Below, one piece after another: positions 1 through 64,000 of a stretch of 64,000 nucleotides of DNA. Each line of letters begins with the position of its first letter. Position 1 is the stretch's first letter. Source of the DNA: Allorhodopirellula solitaria (GTDB taxonomy: Bacteria > Planctomycetota > Planctomycetia > Pirellulales > Pirellulaceae); the NCBI RefSeq assembly GCF_007859855.1, contig NZ_SJPK01000001.1, positions 366,091 through 430,090 of the forward strand. The letters are read 5' to 3'. The notes beneath the pieces were generated by a model, which was not told the origin of the DNA, searched no databases, and was given only the letters and a program-made list of their open reading frames with translations. The position numbers and the translations under genes are program-made.

Positions 1-842
1 ATGAGCCCAAGCCAATTTTCGGTCAACATTTCAGACAACTCTGCTGGTTCGCTGGCGACGCGTGACCAAGCCACAATACGCTCAAGAGTTGTCCGGCGGC
101 AGCGGATTTTCTTTTGTTTCAAATGCTCTGCCAAACCATCGACGTTAGCGCGTTTGATCGCTACCGCCGAAGGGAATTTCTTGGCAACCGGGATGGCGAC
201 GGACTCCTTGAAAAACTTGTGTAGTGGGAACAGCTCGTCATATCCAGGCATGCTTTGGTGCATCATGCCGCGTATCTGAACCTGCAACTTGGCACGTTGC
301 TTGACGAGGTTTCCGCGATGCCGAATGAGCGATTGAAGAGACCGGTGATTTTCATCCACTGGCAAGCTTGCTAGTCCATAACCATTGATCGCCGCGTGAA
401 AGATAGCTTCGAGGTCGTTGTCATCGGTTTTCAGATCCGGGTGCAGCGGTCGACGGTAATGCTTCGAGGCAAACGGATGAACCGTTCGCGTATCCATGCC
501 GGCTTTGCGTAGCGTCGCTTGAACAGGCCGATGATAGATGCCGGTCATCTCCACGGCCGCGATCGAGTCTTTGATAGCGAATTCTTTGAACGCACTTTGA
601 ATCACCTGAACCATCGCTGCGAACGATCCAGCGTTATGCTCGACGTCGGTCGGTTCAACGAGAACCTTGCCATAGAAGTCGCACAGCATCCACTTGGATC
701 TGCGTTTGGCGCAGTCGACCGAAACGACACCAAAGTGAGAGGGACCGACCGCCTCGACTCGCTGCTGAATCACCCCAGCTGGCTTGCCGATGTAACGGGC
801 CTGATTGGATTTTGACGAACGTTTCTTGGTGGCGATTGCCAT
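1..842 (-). CDS. IS110-family transposase, C-terminal part outside the window
   Basis: This is a DEDD-type transposase/recombinase of the IS110 family that moves its own insertion sequence. The frame stays open from an ATG at 840-842 to the window edge with no stop, giving about 280 residues of the N-terminal RuvC-like domain. The visible acidic residues fit the family: the Asp of VSVDCAK, the Glu of AAVEMTGIYHR and the DD/D cluster of LKTDDNDLEAI. The segment HRSLQSLIRHRGNLVKQRAK, where the family's helical region begins, follows. The C-terminal transposase_20 domain with its catalytic serine should lie outside the window, so intactness cannot be judged. About 90 bp upstream, the sequence becomes a truncated copy of a MITE-like repeat, suggesting the element inserted into it. 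Confidence 0.9.
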   Translation of the reverse strand, partial: MAIATKKRSSKSNQARYIGKPAGVIQQRVEAVGPSHFGVVSVDCAKRRSKWMLCDFYGKVLVEPTDVEHNAGSFAAMVQVIQSAFKEFAIKDSIAAVEMTGIYHRPVQATLRKAGMDTRTVHPFASKHYRRPLHPDLKTDDNDLEAIFHAAINGYGLASLPVDENHRSLQSLIRHRGNLVKQRAKLQVQIRGMMHQSMPGYDELFPLHKFFKESVAIPVAKKFPSAVAIKRANVDGLAEHLKQKKIRCRRTTLERIVAWSRVASEPAELSEMLTENWLGL

Positions 843-939
843 ATCGGAGTTCCTTGATTGAAGGGAAAGTGAATTCCTTCAATGAAAGCACTCAGAATGC
901 GCCCCTGGTAGTTTTTTAGGCTAACTTGGGGACATACCA

Positions 940-1222
940 GGCATGGCTCCAGTATCGAAGGATTTATTTGTGGGATGTGATTATCAATGTTAGACTGGCA
1001 CTGCCGGGAGAAACGGAGCCGAGCTCTGCGGAGGTGCTGGCTTGGCAAGGGATATCTCGGTCGCCAGCGTTTCCCTGCAAAAGCGGTACGCCAATGGTGT
1101 TGTCGGTCCCTGGGGAGCGTTTGTTCGTCAGGGACGCATTTTTGAACGATCATTGGATACGAGAGCCATGCCTCAAAAAACCTTCCGCTGTGCTCTGCGC
1201 ACGCTTCCGTCGGATGAACCCA
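940..1222 (-). repeat. MITE-like repeat copy A, truncated at the IS110 side
   Basis: About 280 bp here are closely related, in inverted orientation, to 30007-30322. The similarity is high by eye but was not computed. The outer end with GGTTCATCCGACGGAAGCGT is intact on the right. On the left the copy stops just inside the terminal inverted repeat, at GGCATGGCTCC, where sequence linked to the IS110 element begins. Open frames across it are incidental. Confidence 0.75.
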
Positions 1223-1225
1223 AGT

Positions 1226-1390
1226 TTGCCCACGCCGAAGGCGTTTTAGAAAATAGCCGGTGGTTTGAGCGCAAGCGAACACCACCGGAAACTCCGCGAA
1301 ACACGCGTGCCAACCCCGAATGGGGTGGAAGATCATTCACGACGAGGTCTGCGACCCACTTCGGGGTCGACGTCCCATCTTCAACGAACA
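1226..1390 (+). repeat. Dispersed repeat family R1, copy 1
   Basis: This is one of four copies of a family with the core GCCGAAGGCGTT..GAAAATAGCCGGTGGT, then an inverted match CCACCGGAAA, then CAACCCCGAATGGGGT and ATTCACGACGAGGTCTGCGA. The other copies are at 15642-15830 (minus), 41793-41998 (plus) and 47249-47345 (minus, truncated). It contains short palindromes (AACGCCTTCGGCGT type and CCCCGAATGGGG). It encodes nothing convincing. The rest of the gap up to the gene at 1540 holds only a second decayed fragment with GGCTATTTTCTT near 1418. Confidence 0.75.
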
Positions 1391-1539
1391 ACCGAAGGTG
1401 GCGCTGCGCTTACCAACGGCTATTTTCTTTCATCTCTTTCGGGATACGTGTGGGTAATCGATAGGCGGGCTGAGCGTCACTGGTGACCCACGCTCGCCAT
1501 TTGCTTGCCGGAGAAAGTGCCAGTGGCTATTCTCGAGAT

Positions 1540-2430
1540 ATGAATACCACCAAAAGAACCTTTGTTCTGGGGCTGTTGCTCCCCCTCCTGATCGGCACTG
1601 ACTTGTTCGGTGACGATTTGTTCGGTGACGATTTGATGTTGAATCTCCGCACGCGAACGGTAGGCGATCGTGAGCCGAGACTGGAAGAGGCCACTTGGAA
1701 GGCAGAGAACACCGCGTTGGTCATTTGTGACATGTGGGACGATCACTGGTGCAAGTCCGCGGCAAGGCGAGTCGATCAGTTGGCCCCGGCTCTCAACGCC
1801 ACCGTCGCGGCTGCGCGGCAGCAGGGTGTTCTCATCATCCATGCTCCCAGTAGCGTGGTGAAGTTCTACCGCGGCAGTCCTCAACGTGAGTTGGCGAGTG
1901 CCGCACCGTTAGCAAAACCGCCCGTCCCACTCTCGACATCACCGCGTTGGGGGACGACCTGGTGTTGGCCCGATGCCCAGCGAGAGGGAGTGCTGCCCAT
2001 CGATGATTCGGATATGGGTTGCAGTTGCTCCGGTGAGAAATGCGAGATTCGCGAGGCGTGGAGCCGGCAGAACAAGCTGATTGAAATCGCGCCCGAGGAT
2101 GCCCTCACCGATGATGGCCAGGAAACTTTTAATTTGTTGGAGCAACGCGGAATCGACAACGTCATTCTATGCGGCGTGCACCTGAACATGTGCGTCTTGG
2201 GCCGCCCTTTCGGCATCCGCCAGATGGTTCGGCTCGGTAAGAACGTGGCGCTGATACGGGATCTCACCGACACCATGTACAACCCGGAACGACCGCCGGG
2301 CGTCGATCACTTTGCCGGAACCGATTTGGTGGTCGAGCACGTTGAGAAGTATTGGTGCCCAACGTTCACGAGCAGCGATATTACAGGGCATCGGGCATTC
2401 GTGTTTGCCGCCGACGACAGGGCCAGGTAG
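1540..2430 (+). CDS. Secreted isochorismatase-like cysteine hydrolase
   Basis: The protein belongs to the isochorismatase/nicotinamidase-related hydrolase superfamily. Its substrate is unknown. From the ATG at 1540 it has 296 residues and a hydrophobic leader (TFVLGLLLPLLIGTDLFG), implying export; a GTG/ATG further upstream would only add an unrelated N-terminus. ALVICDMWDDHWC carries the conserved first Asp of the family. ILCGVHLNMCVLGRP has the nucleophile cysteine in its usual setting (GVxTNxCV in relatives). The DxxD and second-strand regions also fit. Just after the leader a 15-nt unit is duplicated, giving LFGDDLFGDDL. The protein stands alone, with no biosynthetic genes beside it, so a catabolic amidase or ester-hydrolase role is inferred only from the fold. 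Confidence 0.8.
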   Translation: MNTTKRTFVLGLLLPLLIGTDLFGDDLFGDDLMLNLRTRTVGDREPRLEEATWKAENTALVICDMWDDHWCKSAARRVDQLAPALNATVAAARQQGVLIIHAPSSVVKFYRGSPQRELASAAPLAKPPVPLSTSPRWGTTWCWPDAQREGVLPIDDSDMGCSCSGEKCEIREAWSRQNKLIEIAPEDALTDDGQETFNLLEQRGIDNVILCGVHLNMCVLGRPFGIRQMVRLGKNVALIRDLTDTMYNPERPPGVDHFAGTDLVVEHVEKYWCPTFTSSDITGHRAFVFAADDRAR

Positions 2431-2651
2431 TCGCTGGCGGGCTTGTCGATTGATTCGGCAGCCAACAGGTGCCGAACGGAGTGGGGACATGGAAACGCTT
2501 GTTCACTGACGGTCCTGTTCTTTCGTTATTTGCAGCGTCGATTTCTGGGTATCGGCGTGAGTGGTGATCTGCCTAAACTGCCTGCTCGCGCCGCCTGGGG
2601 TGAACGATTCACTCGCCCGGCTGACCCAACGCAACGACGGAGAACCATGGC

Positions 2652-3995
2652 ATGGATGCCACGACTCATCGCACGCACACAGACCGCGCTCGGAAGTCTC
2701 TTGCTGGAAGGTGTTTGTTCAGCTCGGCGTTGTTTTTGTTGGTCCTGAACACGGCGACGGCGCACGCGGCCAACTTTCGCACACGCAATTTTCTCGTCGA
2801 GGCTCCGACTTCCGAGTTAGCCCGTGAGGTCGGCGAGCAGGCGGAGAAGTTCCGACACGAGCTAGCGACTTATTGGACCGGTTCCGCTCTTCCGCCTTGG
2901 CCGACTCCCTGCCCGATCCGGGTCATTGCCGGCGACAACCTCGCCGCCCAAGGTGTGACTACCTACAACCCAGCTCCCGTTCGCGACTTCCAAATGGAGG
3001 TTATCGGAACACCCGAGCGGATTCTGGACAGCGTGCTGCCCCATGAAGTCACTCACACGGTCCTGGCGACCCATTTCGGACGCCCCCTGCCACGCTGGGC
3101 CGACGAAGGCATCTGTACCACGGTGGAGCATGCGTCCGAGCGAGCCAAGCACGAGGCCAAGCTTCGCGAGTTCTTGGCCTCGCGCCGCGGCATCGCCATG
3201 AATCGCCTGTTCCTGCTGACGGAGTATCCTCAAGACGTGTTGCCGATGTACGCTCAGGGTTACTCGGTCTGCCGGTTTCTGATCGAGCAGCAAGGGCCTC
3301 AGACGTTTATCGGTTTCCTCGAGGACTACATGCAGCGTCCCTCCTGGACCGCGAATGTGCAAAAGCACTATGGCTACGATTCGCTGGCAGAGCTCCAGGA
3401 ATACTGGCTCAAATGGGTCGAAGCGGGCAGCGGTCCAGTGGAGCAATACGTCAAAGCTGATCCACGTGCGGCCTCTGCACCCGATGCGTCCATCGCATCG
3501 CGGCAACCGGGCCCTGGTTCAACTCAGCAAGGCTCCGGCGGCGACATGGCATTGGCTTCCGCATCCGTTCCAAGCGACCTTTCGCAAGAGAGTCTCCACG
3601 ACGAGGCAACGAGCAGCATGGTCGCTGCCAATGACCGGGGGCGGCTCGCTGAATCTGATTCCGAGGGTGGATGGTACCATCGCCGTGCCGCCGGCCAGTC
3701 CGGGGCGAAGTCGACCGACGCGTCTGCGTCGGGCCAAATGGGCGTGACCTCCACGCCGATGCCACCGAGTGGTCAGGTCGCTGACACCGCCGGCATGCGA
3801 GCAAGTTCCACTAATCGCACGCAAGATCCTGCTACCCCGCTCTGGGCACCCCCGTCGGTTATCTCCAGCGGTCGCTACTCCGCTGCCACGCCCCAGGCAG
3901 AAACAATGGGCTCGATGCGGCCGAACACGGGCGTGCTCGATTCCCGCCGGGACCAGGGCAGAGGCACTGGCCCCAATGGTGGCGTGTGGCGGTAG
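2652..3995 (+). CDS. Secreted HExxH metallopeptidase-like protein with low-complexity tail
   Basis: This 447-residue protein has a long N-terminus and a signal sequence ending near ATAHAA (residues about 20-40). The motif HEVTH at residues 131-135 is followed 17 residues later by WADEG (149-153), whose Glu152 is a likely third zinc ligand. This spacing is typical of gluzincins of the peptidase MA-like group often annotated in planctomycetes. A helical region follows to about residue 265 (YAQGYSVCRFLIEQQG). The last 180 residues are rich in Ser, Gly, Ala and Pro with no visible fold and look like a linker or surface tail. Proteolytic activity is inferred from the motif. No operon partner is evident. 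Confidence 0.75.
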   Translation: MDATTHRTHTDRARKSLAGRCLFSSALFLLVLNTATAHAANFRTRNFLVEAPTSELAREVGEQAEKFRHELATYWTGSALPPWPTPCPIRVIAGDNLAAQGVTTYNPAPVRDFQMEVIGTPERILDSVLPHEVTHTVLATHFGRPLPRWADEGICTTVEHASERAKHEAKLREFLASRRGIAMNRLFLLTEYPQDVLPMYAQGYSVCRFLIEQQGPQTFIGFLEDYMQRPSWTANVQKHYGYDSLAELQEYWLKWVEAGSGPVEQYVKADPRAASAPDASIASRQPGPGSTQQGSGGDMALASASVPSDLSQESLHDEATSSMVAANDRGRLAESDSEGGWYHRRAAGQSGAKSTDASASGQMGVTSTPMPPSGQVADTAGMRASSTNRTQDPATPLWAPPSVISSGRYSAATPQAETMGSMRPNTGVLDSRRDQGRGTGPNGGVWR

Positions 3996-4085
3996 TGGGC
4001 GACTGGCGTTTGTTGGGCGATGAGATAGACTCCGAGGGAAATAGCTGATTCCCTTTCCAACCTCCACCACGGATTGCCGGGCCCC

Positions 4086-4778
4086 ATGTCCCAGGACCCT
4101 TTTCAACGCGACACGAATGAACCCGCCTTCGCACCTGGCGAAAACCAGGCGCCGCCTGCTCGAAAACGCCGCAAATGGCTGTGGATCTTCGCGATGTTGC
4201 TGAGTGGCGGCTTTTTGACTGTCCTCGTGTGCTGCGGCGCAGGGCTGTACTGGATCGAGAATTATGGGTCGTTCGTTTTCGATCCCATGCGCGACGAGAT
4301 GAATGAAATGGCTGAGTTGCGGGAGCAGGTCGGCGAGATCGAATCGCTCAACTTGAATGTGTCGGCGACTGTGGAGGAGGCGAAAGCGAACCCCGAGTTC
4401 GCAATGCTCGATGGCCAGGCCGATCAGGGGCCCTTTCAGGTCTCCGTGCGGATGACCAAGGAAGGTGATCTGGAGAAGGTGTTCGTTGTCATGCCCGATG
4501 GCAGTCGCAACCCGATCGACATCAGCAAGCGGATCGATCCACCGGCAGTGGACGCAGACCAGGAAACGGGCGCCGACGAGAAATCTGACGCGGGCAAGAA
4601 AACAGATGCGGACGAGGCATCTGACGCGGACGAGGAATCTGACGCGGGCCAGGAAAGTGCTGGCGACGCGGCGTCCAAGGGGGCCGAGGGAACCACGGAA
4701 GTGGGACGTGACGACTCCGCAGAAAGCTCAGGGAAGAATTTGGGGCTGCAGAGTGCAGTCGCTGTCGCCGCTCATTGA
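4086..4778 (+). CDS. Single-pass membrane protein with acidic repeat tail, unknown function
   Basis: I do not recognise the family. From ATG 4086 it has 230 residues: a short hydrophilic N-terminus, a basic stretch (PARKRRKW), one membrane segment ([20 protein letters not shown]), then a soluble domain with a cystatin/DUF4190-like look to about residue 150. After that comes a stretch built from repeated five-residue acidic units ([20 protein letters not shown] and so on). The tail reflects 15-nt tandem repetition at about 4555-4665. An alternative ATG lies 12 bp upstream. It is followed closely by the cyclophilin gene and may be co-transcribed with it. Confidence 0.65.
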
Positions 4779-4855
4779 TCCTTCCCGGCCGGTACGCTAT
4801 GGTCCCACGTCTCAGACCAACTCGCCCCATTCCTTTGGAAGAACGAAACATCACG

Positions 4856-5287
4856 ATGAAAGTGGCAACCTTCGAAACCAATCGCGGCACGATCAAACTC
4901 GAACTTTTTGGCGACAAGACCCCGAAGACTGTCGGAAATTTTGAGTCTCTTTGCGAGAAGAAGTTTTACGACGGTTTGAAGTTCCACCGCGTCATCCCCG
5001 ACTTCATGATCCAAGGCGGCTGCCCTGAAGGCACAGGTACGGGCGGCCCCGGTTATCAATTCGAGGATGAGTTCGACCCTGAACTTCGACACGACGGCCC
5101 CGGCGTGCTCTCGATGGCCAACGCCGGTCCGAACACCAACGGGTCACAGTTCTTCATCACGCACGGCGCGACTCCACACCTCGATGGACGCCACAGCGTC
5201 TTCGGCAAAGTGATCGAAGGGCAAGACGTGGTCGATTCGATCAAGCAAGGCGACGAGATGACCACGGTCCGCGTCACCGAAGAATAG
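4856..5287 (+). CDS. Peptidyl-prolyl cis-trans isomerase, cyclophilin type
   Basis: This 143-residue single-domain cyclophilin catalyses cis-trans isomerisation of prolyl bonds. The active-site signatures are clear: [14 protein letters not shown] (catalytic Arg and Phe), [17 protein letters not shown] and [12 protein letters not shown]. No signal peptide is present from this start, so a cytoplasmic location is likely, as for PpiB. I chose the ATG at 4856 because it begins the cyclophilin beta-strand [18 protein letters not shown] directly; an upstream in-frame start at 4775 overlaps the preceding gene and adds nothing conserved. The length matches short bacterial cyclophilins. Confidence 0.95.
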
Positions 5288-5505
5288 GTGAAAGCCGACC
5301 CGCCCAGCCGACTGCCCAGCGCGGTGATTTGATGAGGCTGGAATCCCGGTCGCGGGGGCTGGTACCTCGGCCGAGGATAGTTAAACTCGAGAGCAGCGAC
5401 TCCGTTCGCTGCCTATGATCTTTTTCAACTCAAAAGCCCTTCAGCGCTGCTCTGATGACATTCAGGATGACGCCGCGGGGAAACTCCGTGCCTACGCATC
5501 CGCTC

Positions 5506-6666
5506 ATGACGCAATCATCCGCCCCTGCATCGCACGAATCGTCCGCACCGAACGGACTTTCTCAAACTCCGCTGGATCAATGGCACCGAGATGCCGGTGC
5601 GAAGATGGTCCCCTTTGCCGGTTACGAAATGCCGATTCAGTACGGCGATGGGATCGTTGCCGAACACCAGGCGTGTCGAAACCGGGCGGCATTGTTTGAT
5701 GTCTCTCACATGGGGCGATTGCGGTTTGACGGAGACGGGGCCGCAGAGTTTTTGGACCATGTCTTAACCCGCCGGGTTAGTGACCTCGGGGTCGGAGGCG
5801 TCCGCTACTCGATGGTCTGCAATGCCGACGGAGGTATCCTCGATGATGTACTCGTCTCGCACTTGGAGACCCCGTCGGAGCGGCGTTTCCACTTGCTGGT
5901 CGTCAACGCATCGAATCGCGCCAAGATTATTCAGTGGCTGACACCTTTGTTAGCTGAATTCCCTACAGTCACCATGTCCGATCGGACGGAACTGACCGCG
6001 ATGATCGCTGTGCAAGGGCCGCTCGCGATCGAGACCTGCAAGAAGTTATTGAGTTTCGATCCTGCACGGTTGAAGAACTATCAAGCCCGCATCACCGACC
6101 AGTTTGCGAAACCGGTGATCGTCAGTCGCACAGGTTACACCGGCGAAGACGGATTGGAGTTGATCGTCCGTGCCGAAGAAGCTAATCGGGTGTGGGAAAA
6201 CATCCTGTTGGCGGGACGCGACTCCGGCTTCATTGCGGCCGGCCTCGGCGCTCGCGACACGCTGCGAATGGAGGCGGGCATGCCACTCTATGGTCATGAG
6301 CTGAGTGAGACGGTGGACCCATTGACGGTAGGGCTGAAGTTCGCCGTCAACCTCGCTGACCGTTCGTTCGTAGGCGACGCTGCACTGCGAAAGATCAAAG
6401 CAGACGGGCCGCAAAAGACTCGGATCGGATTGCTTCCCGAGGGCAAGCGTCCGGCACGCGAAGGCAGCGATGTGCTCGATTCCAACGGTACGAAGATCGG
6501 CACCGTCACCAGTGGTGGGCCTTCGCCAACCCTCGGTGTTCCCATCGCGATGGCCCTGGTCGACCGCGAACGCGGCAGCGATTCGGAATATCAAATTGAC
6601 ATCCGTGGTCGCAGCGTTGTGGCCCGCCCGACAAAACTGCCGTTTTATCGACGTCCTGTCTCGTAG
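5506..6666 (+). CDS. gcvT: Aminomethyltransferase, T-protein of glycine cleavage
   Basis: GcvT transfers the methylene carbon from aminomethyl-lipoyl GcvH to tetrahydrofolate, releasing ammonia. About 386 residues from ATG 5506 match the family length; an upstream start at 5455 would add 17 residues. Characteristic segments are MVPFAGYEMPIQYGDG, ALFDVSHMG, VQGPLA, RTGYTGEDGLE and GLGARDTLRMEAGMPLYGHE, which include the folate-binding region and the conserved Asp. It is the first gene of gcvT-gcvH-gcvPA-gcvPB-lipM/lplA, all on the plus strand. The 218-bp leader upstream shows no recognisable glycine riboswitch. Confidence 0.95.
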   Translation: MTQSSAPASHESSAPNGLSQTPLDQWHRDAGAKMVPFAGYEMPIQYGDGIVAEHQACRNRAALFDVSHMGRLRFDGDGAAEFLDHVLTRRVSDLGVGGVRYSMVCNADGGILDDVLVSHLETPSERRFHLLVVNASNRAKIIQWLTPLLAEFPTVTMSDRTELTAMIAVQGPLAIETCKKLLSFDPARLKNYQARITDQFAKPVIVSRTGYTGEDGLELIVRAEEANRVWENILLAGRDSGFIAAGLGARDTLRMEAGMPLYGHELSETVDPLTVGLKFAVNLADRSFVGDAALRKIKADGPQKTRIGLLPEGKRPAREGSDVLDSNGTKIGTVTSGGPSPTLGVPIAMALVDRERGSDSEYQIDIRGRSVVARPTKLPFYRRPVS

Positions 6667-6742
6667 CGGATCTCGCGACACGCGACTCCATCGAACAACC
6701 CATTTCGTTCCCCTACTTTCTCTCTCTGCGAAGGAAGCTTCC

Positions 6743-7141
6743 ATGTCCCGCGACAGCAAACAACTGCGTTACGCCGAAACCCATGAGTGGGTCGACGTCG
6801 CCGAAGAAAACGGCGAACGAATCGCCACCATCGGGATTTCCAAGTTTGCGATCGAGGCCCTCAATGACCTCGTTTACATGGATCTTCCCGAAGTCGGTCG
6901 AAAGCTGGCCATTGGAGATGAGTTTGGGGAAGTCGAGTCCGTCAAAGCCGTCAGCCCGTTGTACAGCCCCGTCGCCGGCGAAGTCGTCGCGGTGCACACC
7001 GAGTTGCCCGATAACCTCGAGGGACTCAACGAAGATCCCTACGAATTCGGTTGGATCCTCAAGGTCAAACTCGATGGTGAACCAGCCGAAACGCTGATGG
7101 ATCATGCCACTTACGAGAAACAATGCGCTCAAGCAGGCTAA
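6743..7141 (+). CDS. gcvH: Glycine cleavage system H protein
   Basis: GcvH is the lipoyl carrier that shuttles the aminomethyl arm between the P, T and L proteins. The 132-residue protein has the family's length and shape: YAETHEWVDV at the N-terminus, GISKFAIEALNDLVYMDLPE, and the lipoylation site GEVESVKAVSPLYSP with the acceptor Lys at residue 68. The ATG at 6743 begins the conserved N-terminus and follows a GAAGGAAG Shine-Dalgarno-like run. It lies 76 bp after gcvT and 108 bp before gcvPA, with an inverted repeat in the latter gap. Its modifying enzyme is probably the lipoate/octanoate transferase at the end of the cluster. Confidence 0.95.
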   Translation: MSRDSKQLRYAETHEWVDVAEENGERIATIGISKFAIEALNDLVYMDLPEVGRKLAIGDEFGEVESVKAVSPLYSPVAGEVVAVHTELPDNLEGLNEDPYEFGWILKVKLDGEPAETLMDHATYEKQCAQAG

Positions 7142-7153
7142 GACGTCTGCCGC

Positions 7154-7228
7154 AGAGGGGCCTGGCCCTTTCCATGCCGAGCATATCGAGCACTGTCACA
7201 TTCGTTACCGAAAAGGGTCAGGCCTCTT
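7154..7228. repeat. Inverted repeat between gcvH and gcvPA
   Basis: The arms AGAGGGGCCTGGCCCTTT (7154-7171) and AAAGGGTCAGGCCTCTT (7212-7228) pair with few mismatches across a 40-nt loop, and the right arm runs into TTTT. It lies inside the operon, so it could partly terminate transcription, stabilise the gcvTH message, or simply be a copy of a genomic palindrome family. Confidence 0.6.
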
Positions 7229-7249
7229 TTCAGATAGGTTCCCAAGTAG

Positions 7250-8647
7250 ATGTCGTACTTATTTCATACCGACGATGATCGCCGTGAGATGCTCGCGGCC
7301 ATCGGTGCTTCAAGCATCGACGAGATCATTAACGATCAAGTCCCGCAATCGGTCCAGCTCCAGCGGCAATTGGAATTGCCGCCCGCAATCCACGAGATGG
7401 AATTGACCGCGGAACTGACCCGATTGGCAGATCGAAACGCCAACGCGAACTCGCACGTGTGCTTCCTCGGCGGTGGTGCCTACGATCACTTCATTCCCGC
7501 GGTCGTTGACGAGATTGCTTCCCGCGGCGAGTACTACACCTCCTACACGCCGTACCAGGCCGAAGTCAGCCAGGGCAACCTGCAGGTGATGTTTGAGTAC
7601 GAGACCTTGATCACCCAGTTGACGGGCCTCGGCGTGAGCAACGCGAGCCTTTACGACGGCGGATCGGCGGCAACCGAAGCCGTGTTGATGGCCCTGGCCA
7701 CCCAGCGTGGTCGCAACAAGGTGATCACCAGTGATGTCGTGCACCCGCAGTACCGCGAGATTCTGGCCGCTTACCTCCGCAATATCGATGCTGAGATCGT
7801 GGTGGTAGCAGCGGACGAGAACGGTTGCTCAGCAGGCATCATCGATGCGATCGACGACCAAACCGCTTGTGTGCTCGTTCAGCACCCGAATTTTATTGGC
7901 GGTCTCGAGGATGTCGCCGCCATCGCTGCGGCCGCGAAAGCCGCTGGTGCACTGACGATTGAATCCTTCGATCCGGTTAGTCTCGGCCGTCTGCGTCGCC
8001 CTGGTGACATGGGTGTCGACATCGCCGTCGCCGAAGGACAGGGGCTCGGTAACCCGTTGGCTTACGGCGGCCCGTACCTGGGCATCATGGCATGTCGTGA
8101 GGATCTCGTCCGCCGCCTGCCTGGCCGGATTGCTGGACAAACCACCGACCGCCGCGGCAAACGCTGTTGGGTGCTGACCCTGCAAACGCGAGAGCAACAC
8201 ATTCGCCGCGAAAAAGCGACCAGCAATATCTGCAGTAACCAAACGCTGCTGGCCCTCCGCGCCACCGTGCACTTGAGCCTGCTCGGTCCGGAGGGACTGC
8301 GGGAAACGAGCGACCACTGCATCGCCAAAACCGAGTACGCCAAACAGGTCATTGTCGCAACGGAACGCTTTGAGATCGTTGGAGAAGGTCCCTCGCTCAA
8401 AGAGTTCGTCGTCCGCGATCGCAATGGGGATGTTGCCGAGCTATTGGAGTACGCTCGCAACCACGCGTTGCTCGCCGGTATCGACCTCGGTCCGATGGTT
8501 GGCCTGCAATGCGAAGGCACCTTGACCGGGTTACCCGATCGATATCGTGATTGCTTCCTCGTCGCTGTCACGGAGAAGCGCACCCGTGCGGAGATCGACC
8601 AGTGGGCGGAGATCCTCTGCCACGCCCCCCAAACAGCCGCTTGCTAG
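7250..8647 (+). CDS. gcvPA: Glycine dehydrogenase (decarboxylating) subunit 1
   Basis: This is the N-terminal half of the P-protein, encoded as a separate 465-residue subunit. With GcvPB it decarboxylates glycine using pyridoxal phosphate and loads GcvH. Recognisable segments are FLGGGAYDHFIPAVVD, YTPYQAEVSQGNLQVMFEYE, NASLYDGGSAATEAVLMA and GRIAGQTTDRRGKRCWVLTL. The PLP lysine is on the partner subunit, so its absence here is expected. The split PA/PB arrangement is the form found in many bacteria and archaea, in contrast to the single fused P-protein of E. coli. It begins at ATG 7250. Confidence 0.95.
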   Translation: MSYLFHTDDDRREMLAAIGASSIDEIINDQVPQSVQLQRQLELPPAIHEMELTAELTRLADRNANANSHVCFLGGGAYDHFIPAVVDEIASRGEYYTSYTPYQAEVSQGNLQVMFEYETLITQLTGLGVSNASLYDGGSAATEAVLMALATQRGRNKVITSDVVHPQYREILAAYLRNIDAEIVVVAADENGCSAGIIDAIDDQTACVLVQHPNFIGGLEDVAAIAAAAKAAGALTIESFDPVSLGRLRRPGDMGVDIAVAEGQGLGNPLAYGGPYLGIMACREDLVRRLPGRIAGQTTDRRGKRCWVLTLQTREQHIRREKATSNICSNQTLLALRATVHLSLLGPEGLRETSDHCIAKTEYAKQVIVATERFEIVGEGPSLKEFVVRDRNGDVAELLEYARNHALLAGIDLGPMVGLQCEGTLTGLPDRYRDCFLVAVTEKRTRAEIDQWAEILCHAPQTAAC

Positions 8648-8752
8648 TTTAGCGATTCTTTTTTCCCTGTTGCTGCACTCGTCGGGGTGCGGCTGGGGCT
8701 GCCTAATCAATGGCAGCTACGAACCATCCACGTCTTTCACTGCATTTCTATT

Positions 8753-10255
8753 ATGCGAAACCAGCAATCCGCTCAGCTCCTCTTTGAACTCAGTCGCCCC
8801 GGACGGCGTGCCCATCGGCTCGGCGAGCCCGGTGTTCCAACCACCGATGCATTGTCGGGATTTGACGACCGTTTTCTGGCCAGCGATCCACCGCCTTTGC
8901 CAGAGCTTGCCGAGGGCGATGTCGTGCGGCACTTCGTTGGGCTGTCGACGCTCAACATGAGCGTCGATACCCATTTCTACCCGCTGGGTTCGTGTACGAT
9001 GAAGTACAACCCGAAGCGGAACGAACGCATCGCGTCGTTGCCCGGCTTAGCTGACGTTCATCCGATGCAGGACCCCTCGCACCTGCAGGGACTGCTCGAG
9101 ATGCTCTATGAGCTGCAGGAGATGTTCGCGGAAATCAGCGGGCTGCATGGCGTTTCGCTCCAACCCGCCGCGGGCGCCCACGGCGAGCTCACTGCCTTGC
9201 TGGTCGCCGAAGCTTACTTTCGCAGTATCGGCAGCAGCCGCAATATCGTCCTCACCGCCGACTCGGCCCATGGCACGAACCCCGCCAGCGCTCAGATGGC
9301 GGGTTTTCAAACCAAAACCGTCAAGAGCAACGCAGACGGCCTCGTCGATCTGGACGACCTCGCCGCCAAACTCGATGAGAATACTGCCGTATTCATGTTG
9401 ACCAACCCCAACACACTAGGGTTATTCGATCGCAACATCGAGCAGATGAACAAAATGGTTCACGATGCGGGCGCGCTGATCTACCTCGACGGCGCGAACA
9501 TGAACGCGATCTTGGGGATCAGTCGACCGGGCGATTTTGGCGCTGATCTGATGCACTACAACCCTCACAAAACTTTCTCCGGTCCACACGGTGGTGGTGG
9601 ACCAGGTGCAGGTCCGATTTGTGTCCGCGATTTCCTGACCAAGTTTCTCCCCGCTCCCATCGTCACCCGCCGCGAGATTGAGACCGCCGAGGGGCAAACC
9701 GAGTGGTACTATGATCTCTCTGAGCCGACCGAGCATTCGATTGGACGCGTCCGTAGTTTCTTTGGCAACACCGGCGTTCTGGCGCGTGCCTACATCTATC
9801 TGCGCACCTATGGTGGCGATGGGATCAGGCGGGTCAGCGAAGACGCGGTGCTCAGCGCGAACTACCTGCTCAGCCAAGTCAAGCATTTCTTGGATGTACC
9901 CCACGGCGATCGCTGCATGCACGAATTTGTCGCCTCGGCCTCGCGGCTGAAGAAGGACAAGAAGATCTCGGCGATGGATCTGGCCAAGCGAATCCTCGAT
10001 TATGGGTTCCATGCCCCCACGGTGTATTTCCCGTTGGTCGTCGATGAAGCCGTGATGGTCGAGCCTACTGAAACCGAGAGCAAGCAAACACTCGATGCGT
10101 TTGTCGAAGCCTTGTTCCGGATTACTGACGAATCCGGTGACACCGTCCATGAAGCGCCACACTCAACACGAATCAGTCGCCCGGATGACGTGGGGGCCGC
10201 CCGCCGCCCCGTGCTGCACTGGAGCCAACCTGAGACGCCCGACGACCAGTCGTGA
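8753..10255 (+). CDS. gcvPB: Glycine dehydrogenase (decarboxylating) subunit 2
   Basis: This is the catalytic half of the split P-protein, 500 residues from ATG 8753; an upstream in-frame start at 8687 adds an unconserved stretch. The PLP-binding lysine is in MHYNPHKTFSGPHGGGGPG (about Lys273). Flanking family motifs include FYPLGSCTMKYNPKRNE, QPAAGAHGE, TADSAHGTNPASAQMAG, TNPNTLGLFD and DGANMNAILG. It follows gcvPA after 105 bp. Its stop codon overlaps the GTG start of the next gene in a GTGA junction, which suggests translational coupling. Confidence 0.95.
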   Translation: MRNQQSAQLLFELSRPGRRAHRLGEPGVPTTDALSGFDDRFLASDPPPLPELAEGDVVRHFVGLSTLNMSVDTHFYPLGSCTMKYNPKRNERIASLPGLADVHPMQDPSHLQGLLEMLYELQEMFAEISGLHGVSLQPAAGAHGELTALLVAEAYFRSIGSSRNIVLTADSAHGTNPASAQMAGFQTKTVKSNADGLVDLDDLAAKLDENTAVFMLTNPNTLGLFDRNIEQMNKMVHDAGALIYLDGANMNAILGISRPGDFGADLMHYNPHKTFSGPHGGGGPGAGPICVRDFLTKFLPAPIVTRREIETAEGQTEWYYDLSEPTEHSIGRVRSFFGNTGVLARAYIYLRTYGGDGIRRVSEDAVLSANYLLSQVKHFLDVPHGDRCMHEFVASASRLKKDKKISAMDLAKRILDYGFHAPTVYFPLVVDEAVMVEPTETESKQTLDAFVEALFRITDESGDTVHEAPHSTRISRPDDVGAARRPVLHWSQPETPDDQS

Positions 10256-11070
10256 GTAGCAGCGGTCGTCTCATCCCCTTTGCGTATCACGACGGCGCGA
10301 CGAATATGGCAATCGACGAAGCGATTGTGTCCGCCGTCGCAGGCAACGCCGTGCCGCCCACACTGCGGTTCTATGGCTGGAGTCGTCCAACGCTGTCGTT
10401 GGGTTACTTTCAAGCTGCCGATGAAGCTGGAGACTGGGCGGGCGAACCTGTTGATCTCGTCCGCCGTTCGACGGGTGGCGGTGCGATCATGCACCACCGC
10501 GAACTCACCTATTCGCTCTCTCTGCCGCTGGCCGATACCGGACCGGGGGCGCGCCAAGCGGTCTATCGCAGCGTCCACGCCTGTGTGATCGATACTCTCA
10601 AAGGATTGGGCGTGACCGCCGCCGCGTACAGCGACGTTCCGGCGCGGGCTTTTCGTTCAGAAACGGTGATCCCATCGAAAGAGAGCCGCGCACCGTCGGA
10701 TGGTTTGCTGCCGAGCCGAAAGCAGCCTCGAGAACCCTTTTTGTGTTTCCAGCGGCGTACCGACGAAGACCTCATCTGTAGCGGCTACAAGATTCTCGGC
10801 AGCGCCCAGCGCCGCGTGCGTGGCGGTGTGCTACAGCATGGCAGTTTGCTGCTGCAGGTTTCTTGCCATGCGGATGTTTTGCCCGGGGTAGCCGACTTAG
10901 CTGAGATCGAAATCGATCCGATTGCGATATCTCAATCGATCGCAGATGGGATCGCTGAGACGATGACTTTGGACTGGCAAAGTGGTGAATTGAGCGCAGC
11001 CGAACGCGATCACAGCGTCTCGATTCGCGCGAACCGTTATGCCGCCGCCGACTGGACGCGCCGCCGCTGA
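10252..11070 (+). CDS. Lipoate/octanoate transferase (LplA/LipM family)
   Basis: The protein transfers lipoate or octanoate to lipoyl domains, most plausibly to GcvH encoded in the same cluster. It has 272 residues with the hallmark substrate-pocket motif RRSTGGGAIMHH (71-82) and GYKILGSAQRR with Lys180. A cysteine in PFLCFQ (Cys165) sits where LipM octanoyltransferases carry their nucleophile, so LipM activity is as likely as ATP-dependent LplA activity. About 30 extra residues (about 132-162) lie just before that cysteine. Translation starts at GTG 10252, overlapping the gcvPB stop. The 3' end overlaps the convergent hydrolase gene by 34 bp. Confidence 0.85.
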   Translation: MSSSGRLIPFAYHDGATNMAIDEAIVSAVAGNAVPPTLRFYGWSRPTLSLGYFQAADEAGDWAGEPVDLVRRSTGGGAIMHHRELTYSLSLPLADTGPGARQAVYRSVHACVIDTLKGLGVTAAAYSDVPARAFRSETVIPSKESRAPSDGLLPSRKQPREPFLCFQRRTDEDLICSGYKILGSAQRRVRGGVLQHGSLLLQVSCHADVLPGVADLAEIEIDPIAISQSIADGIAETMTLDWQSGELSAAERDHSVSIRANRYAAADWTRRR

Positions 11071-11909
11071 TCGTCTCGGTGTGAGCCATCGATCGGTGCA
11101 TCTGCAAACCGTTCGGTCTGTAGAAACCGAATCGACATCGCAATGGCGTCTGGATGCGATATCAATCGCTGGTGCGTTGTCGGCAGGACTGCATGATCGC
11201 GTTGGTTGACCAAGTGAGTCGATGGCTGAGCAACGACGAAATCCTTGGTAGCCGCAATCACACCGACGGGCATTTGCTCAAGGGGTGGCAGGCGGCGAAC
11301 GTAGCTATCGGGTGACTCCGAGAGCTCGCAGAGCTGAGGGAACGAGGAAGCAAAGGGACCGAGGGGGATTCGAGTGAGGCGTGAGCCGCCGTTGGGGGGC
11401 GCCAACATCACGATGCGGCCGATCAATGCGGGCCAGCGAGTCTCCAGGCGAGATTGGAGAATGGCGGCTCGAGCGATCACGCTGCCCATGCTATGTGTGA
11501 TCAAGTGAATGCGGCGATACTCGTTCGAACGGGCGACGGCGCTTAGATCGTCGCTGAGCCGAGCGGCATGACGCGTGATCGATCCCCTCAGGCTGGGGTA
11601 GGGCCAATGCTCGCTGTGATAGCCGGCTGATCGCAAACATCCATCCAATTGTCGCATGCTGTTTCTGCCGGCAAGTAGACCGGGCACGGTGACGACGATT
11701 TCCCGGGCAGGCGAACTCGGCGGCACGATAGAAAAGGAGGCAACCATTGCCTCCTTATCGGCGTAATAATCAGAATACTTTGCAAAATCGGTAGCGTCAC
11801 AAGGAGCCTTCGCGACCGCCGCCTGGGCCTGGCTCGTTAAGCCGCGGCCTTGAATTGCGAGCGGCATGGAGATCCACGGAGCTGCCCGATCGGCAAGGCT
11901 ACCCAGCAT
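11037..11909 (-). CDS. Alpha/beta hydrolase, lipase/acyl-hydrolase-like
   Basis: This 290-residue protein has an alpha/beta-hydrolase core. EIVVTVPGLLAG supplies the first strand and oxyanion region, HLITHSMGSVIARAAI the nucleophile elbow with Ser in THSMGS, and MLAPPNGGSRL the next strand. A late His (RDHAVLPTTH) could complete the triad. No clear signal peptide is visible and the N-terminal 40 residues are weakly structured; an internal ATG at 11867 is another possible start. It converges on the lipoate-transferase gene and shares 34 bp with its 3' end. The substrate is unknown; related proteins are annotated as lipases or PGAP1-like esterases. Confidence 0.75.
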   Translation of the reverse strand: MLGSLADRAAPWISMPLAIQGRGLTSQAQAAVAKAPCDATDFAKYSDYYADKEAMVASFSIVPPSSPAREIVVTVPGLLAGRNSMRQLDGCLRSAGYHSEHWPYPSLRGSITRHAARLSDDLSAVARSNEYRRIHLITHSMGSVIARAAILQSRLETRWPALIGRIVMLAPPNGGSRLTRIPLGPFASSFPQLCELSESPDSYVRRLPPLEQMPVGVIAATKDFVVAQPSTHLVNQRDHAVLPTTHQRLISHPDAIAMSIRFLQTERFADAPIDGSHRDDQRRRVQSAAA

Positions 11910-12012
11910 TTCGAGGTACTGCCCAAGCGGTTAGAATCGCTACACTCCGCGGAGCCTCGTTGGCGACAGCGGGTTACCGAGATGTTTATGCCCTTTTGTG
12001 TTTTGATTCGAT

Positions 12013-14058
12013 ATGCCAGAAACCACTGCATCCGCGACGACAGCGAACTCGGCCTCCTCGCCTCAGGAGGCCTGGGACGCGATGTCACTGCTGCAGCAAC
12101 GGGCCGCCGTGTTTCGGGTCCAGGGGCTCCGTGAGACAGCGGAGGCTTTCGTGGTCGCCTTCGTGCTCGCACTGCTGTTCCGGACGTTTATTGCTGAAGC
12201 GTTCGTGATTCCCACGGGGTCGATGGCGCCAGCCTTGATGGGCGCCCATAAAGATGTGTTCTGTCCTGAATGCGGTCAAGAATTCCCGATCGGTGCGAGT
12301 CTCGAGAATCGAAGTGCGGCGATCGAGAACGTGGTCGTTGGCGGTGTCTGTCCGAACTGCCGACACGTCTACCCGCTCGACCTCGAGAACAATCCCGAAG
12401 ATGCGACCTTCAGCGGTGACCGGATCCTCGTCAGTAAGTTTGCCTACGCCCTGAGCGATCCCGAACGATGGGATGTGATCGTCTTCAAAGTGCCGATCAA
12501 TCCCAAGCAAAACTACATCAAACGCCTCGTCGGACTCCCCAACGAAACCTTGACCCTGATGCACGGTGACGTTTACGCATTACCGGGCACCCCCGGTGAG
12601 GACGCGGAGCCGATGGTGAGTCGCACTGGCGACCCGATCGGCGAAATTTTGCGTAAGCCGCCTGAAAAGCTGTTGGCGATGAAGAGCATGGTCTACGACA
12701 GCAACCATCAACCCAGCGCCTTGGTCGAAGCGGGGTACCCCGCTCGACTGCAGCCTTGGCGTCCAGGCGTTTCAAGTCCGCCGAGTGACTCGTGGACCGT
12801 CGAACGCTCTGCCGATGGATTGCTCGCTCGCGTCGAAGCCAGTGCCGAGACGCCACAGTGGCTGAGGTACTACCACCATTGGCCGACCTCTGAGCAATGG
12901 GACGATGCCGACAATAGTCTTTCGTTGGCCGGCGTGGATCCTTACCTAGGCAGACTGATCACCGATTTCTATGCCTACGATGCGTATCTGTTTGTCGATG
13001 CGGACCGGGTTTACGATATCAAGCCGTCGCCCAGCGGTGTGTCGCCGTTGCAACGATTGCTGGGGAACTCCCGAGGCGGAGGTGTTTTTCGTCCCAGCTA
13101 TGATTCGGGCGGTAACTTGGATCAGTTTCGAAACCATTTGCAGTATGGCACGTCGGGCTATGCTGGCGACGGTGCCCATTGGGTTGGCGATCTCATCGTC
13201 GAGGCCGATGTGGAGACTGCGGCCGGCACTCAAGTTCTGACGATGGAGATTGTGGAAGCCGGTGTGCAGTACCGCTGCAATTTTGATTTGAAGACTGGCC
13301 AGGCGAGCTTGTCGATCAACGATGGCCAGCCCCGCAGTTTTGATGCTGTCGCGGGCTCTCAAAACCTCAATCCGATTGCGGAGACTGACGTACGGGCCGG
13401 CAGTCGGCACAAACTCCGTTTTAGTAACTGCGACGATGAGTTGGTGTTGTGGGTGGATGATGAGGTCGTTGCTTTTGAGACCCCGGCAACCTTTGACGTC
13501 TCGCAGTTCTTGAAGCCGGAACAAGTCCGCCCAGTCTACAACGGCCCGGGTGACCCGAGAGACGCATCGCCCGTCGGTATCGCTGTCCGAGGTGGTGAGG
13601 CAACCCTTCATCGCATGACCATCGACCGCGATAAGTACTACATCGCAACGCAGAACGGCAATCAGATGCTCGATTACGACATGTCGGCGATCAACGAGTT
13701 CGCGGATGCCACGGTACGTGTTGAGGAGATTCAAGCGGTCATGGCCGAGCCCAAGGTGTGGAAAGACTTTCCTGGATGGGCGAGTCGCCGGCGGGTTTCT
13801 TTTCCGATCGGAGAAGATCAGTTCTTTCCGATGGGTGATAATAGCCCGGAGAGCCTCGACGCGAGGTGTTGGGCAGGTACGAAGACGCGATATGGCCGGG
13901 ACCGCAGCGTCGATCCAGACTCCTATCTCTTTGCCGATGCCGCCTTCGTTCCTCGGGATTTACTGGTGGGCAAGGCTCTGGCAATCTTTTGGCCCCACCC
14001 CTGGCCAACCCCTGTTCCCTTCACGCCCAATTTCGAGCGAATGCGGTTAATAAAATAG
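12013..14058 (+). CDS. lepB: Signal peptidase I with zinc-ribbon-like and LamG-like insertions
   Basis: Signal peptidase I cleaves N-terminal signal peptides of exported proteins at the membrane. A membrane segment (about 44-62) precedes the nucleophile box IPTGSMAPAL (Ser70). The general-base box is NYIKRLVGLPNE (Lys170), and the last conserved box is PMGDNSPESLDARCW (about 607-620). At 681 residues it is about twice the E. coli enzyme. Two insertions explain this. CPEC..CPNC (Cys84, 87, 113, 116) lies between Ser and Lys and resembles a zinc ribbon. About 430 residues lie between the Lys box and the GDN box, and contain a beta-rich stretch (about 388-530) that looks like a concanavalin/LamG fold. 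Catalytic residues are all present, so activity is expected. Confidence 0.9.
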   Translation: MPETTASATTANSASSPQEAWDAMSLLQQRAAVFRVQGLRETAEAFVVAFVLALLFRTFIAEAFVIPTGSMAPALMGAHKDVFCPECGQEFPIGASLENRSAAIENVVVGGVCPNCRHVYPLDLENNPEDATFSGDRILVSKFAYALSDPERWDVIVFKVPINPKQNYIKRLVGLPNETLTLMHGDVYALPGTPGEDAEPMVSRTGDPIGEILRKPPEKLLAMKSMVYDSNHQPSALVEAGYPARLQPWRPGVSSPPSDSWTVERSADGLLARVEASAETPQWLRYYHHWPTSEQWDDADNSLSLAGVDPYLGRLITDFYAYDAYLFVDADRVYDIKPSPSGVSPLQRLLGNSRGGGVFRPSYDSGGNLDQFRNHLQYGTSGYAGDGAHWVGDLIVEADVETAAGTQVLTMEIVEAGVQYRCNFDLKTGQASLSINDGQPRSFDAVAGSQNLNPIAETDVRAGSRHKLRFSNCDDELVLWVDDEVVAFETPATFDVSQFLKPEQVRPVYNGPGDPRDASPVGIAVRGGEATLHRMTIDRDKYYIATQNGNQMLDYDMSAINEFADATVRVEEIQAVMAEPKVWKDFPGWASRRRVSFPIGEDQFFPMGDNSPESLDARCWAGTKTRYGRDRSVDPDSYLFADAAFVPRDLLVGKALAIFWPHPWPTPVPFTPNFERMRLIK

Positions 14059-14158
14059 GCGGTGCCTGCGAGTCGAGATTGTGCTGGCGAGGGAGTTTTG
14101 CGATGGTGGGCAGTGTCCCTTCCCACTCCATCCTCCCTTGTGATGCCGGGCCGCTGCC

Positions 14159-15067
14159 ATGTCCGCCGGATTCGATTCAGCTACGCTTCCTCATTCCGAC
14201 CACGATGAATTCGTCGAACGCGAACCCATCCTCGAAGCGGTGGGGTTGCAGAAGACCTATGGTAGACGCCCCGTTGTCGATGGCGTCAACCTGAGCGTTG
14301 ATGAAGCGGAGATCGTAGGCCTGCTCGGACCCAACGGTGCCGGTAAATCAACGAGTTTCCGGATGATTTGCGGGCTCGTCCAGCCTGACCGAGGCCGCGT
14401 TTATTTGGCGGGCCAGGACGTCACGGATTGGCCCATGTTCCGCCGTGCCCGTGATGGGAACATGGGGTATCTGCCCCAGGAGCCCAGCGTTTTTAAGAAA
14501 CTCTCGGTCGAACAGAATATCTCGGCGTTGCTGGAACTACTCGGATTCGACCGCAAAAGGCGGAAAGAGCGAACCAACGAACTGCTCGAAGAATTCAATA
14601 TCACGCACATTCGCAAAAGCCCCGCGGCGGGATTGAGCGGCGGCGAGCGGAGACGGCTCGAGATCGCACGCTGCCTCGTCTCCGATCCAAAAATTGTGAT
14701 GCTCGATGAACCCTTTGCCGGGATTGACCCAGTAACGGTCCAGTCCATCCAAGGTGTGATCACGCAGCTGCGCGACTCGGGGATTAGCGTCCTGATCACT
14801 GACCATGCCGCCCGTGAGATTTTGACGACCGTCGACCGATGTTACGTGATCTATCAAGGCCAGGTGCTGATCGATGGCACGCCCGACGAGGTCAAACGAC
14901 ATCCCAAGGTACGCGAAGAATACCTCGGTGACCTCGATGCTGCCGCTGGCACCCAAAACCCACCGAGTGATCCCGGGTCATTTCAACGCATCGACCCAGC
15001 CCACGAATCGATCCGCGTCAAACCCGCCGCCCCCCGTCATCGCCCCCGCCGCGTTACCGACGTGTGA
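14159..15067 (+). CDS. lptB: LptB-like ABC transporter ATP-binding protein
   Basis: This is the ATPase subunit of the lipopolysaccharide export ABC transporter family, about 302 residues. Visible motifs are Walker A GPNGAGKSTSF, Q-loop YLPQEPSVF, signature LSGGERRRLEIARC, Walker B KIVMLDEPFAGIDP and the switch His in ITDHAAREI. YLPQEPSVFKKLSVEQN is typical of LptB. The N-terminal 24 residues and the Pro/Arg-rich C-terminal 50 residues extend beyond the usual 240-residue core. No lptF, lptG, lptC or lptA lies beside it. It follows the signal peptidase gene by 100 bp and may belong to the same transcript. Confidence 0.88.
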   Translation: MSAGFDSATLPHSDHDEFVEREPILEAVGLQKTYGRRPVVDGVNLSVDEAEIVGLLGPNGAGKSTSFRMICGLVQPDRGRVYLAGQDVTDWPMFRRARDGNMGYLPQEPSVFKKLSVEQNISALLELLGFDRKRRKERTNELLEEFNITHIRKSPAAGLSGGERRRLEIARCLVSDPKIVMLDEPFAGIDPVTVQSIQGVITQLRDSGISVLITDHAAREILTTVDRCYVIYQGQVLIDGTPDEVKRHPKVREEYLGDLDAAAGTQNPPSDPGSFQRIDPAHESIRVKPAAPRHRPRRVTDV

Positions 15068-15230
15068 TCGCTTTGACGATGCCTTGGCCGGGCTCCTCAA
15101 CATGCCCTTGCCTAGACATCTGTCCGTTCCCTGCAAGCTTACGCTCGACCACCGGCTATTTTCTTAAGGAACGCGGGAGTAATAAGTGTCGTATTGGACG
15201 AAGCATCGAGCAGTCGAATACCCACAAGTA

Positions 15231-15545
15231 TCCCGAAAGGGATGATAGACAATAGCCGTAGCGCCACCTAGGGACGTCGATTTAATTATTGCATAATTTG
15301 TAGGCAATTTCTCGGGGCCGAGCCACGTGTCCTGAGTCCCGAAAGGGACGGAAGCACTCTGCCGGGGACGCAAGTCCCCGGAATACAGGAGAACAACGAG
15401 CCAAAGTCCCGAAGGGACGACAGCCAAACCGAAATGGGCGTGCTATCTTGCCGCTGCTGTCGCCCCTACCGGGGCTGAGTCGGAAACTGCAGGCTGGACC
15501 GGGGACTGACGTCCCCGGCAGAGTGCTGCCGTCCCTATCGGGACT
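15231..15545. repeat. Cluster of GTCCCGAAAGGGAC-type hairpins with a 47-nt inverted repeat
   Basis: Two 47-nt arms at 15335-15381 and 15499-15545 are near-perfect reverse complements. Each carries GTCCC-(GAAA or TATC)-GGGAC and CCGGGGACnnnnGTCCCCGG palindromes. Related short hairpins occur at 15232-15245 (ATCCCGAAAGGGAT) and 15406-15418. No coding frame is convincing. It looks like a REP/BIME-type palindromic cluster or a small non-autonomous element. Confidence 0.7.
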
Positions 15546-15641
15546 ATACACAATGGCTGGCAAGCCCATGCCGACATGCAATGGACACGTCCGGTGGAAA
15601 AGCGTCAGTAATTGAATCGACGTCCCACGGTGGTTCGTTGA

Positions 15642-15830
15642 CGATGGAGCGTCGACCCCGAAGTCGGTCGCAGACCTCGTCGTGAAAGATCTTCAACCCC
15701 ATTCGGGGTTGGCGTTTGGCGATCTATCCGGTGGTGTTCGCTTACGCTCAAACCACCGGCTATTTTCTTCAACGCCTTCGGCGTAGGAATACTTGCGGTT
15801 AATCAACAGCTCGTCGCCTCGTCCACCACC
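15642..15830 (-). repeat. Dispersed repeat family R1, copy 2
   Basis: This is a near full-length minus-strand copy of the R1 family: GTGGACGAGGCGACGAGCTG at its left end (plus-strand 15811-15830), CCTACGCCGAAGGCGTTGAA, AATAGCCGGTGGTTTGAGCG and CAACCCCGAATGGGGTTGAA. A short fragment of the same family (ACCACCGGCTATTTTCTT) also occurs at 15149-15166. Between lptB and bioA (about 800 bp) I see only repeats and no gene. Confidence 0.75.
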
Positions 15831-15865
15831 CTAAAATCAAGGTGTACCAGACACCTAGCCATCTC

Positions 15866-17134
15866 CTAAATCAAGATCCCTGCATCCCGGCTGCTCATCA
15901 CTTCCACCATCGTCGAGCAAACCCTGTCGATCAGATCGTCGGGGAGATTCAGCGGTGGCGTGACGTAGACGCAGTCACCAAAGGGGCGTAGCCACAGGCC
16001 CGCATCCACAAATCGAGTGCGAAGGTCTTCCACATCCGCCAGCGACTCGACTTGGATCACGCCGATCGCGCCGCGGCTGCGAACATCCACTACGCCGGGC
16101 AGTTCACGAGCGGGCGCCAGACCAGCTTGCAGTTTCGGCTCCATCCGCCGAGCTTGCTCGACCCGGGGTTCACGATCGAAGAGGTCGAGCGACGCGTTGG
16201 CAGCGGCACAAGCCAAGGGATTGGCCATGAACGTGGGGCCATGCATGAGCGCGTCTGCGGTTCGATCGGTCCAAAACGCATCGAAGACGCGGCTGTTTGC
16301 GACAGTGACGGCCATGGTCATCGTCCCAGCGGTCAGCGCCTTGCCGAGGCAGATAATGTCCGGCACCACATCACACGCTTCGACGGCAAACATCGTTCCC
16401 GTCCGGCCGAAACCTGTCGCGATCTCATCAGCGATCATGAGGACGTCATGCTCGTCACAGAGCCGGCGGATCCGTGTCACGGTCTCGGCATCGTGGAACC
16501 GCATTCCGCCAGCGCCCTGGACCAACGGTTCGACAAAGACCGCAGCTATGTTCTCTTTGTGTCGGGCTAGCAATTCATGACATGCCGCTTCGCTAGCGTC
16601 ATCGACGGGCAGGACGCTGTGGTGCTGGGACAAGATCGCGTCGCCGTAATCGGCGTGCATGCTGCGGTCCGGGTCGCAGAGCGACATCGCACCGGTGGTG
16701 TCGCCGTGATACGCATGAGTGAAGGAAAGGAACCGCTGCCGCTGAGGCTGGCCGCGCCGCCGCCAATAACCGACCGCCATCTTCATCGCGACTTCGACCG
16801 CGACTGACCCGCTGTCGGCAAAGAAGACGTGATCGAGATCAGCCGGCAATATGGCTGCGAGCCGCGCGGCCAATCGCTCGGCAGGCTCATGCGTAATCCC
16901 GCCGAACATCACATGCGGCAGCCGCGACAACTGCTCCAAGGTGGACTCCACGACGTGCGGGTGAGCGTAGCCGTGGCAAACCGACCACCACGAGGCCATG
17001 CCATCGATTAGCTTGCGGCCGTCTGCAGTGGTGAGCTCAAAACCGTCAGCCGACACAATCTCCAGCGGCGATGGCGCCGTTTTCATTTGGCAGTACGGAC
17101 GCCAGATACTTTGTCTCGAATTCGAGGAGTTCAT
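15866..17134 (-). CDS. bioA: Adenosylmethionine-8-amino-7-oxononanoate aminotransferase
   Basis: BioA converts KAPA to DAPA in biotin synthesis using S-adenosylmethionine as amino donor and PLP as cofactor. The 422 residues match the family. IWRPYCQMKTAP and ELTTADGRKLIDGMASWW are the typical N-terminus. FADSGSVAVEVAMKMAV, FLSFTHAYHGDTTGAMSLCD, LMIADEIATGFGRTGTMFA and IICLGKALTAGTMTMAVT follow, the last with the PLP lysine. The ATG overlaps the stop of the upstream molybdopterin oxidoreductase gene (ATGA), so the two are co-transcribed and probably translationally coupled. No other bio gene lies in the window. Confidence 0.93.
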   Translation of the reverse strand: MNSSNSRQSIWRPYCQMKTAPSPLEIVSADGFELTTADGRKLIDGMASWWSVCHGYAHPHVVESTLEQLSRLPHVMFGGITHEPAERLAARLAAILPADLDHVFFADSGSVAVEVAMKMAVGYWRRRGQPQRQRFLSFTHAYHGDTTGAMSLCDPDRSMHADYGDAILSQHHSVLPVDDASEAACHELLARHKENIAAVFVEPLVQGAGGMRFHDAETVTRIRRLCDEHDVLMIADEIATGFGRTGTMFAVEACDVVPDIICLGKALTAGTMTMAVTVANSRVFDAFWTDRTADALMHGPTFMANPLACAAANASLDLFDREPRVEQARRMEPKLQAGLAPARELPGVVDVRSRGAIGVIQVESLADVEDLRTRFVDAGLWLRPFGDCVYVTPPLNLPDDLIDRVCSTMVEVMSSRDAGILI

Positions 17135-19320
17135 GTTGTCTGCATCGACCGGATTTTCACGACGACGCCTTTAAACGCGGGTGTTTTACTGTGTGGGTCT
17201 GAATAACGGGAGACCAACACGTTGCTTTCTGGATAGTACATCAATGCATTGCCCGGCCGGATGTCTTCATAACCGCGAGCGAGAATGGAATCCATGTGCC
17301 CGGTCTCGTTCTCGACGCGCACTCGCTCATCGTGTTGGAGCCCGAGCCGTTGCAGGTCGTCGGGGTGCATCAAGATGATGTCCCGGCGGTCTTGGTTGCG
17401 GTACAAGTCCTCTTCTTCGTAAACGACCGTGTTGAATTGCCCTTCACTGCGCACCGTCATCAATCGCAACTCGTCGTCGGCGGTGCCCTTGAGTGGTGGC
17501 AGGTCGTGACAGTGCATCACGGCGCGGCCATCCTCGGTCCCAAAGGTGGGCTGATGAAGGATGCGGCCACCAATGTGGAACTCTTTCTTGGACTCGCCGA
17601 TCGATTGGATTGCTTCATAACCCGGAACCACCTCACCAATCCATTGGCGGATCGTCTCGGTGTGCTGCATTTGCTCCCAATCGATCCCAGCGTCGTCGCC
17701 GAGCAGGCGTTGACCGAGGGTGGAGATGATCTCCACTTCGCTGCGTGGCCCCGGCAGACGGCGGGGGCCGCCATCACTGAGCCGAACGAAGTTGAACATG
17801 GACTCTTGGGTCGTCGGCTCGGGTTCTTCATCGCGGGCCAAGACCGGAAGGATAATCGTTTCTTGGGCCAAGCCGTGCACATGTCCCGTGTTCATCGTTG
17901 TGCTCAACATCACATTCAGGTCGAGCTTCGATAGGGCATCGGCAGCGAAATTCGCATCGGGGTTCGAACCATACAGGTTGCCGCCCAAACACAGGGCGGC
18001 TTTGACGCGTCCCTCTGCCGCTGCCTCCATGCAACCGAGCGTGTCGAGACCCGGGCTCAGCGGTAGCTTGATCTGGTACTTCGACTCGAGGGCATCGAAG
18101 ATCTGCTGTTTCAGCTTGGGGGTCACCCCCACACTGCCGATCCCCTGGACGTTGGAGTGGCCGCGGATCGGCATCAGTCCCGCGCCCGGACGCCCAACCA
18201 TCCCACGGCACATCGCGAGGTTCGCAATCGCCTGCACATTGTCGACGCCATGCGCGTGATGAGTAATGCCCATCGTCCAAGCGAACACAGTCCGCTCCGA
18301 CGCAGCATAGATCTCAGCGATCGTTTCAATTTCTGCTCGCTCCACGCCCGACTTACTGACGATCTCGTCCCATTCCAATGAATCGACGCGTTCGAGAAAG
18401 GCTTCATCGTCGCGGCAGTGCTCCTTCAGAAAATCGAGTTGGATCTGATCTCGGCTGCGGAGCACCTTGGCAATCCCCCACAGCAGCGCCAAATCGCCAC
18501 CGATGTGTGGCATTGTGTAGTGCGACGCGATCTTGGTGCCCGTCAGCAGCGAGAGCGGCGAGGAGGGGATGCGGAACTTGACCAAGCCGGTTTCGCGCAC
18601 GGGGTTGATCACCACGACCTTGCCGCCGTGGCGACGCACATGCATCAGGCTGGTCATCAATCGCGGATGGTTGCTCGCGGGATTTCCGCCGATCAAGAAC
18701 ACCAGGTCGGCTTTTTCCAGGTCTTCGAGGTCGATCGTCGCCGTGCCACTGCCGACGCTGCTTTGCAATCCCACGCCACTGGCCTGGTGGCAGTAGTAAC
18801 TGCAATTGTTGACGTTGTTGGTACCATAGATCCGAGCGATTAGCTGGAGCAGAAACCCGGCTTCGTTGCTACTGCGGCCGCTGAAGTACCAAAACGTTTC
18901 GTCGGGTGTGAGCGAGGCGAATTTGTCGGCAATGCTCGAAAAAGCTTCGTCCCAGGTAATCGTTTCGAAGTGCGAACTACCAGCTCGATATCGAACCGGA
19001 TGCAGTAAACGCCCCAAGTACTCGAGTTGTCGTGGGGAGAGTTTCTGCAACTCCTCGACCGAGTGTTTTTTCCAGAACGTTGGGTCGATCCCCGGCTGCA
19101 TGTCCGACGCCATGGCCTGCATGCTTTTCTTGCAGACTTCAGGAAACGATCCAGCCTCGTTAACCATCCCGCCCTGCTGGCCGCCCATACCGAGAGCGCA
19201 AGTTTTACACGTATTTCGAGTCCGCATGGCCTTGAAGAACTTCCAGTACCCACCCGCCTCTCGGCCTTTCTTGAAGGAGTAGAGAATAGCTCGGTAACCG
19301 CCGCCGCTGCGAACTTTCAT
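17131..19320 (-). CDS. FdhF/YdeP-family molybdopterin oxidoreductase
   Basis: This is a molybdopterin-dependent oxidoreductase related to formate dehydrogenase alpha subunits and YdeP, 729 residues from the ATG at 19318-19320; longer in-frame starts reach 19569 but add no conserved sequence. A cysteine cluster near the N-terminus (TCKTCALGMGG and a later EVCKKS) could bind one iron-sulfur centre. Molybdopterin-domain segments include WYFSGRSSNEAGFLLQL, CHQASGVGL, ADLVFLIGGNPASNHPR, MGITHHAHGVDNV and MPIRGHSNVQGIGSVG. The C-terminal domain is of the molydop_binding type (LRLMTVRSEGQFNTVVY, RVENETGHMDS). No internal selenocysteine codon is needed. The electron partner is not encoded nearby, and the physiological substrate is unknown. 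Confidence 0.88.
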   Translation of the reverse strand: MKVRSGGGYRAILYSFKKGREAGGYWKFFKAMRTRNTCKTCALGMGGQQGGMVNEAGSFPEVCKKSMQAMASDMQPGIDPTFWKKHSVEELQKLSPRQLEYLGRLLHPVRYRAGSSHFETITWDEAFSSIADKFASLTPDETFWYFSGRSSNEAGFLLQLIARIYGTNNVNNCSYYCHQASGVGLQSSVGSGTATIDLEDLEKADLVFLIGGNPASNHPRLMTSLMHVRRHGGKVVVINPVRETGLVKFRIPSSPLSLLTGTKIASHYTMPHIGGDLALLWGIAKVLRSRDQIQLDFLKEHCRDDEAFLERVDSLEWDEIVSKSGVERAEIETIAEIYAASERTVFAWTMGITHHAHGVDNVQAIANLAMCRGMVGRPGAGLMPIRGHSNVQGIGSVGVTPKLKQQIFDALESKYQIKLPLSPGLDTLGCMEAAAEGRVKAALCLGGNLYGSNPDANFAADALSKLDLNVMLSTTMNTGHVHGLAQETIILPVLARDEEPEPTTQESMFNFVRLSDGGPRRLPGPRSEVEIISTLGQRLLGDDAGIDWEQMQHTETIRQWIGEVVPGYEAIQSIGESKKEFHIGGRILHQPTFGTEDGRAVMHCHDLPPLKGTADDELRLMTVRSEGQFNTVVYEEEDLYRNQDRRDIILMHPDDLQRLGLQHDERVRVENETGHMDSILARGYEDIRPGNALMYYPESNVLVSRYSDPHSKTPAFKGVVVKIRSMQTT

Positions 19321-19787
19321 TTTGGGGTCGCCTCTGGGATCTCGTGAAGACTGATCTAAGCAGTTTAACCGATCCCGGGCAAAACCGCAGTGCCAGACCT
19401 GCTGGCGTGATCTTTCAGCTTCGTACAGAAAACGCAGAGACGTTGAACAGAAGAGCGGATCTTCGGTGTCTCGTTCGGAAATCACCCCGGATAGTGCGGC
19501 AGCGCAGCGAAAGCGGTAAAATAGCGGAGCCAACTGCCGGGGTGGACGTGAAATTCCGCTCTGGTGCACCGCCGCAACATGCTAATCGACCAGTGAAACC
19601 GTCATCGTCTCGAGTTGCTGACCTGCGGGTTGGCACAACCGGGCATCGAGTCCCAGGCGTCGGGCTCGGTAGGCGGGGTGGCAGCCCTGCTAAAGCAACT
19701 CGAACGCTAGCGAGGGACGTTGCCCGCTACCCGACGCTAATTGCATGCTCAGACGAGCAAAGAACATCTAATTCATAGGCCAACGAA
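19321..19787. other. Intergenic region between divergent genes
   Basis: These 467 bp separate the oxidoreductase (minus) from the alginate-lyase-like gene (plus) and presumably hold both promoters. I could not pick convincing promoter boxes. The only structure seen is a short inverted match CGAGTTGCT (19611-19619) with AGCAACTCG (19694-19702). No gene is supported here. Confidence 0.4.
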
Positions 19788-21047
19788 ATGACTCACGTAT
19801 CTACTTTTTCCACGCTGGTCCGCGAGACCCCAGCTCACCTGCGCCAAGTTCCACGGCCGCTAGCGGTCGCAGTTGTCTCAGTAGTGCTGACGGCATTGCT
19901 TTCCGCCGAAGAGCCACAATCTCCCGCGTCCGATGGATTCGTCCATCCTGGAATCGCCCACTCGCAAGCGGACCTCGATTCGATCCGTCAGAAAATAGAC
20001 GACAGCGAGTCGCCGTGGATCGATGCTTGGAACACGACGAAACAATCGCGGTTCGCAAGTCTTCAGTGGGAGGCTGAACCGGTTGCCAACGTTCAGCGAG
20101 GTGCCAGCAATAACCCAGACGTCGGATCATCGGAGTTTAGCAACGATGCTGCTGCCGCATATACCCATGCACTCGTGTGGGCCATTGACCGCAACCCCGC
20201 ACATGCTCGCAAGTCCGCCGAAATCCTAGATGCTTGGTCGGGAACTTTGCAATCGATTAGCAACCACGACGCCAGGTTGCTCGTGGGAATGGACGGCCAG
20301 GAATATCTCAATGCCGCCGAACTGCTTCGTCACACGTGGGACGGTTGGCCGAGACCGAATCAAGAAGCCTTCGAGAAAATGGTCCGCGATATCTGGTATC
20401 CGATCATTGAAGACTTTTATCCCTCCGCCAACGGAAATTGGGATGCATCGATGTTGCAAACAATGATTGCGATGGGCGTCTACTTAGACGATCGAGAGAT
20501 GTTCGATCGTGCCGTCCAGTACTACCGAAACGGCAAAGGTAACGGAGCGATCGGTAACTACTTCAACGAGTTTGGCGAATGCCAGGAATCGGGACGAGAT
20601 CAAGCCCATACGCAGATGGGGCTGGACTACTTGGCGACCACGTGTGAGACGGCATGGCACCAAGGCCTCGACCTCTATGGCGAGCTAGACAATCGTTTGT
20701 TGAAAGGGTTCGAGTACACCGCGAAATACAATCTGGGAATGGATGTTCCCTACGAGCCCTACCGCAGTTTCGAAGGTAGATACTTCTACAAAAAAATCTC
20801 CGACGATTCCCGCGGTCGGTTGCGTCCGATGTACGAGAAAGTCGTCAGTCACTATGTCCACCGCCAAGGACTCGACGCCAAGTATTCGCAGCAAGCGATG
20901 CTGAAGCTGCGTCAGAGAGCGATCGATTCAGATACACCGAACCGCGGTCGCGGTGATCGCGATTCCCGCCGGCGACGAAGGCGTCCCAGCGGCTCATTGC
21001 CCTGGGATACGCTGATGTACGCCACCCAAGCGAACGTGTCCGACTGA
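19788..21047 (+). CDS. Secreted alginate-lyase-fold protein
   Basis: This is a predicted polysaccharide lyase of the alginate_lyase (alpha/alpha-toroid) type, 419 residues. The N-terminus has a hydrophobic export segment (LAVAVVSVVLTALLSA). FVHPGIAHSQADLDSIRQKI is the usual opening of this family. The middle matches it well: SNDAAAAYTHALVWAIDRNP, a helix with GMDGQEYLNAAELLRHT, NGNWDASMLQTMIAMGVYLD and ECQESGRDQAHTQMGLDYL. His and Tyr candidates for catalysis lie in the last two. The substrate could be alginate, glucuronan or another uronate. The extreme C-terminus is basic and arginine-rich. It opens the carbohydrate island and faces the DUF1501 operon convergently. Confidence 0.82.
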   Translation: MTHVSTFSTLVRETPAHLRQVPRPLAVAVVSVVLTALLSAEEPQSPASDGFVHPGIAHSQADLDSIRQKIDDSESPWIDAWNTTKQSRFASLQWEAEPVANVQRGASNNPDVGSSEFSNDAAAAYTHALVWAIDRNPAHARKSAEILDAWSGTLQSISNHDARLLVGMDGQEYLNAAELLRHTWDGWPRPNQEAFEKMVRDIWYPIIEDFYPSANGNWDASMLQTMIAMGVYLDDREMFDRAVQYYRNGKGNGAIGNYFNEFGECQESGRDQAHTQMGLDYLATTCETAWHQGLDLYGELDNRLLKGFEYTAKYNLGMDVPYEPYRSFEGRYFYKKISDDSRGRLRPMYEKVVSHYVHRQGLDAKYSQQAMLKLRQRAIDSDTPNRGRGDRDSRRRRRRPSGSLPWDTLMYATQANVSD

Positions 21048-21105
21048 AGTTAACTCGCACGAGGCCGATCTACAGGGAATAGAACCTACGCCGGAAGGGT
21101 TCCAT

Positions 21106-22593
21106 TCACGCGAGGACGTCTTTCACCACATGGCCGTGGACGTTGGTCAGTCTCCGTTCGATACCGTTGTGATAGTAGCTCAGGCGTTCATGATCGAGGC
21201 CCATCAAGTGCAACAGCGTGGCATTGAAATCGTACACGGTGGTTGGGTTCACGGTTGATTTGAATCCGAACTCATCGCTTTCACCATAACTGAAGCCCTT
21301 GTTCACGCCCGCGCCGGCGAGGAAGCAGGTAAACGCGTCCGGGTTGTGATCCCGGCCGGTTCCGTTGGCTTGCAGAAATGGCATGCGTCCGAATTCAGTG
21401 CACCACACCACCAGCGTGTGCTGTAGCATACCGCGTTGTTTGAGGTCGGCGATCAAGGCGGCGGTCGGTTGGTCCATGATCTCGGCCTGCATGGCGTGCG
21501 TTTTCTTGATGTCGCTGTGCGAATCCCAATTCGTAATGCCGTTACCACCCGACGGATCGCTGCCGTTGAAAAGCTGGACGACGCGCACGCCCTTTTCTAA
21601 CAACCGGCGGGCGAGAATGCAGTTGTGTGCGTATGCCTTTTTCAACTCTGTCCCGCTATCGGTTCCGTAGCTGGCGTGGACGTGAGCGGGCTCGTTGGCG
21701 ATATCCATCACGTCAGGAACGGACGTCTGCATTCGTCCAGCCAACTCATAGCTGGCGATGCGGGCGGCGAGGTCCGCGTCGCCCGGATAACGCTGCAGGT
21801 GTTCCGCGTTCAGTTTTTGCAAAAGCGATACGCTGGCGCGGTCCGAGTTCCTGGTGTACGCGTTCGGTCGTCCGAGATTGGCTGGCGGATTGGCGGCGGT
21901 GAAATCGGTACCCTGAAACGCAGCGGGAAGGAAACCGCTGCCAAAGTTGTTCTTACCGCTACGCGCCAAGCCACGCGGGTCGTTGATCGCGACGAACGCC
22001 GGCAACTCATCCGTTTCACAACCGAGCGCATAGGTTACCCAAGCGCCGAAGGATGGAAAACCTTCCATCGTGAAGCCGGTATTCATGAAGTTTTCGCCCT
22101 GTGGGTGAGCGCTGGTTTGTGTCGTCAACGAATGCATGAAGCAAAAGTCATCCACCATGCCGGCCAGGTTTGGTAGCAGATCCGAAACCATCTTGCCGGA
22201 TTCGCCACGAGGTTTGAAATCCCAGAACGGTTTGGCAATGTTCCCCGTCGGACCTTCGAACGTCACTTGAGGGATGCCCGGTGGCTTCTGCCCATGCAGC
22301 TTATACAGAGCAGGTTTGTAGTCGAATGTGTCGACATGGCTGACCGCGCCAGGACAATAGATGACCAGCACCTGCTTGGCGGGCGTTTCGAAATGCGGCG
22401 CCCGAGGCGAATAGGGATTCTCGTCGTCAAATTGCGGACGGATCGGGCCGCCGGACGCATCGGAACCCAATAGCTGATCTTGAGCGAGGAGTTGGGACAG
22501 GGCGATCCCTCCCAGCGCCATGCCCGACTGGCCAAGGAAGCCACGGCGATTGAGAAGCGATCGTCCGACCGAGGAGATGTTTTCAGGGTTCAT
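21106..22593 (-). CDS. Tat-exported DUF1501 protein
   Basis: The DUF1501 family is abundant in planctomycetes. It has an alkaline-phosphatase-like fold and no proven reaction. The protein has 495 residues from the ATG at 22591-22593, with a twin-arginine leader (NRRGFLGQSGMALGGIAL). Typical segments are VLVIYCPGAVSHVDTFDYKP, CFMHSLTTQTSAHPQGENF, VVQLFNGSD, WDSHSDIKKTH, TLVVWCTEFGRMPF and GRDHNPDAFTCFLAGAGV. A start at 22650 would overlap the upstream gene by 4 bp but would put the Tat signal unusually far inside. It is the last gene of the operon sulfatase - DUF1549/1553 - DUF1501; such pairs are almost always adjacent. Confidence 0.9.
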   Translation of the reverse strand: MNPENISSVGRSLLNRRGFLGQSGMALGGIALSQLLAQDQLLGSDASGGPIRPQFDDENPYSPRAPHFETPAKQVLVIYCPGAVSHVDTFDYKPALYKLHGQKPPGIPQVTFEGPTGNIAKPFWDFKPRGESGKMVSDLLPNLAGMVDDFCFMHSLTTQTSAHPQGENFMNTGFTMEGFPSFGAWVTYALGCETDELPAFVAINDPRGLARSGKNNFGSGFLPAAFQGTDFTAANPPANLGRPNAYTRNSDRASVSLLQKLNAEHLQRYPGDADLAARIASYELAGRMQTSVPDVMDIANEPAHVHASYGTDSGTELKKAYAHNCILARRLLEKGVRVVQLFNGSDPSGGNGITNWDSHSDIKKTHAMQAEIMDQPTAALIADLKQRGMLQHTLVVWCTEFGRMPFLQANGTGRDHNPDAFTCFLAGAGVNKGFSYGESDEFGFKSTVNPTTVYDFNATLLHLMGLDHERLSYYHNGIERRLTNVHGHVVKDVLA

Positions 22594-22646
22594 AGTCGTA
22601 TTCCACGGAGCCGACGGTGCGAGCCGCGGGCGCGAGTTTAGTTCAA

Positions 22647-25391
22647 TCAAGGCAGAAAGGCAAATTCATTAGTATTCACCAGCGTGCGACAGAGCAGTTC
22701 CAGTGATTCGGACTGGACAAATTCGACAGCAGCGTTGCGTTCGTCATCGGATGGTTCGCGAGTGAGTAGTAGCTGAAAACACCAGCCGACTTGCTCACGC
22801 AGGTTGTCGCCAGCCTTTTGGCGAGCCCGCTGCGCGATCAACCTGGCTTGCGTGACAATGAAATCGCTGTTCATCAAATTCAACGCTTGCAGAGGCGTGG
22901 TCGACACCGGACGCTTCGCCCGAATCTGGCCACAATCTGGAAAGTCAAATGCTGTGAACATGCGATCGTCGACGCGACGCATGCGTTCTTGATAGAGCAT
23001 CCGTCGCCAAGTTTCCTCGCCATAGTTATCGACGACTTTCCATTGGGCGTAGCGTTTTTTCTCGTTGTGAATGCGGTAGCTGAGACCACCGAGTGAGTCG
23101 TCGAGCCGGCCGGATGCCAGCAGTACACTATCGCGAATGACCTCAGCCTCGACGCGGCGCGGTGGGAATCTCCATAGAAGCTGTGCAGTCGCATCTTTCT
23201 CCAACGCTGCTGCGTTGGGCTGACTGGACTGGCGAAAGGCTCGCGACATTACCATCGAACGGATCATCGCCTTCATTGAGTACTCCGAATCAATGAATCG
23301 CGCCGCCATCCAGTCGAGCAGCTCCGGATGGGTCGGCATTGCCCCCGCGCGACCAAAGTCACTGGGGGTCGCAACGATTCCGGAACCGAAAATATGATGC
23401 CACAGCCGATTGACCATCACCCGCGCGGTGAGCGGGTTTTCGGGATCCACTAACCATTTGGCAAAAGCAGCACGACGCTGTGGACCTGGGCCATCGAGAG
23501 GAATCCCCAGATCGCCATCGAAGCGGGCGGGAGCAGATGCGTAAACCCGATCATACGGGCTTTCCGGGCTGCCGCGTGCCAATACAAAGGTCTCAACGGG
23601 GTCGACGAATCGGGCAACGAACGCTGGCTGTGGTCCGTTGTCGATCAACTGTGAAATGACGTTGTTGATCTGAGTCTGAATCGCATTGTACTCTGTGTCT
23701 TCCATCGCCCGCCTCTTCATCCCAGCCGACGTGCAAAACGGTTTCCAAGCCTCTGCGCCAGCCTTCGATTCATCAGCAACTTCCAACTGAAAGTCGCCGT
23801 ATTTGATCTTCATCAGGCCTTTGATGTAATCCGTTTCCAAGAAGTCCTCGCGATCCGAGCTCAGCCGAATGCGACTGATCGGCTCCGCTTTGGCGAAACC
23901 AAAATTCACCCATGGCCGCTCGGCCGAACCCTTGGGCGATGTCGCCTTGAATTCCTTTGCTCCATAGCTCTGGTTGACCAAGTTTTCGGCGGTCATGCCT
24001 TCATTCTTCGTCGCCGGATTCTCCTCGACCTGCAGCCCCAGCGATGGCAACGCGATATTGCGAACGCCGCGTGGTGCATCGGGGTCTTTCTGCAGAATTT
24101 CGACTTCGTCCATCAATACAAAACGGCCCAAGAAGGAGATCCGGAGCCGATCGACGCTGCGTTGGGGAAAATGAACTTCTTGGTAAGCCTTCCAGTCTTC
24201 CGTCCAGGCGTAACCACGAGCTAGCATCTCGCGACGCAGGTCGGCGAGCTTGCCCCGCAATTCTCTCTCGAGCTGCACTCGCGGATCATCGTCGGCACGC
24301 TCCGGATAACGGCTTCCGAATTCAACATCTTGGAAAACAGCCGTCAGCGAATAGTAGTCTTGGATCGACAACGGATCGAACTTGTGGTTGTGACAACGTG
24401 CACAGCCGATCGTCATGCCCATCATCGAGGCGCCGACGGTCTGCAAGACTTCATCCAAACGGTCCGCACGTGCCTGTCGCCGGGCCGATGGCTCCGAACC
24501 GACGGTCGCCGATGGGACGTGGGGGCCAGCCACCAGAAATCCGGTTGCCTGACCGATGTCCCACTTGTCACCGGCGAGCTGTTCGCGAATGAATTGATCG
24601 TACGGTTTGTCGTCATTGAATGCGCTGACGACGTAGTCGCGATACATCCAAGCGTTCTTGCGGTACAGGTTGCTTTCGCTGCCATTGGTTTCAGCCCACC
24701 GGATGACATCCAACCAATGCTGCGCCCACCGCTGGCCAAAGTGCGGCGACGCGAGCAACTCGTCGACTAGCGATTCGTAGGCCGCATCACCATCGTTCTC
24801 GAAATCCGTGATGAAGGCTCGTGTTCGCTCGGGCGTGGGAGCGAGGCCGGTCAATACGATCGCAGCCCGCCGGATCAATGAACGTGGATCCGCAGACGGG
24901 GAAAAATCGAGTCCGGCGTCCGCCAATCGCTGATGCAGAAATCCATCGATCGTGTCGTGATCAAATTCGCGTTTGCGTGGCAAGAAGGCCCAGTGTTCAA
25001 TCTCTTCCTCGACGACATCGTCCATCTGCCCGGGCCACTGGGCGCCCTCCTGAATCCAACGGGTGATCAGTTCGATCTCCTCGGCAGGAATCTTATCCTC
25101 ATCGGGCGGCATCGACATGCCTTCGTCAACATGATTGATGGCCTGCACCAAATAGCTTTTCTCCGGATGCCCAGGAACGACAGCAGCCAAACCAGAATCG
25201 CCACCACGGAGCATCATGCCCCGACGGTCTAAACGCAATCCTGATTCTTGCTCATCTTCGCCATGGCAATAGAGACAGTTGTTTTCGAGAATCGGGAGAA
25301 CATCGTCTTCAAAGTTGATCTCATCACCGGGAAGCGGCGATGGGCAGAAAGCAAAAAGTACAAACGTCAAGGTTAAGAGAGATCGATTCAT
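22647..25391 (-). CDS. PSCyt1/DUF1549/DUF1553 haem protein
   Basis: This 914-residue exported protein has the planctomycete three-part architecture: a cytochrome-c-like PSCyt1 domain, DUF1549 (PSCyt2) and DUF1553 (PSD1). After a signal peptide (MNRSLLTLTFVLFAFC) come CLYCH (Cys39, Cys42, His43) and a possible axial methionine in GMSMPPDEDK. DUF1549 follows (FGQRWAQHWLDVIRWAET), with a second CxxCH, CARCHNHKFDPL. DUF1553 includes NPLTARVMVNRLWHHIFGSG and STTPLQALNLMNSDF. About 160 residues in the middle (near DRLRISFLGRFVLMDEVEIL) resemble a carbohydrate-binding module. It starts at an ATG overlapping the sulfatase stop (ATGA). A redox role on carbohydrates is inferred, not proven. Confidence 0.9.
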   Translation of the reverse strand: MNRSLLTLTFVLFAFCPSPLPGDEINFEDDVLPILENNCLYCHGEDEQESGLRLDRRGMMLRGGDSGLAAVVPGHPEKSYLVQAINHVDEGMSMPPDEDKIPAEEIELITRWIQEGAQWPGQMDDVVEEEIEHWAFLPRKREFDHDTIDGFLHQRLADAGLDFSPSADPRSLIRRAAIVLTGLAPTPERTRAFITDFENDGDAAYESLVDELLASPHFGQRWAQHWLDVIRWAETNGSESNLYRKNAWMYRDYVVSAFNDDKPYDQFIREQLAGDKWDIGQATGFLVAGPHVPSATVGSEPSARRQARADRLDEVLQTVGASMMGMTIGCARCHNHKFDPLSIQDYYSLTAVFQDVEFGSRYPERADDDPRVQLERELRGKLADLRREMLARGYAWTEDWKAYQEVHFPQRSVDRLRISFLGRFVLMDEVEILQKDPDAPRGVRNIALPSLGLQVEENPATKNEGMTAENLVNQSYGAKEFKATSPKGSAERPWVNFGFAKAEPISRIRLSSDREDFLETDYIKGLMKIKYGDFQLEVADESKAGAEAWKPFCTSAGMKRRAMEDTEYNAIQTQINNVISQLIDNGPQPAFVARFVDPVETFVLARGSPESPYDRVYASAPARFDGDLGIPLDGPGPQRRAAFAKWLVDPENPLTARVMVNRLWHHIFGSGIVATPSDFGRAGAMPTHPELLDWMAARFIDSEYSMKAMIRSMVMSRAFRQSSQPNAAALEKDATAQLLWRFPPRRVEAEVIRDSVLLASGRLDDSLGGLSYRIHNEKKRYAQWKVVDNYGEETWRRMLYQERMRRVDDRMFTAFDFPDCGQIRAKRPVSTTPLQALNLMNSDFIVTQARLIAQRARQKAGDNLREQVGWCFQLLLTREPSDDERNAAVEFVQSESLELLCRTLVNTNEFAFLP

Positions 25392-26995
25392 CGTGCCGCC
25401 TCCCAGCCAGCAGAATGTTGTGCAATGAGTTCACGGACCAATTCAGGCTGCTCGTCAGCGATGTTCTTGGTTTCGCTCGAATCGTTTTCGTGGTCGTACA
25501 ACTCAACAAACAAGGGCTCGTCGTCCATGTTGCGACGGTCTTTCCACAGCACCAATCGATAGCGAGCCGTTCGCATCGTAAAACCGGTGAGGTGCTGCTC
25601 GAACAACTCCCGATCCCATGCCTCACCCTGCTGAGACTGAATACGTTCTTCGACTTTTCCGATCAAAGGACCGAACCAAGTTTCTCGCATCGCGGGTGAG
25701 AGCGGATTGGCTGCCCATTCACGTAGCGCCGGGTTGGGATACTGACTGAACGCAGCGGTCTTCCAGGGCTGATCGGGATCATTCAATAGCGGCACGAAAC
25801 TCAGTCCTTCCAGGTGTTCGGGCAGAGGCTGGCCAGCCAACTCGCAAAGCGTTGGATAGATGTCGACCAGTTCGACCAGCGCGTCGGTCTGGGCACCGCG
25901 TGACTTCATGTCGGGAGTCCAGATCATCAGGGGAACCCGCGTCGCAATTTCGTAGTTGGTTGCTTTGCCCCACACGCCCATGTCGCCAAGATGCCAGCCA
26001 TGATCGCTCCAAACAACGATGATCGTGTCATCTCGGACACCCGCATCTTCAAGGGCTCCGATCAACTTTCCGATCTGGGCGTCGACGTAGCTGGTGCTGG
26101 CCAAGTAGGCGTACTTCAGCTTTCGCGACAGGTCCGCCCCCAGCGGGCCGGACTTGGGGATTCCGGAGCGAGTGCGCAGTTCAAACGATGCGTGTAGGCC
26201 CATCGCAGCACCGCCTCGGGGGGCATCGGTCACCTCGGCCATTGGGATGTCAGCGGGATCGTATAGATCCCAGTACTTCGCGGGCGCGCACCAATTGAGA
26301 TGCGGTAGCTTGTACCCCATCGCCAGAAAGAACGGCTTGCGATCGTTGCCCACCAATTCTTTCAACGTGGCGATTGCTAGTTGTGTGTTGTAGCCATCGA
26401 CGTACGCCGTGTCGGCGACGTCAGCCTTTTCATAGGCCGGCCCACTGGCGAGGCCGCGTTTGGCCGCTTCACCATATTTGGCGATCATTGCGTGTCGATC
26501 GCTGTTTCGAATGCGTTGATTTTCCGCCAGCCGAAACGGACCAGATGGTTTCTGCACGCCGCGAATCGCCTCTACCGGTTCGCGACTCCACGATACGCCC
26601 TCGTCGGTATCGCCTTGATGGAAAACCTTTCCGCAGTAGACGGTTTCGTACCCGCCGGCCACAAAGTGTTGAGGCAAGGTGACGATGTCGGGCTGTAACT
26701 CACGCAGAGCAACGTAATTGTGGAACAATCCCGTCGTCTCCGGTCGCGCGCCAGTCATCAAGCTAGCACGCGACGGCCGACAGATCGCTTGTTGACAGTA
26801 AGCCCGATTGAACAACAATCCGTCCGATGCCAACGCGTCGAGATTCGGCGTCACGGCGATCGGCGAACCGTAGCATCCCAGTTCAGGACGCAGGTCGTCG
26901 ATGGCAATGAACAGTACGTTGGGGCGGTCATCCGCATGCGCGAGAACGCTCAAGCACGTCAAAGCCATCAGGGTTGCAAAACGCATGTTCCTCAT
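25388..26995 (-). CDS. Secreted sulfatase, iduronate-2-sulfatase-like
   Basis: This type I formylglycine sulfatase hydrolyses a sulfate ester on an exported glycan. It has 535 residues from the ATG at 26993-26995, with signal peptide (ATLMALTCLSVLAHA). PNVLFIAIDDLRPELGCYG supplies the first metal-ligand Asp pair. The maturation motif is ICRPSRASLMTG, with Cys72 as the residue converted to formylglycine. IIVVWSDHGWHLGDMGVWGK carries the second metal-binding Asp/His and is typical of the iduronate-2-sulfatase-like branch. Longer in-frame starts up to 27250 add no leader-like sequence. It is the first gene of the three-gene operon. Confidence 0.92.
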   Translation of the reverse strand: MRNMRFATLMALTCLSVLAHADDRPNVLFIAIDDLRPELGCYGSPIAVTPNLDALASDGLLFNRAYCQQAICRPSRASLMTGARPETTGLFHNYVALRELQPDIVTLPQHFVAGGYETVYCGKVFHQGDTDEGVSWSREPVEAIRGVQKPSGPFRLAENQRIRNSDRHAMIAKYGEAAKRGLASGPAYEKADVADTAYVDGYNTQLAIATLKELVGNDRKPFFLAMGYKLPHLNWCAPAKYWDLYDPADIPMAEVTDAPRGGAAMGLHASFELRTRSGIPKSGPLGADLSRKLKYAYLASTSYVDAQIGKLIGALEDAGVRDDTIIVVWSDHGWHLGDMGVWGKATNYEIATRVPLMIWTPDMKSRGAQTDALVELVDIYPTLCELAGQPLPEHLEGLSFVPLLNDPDQPWKTAAFSQYPNPALREWAANPLSPAMRETWFGPLIGKVEERIQSQQGEAWDRELFEQHLTGFTMRTARYRLVLWKDRRNMDDEPLFVELYDHENDSSETKNIADEQPELVRELIAQHSAGWEAAR

Positions 26996-27288
26996 TCCTC
27001 TATTCTCTGTTGTTGTACCAAAGTTCACGTCCCAAACCGGATGCCATCCCCTCACCAGTGAAATCAATCTCAGTGAAGTTCGATGCCACCTTTGCTTCAT
27101 CTCATGGCCAACCGTTGGCAGCCCATTTCTCTTTTCCTTCGCGATGTACTGAGCCTTCGTCCAATCGACACGAGTGGTCGCCTTGTTCTCAGGGGCATCG
27201 TTGGTCGCGATATCACCCCGCCGCCACACGCGCACGCAATCGACGGACATGTGAGTTTCGAAGCAGGTATGAACAAATTGTTCAGTAT

Positions 27289-27371
27289 ATTAGCCGGTGG
27301 GCGCTAGCCCCGGTTCCATTGACGCTTCGCGTTTAACGCGAGAAAACCGGGGCTAGCGCCCACCGGCTAAT
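27289..27371. terminator. Large perfect palindrome, possible terminator
   Basis: The arms at 27289-27315 and 27345-27371 are 27-nt perfect reverse complements (core AGCCGGTGGGCGCTAGCCCC). A smaller hairpin (TTCGCGTTTAACGCGAGA) lies within the loop. It sits 33 bp beyond the stop of the LamG gene, so it may end the sigma-LamG transcript, but no U-run follows. It may instead be a dispersed palindromic repeat. Apart from this, the 26996-27403 gap shows nothing. Confidence 0.65.
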
Positions 27372-27403
27372 TGAGTTACACCGAAAGAATTACCCATACC
27401 TGC

Positions 27404-29125
27404 TTAGTAACCAAGAGGTTTTCCTTTTTCGTAGAGAGACTGGATCTCCTCTTCGCTGAGCGCGGCATTGTAGATCACGAGTTCGTCGATCGTTCCATTC
27501 AGGTTGCGTACCGAGAACCACGGTGTCTTGCGGAAAGGTTGTCCCCAATTCCCAATCTCGGCCGGGCCGATCCGAAGGCGATCGACGAAGAACTTTTCCT
27601 GGATCGGTTCGCTGCTGACCTGCTGGCCGTTGACGTACTGCGTCACCCGACGCTCCGCCGGATCGTAAACGGCGGACAGATGAAACCATCGGCCACTCTG
27701 AGCGATGTCCCAGATGGGTTCGGTGTAGTAGACGCGATGCAAGCCCGCGGAACTGACGATCGTGCCATCGCGATCGCTGAAGTGTTTCCGTTTCTGGGTG
27801 TCGTCCACCATGACAGAGAACATCATCACCCCGTCATCGCGAATCTGCCAGTGAAGTTCGCCATTCTCGTATCCATCGCTCATGAACAAGGCGTTGTAAA
27901 CCTGATCGAGGCTGTCGATGCGAACCCATGTGGCGAACGTAAACGCCTCGAACTCTCCTTCGATTCGCGTGCGCGCCCGAGCGCCGACTCGGTCAAACTC
28001 GAGACCACTGGACAGCGGACCGAATCGTCCGACCGTCCGATCAACAGGACCGATCAAGGCCGCATCCTGATCTTTACCAGTCGACGCGGAATCGGGAATC
28101 GTTCGGCTCGACGGCATATCAGCGATTCGGTAGTGAGCAATCAAACGTTCATCTTGCTCACGACTTTTCGAGAACGACTGCCACTGGGCAAACCGCTCAG
28201 CCAGGGCCGCCTCCCGGCGGCGTTCGACGTCCGCCACGCTACTGACGGCATTGCGCTGGGATGTGGCTGCCAGGGACTTGGTTTCGAGACCCCCCAACCA
28301 ACTTTGCTGACCCGTCACCAGATGAACGCCGTCGTGTCTGCCGCCTCGCAGGGCGACCTCGCCTTCGATCACGTCAACAAACGCACCTTCGGAATCGACG
28401 TCCAGCGCAAACTCGGTACCGAGATCAACGACCTCAGCGTCCGCCGTTTCAATGACAAATCCTCGAGCCGCCGGTGGCACGCTGGCGCGCAAACGCCCCG
28501 AATCGACCCTCACGCCCCAGTCCGATTGGACGACCAGGGATGCAGGACCCTCCACGGTGAGCGTCGCCCCGCAAAAGAAATCAATCTCAGCGATTCCTGA
28601 TTCAATTTTCAACCGCCCAGCCGGCAGGATATCGCCGCTGCGAAACCCGGGCTCTCCCTCGGTCCACCGGAGAGACAGCGAGCGACGCAAGATAGCATGC
28701 CCTTCCAAGGTCGTCTCCGGCTCGAAGGCAACGGTCGACAACTCACCCAATCGCAGTTCTCTACGATCCGCACCGGCAAAGTAACCAGCCAAGCCTACCG
28801 CTACCAATAACGACGCTGCGGTTGCCAGTACCGCAAATTGTGATCCCCGCGACGCATTCAACAGACCCATCCACCAAGTCAGCCCTGCCGGCGAATTTTG
28901 CGAGGCGGACGAGAGTGATTCATCGTCGATCGATTCGGCATAAACATCGCCCGGGTAAATCGCGCACAAAGCCTCATGGTTGTCGAGTAATTCGTGGTAG
29001 CGAGTGAGCGCCCGCGGCGAAGTTTTCAAAAGCCGATTGAGTTCCGCTTTCTGCGTGTCGGTTAGTGTGCCATCGAGCATCACGTCGACAAGAACTCCGA
29101 CGTCTTCGTGAGATTCGACATTCAT
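27404..29125 (-). CDS. FecR-like membrane protein with C-terminal LamG domain
   Basis: This 573-residue protein is probably a sigma-factor partner. The cytoplasmic N-terminus (1-90) is followed by one membrane segment (about 95-118, QFAVLATAASLLVAVGLAGY). A FecR-like beta domain follows (about 160-260: GIAEIDFFCGATLTVEGPA, FVIETADAEVVDLGTEFALD, VDVIEGEVALR). The C-terminal LamG/concanavalin-like domain runs from about 340 to 560 (FTFATWVRIDSL, RWFHLSAVYDPAERRVTQYV, NGTIDELVIYNAALSEEEI). The ATG at 29123-29125 overlaps the stop of the ECF sigma gene (ATGA). A periplasmic glycan-sensing role is an inference from the domain order. A longer start at 29155 is less likely. Confidence 0.85.
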   Translation of the reverse strand: MNVESHEDVGVLVDVMLDGTLTDTQKAELNRLLKTSPRALTRYHELLDNHEALCAIYPGDVYAESIDDESLSSASQNSPAGLTWWMGLLNASRGSQFAVLATAASLLVAVGLAGYFAGADRRELRLGELSTVAFEPETTLEGHAILRRSLSLRWTEGEPGFRSGDILPAGRLKIESGIAEIDFFCGATLTVEGPASLVVQSDWGVRVDSGRLRASVPPAARGFVIETADAEVVDLGTEFALDVDSEGAFVDVIEGEVALRGGRHDGVHLVTGQQSWLGGLETKSLAATSQRNAVSSVADVERRREAALAERFAQWQSFSKSREQDERLIAHYRIADMPSSRTIPDSASTGKDQDAALIGPVDRTVGRFGPLSSGLEFDRVGARARTRIEGEFEAFTFATWVRIDSLDQVYNALFMSDGYENGELHWQIRDDGVMMFSVMVDDTQKRKHFSDRDGTIVSSAGLHRVYYTEPIWDIAQSGRWFHLSAVYDPAERRVTQYVNGQQVSSEPIQEKFFVDRLRIGPAEIGNWGQPFRKTPWFSVRNLNGTIDELVIYNAALSEEEIQSLYEKGKPLGY

Positions 29126-29661
29126 GTTGAGTTCTCCAGTTTCATCCGCACGCACTCGCCTAATTGTCGACGAACGCGAGACAACTGCATTGCAATGGCA
29201 TCGACTGACTTCGACATGTTTTCAGCGATTCGGGCGACCGGCTTGCCATCTCGATATCGCTGTTGGATTAACTCCCGGTCCCGACTTCGGAGAGTTTCCA
29301 AACACTGACGCAGCAGGGGAACTCGATCGTCCACGGACTCGGCCTCGTCGTCCACAGAGCGATCGACCAATGCACTGACCTCGTCGGTGAACACCAACCG
29401 CTCGGAACCGTCCGATTTCCGCCACGCCAGAACCTGAAACTTGGCAATTGTGAATGCCCAAGCAGCGAAGCTGGAGCCTCGCGCGAACTGATCTGCTTTT
29501 CGACAGAGCACCAAGTTGGTTCGCTGAAGCACCTCGAGTGTTTGCTCACGATCGGCCAACCGTTTCAGGATGAAACCGTACAGACGTGGCTGCATCGTGG
29601 CGATTTCAACCGCGAGATCGTCGTGCGGGAGCGGCGGCTGTGGAACTTCGGAATCGTACAT
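29122..29661 (-). CDS. ECF RNA polymerase sigma factor 1
   Basis: This is an extracytoplasmic-function sigma factor of 179 residues. Region sigma2 spans about 20-85 (LYGFILKRLADREQTLEVLQ, FAAWAFTIAKFQVLAWRK) and sigma4 about 115-170 (LRSRDRELIQQRYRDGKPVA, a helix-turn-helix with SKSVDAIAMQLSRVRRQL). The composition matches the planctomycete ECF group often paired with FecR or LamG proteins. It begins at ATG 29661 and shares an ATGA junction with the downstream FecR/LamG gene. It probably directs transcription of secreted carbohydrate-processing genes such as the sulfatase operon just downstream; that target is inferred from position only. Confidence 0.9.
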   Translation of the reverse strand: MYDSEVPQPPLPHDDLAVEIATMQPRLYGFILKRLADREQTLEVLQRTNLVLCRKADQFARGSSFAAWAFTIAKFQVLAWRKSDGSERLVFTDEVSALVDRSVDDEAESVDDRVPLLRQCLETLRSRDRELIQQRYRDGKPVARIAENMSKSVDAIAMQLSRVRRQLGECVRMKLENST

Positions 29662-30006
29662 TGCTTAGTGAATAGTCGATATCTGCAGAAGATAACACGA
29701 AAATCAGAATTTTATTGTTAAAATCGGACCATGGCCTTTCCCTGCATTGAAATGTAGAACTGCATCGCCTGGATCGATCAAAATCCCCCGTTGTCAATCA
29801 AAATGTCCCCTTCCACTTGTCTTGCTCCTTTTCCTTTTCCTTTTTCTTGCTCCGGTGATAACGCCACGCTCGAATCGGAGACGTCTGCATGGGCTTGCGA
29901 TATCAACAAAACACAGCGTGGCGTCTTTTCCAGGCATGGGCTCCTGCGTCCAGTAACTTTGCATTTCAGGGACGACACCGATGCATTTGTAGATGCCGGA
30001 AAAAAC

Positions 30007-30322
30007 GGGGTTCATCCGACGGAAGCGTGCGCCGAGCACAGCGGAAGGTTTTCTGAGGCATGGCTCTCGTATCCAATGATCGTTCAAAAATGTGTCCCAG
30101 ACGAACAAACGCTCGCCAGGGACCGACAACACCAATGGCGTACCGCTTTTGCAGGGAAACGCTGGCGACCGAGATATCCCTTGCCAAGTCGCACCTCTGC
30201 AGAGCTCGGCTCCGCTTCTCCCGGCAGTGCCAGTCTAACATTGATAATCACATCCCACAGATAAATCCTTGGATACGGGAGCCATGCCTTGAAAACCTCG
30301 GGCGCACGCTTCCGTCGGATGA
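30007..30322. mobile_element. MITE-like element, copy B, with terminal inverted repeats
   Basis: The element is about 316 bp. Its left end (TTCATCCGACGGAAGCGTGC..GGCATGGCTC) is the reverse complement of its right end (GAGCCATGCC..GCACGCTTCCGTCGGATGA), giving inverted repeats of about 55-75 nt with small indels. The interior has no coding sequence of its own. Most of it recurs inverted at 940-1222. The autonomous partner is unknown. Confidence 0.7.
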
Positions 30323-30461
30323 GCCCGCCTTTCTTGCTGCTCTCGCGGTGAGTGTCGGATTATCGCAAGCCGATGGGGAGACTGGCTAGGATAGCTAACA
30401 ACGGGAACGCCTTTGGCCGGGGCGGTCTCTGCCCCTCAGCCAACGTCTGCACGTTCCTTTC

Positions 30462-30989
30462 ATGTTTTTTGGCTGGTAAAATCCTTGCAGTACTTGTCAT
30501 TCGCCGTTTCGTAGAAAGCAACGGCGAATGACAAACGCGCAGAGCACGCAGATCGATCGCCTCGTTGGCTCGTTAGGGCGATTCGGGCAACGTGTAGGGC
30601 CGGTTCCACCGGCCATCCCCTGGGTGTGCATCGACATAAGAGCGACCGGGCGGCTCTGCGGTATTGGCCCCGTGAGTGAGTCGATAATCCGGCGCATACG
30701 GCCGGTGGAACCGGCTCTACTGCTCCGTTCATATTTTTTGGCTGGTGAAGTGCTCGGAGTACTTGTCATTTGCCGTATCGTAGAAAGCAACGGCGAATGA
30801 CAAACGCGCAGAGCACGCAGGTCGATCGGCTCGTTGGCTCGTTTGGCCAATTCGAGCAGCGTGTAGGGCCGGTTCCACCGGCCGTCCCCTGGGTGCGCAT
30901 CGACAGAAGAGCGATCGCGCGGCTCGGCGATATCTGCCGTTGAGTGGGACAACGAACTGGCGCATATGGCCGGTGGAACCGGCCCTACG
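30462..30989. repeat. Two tandem copies of a 269-bp palindrome-rich unit
   Basis: Copy 1 covers about 30462-30720 and copy 2 about 30731-30989, offset by 268-269 bp. Each begins with TTTTTTGGCTGGT, contains AACGGCGAATGACAAACGCG and ends with inverted GTAGGGCCGGTTCCACCGGCC/GGCCGGTGGAACCGGCYCTAC arms (30594-30614 with 30700-30720; 30863-30883 with 30968-30988). No gene is supported inside. Confidence 0.8.
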
Positions 30990-31196
30990 TTACTTGCTGG
31001 CGATCGCGGGTTCGCTCCCAGTCCTGAGTGTTCTTGCGGGTTCGATTGGAGTATTGAGTCAAGTCGTCAAGCCGATCCTTGGCTCCGGTGTACTCGCTCG
31101 ATTCAGGCGTTTCCGCCATGGCGGCGCGAACTGGGTTGAGATCAACGTAGGCCGCACACGCCAACAAACGGCTCATCCGTTGGATGAACCGTTTTT
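30985..31196 (-). pseudogene. Remnant of an IS200/REP-associated (RAYT-type) transposase
   Basis: A 70-residue stretch reads RFIQRMSRLLACAAYVDLNP and then VRAAMAETPESSEYTGAKDR. This AYVDLNPVRA signature marks the Y1/REP-associated transposases common in planctomycetes. An in-frame stop lies just upstream and the HUH and catalytic Tyr regions are missing, so the gene is dead. It directly abuts the tandem palindromic repeats, the substrate type expected of this family. Confidence 0.7.
31167..31193 (+). terminator. Hairpin with T-run
   Basis: AACGGCTCATCC-GTT-GGATGAACCGTT is a 12-bp stem with one mismatch, followed on the plus strand by TTTCTTA. It looks like an intrinsic terminator, but no plus-strand gene precedes it, so it may be a relic of the mobile element in which it lies. 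Confidence 0.4.
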
Positions 31197-31304
31197 CTTA
31201 GTAGCAGAAAGACTTCCAAACTCGGAGGCTGGCAACAGAACCTCGATGTCCCGCTACAGTGCTTCGTCGTTATGAAACGTCGTGGAGTGCTTTTTGGCAA
31301 ACAT

Positions 31305-33569
31305 CTATTTCTGCCGGCCCATCTTCGATACATCGAGCGGCTCGATACCGAGTTTTAACGCAGGACTGCCTGTTCGGAAGCTGAAGTCGCCAGCAGCTGG
31401 ATCGGCAAACAGGGGATCGCCGAAAAGACTTGATTTCTCTTTGCCAAGCTCACGCATTTTTCTCAGTTTCTCGTCCATCCAGTGCGAATCTGTGGGATGA
31501 AAATAGAGATTGGAATCCATGTCGAGTTGCTTGAGGTCTGGACCTCGATCTCCAGGTTTTCGATTACCTTTGGGTCTCGCGGCATAGGCATTCCCACCTT
31601 CCGGATGAGAAATGATGATGTTGTGACGGACCTTTGATCCTGTCACGGGGACCCATTCAAAACTCAGGTAGCCCCATTTCGGGACAGCGACGGGCGCGAC
31701 GATAAAATTGTTGATGATGTCATTCACGCCTTTGGAGGCTATTCCCGCAGAAAACCCACGGTTCTTGTAGAGAACGTTTCCATAGATGAGCGTGTCATGC
31801 TGATCATCGTCGCATCGGATCGCGGCCGGGAGAGAATGAGCCTGATTGTCGTGAAGGAAATTGTAACGCACCATATTGCCCGTACCCGCTCCGGAGACAT
31901 AGATACCGTTGCCGTCGGACAGCAACTGCACTGCATGACTGATATCGTTGTATTCCAGCAGGTTGTGCCGCGAGTGAAGATACTTCTCACGATTCTGCCA
32001 TGCCTCATAGCCCGTCCGCGCTTCCTTCGTTTCTGGCGCAATCTCATCGCGGCGTATCGTCCTGGCTCCCTCACCCGTTAGGCTGCCTCGGTTCCTGTAC
32101 GGGTTGACTCTCGTGGTGATCAGCACCGCCGCATAGCCACTATCGTGAATATCGTTGTGCGAAATCCGATTGTGCCCACTCTGCCAAGCCCAGACCCCGG
32201 GAGAGTGCCAGGTGATCTCACTAAAGTGATGAATGTGATTATTGACGATGTCATTGTGATGGTTGACATCTTTGGTGCCGGGGCCGTAGCCTGCCAGCAG
32301 GATCCCGGCCTCGCCGAGGTGCGAGAATTCACAGTCTTCGATTCGAATGTGCTGGGCATGAAGGTCCATGCGCAGCCCACTGCCGCCGGAATCGAGAAAG
32401 CGACAGCCCGTGACGCTGCACTCTTCGGCTCCGCGGAAACGGAGCGTCGCGGTGGACTTGTCGAACATATCCCAGTCGTGTTGCATCCCCCAGCCAACAC
32501 GTGCCTCATCGCTTGTCCAGGCCAATCGATCCGCATGGGTAAGGGTCAGCCCAGAGAATGCGATACCTCGAACGGGAGTATCCATTGGAGCGTCGTAGTC
32601 GATCGTTCCTTCGACGCGAATCAGTTCGCTGGTACTTGGCGCCAAGATTCCTTGGGGTGCCCCATTCGAATCCGGATGGGAAGGCCATAGATAAACTTTC
32701 CGAGTCTTTGTGTTCACGACCCATTCACCGGGTTCGTCCAGCGCTTCCAAGACATTCTCAACCCATACGTTCGCCCCCGACGGATTGTGAACCCAACCCG
32801 GCAAAGCGCTCATGGCATAGGTCGCCGACACTCGCGTTTTCGCAACTCCCGAAGCTTCATCGACTGAGGCCAGTGGCAGCATGTTGATCACCCAAGGCCG
32901 AAAAGGCCGCACCTGGATCTCGACGTCTTCCATGTTTTCCCAGGACTTCAAGGCGTCTTCTGGAAAGTGGAGCGTTTGCTGATCTCCCGGCTTGGTCACC
33001 GCAAAGCCAGCATCCCGGGCACGGCTGAGTCGTCCATGGGCATCAAATAGACAGTGAAACCTCCCCAGTTCTGTAGGCAGATCGGCCACCCAAACTTTAC
33101 CCACCGCGCCGCCAGGCAGTTCAGACGGTGGAGGTTCCAGGCGTTTCCAGCCGGTTACTGGCACGCCCGCACTGACAACGGGCTGTTCCCCTGGGTAGGC
33201 TGCGAATGTTAGATAGGCGGGCCGTGTCACTTGACCGGCACCGTGTTTTTCCAGACGTCCCGTCGTGGTGTTGGGATTCCCGTCCTGCATCCCGAGCACC
33301 AGAGTCTCGTCGAGTTGATGGCGTCCTTCACGCAGGTAGATGACGACGGGATCAACGTTGCCTGCTGCACGCATGGCCCGCACGGCAGTCACCGCATCCG
33401 GAATGGATTCGTATGGGCTCTCGATACTACCATCGGCCTGAGCATGGCCATCGACGGATACAAAGATGTCTGTAGCGAAACTCTCTCGATGGACAACCAA
33501 GGTTACAGTCACTATTAGCAACCAGGGAAGGATCGCTCGAGATAGAACCAACGTCTGGTGAATTTTCAT
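31305..33569 (-). CDS. Secreted right-handed beta-helix protein 1
   Basis: This 754-residue exported protein probably acts on, or binds, a polysaccharide. It has a signal segment (LPWLLIVTVTLVVHRESFA). The opening DIFVSVDGHAQADGSIESPY matches pectate-lyase-like DUF1565 proteins. A long parallel beta-helix follows (about 360-640) with repeating turns such as GCRFLDSGGSGLRMD, CEFSHLGEAGILLAGYG, HNRISHNDIHDSGYAAVLI and GNMVRYNFLHDNQAH. The N-terminal third contains a segment shared in layout with the protein at 42082-44742 (a lyase or hydrolase-associated jelly-roll is possible). Enzyme class cannot be assigned. It lies between the repeat debris and the DUF1552 gene. Confidence 0.85.
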   Translation of the reverse strand: MKIHQTLVLSRAILPWLLIVTVTLVVHRESFATDIFVSVDGHAQADGSIESPYESIPDAVTAVRAMRAAGNVDPVVIYLREGRHQLDETLVLGMQDGNPNTTTGRLEKHGAGQVTRPAYLTFAAYPGEQPVVSAGVPVTGWKRLEPPPSELPGGAVGKVWVADLPTELGRFHCLFDAHGRLSRARDAGFAVTKPGDQQTLHFPEDALKSWENMEDVEIQVRPFRPWVINMLPLASVDEASGVAKTRVSATYAMSALPGWVHNPSGANVWVENVLEALDEPGEWVVNTKTRKVYLWPSHPDSNGAPQGILAPSTSELIRVEGTIDYDAPMDTPVRGIAFSGLTLTHADRLAWTSDEARVGWGMQHDWDMFDKSTATLRFRGAEECSVTGCRFLDSGGSGLRMDLHAQHIRIEDCEFSHLGEAGILLAGYGPGTKDVNHHNDIVNNHIHHFSEITWHSPGVWAWQSGHNRISHNDIHDSGYAAVLITTRVNPYRNRGSLTGEGARTIRRDEIAPETKEARTGYEAWQNREKYLHSRHNLLEYNDISHAVQLLSDGNGIYVSGAGTGNMVRYNFLHDNQAHSLPAAIRCDDDQHDTLIYGNVLYKNRGFSAGIASKGVNDIINNFIVAPVAVPKWGYLSFEWVPVTGSKVRHNIIISHPEGGNAYAARPKGNRKPGDRGPDLKQLDMDSNLYFHPTDSHWMDEKLRKMRELGKEKSSLFGDPLFADPAAGDFSFRTGSPALKLGIEPLDVSKMGRQK

Positions 33570-33767
33570 CTCGTTCTCGTTTTCGAATTCTGAGCAGATC
33601 GTTTGCCAACACGGGAACCTCGATGGCTCGGTACAGTGAGTCGCAGATTATATCATCGCTCTTACGCACCTGCATGTTCCGGCTGCCATCAGGCAAATTC
33701 AGACATGCGATCACGTGAACGGGCTGATCCGAAGGACGTGCGTTGAGAGACTGCAACGCCCGTTCTC

Positions 33768-35057
33768 TCAGGCCTGAAACAGCTCATCGATGATGCCGTT
33801 GGCATCGCCAAAAGATGGCACGTTGACTCCACTGCCTCGGAGCATGCTGAGCCAGAGATTGCACAGCGGGGTCTTCGCTTCCATCACGAGGTGACGACCA
33901 TGCTGGAACCCTGCACCGCCACCGGTGACCAGCGTCGGGCAGTTGTCTAGGCTGTGAACCGTTCGCAAATTGCTACCGAACGCGAGCGACACGTTGTCGT
34001 ACAGCGAGGAGCCATCGGGTTCCTTCGATGCCTTTAGCTTTCGAATGAAACCGGCCAGCAACTCAGCATTTTTCTGGTCGCGAAGGATCGAGTCACGCGT
34101 GCGCTCAGGCGAACCGGGATGGTGGCTCAGGTTGTGTGCGGAGTAGCTCGAGCCGAGACTGCTCACGAAACTGTCACCGGGCATGCGGTAGGTAAAGACT
34201 CGCGAGGCATCGGTCTGCATGGCGGCTAGCATCAGCTCGTAAGCCATTTCGACTTCAGGAATCCCCTCAAGGGTTTCCGACGGTTCTTTGATCGGGCTGG
34301 CCGGTTGCTTCTTTGGAACGGAGAGCCATTGTTCATCCTTGGCGATCCGGATTTCGATTTCTCGAATCGACTGGAAGTACTCATCGATCTTGTCTTTGTC
34401 GGTCTTCGTCAGCCCCTTGGTAACCGAGCGGGCATCGGACAAGACCGTGTCCAACGCCGAGCGGTCGTCGGCCAGCAGCGCTTGCCGCTCGGCCAGGGGC
34501 ATATTGTCGGACGAGAATAACTTGTGATACATCGCCACGGGATGGGGCATCCCGGCGATTGGCTTGCCCTGGTTGTTCCACGAAATTGATCCGGGACCAT
34601 GGCCGTTGTCGTTCCCGCCGTTCAAATGCAGGGAAGTGAATCGGGTCTCGTTGCCGAACTGGGCTGCGGCCACCTGATCGGCCGAAATCGAGTTGTGGAA
34701 GCTTTGCCCAGGAATCGCGTAGCGGTCAGCACCGGTTAGCCAGAAGGTGGATCCTGAGTGACCATCCCTGGAATGGGCATGCTCGAGATTTTGAAAGACC
34801 GTGATGTCTTGCTTGTACCTGGCGAGCGGCTTGAGCGACTCGGGCAGTTCATAATCATAGCCCGGCGTTTCGAGATTCGGATACCAGCTCTCCGAGGTGA
34901 CGCCATACCCCATTCCCAAAAAGATCATCCGTTTGGGAGCGGAGGTCGTCGCTGCGGCCGCAGTGGCGAATCGTCGGTAGCCGAACGACTCGAGAAAGGG
35001 CAGGGCGATGAAGGCACTGCTACTGGCGAGAAACGCACGACGGGTGGGAGTCTTCAT
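33768..35057 (-). CDS. Tat-exported DUF1552 protein
   Basis: DUF1552 proteins are secreted planctomycete proteins, distant relatives of DUF1501, with no proven activity. The 429 residues start with a twin-arginine leader (TRRAFLASSSAFIALPFLES). Family segments include KRMIFLGMGYGVTSESWYPN, FQNLEHAHSRDGHSGSTFWL, TSLHLNGGNDNGHGPGSISW, DEYFQSIREIEIRIAKDEQW, DSFVSSLGSSYSAHNLSHHP and LAFGSNLRTVHSLDNCPTLV. It follows the DUF1592-type haem protein by 63 bp, the usual partnership. The two probably act together outside the cytoplasmic membrane. Confidence 0.9.
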   Translation of the reverse strand: MKTPTRRAFLASSSAFIALPFLESFGYRRFATAAAATTSAPKRMIFLGMGYGVTSESWYPNLETPGYDYELPESLKPLARYKQDITVFQNLEHAHSRDGHSGSTFWLTGADRYAIPGQSFHNSISADQVAAAQFGNETRFTSLHLNGGNDNGHGPGSISWNNQGKPIAGMPHPVAMYHKLFSSDNMPLAERQALLADDRSALDTVLSDARSVTKGLTKTDKDKIDEYFQSIREIEIRIAKDEQWLSVPKKQPASPIKEPSETLEGIPEVEMAYELMLAAMQTDASRVFTYRMPGDSFVSSLGSSYSAHNLSHHPGSPERTRDSILRDQKNAELLAGFIRKLKASKEPDGSSLYDNVSLAFGSNLRTVHSLDNCPTLVTGGGAGFQHGRHLVMEAKTPLCNLWLSMLRGSGVNVPSFGDANGIIDELFQA

Positions 35058-35120
35058 GGTATTTTCCTAGTGTGACGATGGCGTTAGCCACGGGCCTCAT
35101 TCGAGTTGACGTTCTGGCGG

Positions 35121-37787
35121 TTAGGGTCCAACGCGAGGGCGTTCGGCCCACTTGGTTTGGAAGGTTTCGGATTGAACGAGGGCATGGACGAAAGCGTCAA
35201 TGCGATTACCTTTTTGGGACGCCTGCCGTGTGACGTCGGAAGCAAGACGGTGGTCCGAGATTTGGTAGGGACGCCCGAGCGCATACGCAATCAGGTACTC
35301 GGCGAATCCACGAGCGAAGGCGTCTTCGTGGGCCGCGATCGCATCGCGAAGCTCGAAGTAGTTGCCGAATGATTCCCCGTGGTGGAGTGTTCCCGAAGAA
35401 TCGATATCGAACGATTTTGATTTGGGAAGTTGGAACTTTTTAGCACTGGCAGGATTGATAGATACGGTTTCTGCGTCTCGCCAAAGACCGGCGGCAGTAA
35501 AGTTCTCCAAGCCGAATCCGATCGGGTCGATCTTGCGGTGGCATTGAGCACACTGCGGTGCCTCTTGATGAAGTGTTTGCAGTTCGCGACCGCTGCGGGG
35601 CTTACCTGACAAACGACTCAGCTGAGGAATATTGGCAGGAGGAGGCGGCGGTGGATCGTGCAGCAGATGCTTCAGAACCCATGCCCCACGAATCGCCGGC
35701 ACGGATCGTGTTCCGTCGGCACCCATGACGTGAATCGCGGCCGTTCCAAGCAGGCCGCCACGAGGCGATGTGGGCGGTAGTGTGACCTTGCGGAAGTGCG
35801 AACCTTGAACGGGCAGGTCCGTCGGCCCATTGATTCCGTAAAAGTCCGCGAGTACATCGTTGACCATCACGAAGTCGGTCTTCAACAAAGTCCCTAGCGG
35901 CAGTCGCTGGTCCAGCACGTGGCGGATGGTGGAATAGACTTCCTGGCGGGCACTGCGTCGAACCGCCTGGTCAAACTCGGGATGAAAACGGGCATCGAAG
36001 TCGAACATGTCCAGCCGCACCATGTCCAGCCACTGATGCGTAAAGCTACTGATGAATTCGTCTGATCGCGGGTCATTGAGCAAGCGATCCGTCTGAGCAC
36101 GCAGCACGTCGTCGCGTGAAAGTGTTCCCTCGTCTGCAGCAGAATAGAGTTCCGCGTCCGGCGGCGCGCTCCAGAGAAAATACGCTAGGCGGACCGCGAG
36201 TTCGCGATCGGTCAGTCGGCTGAGGTTGGAATCCAGTGAGCTAGTCTGGGGCCCATTATCGTCTGAACTCGCACCAGTCGGATCTGCGGCTAGTGCCGTT
36301 GGCTCACCGTGCTCAAGCATATACAGGAAGCTAGGAGAAGACAGGATCAAAGCGTAGGCATCGATGATCGACGCGACATGACCCTTCCCGCTCTTGCGTT
36401 TCTGCAGATACCTCTGCACGAGCTTATCGACATACTCATCGGCAGGCGTCTGGTCGCGAAAGGCCCGCGTGGCAAACGATTGAATCAAACGTCGAGCGTA
36501 GGTGGCGTTATCCTCGTGGCTGCGTCGCGGTGCGATCAGATCCATCTTCGCGGTATTGGGCCACTCATCGAAGAACGGGCCTTCCACTTCGACCCAGTCC
36601 ACCCATACGACCGGCAGTTGCCCAATACCGTTTTTCTGCGCCTCAATGCGGTGAGTCACGTAGCGGGAGGCCTGTTCCTTGTAGTCGCGCCACAGGATTT
36701 GAAACGCGCCTGATCTCCCGGGTTCCAGGTCGATGGGGATTTCGACAACGTTCGGTTTGGAAACCGTTCCCGAGATCTTTACCTGGCCGAGAACCTGATA
36801 ATCTTTCGGATTGCCAATGGCATATTCCACGTATCGCTGCCGCTGAGGTGAATCGTCGTAAGCCCCGGCGCGGATTCGCAAGAGGTAACGACCGCCAGCC
36901 GTGCTAACTTTCGGTGTCCTGATCGACGGTCGACTATGGCCTTTGTCGCGTAGCAAAAACGCACCCTCTTTGGCCTGAGGACGACGTGTGTAGTCCTGCA
37001 TCTGCTTCAAATGCACTCTCGACCTCTGTGCTTGTTTCTCAGCGTGGGCGACATCGCGAAAACCAAAGTCCTGAGGAGGGCTCGTCTCCTGGGCCAGGAA
37101 CGCATCAGCCCTCTTGATCGTGTCAAGCAACTGCTCCTGACGATCAAAGTACTCTTTCGAATGCGTGTCCTCAGGTTCAACGCGATGTATCTGCGAGCTT
37201 GGTTTCTTGCGATCGGACAACGCAGTTATCAATGCGGTCGTCGCTGTTGCGCGATATTGCTCGAACTGGTCCGCGGAGAAAAACAGAGACGCTCCTGCCG
37301 TATCAAATCCGCCGGTACTGTCGTCGGCTGGCAGGTTGGAAACGTCCGGACGAAAACCGAGCAACGCTGCGAGCGTGTTCTGGTACTCCCGTCGATTCAG
37401 CCGTCTGAGCGCGATCTCACCGCCGCTGTCGCTGAGAATGTTACGAGCCTTCACCATCTCAATGGACAGATCGTGCAGCAACGCTGCCTTTTCTTCATCC
37501 GTAATCTGCTCGGCATCCGTTGGCGGCATTTCGCCGGCATTCAAAGCTGCCAGAACCTTCGACCACCACTCCGCAGTGGGAATATCGCGGCTGATCTCCA
37601 GCGAGAGCGACTCAAGATCAAGCTGCCCTTCCTTCGATGCGGAGTCGTGGCAGTCGAAGCAGTACCGTTCGAAGATCGCCCGATGTTTCGCGGGCATAAC
37701 AGCCTGCTGCTCTGACGGCAGTTCGTCGGCAATGACGCTGCAGCAAAGCGGCAATGCGAAAAGCAGCAGTGATAAAAATAGTCTCAT
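35121..37787 (-). CDS. DUF1587/1592/1588/1585 planctomycete haem protein
   Basis: This 888-residue exported protein has the planctomycete domain chain PSCyt1-like, DUF1587, a CBM-like middle, DUF1595, DUF1592, DUF1588 and DUF1585. The ATG at 37785-37787 begins a clear signal peptide (MRLFLSLLLFALPLCCSVIA); an ATG further upstream would bury it. CFDCHDSA (Cys43, Cys46, His47) binds haem c, and a late CAQCHRKIDPIGFGLENF marks DUF1588/1585. Other recognisable parts are LRRLNRREYQNTLAALLGF, FLWSAPPDAELYSAADEGTL and GLLGTAAIHVMGADGTRSVP. It lies between a sulfatase gene and the DUF1552 gene on the same strand. Redox function on glycans is inferred. Confidence 0.9.
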   Translation of the reverse strand: MRLFLSLLLFALPLCCSVIADELPSEQQAVMPAKHRAIFERYCFDCHDSASKEGQLDLESLSLEISRDIPTAEWWSKVLAALNAGEMPPTDAEQITDEEKAALLHDLSIEMVKARNILSDSGGEIALRRLNRREYQNTLAALLGFRPDVSNLPADDSTGGFDTAGASLFFSADQFEQYRATATTALITALSDRKKPSSQIHRVEPEDTHSKEYFDRQEQLLDTIKRADAFLAQETSPPQDFGFRDVAHAEKQAQRSRVHLKQMQDYTRRPQAKEGAFLLRDKGHSRPSIRTPKVSTAGGRYLLRIRAGAYDDSPQRQRYVEYAIGNPKDYQVLGQVKISGTVSKPNVVEIPIDLEPGRSGAFQILWRDYKEQASRYVTHRIEAQKNGIGQLPVVWVDWVEVEGPFFDEWPNTAKMDLIAPRRSHEDNATYARRLIQSFATRAFRDQTPADEYVDKLVQRYLQKRKSGKGHVASIIDAYALILSSPSFLYMLEHGEPTALAADPTGASSDDNGPQTSSLDSNLSRLTDRELAVRLAYFLWSAPPDAELYSAADEGTLSRDDVLRAQTDRLLNDPRSDEFISSFTHQWLDMVRLDMFDFDARFHPEFDQAVRRSARQEVYSTIRHVLDQRLPLGTLLKTDFVMVNDVLADFYGINGPTDLPVQGSHFRKVTLPPTSPRGGLLGTAAIHVMGADGTRSVPAIRGAWVLKHLLHDPPPPPPANIPQLSRLSGKPRSGRELQTLHQEAPQCAQCHRKIDPIGFGLENFTAAGLWRDAETVSINPASAKKFQLPKSKSFDIDSSGTLHHGESFGNYFELRDAIAAHEDAFARGFAEYLIAYALGRPYQISDHRLASDVTRQASQKGNRIDAFVHALVQSETFQTKWAERPRVGP

Positions 37788-37861
37788 GGTTGACCACGCA
37801 ATTAGATGTGTTGCGGTATTGATTGACAGGAACTGCTCGTATCCAAGGTTGAACTGTCGGC

Positions 37862-39406
37862 TCACTTTCCCTTGTACTTTGGTTTCCTTGTGAACGGAAT
37901 AACGGGACGTTTCATCTCGCTGTCGGCATCGCGGAAGACCCAGGGTTCCCAAATCTTCCGTACCTCCCGCCACTGCTCAAGGGTGCGTGTTGGGTACCAA
38001 TCGGGAACTCCATTTTCTTTAAAATTGAATTCGTCTGCATGCTCGACAGCCCACTGACCAACCGTTCGCCCAGCGGGGCGCTCTGACGGAAAGACATCCT
38101 TGGCGCGGAACGTGTCGGAAACTCCCTGGTCGTCGATTACTTCCTCTCGCCAACGATTGAGCTCCGCCAGCAATTCTGACTTCACGTCAGCGTAGGCTGG
38201 GTCATCGGCAACGTTATGGACCTCGTGCGGATCGACTCGTAGATCGAATAGCTCGATCGGCGGTTTCTCGGCGGACATGAAGGCGGTTTGTTCCGGCGTG
38301 AGCTTGCCTTCCAGGTTCAACACGTTCAGTTCGGCCAGCGGCGGATAGGAACCCTCTTTGTAGAAACTGAACTGGCAGTAAGCCCGCTCCGGCATGAGAT
38401 TCAAAATGAGTTTGTGATCCTTCGATCGGATGCTGCGCATCGCATCGTGAGTCGTGCCCATTTTGTCACGGGCGGCAAAGGTGTACTGCCGATTCTTCAC
38501 CTCGTCGCTCAGTAGGCTCATTCCGTGAATTGGCACCGAGGGGGAAATTCCAGCCGCTTCGAGGACCGTCGCGCAGATGTCGATCGACATCACCATGTCG
38601 CCATTGACTTGCCCCGGCTGAACTTTGCCAGGCCAACGCATGATCATGGGAATGCGTGTCCCCTCGTCGTAAAGGAACTGCTTCCCTCGGATATGGCAAC
38701 GCCCGTGGTCACCGATAAAGAACACGATCGTGTTGTCTGCTAGGTCTTCATCATCAAGTCGGTTGAGAATGGCTCCGACTTCCCGGTCGACGAGTTGCAT
38801 CTGCTCGAGCCCATTCGCCCAGTCCCGGCGAATGAAGGGTGTGTCGGGGTAGTAGGGTGGTAGTTCAACGTCTTTGATATCGATCGGACGCTCGGGATCG
38901 CGATTCCATGATCGATGTGTGCCACCGAACGTGATGCGAGCGAAGAACGGTTGATCGGGATCGCGGTTATTCCAGTCCTTCAGATCCATGAACAGCTCTT
39001 CCTTTTTGTCGGGAAGGAAGTTGCAGTCCGTTTTCGAGCTCATCAGGACGGTGTAGTAGCCCGCGTCGGCGAGCAGATGCGGGATTGGTCGGATGCCATC
39101 CGGGAGCGGCTTTTTATCGTCGGTTCGGTGTTGGTGCGCCCCGATGTAGTTCTGGTGAAAGCCGGTCATCATTGCTGATCGAGACGTCGAGCAAACGGGC
39201 GAGGTCGTGAAGGCCCGTTCGTAGCGAACTCCCTCTGAGGCAAGCTTGTCCACGTTGGGAGTGTGAACGCCCTTCGTGCCATAGCACGATAGGTCGGGCG
39301 ACCAATCTTCGATTGTGATCCAGAGGATATTGGGCCGTTCGGCAGCGACTGCCGGGACGCATCCCAACCACATTGCAAACAGCAGATATTGAATGCGGGT
39401 CATCAT
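37862..39406 (-). CDS. Secreted sulfatase with CSTSR maturation motif
   Basis: This type I sulfatase has 514 residues, with signal peptide (IQYLLFAMWLGCVPAVAA). NILWITIEDWSPDLSCYG gives the metal-binding acid residues. The maturation motif reads PVCSTSRSAMMTG: Cys72 is in place, but Thr replaces the Pro of CxPSR. IGAHQHRTDD and FFIGDHGRCHIRGKQFLYDEG place it in the heparan N-sulfatase-like branch, where this variant seems familiar. I chose the ATG at 39404-39406 (a second ATG is 3 bp on) because it starts the leader; a start at 39460 is less fitting. It precedes the DUF1592 gene by 74 bp on the same strand. Confidence 0.9.
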   Translation of the reverse strand: MMTRIQYLLFAMWLGCVPAVAAERPNILWITIEDWSPDLSCYGTKGVHTPNVDKLASEGVRYERAFTTSPVCSTSRSAMMTGFHQNYIGAHQHRTDDKKPLPDGIRPIPHLLADAGYYTVLMSSKTDCNFLPDKKEELFMDLKDWNNRDPDQPFFARITFGGTHRSWNRDPERPIDIKDVELPPYYPDTPFIRRDWANGLEQMQLVDREVGAILNRLDDEDLADNTIVFFIGDHGRCHIRGKQFLYDEGTRIPMIMRWPGKVQPGQVNGDMVMSIDICATVLEAAGISPSVPIHGMSLLSDEVKNRQYTFAARDKMGTTHDAMRSIRSKDHKLILNLMPERAYCQFSFYKEGSYPPLAELNVLNLEGKLTPEQTAFMSAEKPPIELFDLRVDPHEVHNVADDPAYADVKSELLAELNRWREEVIDDQGVSDTFRAKDVFPSERPAGRTVGQWAVEHADEFNFKENGVPDWYPTRTLEQWREVRKIWEPWVFRDADSEMKRPVIPFTRKPKYKGK

Positions 39407-39456
39407 CTCTTTGGTCTCTCCAGATTTGTTGATTTCATGGGAGTCGGTCTCAATTG

Positions 39457-39640
39457 TCAAAACTTTACTTGGAAGGCGTGATGATTCAGGAACAGGTCGA
39501 TGTTCGGCTCGGCACGAACGATGCGTTCTTTCTTGGCATCCTCAAACTCTTCCAAAATGCCCGGCGAATTCGTCGATCGCGTGAATTCGTCTGGGGTGGC
39601 CTTCCGCTTTCCAGCGTATGACCCGATCTTTCGGCCTCAC
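39457..39640 (-). pseudogene. Degraded coding remnant, C-terminal fragment of unknown family
   Basis: The minus strand reads about 58 residues in one frame with coding-like composition, including TPDEFTRSTNSPGILEEFED and RAEPNIDLFLNHHAFQVKF, ending at a TGA (39457-39459). An in-frame stop lies directly upstream and no start is convincing. It looks like the tail of a lost gene between the FecR-like gene and the sulfatase. I do not recognise the family. Confidence 0.35.
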
Positions 39641-39666
39641 GAAGACGCGGTACTATCTGTTTCATG

Positions 39667-41118
39667 CTATAGGTCCTCACGCACTTCAAATTCGAGCGTG
39701 GGTCCGACGGACGATGGATGAGAATGTGACGCAAACGTGTGAACCAGCACGCGGCGTTCACCGCGTTGATCGCTCTGCTCTCGAACGACGACGAACGTCA
39801 GTGGCCCATCCGCATGATTGCGAACGAAATCTGTCAACTGCTCTGTTTCCACCACACACTCGCCTGACTGGCGACTTCGCGGGATCTGAAACTCGCCGAC
39901 GAATACGCCGTCTTTCGGCGATGGTGCGTCCTCCCAGCTCGATCCACGATCCCATGATCGATCGGCCCCAGCCCCACGGCTGTCTGCCCCATAAGAAACG
40001 TTCGCTACCCCATAGACTCGGAACACGTTGAGCGGGGGAAGCCGATTGGCAAAGCCCTTCTCACTTTTGACTTGATTCAACCGCAAGCGGACGGCGACAG
40101 CTGCTTCAACGTCGACATCAGAAGCATCAAACGAGAAGACGGCTTTGCGATCGTATAGAAAATCTTTCCAACTCGATTTCACCATCAGCAGTTTTGCTGG
40201 TCCGGCGTTTGTACCGCCGCGAACGAACGTCGCTTCCTTGCCACCGGTTCCGATCCGTCGAGTGGGGTTCGTTGGCCCTGCACTAACAAGGTACGTATCC
40301 AAACCCTCTGCTGTCGAAGACTCTGAGATACCCGAACGATCGACGACCACCGCCTCGTCGTCGTTCAAGAGGACGTGCTGGTCACGTTCTGGCAAGCCCA
40401 CCGAAATGCTGCCTTTGAGGACCTCAAATTCCGATATTGCGTTGGCACCGTCGACGTTCACCGCGAAGCTCGTTCCCAAATCAGTCGCTTCGCCGGACGG
40501 AGTCGCGACGACAAAGCCAATTGCTGTTTCGGGAACGTCGAGTATCGCTGCACCATCGTGCAGAAATGCTCGCATATCTGTCTGCAGTTCTAGACGAGCT
40601 GGGGATTCGAGAATCATGGTTGCCCCGGAATCGAAACGCAGCGTTGCGATCCCGCTAACCAGCAGTAGCTGGCCCGGGGGAAGCTGCGAGCCGACTGACG
40701 TCGGTAGGTCACTCACCCAGGCTGCTTCTTCGCTGCTGACCAACGTCGCAACGCGATCAGGTGACGAGAAGAACCAACTCGACCCCACGACGAGCAACAG
40801 CGACGCGGCGACAGTTAGGATCAATACCCAACCAATACGGATCCTTGAGCCGACGGCGCTCGCCACGGGCGTGTGCATACCGGCATTCTCCTCGCCTGGT
40901 CCCGGGGTTTGCGTTGTCGACTCAGGAACGATCCTTGAGTCCGCTCCATCCAACTGCTGGAGACTGGCGATGTCCCGCAAATTACAGTCGAGAATCAATT
41001 GGTCTGCGAAGGTCCTTCGGAACTTAGCATCAGCACAGAGTCGCTCGTTCAGACGTCCCATGTCGTCGTCGTCAAGGTTGCCGAGCAAGTATTGCTGGAT
41101 CAGCGCTCGATCATTCAT
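39667..41118 (-). CDS. FecR-like membrane protein, sigma-factor partner 2
   Basis: This 483-residue protein has a short cytoplasmic part (1-90, with MNDRALIQQYLLGNLDDDDM resembling an anti-sigma zinc-less N-terminus). One membrane segment follows (about 95-117, GWVLILTVAASLLLVVGSSW). A FecR domain follows (about 140-260: GIATLRFDSGATMILESPAR, FVVATPSGEATDLGTSFAVN, ISEFEVLKGSISVGL). The C-terminal 180 residues, including FSFDASDVDVEAAVAVRLRL, resemble a DNRLRE-type beta-sandwich found on secreted carbohydrate-active proteins. The ATG overlaps the stop of the upstream ECF sigma gene (ATGA). It has the same plan as 27404-29125 but with a different sensor domain. Confidence 0.82.
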   Translation of the reverse strand: MNDRALIQQYLLGNLDDDDMGRLNERLCADAKFRRTFADQLILDCNLRDIASLQQLDGADSRIVPESTTQTPGPGEENAGMHTPVASAVGSRIRIGWVLILTVAASLLLVVGSSWFFSSPDRVATLVSSEEAAWVSDLPTSVGSQLPPGQLLLVSGIATLRFDSGATMILESPARLELQTDMRAFLHDGAAILDVPETAIGFVVATPSGEATDLGTSFAVNVDGANAISEFEVLKGSISVGLPERDQHVLLNDDEAVVVDRSGISESSTAEGLDTYLVSAGPTNPTRRIGTGGKEATFVRGGTNAGPAKLLMVKSSWKDFLYDRKAVFSFDASDVDVEAAVAVRLRLNQVKSEKGFANRLPPLNVFRVYGVANVSYGADSRGAGADRSWDRGSSWEDAPSPKDGVFVGEFQIPRSRQSGECVVETEQLTDFVRNHADGPLTFVVVREQSDQRGERRVLVHTFASHSHPSSVGPTLEFEVREDL

Positions 41119-41678
41119 GGCGCGAGTCCTCCTTCGGATGTGTCAATCTTCAGCGCCAGCTCCACGCATGCGAATACCTTCTCGCGAAGCCGGCCAAGTT
41201 GCTTGTAGAGAGCGTTGGCCGACTTGCCGATTCTCGTCGCGATGTCCTGGACTTCGATTCCGTCACGGTAAGGAGCCAGCACGATATCTCGCTGCTGCGG
41301 TGACAACTTTTGAAGGCAATCCTGCAGCGCGTTCAAACTCGTTTCGTATCGCTCGCGGTCGACAGTATCAATCTCCACCGAGAGCAACTTGATCGCTTGG
41401 TCGGATAACACCAACCGACGCCGACGAGTTGAATTGATCGCTGAATGGCATTTCAGGCGGACAATGACTCTGGCCCAGGGCAGGAATCCGTCGGCGCTGT
41501 CGAGCTGGGCAATTTTCTCCCACATGGTCACGCCCGCCTCCTGCAACACGTCATCGACCGCCATCCAGTCCGAAAGCATCGACCGGGCAACACAGCGCAG
41601 CACCGGCTCATGCTGCACAAACAGCCGCATGAACTGCATCTCGGTCAACGTCTCTGGTTCGGAATCCTGCTTTGTCAT
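41115..41678 (-). CDS. ECF RNA polymerase sigma factor 2
   Basis: This ECF sigma factor has 187 residues from the ATG at 41676-41678; an alternative start at 41717 adds 13 residues. Region 2 includes FVQHEPVLRCVARSMLSDWM and WARVIVRLKCHSAINSTRRR. Region 4 has LSPQQRDIVLAPYRDGIEVQ and a recognition helix IGKSANALYKQLGRLREKVF. This sequence type is the Rhodopirellula/Verrucomicrobium ECF group. It forms an ATGA-coupled operon with the FecR-like gene downstream and lies beside the sulfatase and DUF1592/DUF1552 genes. Regulation of those genes is a plausible inference. Confidence 0.9.
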   Translation of the reverse strand: MTKQDSEPETLTEMQFMRLFVQHEPVLRCVARSMLSDWMAVDDVLQEAGVTMWEKIAQLDSADGFLPWARVIVRLKCHSAINSTRRRRLVLSDQAIKLLSVEIDTVDRERYETSLNALQDCLQKLSPQQRDIVLAPYRDGIEVQDIATRIGKSANALYKQLGRLREKVFACVELALKIDTSEGGLAP

Positions 41679-41792
41679 GCTCACCAATGCCTCGAAAATC
41701 ACGTACCTGCCGCACAATCCTGAGATTATCTCAAATTGTGCGGCAAACGCCGCTTACCCAGCCATTTCGTACCGCACGATCAATGAGTGGCG

Positions 41793-41998
41793 AATTTTGC
41801 GAGATCTTTTCTGGAGTGGACGAGGCGACGAGCTGTCCTTTCCCCACAAGTTTTCCTACGCCGAAGGCGTTGAAGAAAATAGCCGGTGGTCGAGCGCAAG
41901 CGAATACCACCGGAAACGCCGCGAAACACGCGTGCCAACCCCAAATGGGGTTGAAGATCATTCACGACGAGGTCTGCGACCCACTACGGGCTAAACGC
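41793..41998 (+). repeat. Dispersed repeat family R1, copy 3 (most complete)
   Basis: The copy starts GCGAATTTTGCGAGATCTTT and runs through GTGGACGAGGCGACGAGCTG, CCTACGCCGAAGGCGTTGAA, AATAGCCGGTGGTCGAGCGC, CACGCGTGCCAACCCCAAAT and ATTCACGACGAGGTCTGCGA. It occupies most of the gap between the ECF sigma gene and the beta-helix gene, so no gene is expected here. Confidence 0.75.
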
Positions 41999-42027
41999 TC
42001 CATTCTTCTAATCACAAAACGGAGATT

Positions 42028-42048
42028 CCTGTCAGACAAGCTGACAGG
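42028..42048 (-). terminator. Hairpin downstream of the beta-helix gene
   Basis: CCTGTCAG-ACAAG-CTGACAGG is a perfect 8-bp stem 34 bp beyond the stop of the gene at 42082-44742. On the minus strand it is followed by AATCTCCGTTTT, a weak T-rich tail. It is a candidate intrinsic terminator for that gene. Confidence 0.5.
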
Positions 42049-42081
42049 GGATCTAGTTTTGTGGAGAATCAACTGGGACAT

Positions 42082-44742
42082 TCATGGACTTGGATGGGGT
42101 AGGTTCGTACTGAGTTCGAGATCATCGATCCAGACAACCGAATCGGCGTCCGCTTGACTGACGAAACCGAGCCACTGAAGTGTCCGCCAATCCTGGCTTT
42201 TGTTGGGAAGCTTCTCGAATCGCTGCGTCTGGCCATCGGGCAGGGTCACGACGAGATCCCACGTTCCCGCGTCCTCGCCAAGCGGAGCGGTGATCTGGAT
42301 CTTGAACCACTCGCTCTCTGGCAGCGTGAGTAACTCGCCAGTGCCCACACGAAGTTGATGGTTCTCGATCCAAAGTGAAGGCCCGATGCGGTAGGGTTGG
42401 GAGCGGTCTCGCCACTCGTGTTGAAACACGGCGCCCTCTCCCAGCTTGATCGCGAAATCGCAGCGGCTGACGCCTTCCTCATGCTCCGGTGCGACGACGA
42501 ACATGGGGTAGTAGCGGTGTGACAGGTCCGATGCATCGGTCATCCGCAAAGCGTGCCGCCCGGAATGCGCCGCCTCGGTTTCCACCACCTCGATACCCGG
42601 GCGGTTGGCGTCCTGGCTAACGGACGTTGCGACGGGCAATTCGCCAGCCTCGAAGTCCTCGCGAACGGCCAGCACGGGGGTTGGGGGTGGCTGCTTCATT
42701 CTGGGGAACGTCAGGTTTTTCGATTTGGCAACCCATTGTGAATCGCCATACACGCCCGCTTTCGATGTATCGAAGGGGATGAAACCAATCTTGGACGCAG
42801 GCGCGTCGTCCTGGAGTCGAAAGTCATCGTTTGCAGTGTCGGCGAAGAGGGGATCGGCCACGATTGAGCCTGTGTCCTTGCCGCTTGCCTGCCACTGGGC
42901 AAAGGTCATCCCGGCGAAGTCAATCGGCTTGCCGTCACTGCGCCAGTAAAGATTATGATCAAGTTTGACGTTGTCGTCGGACCACGATCCGTTGAACAGT
43001 CGCCCTGAATCCCACTCGATCACGTTTCTCTCGAGCGTGAAGGACAGGTGATCTTCGACACGGCTGCGTTTGAGTTGGTACTCACGCGAGTAGGCAAAGA
43101 TATTGTTGCGGATCAGATTGTCGCGACCATAGTGCTGGTGATAACCGCCCGACTTGGTCCGGTAGACGAGGTTGTTTTCCATCAAGATGCCGGTGCTGCC
43201 CTCGTCGTTGTAGAGCCCCCAGCCGCCGTAGCCCCACGCCAAGATATCATGGATCACGTTGTTACTGATGCTCGTGCCAGCGGATGGGCCGAGTGTGTAA
43301 ACGCCACCCATGTCGCTGAGCCATCCCCAGCCGAGATGATGGATATGGTTGAACTCGATGCGGTTGTTCACTGCCAGGCTGTCCGAGTATCCCCACCGCC
43401 AACCGACCGAGATGCCGGTGTAGTAAAGATCCGCGATCTCGTTATGGGTCACGGTATTGTTACCGGACTGACCGATCCAGACTCCGACGGCGCAGGGAAA
43501 AACGCGACCGCCATGGCGAATGAAGTTATTGTCGATCGTGATGTTACTCGTGCGCTCTTCCTTGTTCTCGGAGATACCCATGTCGCCGATCCGAATTCCC
43601 CCGGCGCCGAGATCGTGCAGATCGCAATGTGTTACTTGGCTATCGCGACAACCCTTGCGCAGCCACAAACCGTAGGTAGCGACGCGGCCGATCTCGCAAT
43701 CGTGGAACGTGACCGAGCGGGCACCGTCGATCTGTACCGCCGCCTCGATCGATGCCGCCGCCTGCGTCGGCTCGAACCCACGTGGCGGTGTTTGCCAACC
43801 AGTGTGTTGAAAGGCGATGCCACGAAAGTTGAGATGTTCGACGAATTTCCCCGCCGCCGGATCACCGACAATTTCGATCAACTTGTCCGCGACAGGAGCG
43901 ATGGCAATCGTCGAGTTCGGCGTTTCCCCTGGCCTCGGTAGATAGTGCAGCGTACCGTCGTCATCGAGGAACCACTCGCCTGGCTCGTCCATTGCCGCAC
44001 GATAGTTCTCGAGCACATAGGCGGTATCTCGGGTCAGTGGGTTCCAGGATTTCATCTGTTTTCCCGACGTCAACAGCTTGCACGCGTCGACATCGATCCC
44101 ATCGAGAAACTTCCGCGTATTGTCCCACTTGTGGAATAGCAGAATCTGAGCCTGATGATTCTCGGCCGCGGAGAGGTCACGTAGCGTCGCAAGATCGCGA
44201 GGATCCGCGTAGAGCGTTTGCCGGGCGATGGGTTGGGGATTGGCCCCCAAGGTTTCACCCATCGTTTCCTTCGCTTTCCGCAGATAATAGAAAAACGCAT
44301 CCGGCTCACGAGCCCGCACGGCACGCCGACCGTTCACCCAAAGCTGTTCAAACCGCCATTTCGGATCGACACTCGCCGTCCACGTTCCATCCGGCTGCGC
44401 GGCAAAACCGTCGATCGCCTTCCCGCCCGAGACCACGGGTTGCGCTCCCGAAGCTGCTTCGTAGGTCACTGGCGCCCCAGCTTTCCCGGAGTCCTCCGGA
44501 GTGAACACGATCGGAACTGTGATCGGATAGACCCCCTCCGCAACCACCACCCGCACGGCCTCGTCACCCGGGAGACGACGAATCGCATCACGTGCTTCCG
44601 CGATGGAGCGAAGTGGCCCGTCAGGCGAAACGTTCAGCACCCGTTCCGCCACGGCCGTGTTGCCTAGCGACAGGAACACCGCAAGCAAACAAAATGAGAT
44701 CGGCGACTCACTGGGAATGTAAAAAAGACCGCTTCGTCGCAT
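42082..44742 (-). CDS. Secreted right-handed beta-helix protein 2
   Basis: This 886-residue protein has a signal segment ([18 protein letters not shown]). The N-terminal part ([40 protein letters not shown]) and the layout up to about residue 300 parallel the protein at 31305-33569. A beta-helix follows (about 310-600), with turns such as [40 protein letters not shown] and [20 protein letters not shown]. The C-terminal 200 residues form a beta-sandwich-like region ([32 protein letters not shown]). It is probably a polysaccharide lyase or glycan-binding protein of the pectate-lyase superfold; the precise activity is unknown. Confidence 0.85.
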
Positions 44743-45131
44743 CTCGGCTACTCCCTAAATACAAGGTGACAACCAAAAACGGAGCATCACGTCTTCACCG
44801 GTTCGGTTGTATCGGGTGTTGTCGGCACTGGGCGAACAGCTCGCCGCCCAATCCCGGCGATAGATTGTGGCAAGACGGCCAAATCGTGTTCAGGAATCAG
44901 GCTGAGCAGGCTGAGCTTTGCTACGATCTATGTTCATGGTGGGGCAGCGGACAAGCTTACCAGAATGGAGCTGGCGTCGGGGAATGGAGGGCGCGTCCAT
45001 TGCGGCGCATCTTCTGCGGTACCGAGACTACCTGACTGGCTTCCATGCCACCTGTGTTCGAAACCGGCCGGATCGTTTTCGGGTGCGTTTCGTGATTCAT
45101 CTTTTTCATTTTTCCCCACGGATGACGATTC
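44743..45131. other. Intergenic region between divergent genes
   Basis: About 390 bp separate the start of the beta-helix gene (minus) from that of the esterase (plus). Both promoters should lie here. I found no convincing promoter boxes, repeat or extra gene. Confidence 0.4.
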
Positions 45132-47189
45132 ATGTATCGAACCTATCTTCTGCTCGCAATGACGCTGCTCTCCTCGTCTGCTTTTGCCCAGCGGAATGCG
45201 GGTTATCCCCCGAGCTTCGATGATGCTCGGCAGGAAACCTACAAGACGGTCGACGATGTCGACTTGAAGCTGTGGGTGTTTGATCCTCCCCGCCACGAGT
45301 CGGGCGAGTCGCGGCCTGCGATCGTGTTCTTCTTTGGCGGGGGCTGGCGAGCGGGCAACCCGACGCAATTCGAACAGCATTGCCGGTACCTGGCGTCACA
45401 GGGGATGGTTGCGATCACAGCGGACTACCGTGTTAGCTCACGGCACCACACTTTGGCAAATAAGTCGGTGGAAGACGCTGAATCTGCCGTTCGCTGGATT
45501 CGCGACAACGCAAAGCGATTGGGGATCGATCCCTTTCGCATTGTAGCGGGCGGAGGCTCTGCCGGGGGTCACCTCGCAGCGTGCCTCGGGGTCGTTCCGC
45601 CACTGAGCGGGTCGACTGTCGAGGGGTTGGAAGCGAAGCGTACCAGTAGCGTTCCCAATGCCCTGGCATTGTTCAATCCCGCCCTGGTTTTGGCTCCATT
45701 CGAGGACATCCGGCTCGGCAAAAACAGCGAAGGGGTCGAGAAGTTCAAAGACATCACCACCCGAACCGGTGTCCCTGCGAGACGGATCTCCCCGATCCAC
45801 CACATTCATTCGGGGCTACCGCCAACAATCATCTTTCATGGCGAAGCCGATTCGACCGTTCCGTTTGTCACGGCAAAACGCTATTCGGAACTCGCAACTC
45901 AAGCGGGCAATCGCTGCGAGTTGATCGGCTATCCAGATGCCAGTCATGGTTTCTTCAATTATGGCCGAGGTGGTGAGCCCGGCAAATTCTACCCGCTGAC
46001 CGTTTCGCGCCTGCACACGTTTTTGAAAACGCTGGGCTACTTAGAAAACCCTCCTGCCATTTCCACGCCCGATTCTGAGAACGTTCACTATCGAAGTCAT
46101 CTCGATCATTCCCAGCACGCTTTTCAGGCAGACAAGAAAGGCACCGTGGCGTTTATTGGCGGGTCGATCACTGAGATGGACGGCTACCGGGTGATGGTCC
46201 AAAAGGACTTGGAAACCCGTTTCCCGGAAACCCAATTCACGTTCATCAACGCTGGAATCAGTTCTACCTGTTCCACGACGGGCGCGTTTCGGTTGGCCGA
46301 AGACGTCTTGTCCGCTGAGCCCGACCTACTATTCGTCGAGTTCGCGGTAAACGACGATCAAGATGCCGCCCATCCCCAGCGTGATTGCATTCGCGGGATG
46401 GAAGGCATCCTGAAGCATGCGCGAACGGCGCTGCCAAACCTCGACATGGTGGTCACCCACTTTGTGAACCCGCCGATGCTCGAGCAACTGCAACGAGGAG
46501 AGACGCCCACGAGCATTGGTTCGCATGAACGCGTGGCGGCACACCATGGAGTATCAACGATCGATTTGGCACGTGAGGTGGCCGAGCGGATCACGGCGGG
46601 CACACTGACTTGGGAAGAATATGGAGGCACTCATCCCAAGACGCCCGGCAACCGGATTGCAGCAGATATGATCACCGATCTGCTCGATGTAGCTTGGTCG
46701 GATCCCATTGCGGGGCAAGCTCGCAATGAGTCACAACGCTCGGCGAAACAGATTGATAAGCGTAGCTATGTCCGTGGGAGAATGCTCTCTCCCTCGACAG
46801 TGACACTCGGCGAGGGTTGGGACGTTCACCGTCCAGATTGGTCGAGTTTGCCCGGTTCGAAACGTGGCCGTTTTAGCGAGATGGAATTGCTGTGCAGCAC
46901 CGAGATTGGCTCGGAGTGTTCACTCGATTTCTCCGGAACAGCAATCGGTTTGTTCGTGCTCGCCGGACCGGATGCTGGCGTCGTCGAGTACTCGATCGAT
47001 GGCGGCGAGACGCGGCAACTCGATCTCTATCATCGCTACAGCAAAGGGCTGCACTACCCACGCACTGTGATGCTCGATCCGGAGCTCAAGCGAGGTGAAC
47101 ACCGAATCAAGATTCGAGTCGCACCAACGAAGAACAAAGCCAGTACGGGACATGCTGTCCGAATCTTGAAAATCGCGGTGAATCAGTAG
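45132..47189 (+). CDS. Secreted two-domain esterase: alpha/beta hydrolase plus SGNH hydrolase
   Basis: This 685-residue exported protein joins two unrelated esterase folds. After a signal peptide (YLLLAMTLLSSSAFAQ), residues about 30-310 are a BD-FAE/carboxylesterase-like domain: oxyanion region FFFGGGWRAG, nucleophile VAGGGSAGGHLAA (Ser143) and a late DASHGFFNYG His. Residues about 335-530 are an SGNH hydrolase: FIGGSITEMDG (Ser345), INAGISSTCSTTG, VEFAVNDDQ and the closing YGGTHPKTPGN with Asp/His roles partly taken by GTH. A beta-rich C-terminal region (about 570-685) may bind substrate. It probably removes acetyl or feruloyl-type groups so that the nearby lyases can act. Confidence 0.88.
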   Translation: MYRTYLLLAMTLLSSSAFAQRNAGYPPSFDDARQETYKTVDDVDLKLWVFDPPRHESGESRPAIVFFFGGGWRAGNPTQFEQHCRYLASQGMVAITADYRVSSRHHTLANKSVEDAESAVRWIRDNAKRLGIDPFRIVAGGGSAGGHLAACLGVVPPLSGSTVEGLEAKRTSSVPNALALFNPALVLAPFEDIRLGKNSEGVEKFKDITTRTGVPARRISPIHHIHSGLPPTIIFHGEADSTVPFVTAKRYSELATQAGNRCELIGYPDASHGFFNYGRGGEPGKFYPLTVSRLHTFLKTLGYLENPPAISTPDSENVHYRSHLDHSQHAFQADKKGTVAFIGGSITEMDGYRVMVQKDLETRFPETQFTFINAGISSTCSTTGAFRLAEDVLSAEPDLLFVEFAVNDDQDAAHPQRDCIRGMEGILKHARTALPNLDMVVTHFVNPPMLEQLQRGETPTSIGSHERVAAHHGVSTIDLAREVAERITAGTLTWEEYGGTHPKTPGNRIAADMITDLLDVAWSDPIAGQARNESQRSAKQIDKRSYVRGRMLSPSTVTLGEGWDVHRPDWSSLPGSKRGRFSEMELLCSTEIGSECSLDFSGTAIGLFVLAGPDAGVVEYSIDGGETRQLDLYHRYSKGLHYPRTVMLDPELKRGEHRIKIRVAPTKNKASTGHAVRILKIAVNQ

Positions 47190-47248
47190 CGATCGAGAAT
47201 CGGAGGTCGAGGACACAATGCCTGTCGGATGCGGCGAAGTTCACGACG

Positions 47249-47345
47249 CTGAAACCACCGGCTATTTTCTTCAACACCTTCGGCGTAGGAAAACTTGGGG
47301 GCAATCAACAGCTCGTCGCGTGGTCCACGACCGAAAAGCTGTCGC
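47249..47345 (-). repeat. Dispersed repeat family R1, copy 4 (truncated)
   Basis: This minus-strand copy contains GCGAATTTTGCGACAGCTTT, CGCGACGAGCTGTTGATTGC, CCTACGCCGAAGGTGTTGAA and AATAGCCGGTGGTTTCAGCG. The GGTTGAAGATC half seen in the other copies is missing. It lies just after the esterase gene. Confidence 0.7.
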
Positions 47346-47481
47346 AAAATTCGCTACTTATTGATCACGTGATGCTGAAGAGGCCTGCGGTGTAGAACAA
47401 TGGGAGGGTCGAGACTTGAGAGCACAGGACAGGGCGGTAGCAGCGGATCTCCGCCGCTACGGGCGGCCTGCATCGTCGGCT

Positions 47482-50382
47482 TCAAAGGGTTTTTCGCAAC
47501 AACTTCTCTCGGCTTGCTTCTCGATGTCGAGCCGCCAGCACCCAAGCGACCACCCCCCATCCCAATGAGGCGAGGGTCAGCATGGGGCGGTGCCACCATG
47601 GGGCGTACTGAAAAGCGATTCGCCATTTCCCTGGCGGGCAGAGCACTCCCTGTGAGAGGAAATCCACCTGAAAGACTTCCGCGAGACGTGAGCTGGTCAC
47701 GCCGGCCACTGGATGCTCTTCATCGCTTGCTCGGCCTGAATCGCGTGGGGTCAGGACCGCCTGCCAATAGCCATCCTGATAGACGGGCCGCGATAGGATG
47801 ACTCGCGGGGCACCGTCGCCTGCTTGCCGCGTGATCTGGTTTGCAATTCGTGGAGGGATTCTCGCCGGGCTGGCCCGCGACTCATAGGCGTAGTCCAGCA
47901 GGAGTTCTCGCCATGCACCGGCTCGATCGGGAGTCAGCGGTTCAAATTTCGTTCGGACCGAGAGACTCGTCGCGGACAGCCCAGACGCGGACTCGGTGAG
48001 CGAGCCATCACGAGGATCGCTGGAATATCGGCTGGTAGTTTCCTCGTGCAGAGCACCGTCCGAGAAGGCTTCCAGGCGGGGAGTCTTGAAGAGTTCACGC
48101 GTAACCACAGGCATCGCCTGCTGAGCTCGCGTTTGCGGCGTCGTAACCTGTCCCCCTCGGCAGCGGAGTAGACCCTCGACGCCGAGCAGTCGGCACCAGC
48201 CTCGCCAATGGTTCGCGGGCAGGTCAGACGCACTGCGATCGATCGTCTTAGCAAAGTGCCAGAACTCAGCCATCTCGCGGGAACCGATCGAGACCAAATT
48301 GTTGACGACCGCGTCGCCATGCTCCAAATGCCAGCGTCCAAAACGAGCGAGCCGGAGGCTGGCCTCGACCGTCAATATGCGGTCGGGATCGGATTGCTCT
48401 GACCATTCCGCAGGAAACCCACCATCTGAATTGATCCGCATCCAGCGGCGGGACGGCTGATCGTCGTGCGCAACGGCGAGTAACCTCGACTCGGCTGCGC
48501 GGTCGACCGTCGGGACGAGCTGATGGTGAGCAACGACGAGGTCCACCGCTAGACAGATCAACCACCACCGCGGGTCTCGCAAGATGCCGATGGCGAGGAG
48601 GACCAGGAATACGCAGGCTACCGAAAAAGTGTACTGAGCGACTGCCACGTCGGGAACGAATGGTCCCCAAAACGGGTCGCTGAGCCGCCCTTCCAGGTTC
48701 GCGACCAACACACCGATCCCCAGGAGAATCAGCCCAGCAACGACGCTGCCGCTGACCCACGCGATCGAGCCTGATCGTTGGGACGCCACGCCGCCTTGAG
48801 GAACCGCACTGGGCCGCACGGCGCGCGTCCGCCAACGCTGCATGACGATTTGAACGTGCATCGACCGGGCGGCCGCGACCGTGATCGCCAAGGCAACAAA
48901 GGGCAGCCACTTAGCAGGATACCGCAGTGAGTCGTAGCCGGGCAGAAACCGATGCAACCATGGGTACACGGGAAAGTACCCTCCCAGTGCCGCGGCCGCC
49001 GGCAGCAAGAACAATACCCATAGCGGCCAGCCAGCGTAGCGTCGGCAACGGGCTGGTGATTTCCACCATCGAATGCCGCCGAACACAATCAGCACCGGCA
49101 ACAGTAGGCCGCCGTAGAGTGACGGGGTCCACAACGCGGTTTCAGGTCGTGTTCTCCCGCCATCGAACAGGATTCGGTCCCAGCGCGAGTTGATCGGCCA
49201 CGGGGAACCGTAAAGATTGGGAACGACCAGCTCCATCCATCGCCACGGCGGTACAGAGAAGGCCAAAGCCTGATCATGAATCTTGGAAATCTCCGGCGCA
49301 CCGGGATCTTGCACACGGTCACTTCGGGCTGACCAGGCCAGCGAGGCGGCGATCTGCGGCGCCGCCAAGATCGACGCCAGCACCACGATCGCGGACATTT
49401 GGCCGATGATCGCAAGGCCGGTCGGCCAATGCCATCTACTTTCGACCGCGAAGCGGTCTTGGTAACCCGACGCGTCAGCGAGGATCACTTGTTCGCCACG
49501 CAAAACACTGCATATTCCTCGCTGACGCGTCGGGTTACCATCGTGATGATGACCCGAACGGGGGAGAGATAGCTGGCATTGGCCGGTCGGCCCCGGGGCC
49601 GGCCGAGGGTCGGATCGACGCGAGCAGAGAATTGCCCACCGGATTGCCCCAATGACGACGGCGACCAGCATCGCATGGAGCGCCGTGGGCGGGTCTCCGC
49701 CGAGGATGATCATTGCCATGGCGATGGCGGGGATGCAGATTGCCTTCGCCCAATCAATGCCGGTTTGGCGATTGGGGAGGCGAATGCCCCAACTGGATTC
49801 CATCCAGCGAATCGCCGCTCGTCCATCGATCCAGGGTGCCATCAGCAGGGGCAACCAGGCGGCACCGACGAGGAAGGGCGGATTGGTCGCTAAGAAGAGC
49901 ACCATTCCTGAGAGCGGGTAGCCCACGCCGGCGATGGCGGCCGACCATGGACTGCATCGCAATCGGCGGGCGAGAGCATAGGCCGTCAATGAGGCGAGGA
50001 TGAGATGCAGCACCACATAGACACCCATGGCTGTTTCAGCCGACCAGGCCGGCGCGTAAACGAGCATCCGCAGCGGGTAGAAGACTGCCGTCGTGGTTTC
50101 ACCGGCCAGCGGCATGCCGGTTTGATCGGATTCGTTCCAGATCGCATCTCCCCATGCCCCCCAGTGCTGCGCCTGGCATTGCTGGGCGACGTACTCATAG
50201 AGAGGCGTGTAGAAATAGCCTACATCGCGAAACGCAAGCCGATCGCGGCCACTGAGAACCCCAGCGAATAGGGTGAGCAGCAGTAGGGGGCCGATCCAAG
50301 GTGCCACCCGGCTCGGTGGGATCGCCCAGGACTCGCGTCCTGGACGCTCGATCGGTGAGGCAGTTTGCTTCGCGACCTTCAC
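47482..50382 (-). CDS. YfhO-like multi-pass membrane protein
   Basis: This 966-residue protein has many hydrophobic segments and fits the YfhO family of bacterial membrane proteins, thought to be GT-C-like glycosyltransferases. Typical parts are FRDVGYFYTPLYEYVAQQ near the N-terminus, LAFSVPPWRWMELVVPNLYG, FPVYPWLHRFLPGYDSLRYP and a large soluble C-terminal third (about 620-920) before a final membrane segment. Translation begins at GTG 50380-50382, overlapping the stop of the mscS-like gene (GTGA). Residues about 281-306, within an Arg/Pro-rich loop, come from an in-frame palindromic insertion encoding GNPTRQRG. A role in glycan modification of the cell surface is inferred. Confidence 0.78.
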   Translation of the reverse strand: MKVAKQTASPIERPGRESWAIPPSRVAPWIGPLLLLTLFAGVLSGRDRLAFRDVGYFYTPLYEYVAQQCQAQHWGAWGDAIWNESDQTGMPLAGETTTAVFYPLRMLVYAPAWSAETAMGVYVVLHLILASLTAYALARRLRCSPWSAAIAGVGYPLSGMVLFLATNPPFLVGAAWLPLLMAPWIDGRAAIRWMESSWGIRLPNRQTGIDWAKAICIPAIAMAMIILGGDPPTALHAMLVAVVIGAIRWAILCSRRSDPRPAPGPTGQCQLSLPRSGHHHDGNPTRQRGICSVLRGEQVILADASGYQDRFAVESRWHWPTGLAIIGQMSAIVVLASILAAPQIAASLAWSARSDRVQDPGAPEISKIHDQALAFSVPPWRWMELVVPNLYGSPWPINSRWDRILFDGGRTRPETALWTPSLYGGLLLPVLIVFGGIRWWKSPARCRRYAGWPLWVLFLLPAAAALGGYFPVYPWLHRFLPGYDSLRYPAKWLPFVALAITVAAARSMHVQIVMQRWRTRAVRPSAVPQGGVASQRSGSIAWVSGSVVAGLILLGIGVLVANLEGRLSDPFWGPFVPDVAVAQYTFSVACVFLVLLAIGILRDPRWWLICLAVDLVVAHHQLVPTVDRAAESRLLAVAHDDQPSRRWMRINSDGGFPAEWSEQSDPDRILTVEASLRLARFGRWHLEHGDAVVNNLVSIGSREMAEFWHFAKTIDRSASDLPANHWRGWCRLLGVEGLLRCRGGQVTTPQTRAQQAMPVVTRELFKTPRLEAFSDGALHEETTSRYSSDPRDGSLTESASGLSATSLSVRTKFEPLTPDRAGAWRELLLDYAYESRASPARIPPRIANQITRQAGDGAPRVILSRPVYQDGYWQAVLTPRDSGRASDEEHPVAGVTSSRLAEVFQVDFLSQGVLCPPGKWRIAFQYAPWWHRPMLTLASLGWGVVAWVLAARHREASREKLLRKTL
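49460..49540. repeat. Palindromic element inserted in frame within the YfhO-like gene
   Basis: The 25-nt arms TGGTAACCCGACGCGTCAGC.. (49460-49484) and ..GCTGACGCGTCGGGTTACCA (49516-49540) are perfect reverse complements around a 31-nt loop. Read on the gene's strand, the element adds codons for GNPTRQRGI and the following residues without a stop. The arms are not needed by the membrane topology and look like a mobile palindrome. Confidence 0.75.
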
Positions 50383-51632
50383 GAGTTCGGCGCGGAACCA
50401 TCGCGATCGCCAACCTGGTTGGCAATCGCTGAGCCGATCGAGGCATCTTGAAACGTCAATGTTCGATACGGGAACGGGATCTCGATACCCGCCACGTCGA
50501 GGGCGCGTTTGATCGCAGCGACAACTTCGTCACGGCTGCGGCGAATATCGGTCGGTTTCGATCCGGTCCACCAAGCCACTTCGAAATTGATGCTCGAGCT
50601 GGCAAACTCCTGAGCGAAGACTTCGACGGTGCGTACTCCCAAAATGGATTCGCAGGACTGAACCGCCTCGCGGATCACTTCCCGCGACGCATCGACATCT
50701 TCGCCATAGGCCACCCCACAGATGATGCGGACGCGTCGTTGCGGTTGGCTGGTCAGGACATTCACGTTGTTTTTGAAGAGCGTCGCGTTGGGGACGACCG
50801 ACAATTCACCATCGAGCCCACGGATCATCGTATTGCGAATCGTGATCCGCTCTACCTTCCCAATGAGACCTTCGCAGGTAATGAAGTCACCGCGGTCAAA
50901 CGGATACTTCCAGAGAATCAGCATCCCCGCAAAAAAGTTTTCGAAGATGTCTTTGAACGCAAATCCGATCGCGACCGACCCCAAACCCAGCACAGTGAGA
51001 GCTTTCGATGGCGTCATCCCTGGGAAGGCCACCACTGTGGCGGTCAGCAGACCGACGACCCAGATCGCGATCGCACTGAGCTGGTGGATGAGATCCTGCA
51101 GGCTCAGACGCATACCGCGATTACTGAGCACCTTCACGATCAGCCAGCCAACGAACTTGGCGAGCACGATCGTGAGCAAGAGGATAATGCCAGCCGCGAC
51201 GAGTAGCGGCGAGCGAACCAGGAATGCACTCCACAACACCCCAAGGCTTTCTTGCACCAGTTCGCGACTTGATGCAATATCAACGGTGGATTCGACTTCG
51301 AGATTGTTGATAACCGCAATCGTATCTGTGATGCCCCGGGCGACTCGCGTCGCCCATTCTCGGTTTTCACCGGTATCCGCGGTTCCCCGCAGCGTCACGA
51401 TCCCACTTTCGCAGGTGACTTCGAGATCGGTGAACCTGTCCGATGCCGCGTAAATATCGCTAAGTCGCTGGGTAATCTTGGCATCCGAAGCGACATTATC
51501 GAGTCGCACTGTCGGTGGTGCTGGCTCGTCAGGGACCGTCGCGGCTGCCGACTCCTGCGAAGCTGCCGGACGGGCACCCATGGTGAGCAGGGCAACCCAG
51601 AGAATCGCCAGAAGGATGCGGCGAGTGCTCAT
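50379..51632 (-). CDS. MscS-family mechanosensitive channel with BON domain
   Basis: This is a small-conductance mechanosensitive channel homologue, 417 residues from the ATG at 51630-51632; an upstream in-frame extension to 51872 lacks the signal-like start. The leader (RILLAILWVALLTMGARPAA) is followed by a BON domain (about 45-115: DAKITQRLSDIYAASDRFTD, VTLRGTADTGENREWATRVA). Then come membrane helices and the MscS core (GLGSVAIGFAFKDIFENFFA, YPFDRGDFITCEGLIGKVER, VVPNATLF). It likely protects against hypo-osmotic shock or senses envelope tension. It overlaps the YfhO-like gene by 4 bp. Confidence 0.9.
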   Translation of the reverse strand: MSTRRILLAILWVALLTMGARPAASQESAAATVPDEPAPPTVRLDNVASDAKITQRLSDIYAASDRFTDLEVTCESGIVTLRGTADTGENREWATRVARGITDTIAVINNLEVESTVDIASSRELVQESLGVLWSAFLVRSPLLVAAGIILLLTIVLAKFVGWLIVKVLSNRGMRLSLQDLIHQLSAIAIWVVGLLTATVVAFPGMTPSKALTVLGLGSVAIGFAFKDIFENFFAGMLILWKYPFDRGDFITCEGLIGKVERITIRNTMIRGLDGELSVVPNATLFKNNVNVLTSQPQRRVRIICGVAYGEDVDASREVIREAVQSCESILGVRTVEVFAQEFASSSINFEVAWWTGSKPTDIRRSRDEVVAAIKRALDVAGIEIPFPYRTLTFQDASIGSAIANQVGDRDGSAPNS

Positions 51633-52236
51633 GACGGTGGATTCCTTGGTAATTCTCTCGGTAGATAATGGTTGAAAAAAGTCTTTCGGCGTGCCCCAGC
51701 GAGCAGGGATGCGAGAGTTGAGAGTTGGTGGCGAATGATAGGCGGAAGTCGATCTACCGGCCACCGCCGCAACCAGCAGCCAAATCGATTTTGGCATCGT
51801 TGCTCCGGTGACGCGCTTTCGATCGAGCGAGCCGAGCCGAGGCGCGGTTCGCGGCCGGGTGGGCGGTGTCACGCGGTGATGGTTGTGCGGTGATGGCTGG
51901 GCCAGGCCGAGAGCATTCCCGACTCACAATTTGTACCCCCACCATGACGCAGTTCGGTACCCCGAACTCCTAACCGGTATATCTTGACATTCCCAGCCCC
52001 GCTAGCCGGTGGGATTGGTCTTTTCCTGTCGATCGTCTCAATTTTTCCGATTATCCGGGCCGATACGATGGTTGAGACGTTAATCCTTGATTTCGAGGCT
52101 TGTGTCGCCCGTTGCCTGCTTGACCAAGCAGCTGCAGATTTTGACCGTGGCTGTCTTTGATGACCGTGCGGAGTGAATGGGCGGAGTACCAGTTTCAGTG
52201 GATCAAGGGAGCCATCGGGGGAAGGATCCACTTAAG
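51633..52236. other. Intergenic region between divergent genes
   Basis: About 600 bp lie between the MscS-like gene (minus) and the porin-like gene (plus). There is a TTGACA at 51984-51989, but no good -10 box at the right spacing. No convincing gene, RNA or repeat was seen. Confidence 0.4.
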
Positions 52237-53637
52237 ATGTTGACAAAACGATTTGCATTATGGTTGGCAATTGGCGGAACGACCGCGGCGACTTGGGGTG
52301 CCGTTGGCCCTTCGGCCTCGCTGCTGTCAGCTCAGGACACGTTTGTCTCTGACGCTGCGTTTCAGCAGGACCCGAATGGGGGGCGTCAGGTCGAGCCGGT
52401 GGAGTTCGAGCGCCTCAATGAACATGTCGTTAGTGACGAAGTCATCGGCTATGACACCGAGTACGTCGGCAGCCAATACCCAGGCGGGGAGTACGTCGAA
52501 GGGGGTTACATCGAAGGGGGTTACGCTGACGGAGGCTATGCGTGTGCCGAAGACGAAGCGGGTGGCATTCTCGTCAACGGATGTGGCCATGATTTTCGTG
52601 AGCCCTTCTCGCTCTTTGGCCAAGCCAACGGCTACAACGTTGGCGGTTGGGTCCAGATGGGGTACCACGATGCGGCTCTCCCGTTGTTCAATAACCGTCC
52701 CAACGATTTGCAAGCTCAGCAGATGTGGGTATACGCCGAAAAACGGCTGGACACGTCGGGTGGACTGGATTTCGGTGGACGCGTCGACTACGTCTACGGC
52801 ACCGATGGTCCCGATACACAGGCGTTTGGAAACAACAACGATTCCTACGACAACGGCTGGGACAACGGCCCCGACAACAGCGGTTACGGACAAGCGCTAC
52901 CGCAGGCCTACGGCGAAGTCGGATACGGCGATTGGTCCGTCAAGGTCGGCCACTTCTTTAGCATGATTGGTTATGAAGCAGTTGCCGCCCCGGACAACTT
53001 CTTCTACAGCCATACGTACACGATGTACCATAGCGAACCTCGTACCCATAGCGGTGCCTTGGCGAAATACAACGCCAACAGCGACTGGACGTTCTATGGT
53101 GGCTACACCATGGGCCAAAACAGCGGATTTGAAGACAATGGTGACGCGTTTCTCGGCGGAATCTCCTGGGCAGTCACCGATAACTTTCTGCTGACCTACT
53201 CCACGACCGACGGTCGTTTTAGTAAAGCTTATCCGAACGGGGCTGATAGCGAACGCGGCTTTTTGCACTCGGTGGTCTCAGATATCACGGTTACCGATCG
53301 CATCGAATACATCAGCCAATACGAAGTCCTGCAGACTGAAGATGCGGCGGGCAACTCGGCTCGGGACACGTTCAGCATCAACAACTACCTGATCTATACC
53401 GTCGCCGATTGTTTGGCACTCGGGGCTCGGTTCGAGTGGTACGACGCAGAGGGTATCTTCGCTAACGATGTGGACGTCTACGACTGCACCTTGGGGGCGA
53501 ATATCGCTCCCCATGCCAACATCTTGATCCGTCCGGAAATTCGCTGGGACTGGGTCGATGGTGATGCTACTGGGATCCTCGCTGACAATGCGGATCAGCA
53601 GACGACGTTCGGCATCGATTCGATCTTCCTGTTCTAG
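52237..53637 (+). CDS. Outer-membrane porin-like protein (BBP2-type)
   Basis: This protein of about 466 residues begins with a signal peptide (FALWLAIGGTTAATWGAVG..SAQD) and has the Gly/Tyr/Trp/Asp-rich alternating strands of a beta-barrel. WVQMGYHDAALPLFNNRPND, QLQ-like packing, GDWSVKVGHFFSMIGYEAVA, FFYSHTYTMYHSEPRTHSGA and a terminal phenylalanine (SIFLF) fit the planctomycete BBP2/porin group. A short repeat of three EGGY units (GGEYVEGGYIEGGYADGGY) precedes the barrel. The ATG at 52237 follows GGGGGAAGGATC, a plausible Shine-Dalgarno; a GTG/ATG at 52177 would bury the leader. Its substrate is unknown. Confidence 0.8.
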   Translation: MLTKRFALWLAIGGTTAATWGAVGPSASLLSAQDTFVSDAAFQQDPNGGRQVEPVEFERLNEHVVSDEVIGYDTEYVGSQYPGGEYVEGGYIEGGYADGGYACAEDEAGGILVNGCGHDFREPFSLFGQANGYNVGGWVQMGYHDAALPLFNNRPNDLQAQQMWVYAEKRLDTSGGLDFGGRVDYVYGTDGPDTQAFGNNNDSYDNGWDNGPDNSGYGQALPQAYGEVGYGDWSVKVGHFFSMIGYEAVAAPDNFFYSHTYTMYHSEPRTHSGALAKYNANSDWTFYGGYTMGQNSGFEDNGDAFLGGISWAVTDNFLLTYSTTDGRFSKAYPNGADSERGFLHSVVSDITVTDRIEYISQYEVLQTEDAAGNSARDTFSINNYLIYTVADCLALGARFEWYDAEGIFANDVDVYDCTLGANIAPHANILIRPEIRWDWVDGDATGILADNADQQTTFGIDSIFLF

Positions 53638-54000
53638 GACGTCGCCGCACGTGCAGAAAGTGGGCTGGTTGAAGGGACGCCATGCGATGGGTTAACGTCA
53701 GTCGCTACTGAATCGCTCACTTCGCGTCCGGATCGAGCGGCGGAATCGCAACCATGCACTGGCTCGTGCATCTTTTTCCTGTTCGTACGTCCACTGGCCC
53801 TCGGGTGAAATCTCCGTGGCCAATGGCTGGTTCGAATAGAGGGATTCGGTAAAATCGGGTAGCGATGCAGGGGGGCGGCTGACTTGATTGCATCCCCTCT
53901 CCAGGGACGCTTCGGCGTGCGATTTGCATCGTTTGTAGGCACCATTACACAGCTAAATGGTGTGCGATATCATGCCCGCTTCTATTGCTCCGAACAAACC
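53638..54000. other. Intergenic region upstream of the large secreted unknown
   Basis: This 363-bp stretch has no supported gene. In-frame sequence from 53884 could extend the next protein by 39 residues, but those residues are not leader-like. Confidence 0.4.
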
Positions 54001-55989
54001 ATGGCGGAACTCGACGTGACCCACCGTTCTTCAATCCAATTTCGCGACCAGACCCGCGTCTTCTGCGGACGCCCGGCTGCTTTGCTCGCGTTGACACTGA
54101 ACATCTCGCTGGCTCTGCTGATCTGTTGTTCTCAGCGGTCGGCGGCCGACGACTTCATTACAGGATTGCGGCTGTTTCCGTCCGATGCGGCCGGTGTGGT
54201 GCGTGTCGCGGACATGCCCACGCTGTGCGAGGTATGGCAGCAGACGACGCTGCATCAGATCGGGCAAGACGACGTCATGGGCCCGCTGCTCGAAGCCAAT
54301 TTCGGCGCCAACGGGACCGTTTGGAACAATGCCGGCGAGAAAATCGGTGTGCGACCTCAAGATCTCTTGGAAATCGCATCGGGCGAAGTGGTGGCCGCGT
54401 GGTTGCCCTTCGAAAACGATCGTCGTCGGCCATCGTGTCTGGCGATCGTAGCCGATATTCGCGGCAACCACGACGAAGCTCTGAACGTTGCCCAACGGAT
54501 TGATCGAGAATTGAAAGCAGATGGGGCGACCCGCAGTGACGTCGAAAAGCATGGCGAGACAGTTCGTATTTATCAGCCCAAGACCCGCCCGGGGCAGCTC
54601 AAGATCGAACAGGTGGTCGTCGTTGTGACCGAGGACCGGATGCTGGCTGCCAACCGTGACTCAGTCGTCTTCGACATGCTCTCGGCAATCTCGACTGGCG
54701 GATTGGAGTCCTCCGTCGCCGAGGCAACTCTCTACCAAACTGTTTTCGAGCAGGTCGATCAGCGGACCGAGGTTTCTACTCCGGGCAGTACTGTGCAGTG
54801 GTTCGTCCGTCCGATCGCCATGGGACGGATCGTTCGAGAAGTCGCCAAGGTGGATCGAGGCAACAAAGTGAAAATCTTGAACTTGCTCGAGAACCAAGGT
54901 TTCGATGCCGTTGAAGCGATGGGAGGTACGGTCGTTGTGGCAGAAGGCCCGTACGATCTATTGCATCGGGGCTACATTCACGCACCGGCGCAGACTGATC
55001 AGCCTGATCGTTATCGCCTCGCCGCCCGCATGCTCCAGTTTCCGAACACCGCGCTGCGGCCTTTGCCAAGCTGGATTCCGAATACCGTTGCCACTGCGAC
55101 GCAGATCAATTGGAAGATTGAAGAGGGGTTCTGGGCACTCGAGACGCTGGTCGATGAAGCCTTCGCTGACAAGATATTCCGCCCAACCATCGCGGGAATT
55201 CGAGATGATGAAGAGGGTCCTCAGATTGATCTCGAACAGAACGTTTTGCCCGGGCTCGGCGAGCAAGTTATTTTGCTGACCGATAATACGAAGCCCGCGT
55301 CAGTCGATTCCGAGCGGATGCTTGTCGCGATCGAGGTGAAGGATGAGGCCGCGATCCGAGAGGCTGTTGCGAAGGCGATGGAAGTTGAACCCGATGTCTT
55401 GTTGATCGATGCCGTCGCCGGTGTGGACATTTGGAAAGTCGAGCCTGCCGACGAGGACATGGAAGAAGATCTTTTCTTTGACGACTTTGCTGACTTCGAC
55501 GAGCCCGAGGAGAAACAGCCGCCCCTGCTCGATACCTGGGCGATTGCGATGGTCGAGAAAGGGCCTGGTGCGGACACCTCCTATCTGATGTTCGCCAGCC
55601 ACGTGGACCTGTTGGTCGAAGCGGCTCAGAGGATCCAGTCCGGAGCCCAGGATGGGTTGGCTGATCAGCCCGATGTGAAGTCATTGTTTGAAGAGACGCA
55701 GGCGGCCGGGGCTGACCAGGTGGCGATCCAGCGAATTGTTCGGCTCGGCGAATCTCTCCAGACCAAATACGAACTGCTTCGCCGCGGTGAGCTTCAGGAC
55801 AACGATTCCGTGCTATCAGCGATCATCCGGAGAATGTTCCGAGACGAGGAGCACGAGGAACTCGAACGGCCAAATACGGACATGTGGCCTCCCTATGAAG
55901 AGGTGAAAGAGTTCTTCCGCAACGCATCGAGCTTTGTCGAGACGACCGACTCAGGCTGGAACCTGAATTCATTCCTGTTGCATGAATAG
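54001..55989 (+). CDS. Large secreted protein of unknown function
   Basis: I do not recognise a family beyond uncharacterised planctomycete secreted proteins. From ATG 54001 it has 662 residues with a late hydrophobic leader (AALLALTLNISLALLICCSQ). The body is a mixed alpha/beta protein (LRLFPSDAAGVVRVADMPTL, DNTKPASVDSERMLVAIEVK). It has an acidic linker (EEDLFFDDFADFDEPEEKQP) at about 490-505 and a C-terminal helical section. No catalytic or metal motif stands out. The gene lies alone between the porin gene and the convergent queC. Confidence 0.7.
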   Translation: MAELDVTHRSSIQFRDQTRVFCGRPAALLALTLNISLALLICCSQRSAADDFITGLRLFPSDAAGVVRVADMPTLCEVWQQTTLHQIGQDDVMGPLLEANFGANGTVWNNAGEKIGVRPQDLLEIASGEVVAAWLPFENDRRRPSCLAIVADIRGNHDEALNVAQRIDRELKADGATRSDVEKHGETVRIYQPKTRPGQLKIEQVVVVVTEDRMLAANRDSVVFDMLSAISTGGLESSVAEATLYQTVFEQVDQRTEVSTPGSTVQWFVRPIAMGRIVREVAKVDRGNKVKILNLLENQGFDAVEAMGGTVVVAEGPYDLLHRGYIHAPAQTDQPDRYRLAARMLQFPNTALRPLPSWIPNTVATATQINWKIEEGFWALETLVDEAFADKIFRPTIAGIRDDEEGPQIDLEQNVLPGLGEQVILLTDNTKPASVDSERMLVAIEVKDEAAIREAVAKAMEVEPDVLLIDAVAGVDIWKVEPADEDMEEDLFFDDFADFDEPEEKQPPLLDTWAIAMVEKGPGADTSYLMFASHVDLLVEAAQRIQSGAQDGLADQPDVKSLFEETQAAGADQVAIQRIVRLGESLQTKYELLRRGELQDNDSVLSAIIRRMFRDEEHEELERPNTDMWPPYEEVKEFFRNASSFVETTDSGWNLNSFLLHE

Positions 55990-56014
55990 TTGAGCTGAAC
56001 TCGCGGGCGGGCGC

Positions 56015-56037
56015 CGGCCCGCAGAACCGGCGGGCCG
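56015..56037. terminator. Bidirectional hairpin between convergent genes
   Basis: CGGCCCGC (56015-56022) pairs perfectly with GCGGGCCG (56030-56037) around a short loop. It lies between the convergent ends of the secreted unknown and queC, where a shared terminator is expected. There is no clear T-run on either side. Confidence 0.5.
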
Positions 56038-56073
56038 TGGATTGACCACGCTGTATGAAAACAGCATCAGCGA

Positions 56074-56844
56074 TCAATCGCGTCGCGTTACGACCGCCGG
56101 GTCAGCCATGTCGTTGGCAGCAAAGCCTTTCGCACGCAGCAGGCAGGCATCACAGTGACCACAGGGGCGTGATTCAATCTCGTCGATTCCGATCGGATCG
56201 TAGCACGAGAGCGTCTGTGAATAGTCGACGCCCAGTCGCAGCCCCGCAGCGATAATCTGTGCTTTGGTCAAATCGATCAGGGGGGTATGAATTTTCAGAC
56301 GCTTGGTGGTCTCCGAGCGAGGTCCTGATTTGCTTTCAGCGCCCACTCCCGCCTTGGTAGCCAATCGAGCCATCGCTTCGAAGGCGGCAATGAACTCAGG
56401 GCGACAGTCAGGATATCCGCTGAAGTCGAGTGCATTGACACCGATAAAGATATCCGTCGACTGACAGGTCTCTGCAACCGCCAACGCGTAGGATAGAAAA
56501 ATTGTATTGCGGGCGGGGACGTAGGTCACGGGGATTTCATCACCGATGTCCTCGACATGCTCCGACTTCGGCACTGCGATGTTGGCATCGACCAAAGCCG
56601 ATCCACCGAGCTGCGCCAAGTCAATGTCGATGATGCGATGCGATGCCGCCCCCATCGTGTCGGCGAGAACCTGGGCACGTTTGAGCTCGTCCACGTTGCG
56701 CTGGCCGTACCGAAAACTGATTGCGTGGACACGAAAGCCCTGCTGGCGAGCGATGGCCAAGCACGTGGCGCTGTCGAGTCCGCCGGAGAGCAAGACGACG
56801 GCCGATTCCGGCTGATCGGTTCGTTCTGATAGGTCATTTGCCAT
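56074..56844 (-). CDS. queC: 7-cyano-7-deazaguanine synthase
   Basis: QueC makes preQ0 from 7-carboxy-7-deazaguanine with ATP and ammonia, in queuosine synthesis. The 256-residue protein from the ATG at 56842-56844 has the ATP PP-loop [18 protein letters not shown] and the conserved [37 protein letters not shown] and the zinc-binding cysteines SCYDP and [14 protein letters not shown] follow. A GTG 9 bp upstream is an alternative start. It overlaps the stop of the upstream OB/HD nuclease gene by 11 bp, so the two form an operon. No other queuosine gene is in the window. Confidence 0.94.
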
Positions 56845-57805
56845 GGTAGCCACCCTTCCAAAGTTTGCGTCCGATCATCGGCGTGTAGTTCGTCCAATTG
56901 CCGTCGGCGGCAACGTCCTGTTCGATGACAGTCGTGAACGTCGCGAGCTTCGCGTCGAGGTTGTCGATCTGATGGAGGGCAATCGCTTCGAGCGTGACCG
57001 GGATCTTTGGGCTGCCGTACTCCTGGCTGCCGTGGTGGCTGACGATGAGATGCTCGAGCTGCTGACGGAGTTGGAGTGGGAAGGACTCGCCGCTCTCGCT
57101 CTCAACCTGTCGGATCCGTTCGTCGAGCTGTTGGACACCGATCACGATGTGACCTAACAATTGGCCGCGATCGGTGTAGCTGATCTCTCCACCCGATTTG
57201 AGCTCGTCAATTTTGCCCAGGTCATGCAGGAACACGCCCATCATCAGTAGATCGGTATCGAGCTGGTCATAGCGGGGGCCGATCAAGCGGGCCAATTCCA
57301 TCATATTGAGCGTGTGATGCAGCAATCCACCGGGATAGGCGTGATGGTGGGCTACTGCGGCTGCGGCGATCCGAAATCGCTCGACGAAGTCAGCGTCATC
57401 CAAGTAGCACGCTGCCAAACGCTGCAGAAATGGCTGCGCCAAAGTCGCGAGCAACTCCCTGACGCGATCCATCCGCTGATCGGCCTGGGCGGCGTCGAAA
57501 CGCTCGAATTCATCCACCGCGACTTCGTGAGCGTCCATCCGCTCGATTTGCGTCACGATGACCTGCAACGCACCATTGTGGATTTGCGTCCGTCCATGGC
57601 AGAAGATGTAGTCGCCGCGATCGAAACGATCGAAGACGGCCTCGTCAGCGTTCCACATCATCCCGGCGATCGTACCACTGCGATCAGAAAGTTTTAGCAG
57701 TATGTACTTGCCGCCTTGCCGGTTCACGCGGAGCTGCTTGTCGGCAGCTTGAAACGCTTGGCCCAGCGTCATCGCATCACCGAGTTCATTGATTGGAATA
57801 CGCAC
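56834..57805 (-). CDS. YhaM-like 3'-5' exoribonuclease, OB-fold plus HD domain
   Basis: The protein has 323 residues from a GTG at 57803-57805, close to the 314 of YhaM; the in-frame extension to 57910 lacks conserved sequence. An N-terminal OB-type nucleic-acid-binding domain ([40 protein letters not shown]) precedes an HD domain. [15 protein letters not shown] and [11 protein letters not shown] (His194, Asp195) supply metal ligands, with [13 protein letters not shown] and [17 protein letters not shown] following. These motifs match CBF1/YhaM exonucleases that trim RNA or single-stranded DNA 3' ends. The short 11-bp overlap with queC indicates co-transcription. Confidence 0.88.
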
Positions 57806-58071
57806 GGAAGTCAGGGGGTGAGAGGGTGTGGAGAAGAAACGTGCACGCCAAGAGCGTACCAGGCAACCTGCCTCGCAGTGAAGATAGCCAACACCCGGTG
57901 CAGACCGCACTGGATGGATGCGAAGTCCCCCCTGGGCTGGTCGGCCGCACCGCCTACCTGATCGAGCGAACTCGTGCGTTCGGTCGTTTCAAAGTAGAAC
58001 AAATGTACAAATTTTGGATTGCAGCAGTGTTAGAGGCCACAACCGCCGCCGCCGAGGGTTAGAATAGTCGC

Positions 58072-58962
58072 ATGAATGAAGCGTCCGCGTCCTCTGTCAA
58101 GAATTCCGACACCGCATCAAGTTCCGGCGGCTCCACCGCTGGCGGGCTGAGTTCGCGCGGATCGGGGGGTGGTTCACGGGGATCCCTATCGAATAGCCAG
58201 TGGCTGAAAATTTCCAGCAGTGTGCACTTGGGCAGATCCCAGCAGACCTGGACGGGAGCCGGCAGCGCAGCCGGATACGTACTGAGGTACCTCACCCCCA
58301 TGCGGCGGTTGATGGTGGATGTTACTGGGGGCGAGAAGGAGGCTGACCGCGCGTTGGCAATCCTCGTGACTCACCTGGTTCGGGCTGGATTTAGCGGTCA
58401 CGATCGAGGCCGCCTGCGAGACTTTCTCGTGCGTGGGATCCGCTCGGCGGCAAAAGCACGATTCGACGAATCGGTTCAACAGAATGAAACCGCCGAACTG
58501 GAAAGTTCCACTGCCGAGGCGCCCGTTCCACCCAAAATCGATCGAGCCAAACTGGAGTCGCCGAAATGGCTCGGCTACTGGCGTGACGGAATCCTGCAGC
58601 GGAGTTGGAGGTCTCTCGAACGCTACCAACACGCTCGCCGGTATGAGCAAGCCGCACCTACGGAATCCATCGAAGGTGAGCCACTCCGAGAAGACTACAT
58701 CCACGATGTGCTGCAGATCGCGATGGCACATCCCAAGGACAACCCGAAAGGCTGGGCAGGTCGGCTTTCTCCCCTCGGTGACAGGCGCGCTAGTCCCGAC
58801 GAGGTGGTCACGCAATTGGAGTTGGCGCGGATTCGATTCGCTCAATACGTGGCGGACGAGGTCGCCCAGACGCTGGAGGTACCCCAACCGGATTTGATCG
58901 AAGCTGAGATCAAATCGCTTGGGCTCAGCAAGGCATTCATGGGCGTGAAAGTCGAAACCTAA
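58072..58962 (+). CDS. Hypothetical protein with Ser/Gly-rich N-terminus
   Basis: I do not recognise the family. The 296-residue protein has a Ser/Gly-rich, disordered N-terminal 50 residues with no signal peptide or membrane segment. A basic-acidic helical region follows (about 80-160: LRYLTPMRRLMVDVTGGEKE, ADRALAILVTHLVRAGFSGH). The C-terminal half is charged and probably helical (LELARIRFAQYVADEVAQ). A start at ATG 58072 is supported by the coding-like composition of the whole frame. Its closest neighbours give no functional hint. Confidence 0.6.
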   Translation: MNEASASSVKNSDTASSSGGSTAGGLSSRGSGGGSRGSLSNSQWLKISSSVHLGRSQQTWTGAGSAAGYVLRYLTPMRRLMVDVTGGEKEADRALAILVTHLVRAGFSGHDRGRLRDFLVRGIRSAAKARFDESVQQNETAELESSTAEAPVPPKIDRAKLESPKWLGYWRDGILQRSWRSLERYQHARRYEQAAPTESIEGEPLREDYIHDVLQIAMAHPKDNPKGWAGRLSPLGDRRASPDEVVTQLELARIRFAQYVADEVAQTLEVPQPDLIEAEIKSLGLSKAFMGVKVET

Positions 58963-59077
58963 GTCAACTCGGCGAGCCCCATGATTTCGCTCGCTTGCCG
59001 AGCGTGGCCGCGGACGGATAACCCGCCCACGGCCAAGAAGCCCGTTCCTAGCGCCGGCTACTCGATCCGCCCGCGGC

Positions 59078-61624
59078 CTAGATCGATTGCAAGATTTCTC
59101 GCAGTGCCTTGCCGGTCATCACCAAGTCAACGTCAGCGCTGCTCTGAACGCGTGCCCCACCGATGGTCTTCGCCGCCAGTGGTACGGCAACGGTCTGCTC
59201 GTTGTTGTCGGGATCGTCGATCAAGGCGTCCCGATAGCGGTCAACCAAATCGGTTTCTCGCAGTCGGAATTCTAAGATCAGGTCGAGATCTCCGTCGCCG
59301 TCGACGTCACGAAGCGAGTCCTTCGTGACCACCGTCGATGCCCACACAATTGTCGAAACATCGACTAGGGTCGCGTCCAAGTCATCGGTGGAGTGCAGGA
59401 CCAAACTAACCGACTTGTTACCTTTGTCTGCAGAATTCAGATTCAAGCGGTTCTTGAGTGGCTCGGTTTCGGCGACATAGACAGTTTGCTCGACCGCCCC
59501 AATATCGACTCCAGCCCCTTGAATGCGATCGGCTCCACGCTGATCCTCCGCGAGGGTATCGGTAACATTCGCGTTTCCTGCATCTACCAACGGACTCGAT
59601 GGAAGCGGAGCATGGGTCAAGGTGGGACCGCCGTTGTCTTCAAGGCTACCCAACAAAGGATCGAGGGGTTGGTCTCGGGTGCCGACTTGATCAGTCTGGT
59701 TGCCAGCGATGGTCGCACCGACTGCTTCAGCAAAGAAGTTGCCGCCGAGAGAAGTCAGCCACCCGGACATGTTCTGAGGCGGTACCGCGTTGGGCCCTTC
59801 ATTGACGACACCCGACGTATTGCGAGCGACCACCGAGTTGCCAACCTGCAGTTGCGGTGTTAGCGAAGTAATGCCCCCGGTATTCCCACCGTAATTGTCT
59901 ACGATCGTGACGTGGCGAAGGACGAGAGGGGAGTGACCGACGTTCGATACCAAGCCACCTGTCAGGTCGCCGTTGTTGCCCGAGATCGTGGTGTTGGTGA
60001 TATCTCCGCTCAAGGAACGCAGGTAGACGCCGCCGGCGTTGCCCCCGTCATTGCCCGAGATGGTAGTTCCTTTCATGTGAATGTCACCTCCGCCATGGAA
60101 AACCCCAGCGGATCCGGCTCCGATGCCTGGGCCCTCACGCCAGGCGACGTTGTCAGCGATCGTCGAATCAGAGACGCTCATGCTGCCGAAACCATCAATG
60201 GATGGAAACGCAGTAAAGGCGTGCAGTCCCGCGGTGCCCCGCGCGGTGTTCCCGCGGACCTCGACGTCTTCCAGGATCGCATCGATGGGGCCGAACAACG
60301 CGATCCCTCCACCGTTTCGGGCAACATCCGGTGCAATCTGGTTCCCCGTGACCTCCGTATCAGAAATCGTCACGTTCGTAAGGAAGTTGCTGTTGACCGA
60401 ATAGTTGTATGCCCAGACTTCGATTCCGCCACCATTGCCGCGAGTCGCATTGTCGTTGACGCGTGAATTGGAGATGGCAATCGGGGCGGCCGTGCTCGGT
60501 TGGATATGAATCCCACCGCCGCCGATCGAGATATTGTCTACGATGTCGCCGTTGCCGGTCACGATCGCTTGATCAATCGAAACCCCGTCGGCGCCCTCGA
60601 TATGGATACCACCATAGGCATTGCCCGACACGGTTACGTTGGAAATCGAGGCAGCGGCCGAGTCAACGAGGAACAGACCGCGGCGGGTATTGCCCTCGAA
60701 CAATCCCCCTTCGAAGTTCAGCGAATCGCTCGCGCGGGTCCATACTCCAGAATGATCGTTGTCGGTGAACTCGGCATCGACAATCGCGACTCCGGAGCTT
60801 TCCACAACGGCCGCACCCGATTCCCCATTGTCATGAAAGTTCCCGCCCTCGATTCGTAGGGATTGCTCGTTAAATGCGACAAATCCGTTGAGCCGATTCT
60901 CATAGGAGTCTACATCACGAAGAGTAACCGCACCCGTTGCATTGCGCATGTAGATGCCCTGCGCGTTGTTGTTGCGAGTGACCGTGTTTTCCACGGTAAG
61001 ATCTCCCGGCAATCCAATCTGATTATTGAAGTCGTCTCGCAGTTCCGCCGACCAAAGGCCTTGGTAGTTGTTTTCCAGTAAACTGTCGCGGACGGTTAGA
61101 TCACCTTGTTGGTGAACGATACCACTGTTGGTCATCGAGCCCGTGACATGCACGTTCTCCACGGTCACGTCCCCATCGATGACGCGAATGCCTGCGCTGT
61201 AGGGGTTGTCGACGCTCAGGTCGGCGATCGTCAACTCGATCGGGGCGTCGGCGAAGATGCCGGGCCCGCTAAAAGGTGTTAGCACGACGTCCGCTCGATC
61301 TCCGCTAGCACCTCGAATCGTGATAGCTGATCGATCAGCGCCTTTGTCTAAAAATGTTACCGTTTCGTGATAGGCTGCTCCGTTCGCGTGAGACGCAATG
61401 ACAATCTCATCGGCCTCTGAGTTTTGCATGGCCGCGGCGACGCCCGCATTGATCGTCATGAACGGTGAATGGATCGAACCATCACCAGGGACGTTGCCGC
61501 CGGCGCCCCCTGCCACATAGAACGTCGTCAGCAGGGCTCGGGTTTCGAGCGATTCAGCTGTCAGCATCCGTCGTCGCGAACGCTTAGAAACTCTTCGTAC
61601 CCGCTTGTTTTTGGAAAACGCCAT
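59078..61624 (-). CDS. Giant surface beta-helix protein with LEPR-XLL-like leader
   Basis: The protein has 848 residues from the ATG at 61622-61624. A very basic start (MAFSKNKRVRRVSKRSRRRM) is followed by LTAESLETRALLTTFYV, which resembles the LEPR-XLL leader of planctomycete surface proteins. A long right-handed beta-helix then runs from about residue 55 to 650 with Asn-rich turns (SITIRGASGDRADVVL-like strands, SNVTVSGNAYGGIHIEGADG, ISGNDGGNAGGVYLRSL). Near the end, DVDGDGDLDLILEF resembles a calcium-binding dockerin-type loop. An alternative start at 61741 is not leader-like. It may be an adhesin or cell-wall protein; enzymatic activity is uncertain. Confidence 0.85.
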   Translation of the reverse strand: MAFSKNKRVRRVSKRSRRRMLTAESLETRALLTTFYVAGGAGGNVPGDGSIHSPFMTINAGVAAAMQNSEADEIVIASHANGAAYHETVTFLDKGADRSAITIRGASGDRADVVLTPFSGPGIFADAPIELTIADLSVDNPYSAGIRVIDGDVTVENVHVTGSMTNSGIVHQQGDLTVRDSLLENNYQGLWSAELRDDFNNQIGLPGDLTVENTVTRNNNAQGIYMRNATGAVTLRDVDSYENRLNGFVAFNEQSLRIEGGNFHDNGESGAAVVESSGVAIVDAEFTDNDHSGVWTRASDSLNFEGGLFEGNTRRGLFLVDSAAASISNVTVSGNAYGGIHIEGADGVSIDQAIVTGNGDIVDNISIGGGGIHIQPSTAAPIAISNSRVNDNATRGNGGGIEVWAYNYSVNSNFLTNVTISDTEVTGNQIAPDVARNGGGIALFGPIDAILEDVEVRGNTARGTAGLHAFTAFPSIDGFGSMSVSDSTIADNVAWREGPGIGAGSAGVFHGGGDIHMKGTTISGNDGGNAGGVYLRSLSGDITNTTISGNNGDLTGGLVSNVGHSPLVLRHVTIVDNYGGNTGGITSLTPQLQVGNSVVARNTSGVVNEGPNAVPPQNMSGWLTSLGGNFFAEAVGATIAGNQTDQVGTRDQPLDPLLGSLEDNGGPTLTHAPLPSSPLVDAGNANVTDTLAEDQRGADRIQGAGVDIGAVEQTVYVAETEPLKNRLNLNSADKGNKSVSLVLHSTDDLDATLVDVSTIVWASTVVTKDSLRDVDGDGDLDLILEFRLRETDLVDRYRDALIDDPDNNEQTVAVPLAAKTIGGARVQSSADVDLVMTGKALREILQSI

Positions 61625-61661
61625 TTCAAACCGCCTTAATTGAGAAGATAAGCAACGCACG

Positions 61662-61731
61662 ATCGATTTTTGTCGTAGTGGACGAGGCGACGAGGCCAAA
61701 GCCGCAGGACTCGGCGCCTCGTCCACTACAA
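61662..61731. repeat. Palindrome GTAGTGGACGAGGCG upstream of the surface protein
   Basis: TTTTTGTCGTAGTGGACGAG and CTCGTCCACTACAAAAACCG form an imperfect inverted repeat. The same GTGGACGAGGCGACGAG word begins R1 copies 2 and 3, so this palindrome may be a solo end of the R1 family. It lies in the leader of the surface-protein gene and could affect its message. Confidence 0.55.
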
Positions 61732-61898
61732 AAACCGACACTCATTCATCGTGTGTTGCTAACGAGAATGATGGGAGCGACGCGACAAACCGCCTCTGTA
61801 CACCCGTGTTGGGGAGGAATGTACCCCTTTGCGTGAAGGCGATCAAGTTTTTATCGTTGTTTTCCGCAAAATCGTTATCTTCGGTGATTCGCTCGAAA

Positions 61899-63461
61899 TC
61901 AGGGACGAACGGGGTGCACGCCGACCTCGTTGGCCCAGTTCACCCACTTGGCGCGTAGCTCCGTCACCTGTTCCGGGTTTTGAACGGACAGGTCAGTCCC
62001 CTCGGCTCGATCCGCCTCGAGATCGTAGAGTTCCCACGGTTGTTTGCTCTGGCGAACGAGTTTCCATTTCCCATCCCGGACGGCGGCGTTGCCTTGATGC
62101 TCGAAATAGAGTTCACGCTCGGGCAGGGCGTTCCCTTGTAACGCGGGCACAAGACTGCATCCGGCAAGTGGGATCAGCTCTTTTTCCCGGCGTTTCGTTG
62201 GGTACTCCGAGTCTGCTGCTGCGAGGCAGGTTGGCAGCAAGTCAATGACGTGTCCTATTTCCTGCGTCCAGGTACCGTTGAGGTTGGTGGGAATTCCACT
62301 CGGCCAATGCGCGATCAAGGGTGTGGCGATGCCGCCTTCATGCATGTACATCTTGTACTTGCGGAAGGGCGTGTCGCACATATTCGCTCCGGCAGTTCCA
62401 AAGCTGACATAGGATTCCGGCGTGCCTGTCTTGGCGTTCGGATCACCACGATTGGCTTTCACGAACCCAGTCGCTCCGCCCTCGGCACTGGCACCGTTAT
62501 CGCTGAGGAAGAGGATCAGTGTGTTGTCGAGTTCGCCCTGTTCTCTCAGCTTCGTGACAACCTGCCCCACACCCTCATCGATGAGGTGAACCATGGCTGC
62601 GTGAATCGCCATCCGGCGATCCAGCTCCACCTTGTCTTCCGCGGCATCCCATTTCAGCGTTTTGGGGTCCAGTGGCGCGAGCTTCGTCCCCAGAGGGAAC
62701 ATTCCCATCTCCATTTGACGTCGGAACCGCGCCTGGCGATGGGGCTGCCAGCCCTCGCTGTAGCGGCCAATGAACCGCTCTGTCACTTCCTCCGGTGCCT
62801 GCAGTGGCCAGTGCGGAGCGGTGTATGCCAAGTATAGAAACACCGGCTTGTCGGCTTTGAAGCCTTCCTCGATCAACTCGACAGCATGGTCGGTGAAGGC
62901 TGTCGTCGAATACCAATCGGAGGGAACGTCGATGGGCGCGTCGTCGGAGACAAGGGTGCGGCCCGGCAGCATGCGGTGGTGATGCCCGCCACCTTGAGGG
63001 ATCCCGTAGAACCGATCGAAGCCCCGTTGCCGGGGCCAGTGCTCCGGTGCGGATCCAACATGCCATTTGCCGCTGACGGCGGTGAAGTATCCAGCCGGTT
63101 TCAATGCTTCACCTATCGTCAGACAGCGGTCATTGAGATAGCCCTGGTAGGCTGGCCGCCCCTGATCACCCGTCATGTGTCCAATGCCCGCTTGGTGCTG
63201 GTACAACCCCGTCAGCAAGGCTGCCCGCGTGGGGCAGCAACGCCCGGTATTGTAGAACTGGGAGAATCGCATACCGCCGCCCGCCAACGCATCGAGATGG
63301 GGCGTTTCGATTTCGGATCCATAACATCCGATATCACTGAAGCCCATGTCATCGACCATGATGATGACGATGTTTGGCGGTTTTTCTGCGGCAGTGACGG
63401 GGGCAAGACTCAGCAGTGCGGACGTGGCAAGCAGGAGCGAAAACGCTTTCCAATTGTTCAT
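61899..63461 (-). CDS. Secreted arylsulfatase-like sulfatase
   Basis: This type I sulfatase has 520 residues from the ATG at 63459-63461 (a TTG further upstream would be the other choice). It has a signal peptide (AFSLLLATSALLSLAPVTAA). IVIIMVDDMGFSDIGCYG provides the Asp ligands. RCCPTRAALLTGLYQHQAG contains C-C-P-T-R, in which Cys74 is the probable formylglycine residue. LFLSDNGASAEGG and KYKMYMHEGGIATPLIAHWP are typical of arylsulfatase A-type enzymes. It lies 60 bp after a second sulfatase on the same strand. The sulfated substrate is unknown. Confidence 0.92.
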   Translation of the reverse strand: MNNWKAFSLLLATSALLSLAPVTAAEKPPNIVIIMVDDMGFSDIGCYGSEIETPHLDALAGGGMRFSQFYNTGRCCPTRAALLTGLYQHQAGIGHMTGDQGRPAYQGYLNDRCLTIGEALKPAGYFTAVSGKWHVGSAPEHWPRQRGFDRFYGIPQGGGHHHRMLPGRTLVSDDAPIDVPSDWYSTTAFTDHAVELIEEGFKADKPVFLYLAYTAPHWPLQAPEEVTERFIGRYSEGWQPHRQARFRRQMEMGMFPLGTKLAPLDPKTLKWDAAEDKVELDRRMAIHAAMVHLIDEGVGQVVTKLREQGELDNTLILFLSDNGASAEGGATGFVKANRGDPNAKTGTPESYVSFGTAGANMCDTPFRKYKMYMHEGGIATPLIAHWPSGIPTNLNGTWTQEIGHVIDLLPTCLAAADSEYPTKRREKELIPLAGCSLVPALQGNALPERELYFEHQGNAAVRDGKWKLVRQSKQPWELYDLEADRAEGTDLSVQNPEQVTELRAKWVNWANEVGVHPVRP

Positions 63462-63521
63462 GAGAGGCCTGGGCAAAAGGATGGAATGATGAGTTGAGCA
63501 ATGGCAGCAATCTTAGCATGC

Positions 63522-64000
63522 TTACTTCACCGGCCAGTGCTGCGATTGCGTTCTCGCGGTTTGCAAAATCGTCTCAAACTCCTGGACAATCGCTGGGTTT
63601 GCCGCTGCGATGTTATGTTGCTCGGATGCATCCTGTGACAGGTCATAGAGTTCGAGCGGTCTTTCTGGCCCGAGTCGCACGGCCTTCCATTTGCCGCGTC
63701 GAGCCGCCTGCTGAAATCCCCGCTCAAAAAATTCCCAATACAAGATGCGCTCGTCGAGTTCGCGTTGGACCCTACCGAGCAGCGTGGGCAGGACGCTGAT
63801 ACCATCGATCGGCTCGGGCGAACCCGCCCCGGCAATCTCCGCGAGCGTTGGCATCACGTCCGCGAAATACCAAGCCGCGTCGCTGACCTTTTTCGCAGGG
63901 ACTTTGCCGGGCCAGCGGACGATCATCGGTGTGCGGATACCGCCCTCGTAGAGAGCACGTTTTCGCCCCCGCAATGCACCACTACTGTCGAACCGCCCTT
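63522..64000 (-). CDS. Sulfatase, C-terminal part only (cut by window end)
   Basis: The frame is open from the window edge to its stop and shows the C-terminal third of an arylsulfatase-type enzyme: ALRGRKRALYEGGIRTPMIV (substrate and metal-site region), WYFADVMPTLAEIAGAG, a short domain with WKAVRLGPERPLELYDL and DASEQHNIAAANPAIVQEFE. The formylglycine motif lies outside. The gene ends 60 bp before the start of the sulfatase at 61899-63461, so the two are probably tandem and co-transcribed. Confidence 0.9.
   Translation of the reverse strand, partial: GRFDSSGALRGRKRALYEGGIRTPMIVRWPGKVPAKKVSDAAWYFADVMPTLAEIAGAGSPEPIDGISVLPTLLGRVQRELDERILYWEFFERGFQQAARRGKWKAVRLGPERPLELYDLSQDASEQHNIAAANPAIVQEFETILQTARTQSQHWPVK

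Follow-up and report, generated by a model that had tools for sequence, protein, structure and literature searches.

A 157-bp MITE-like element with a perfect palindromic core, inserted in frame in a putative membrane-protein gene of Allorhodopirellula solitaria

The palindrome, its borders and the host gene

The window, i.e., the whole stretch of 64,000 nucleotides of Allorhodopirellula solitaria DNA that was analysed, contains a minus-strand gene with a perfect palindrome inside its open reading frame (Table 1). The two arms of the palindrome, 25 nt each, are complementary at every position and are separated by 31 nt. The right arm, read on the minus strand, encodes the peptide GNPTRQRG while the frame of 966 codons remains open, just as the earlier note had described. 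When up to three mismatches are allowed, the 23-nt arm occurs 61 times on each of the two strands of the 6.8-Mb genome, and its reversed control does not occur at all. The palindrome is real and not a product of chance. The window itself holds this single arm pair and one further match, with three mismatches, of a 17-nt part of the arm, the latter at no more than chance level.

Table 1. Coordinates within the window of the host gene, the inserted element and its parts
Feature	Position	Strand	Basis
Host gene; 966-aa product rich in hydrophobic stretches	47482..50382	-	ORF; multi-pass membrane protein by inspection only
Target-site duplication, left copy CCGGTCGG, 8 bp	49418..49425	.	8/8 identical to right copy
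MITE-like element, 157 bp, subfamily A	49426..49582	+	Copy boundaries; TIR/TSD test
Left terminal inverted repeat CCAATGCCATCTAC, 14 bp	49426..49439	+	Copy comparison
Small hairpin GACCGC-GAA-GCGGTC	49444..49458	+	Sequence; paired in 157-nt DNA fold
Left arm of core palindrome, contains 21-nt unit TAACCCGACGCGTCAGCGAGG	49460..49484	+	Arm complementarity; genome copies
Centre between arms, 31 nt	49485..49515	+	
Right arm of core palindrome, 21-nt unit inverted, encodes GNPTRQRG	49516..49540	-	ORF translation and arm complementarity
Right terminal inverted repeat ATAGCTGGCATTGG, differing from the consensus at 2 positions	49569..49582	-	TIR/TSD test
Target-site duplication, right copy CCGGTCGG, 8 bp	49583..49590	.	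TIR/TSD test

The similarity among 12 copies, printed together with their flanks, extends past the palindrome and up to ends of the form CCAATGCCATC...GATGGCATTGG. The core had thus been placed correctly by the earlier note, at 49460-49540, but the inserted segment is larger and comprises 49426-49582 plus an 8-bp duplication. A BLAST search of the genome with the 157 bases gives 95 matches, which, by eye and after removal of palindromic self-matches, correspond to at least 42 distinct related places, 11 of them aligned over all 157 bases. Two subfamilies can be told apart by their ends, which are CCAATGCCATCTAC in subfamily A and CGAATGGCACTTAC in subfamily B.

Terminal repeats facing each other at a distance of 140-165 nt form 33 pairs in 61 stretches of the genome, a count that retains three pairs (L047, the second in L065, and L092) unlike real copies. 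The length is exactly 157 nt in 21 of the 33 pairs and 158 nt in another five. The 8-bp flanks are identical in 14 pairs and match in at least seven of eight positions in 19, the remaining 14 pairs having fewer than seven matching bases. When the flanks are re-paired as a control, the mean number of pairs with at least seven matching bases is 3.4 and the maximum 11, and for the next 8 bases outward there are never more than five matching. The features of a MITE are therefore present: dispersed copies with a length of 157 nt and no transposase inside, terminal inverted repeats at fixed distance and a target-site duplication. The single-stranded DNA fold of the 157-nt element has z = -9.5, and the RNA fold of the element with its duplications has z = -11.1. 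The Rfam search gave five matches with E values up to 5, all far under the gathering scores of their families; the scan for promoters and terminators found none, and the collections of plasmid and phage records gave no match at E 1e-5.

The inserted segment corresponds to residues 268-322 of the host protein, i.e., 55 residues or 165 nt, equal to one element and one 8-bp duplication. From 157 + 8 = 165 follows that the minus-strand gene gains 55 residues without a shift of frame. The host protein has no match in Pfam or NCBIfam and the search for related loci with the host gene found nothing. A search with the protein gives matches in 39 of 60 genomes, its own included. The segment is absent from all 19 homologues that were fetched and aligned, 12 of them from the same genus, and the length around the site differs from one homologue to another, as would be expected of a tolerant loop. 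Insertion of the element into the host gene is well supported.

That the segment would instead be conserved protein sequence, or a palindrome formed on the spot when part of the gene was duplicated in inverted orientation, agrees with its maintained frame and its translation as part of the gene; this origin is refuted by the 19 homologues without it together with the many related places in the genome, and its probability is practically nil. The proposal of the earlier note, a dispersed palindromic element residing in frame, is on both counts borne out: the alignment that it called for gives only genes without the insert, as opposed to orthologues all carrying it, and there are dozens of other copies in the genome, as opposed to none.

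Insertion sites and coding sequence

Copies of the element often sit inside other palindromic repeats, GAGCCGAGGGCCGTAAGGCCCCGGG for subfamily A and GAGCCGACGGCGCTAGCCGCGGG for subfamily B (flanks of L031-L067), and the duplicated 8 bases belong to these host repeats. CCCCGGG follows the site in 8 of the 13 full A copies, among them the window copy. AGCCGA, a marker of the repeat, is found within 60 nt of 11 of the 13, but not at the window copy. The gene in the window may therefore have been hit because its site is followed by CCCCGGG, as in the repeat where copies of subfamily A are often located. Nesting of repeat families is also seen in the other direction. In L048 (3100-3232) and L051 (3001-3040) of the same genome, copies of the element are interrupted by a small repeat whose end is ACTAAATCAACACGCCG; in L048, this interrupting repeat is bordered by TGAC at either side. 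Elsewhere in the genome, an IS1182 transposase gene (L091 3030-4937, G000:C5) is enclosed in a chimera to which one A-type and one B-type element have contributed.

The frame that encodes NPTRQRG is open in 12 of the 13 full A copies (the frames of L043 were not counted), usually together with one other frame. Two of the six frames of the element are open, which is no more than in shuffled sequences (P = 0.31), so that selection for compatibility with coding is unsupported. Apart from the window copy, only the copy in L032 lies, among the 13 full A copies, in an ORF of more than 300 codons; it was rejected as an intragenic case, since within its 519-codon ORF it is located ahead of a BNR domain (residues 168-481) and ahead of the apparent true start.

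The same holds when exact 21-nt units are considered. In Neorhodopirellula pilleata Pla100 (G010), 1 of 62 units lies deep inside an ORF of at least 300 codons, when 58% of random positions do so. The corresponding numbers are 30/272 versus 68% in the wider contig collection, 3/33 versus 60% in the element stretches of the own genome and 3/10 versus 57% in the restriction-modification locus L068, smaller genes being uncounted on both sides of these comparisons. Copies of the element are mostly found outside long ORFs, and the window copy is an exception. The suggestion that the element is in general tolerated by proteins is not supported, with units in long ORFs rarer than random and open frames at the level of shuffles.

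There are nevertheless units in other genes. Nine unit-bearing ORFs from the wider contig collection were scanned; SRP54 GTPase, Thy1 and DUF1592 domains are among their matches, two of the nine have no match, and by position neither the SRP54 nor the Thy1 domain contains the unit pairs. The segment 6395-12516 of L068 (G000:C1:209394-215515) is a type I restriction-modification locus with HsdR, HsdM and HsdS (Pfam), and is unusually rich in units, with singles, inverted pairs that differ in their centres, and tandem copies in direct orientation; several of the units are in frame. HsdM of this locus contains NPTRKRG in frame and is thus a second protein of this genome with a peptide of this kind. 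When this HsdM is compared to the solved chain 7vru_A, the 14 residues RDYDGNPTRKRGTQ fall in a gap. However, a homologue in G213 with 84% identity lacks only 15 nt at this place and carries its own unit at the second site, and the size of the HsdM insert is therefore uncertain.

The 21-nt unit and the covariation of its arms

The core is also found in other genomes. With the 157-nt element as query, matches at E 0.01 are obtained in 10 of the 13 genomes of the genus; among the matches listed for these 13, full copies occur only in the own genome, and the best match elsewhere is 78% identical over bases 35-115, i.e., the core. The 23-nt arm with at most three mismatches is present in 39 of 60 genomes, counting its own, the copy number per genome ranging from 0 to several hundred, and the 21-nt unit with at most one mismatch occurs 346 + 328 times in N. 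pilleata Pla100. There the frames around the units carry GTGTTGATTTA external to the arms, similar to the inner repeat of the IS1182 in L091. A small Y1 (IS200-like) gene is also found in N. pilleata (L247 1102-2160, G010:C3), flanked symmetrically by six GTAGCCCCACGCGTNAGCGTGGGG hairpins.

The pattern of an inverted pair matched at least 117 stretches, and all 80 titles listed are from planctomycetes; the covariation, ORF and centre-cluster counts used all 117 stretches, including 37 without a listed title. In a sample of the phylum, 6 of 392 genomes, the own genome included, contain the unit with at most one mismatch, two of them with a single match, and the unit is therefore patchy in Planctomycetota. 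Six viral contigs carry the unit. An inverted unit pair is seen in a viral contig (L343 3885-3942), a possible route of transfer. The literature search found no paper describing the 21-nt unit, and none containing the string NPTRQRG.

To see how arms and centres vary, consider the 142 inverted pairs collected (114 from the wider contig collection, 16 from the own genome and 12 from G010, N. pilleata being represented in two of the sets). Grouped by centre, they give 71 clusters, of which 54 have a single member. Since the arms are prescribed by the search pattern and the centres are not, the unrelatedness of the centres is a result, while the similarity of the arms is not. Within the arms, the two sides agree at the free base N in 72 of 113 distinct pairs, when 35.6 are expected and none of 5000 shuffles reaches this number, and at the M base in 95 of 113, compared to 76.3 by shuffling; both counts are inflated by shared descent of related copies. 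A/A pairs (L150, L153, L156) and C/C pairs (L135 at 5970, L154, L159) occur side by side in a single centre family of one isolate. Template switching has been described as a process that homogenises the arms of palindromes and inverts their spacers (PMC8604942). The arms changing together suggest that the perfect arms are here probably kept alike by such hairpin-dependent template switching.

It is possible, though we would not put it at even odds, that the 21-nt arm TAACCCGAMGCGTNAGCGAGG itself is what is conserved, mobile or selected. It would then be a palindromic module that occurs in Planctomycetota within MITE frames unrelated to each other, with its arms kept alike by template switching, and that also enters genes such as HsdM and HsdR alone or paired. 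The frames would be the CCAATG-ended element here and, in N. pilleata, a frame with GTGTTGATTTA near its ends. If this is true, the module is shared between transposons and is not a property of any single one.

Probable origin of the element and comparable known systems

The reading that accounts best for the window copy, to which we assign a probability of about 0.85, is that the 157-bp element is a MITE, moved in trans by a DDE transposase, that was inserted in frame and is tolerated in a variable loop. The transposase would recognise the ends, 14-17 bp long (CCAATGCCATCTAC for subfamily A, CGAATGGCACTTAC for subfamily B), and would cut its targets with an 8-bp stagger. The insertion would have survived because 165 nt keep the frame, because the inserted frame has no stop and because the site lies in a loop of variable length. 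The likeliest function of the 55 added residues is none.

An autonomous partner with the ends of the element was not found among 100 of the 119 end matches listed or in a looser scan. Convergent ends 0.7-3 kb apart occur once among these 100 of 119 matches, in the chimera holding IS1182. The looser scan gave one more end pair, in L101 (2540 bp, 3 + 3 mismatches, flanks matching in 7/8), taken as chance since no transposase is apparent among the listed ORFs and a 768-codon ORF crosses one end. IS1182 was first thought to be a likely direct partner, with the 157-bp element as its deletion derivative: L091 holds the only IS1182 transposase in the genome that exceeds the family cutoff of 270 bits, with a score of 364, and this transposase lies between ends identical to those of A and B. 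This IS1182, however, carries an inner repeat of its own, CGGCGTGTTGAYTTAGT, the start of which lies within the core palindrome, and CGGCGTGTTGAYTTAGT or a near form of it is also found without A or B ends. Furthermore, the outer flanks of L091 differ (CCTCACGG versus GCTATCGC), which means that the outer ends were not inserted together. In view of the inner repeat and the unmatched flanks, direct partnership was set aside and is now judged unlikely; L091 reads better as IS1182 copies that inserted in two elements and then recombined. IS1272, of the IS1182 family, has been proposed to target stem-loops (PMC5678879), and the IS1182-type repeats here likewise lie inside copies of the palindrome. 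Compared to what is described there, the terminal repeats are different and the window element has an 8-bp duplication.

Another question is whether the core arms are REP/REPIN-type sequences moved by a RAYT (Y1) transposase, the outer 157-bp frame being secondary. This idea concerns the core only and is compatible with the MITE explanation of the whole element; we regard it as tentative. It agrees with the occurrence of the unit both singly and as inverted pairs (the 142 pairs in 71 centre clusters), mostly outside long ORFs, with the Y1 gene of N. pilleata, whose six flanking GTAGCCCCACGCGTNAGCGTGGGG hairpins, three of them with a TTAG head, are 3 bases off the unit, and with GTAG-headed forms of the unit in G051 and G058. 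Against it, the other 46 of 47 distinct Y1 stretches have no unit at up to four mismatches within the 1.5-2 kb taken, and the unit itself is in none of the 47, which were chosen from 146 Y1 matches in 18 genomes (L306, L307 and L308 repeat L247, L252 and L254). The head is GTAA in 49/65, 56/72, 205/268 and 4/11 units of four sets and GTAG in 3/65, 0/72, 1/268 and 1/11, the sets having been fetched with TAA-naming patterns that favour GTAA; both window arms are headed GTAA and lack the GTAG or CGTC head of a REP. The stem within one unit is weak, with -6.1 to -8.1 compared to -16.9 kcal/mol for the REP, and the 8-bp duplication, which is not known to be part of Y1 chemistry, is a feature of the outer frame. 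REP families with GTAG or CGTC heads are reported from Planctomycetes (PMC3733652). As described there, the GTAG-tagged REPs and their dimers resemble the present units in being short, single or in inverted pairs, and mostly extragenic with some intragenic cases; the present units differ from them by the GTAA head, the weak internal stem and the lack of any RAYT found flanked by the unit.

Rickettsia palindromic elements are preferentially present in frame inside genes. The units here show no such preference, the proportions in long ORFs (1/62, 30/272, 3/33 and 3/10) all being below random. The comparison with them, made in the earlier note, is valid as an analogy but does not extend to a preference for genes. 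In their general features, the Rickettsia elements, which are mentioned in PMC3733652, are also palindromic and dispersed and can add a peptide in frame; the differences are the depletion of the present units in long ORFs, the MITE ends and the duplication. QMITE1/2 of Coxiella burnetii (PMC5896051) are likewise small and non-autonomous, with dozens of copies, some of them in frame in ORFs. From the account given there, they differ in belonging to another host phylum and in hitting genes of known function at their 3' ends, while the present element has a demonstrated 8-bp duplication and is frequently inserted into another palindromic repeat.

MITEs and REPs inside ORFs have thus been described before (PMC3733652, PMC5896051). 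Less ordinary in the present case is the repeated use of one 21-nt arm, combined with many centres and placed within at least two distinct frames, together with the joint change of the arms. What appeared as a single odd palindrome becomes an insertion with exact borders, and it points to a repeat unit common to many planctomycete genomes, the arms of which co-evolve around unrelated centres. This raises two testable questions, i.e., by what means long perfect palindromes are maintained as such, and for what reason the same short unit is found again in transposon frames that differ from each other. The result further suggests to annotators that a peptide of the NPTRQRG type, when met in a planctomycete protein, can be mobile DNA and need not represent a protein motif.
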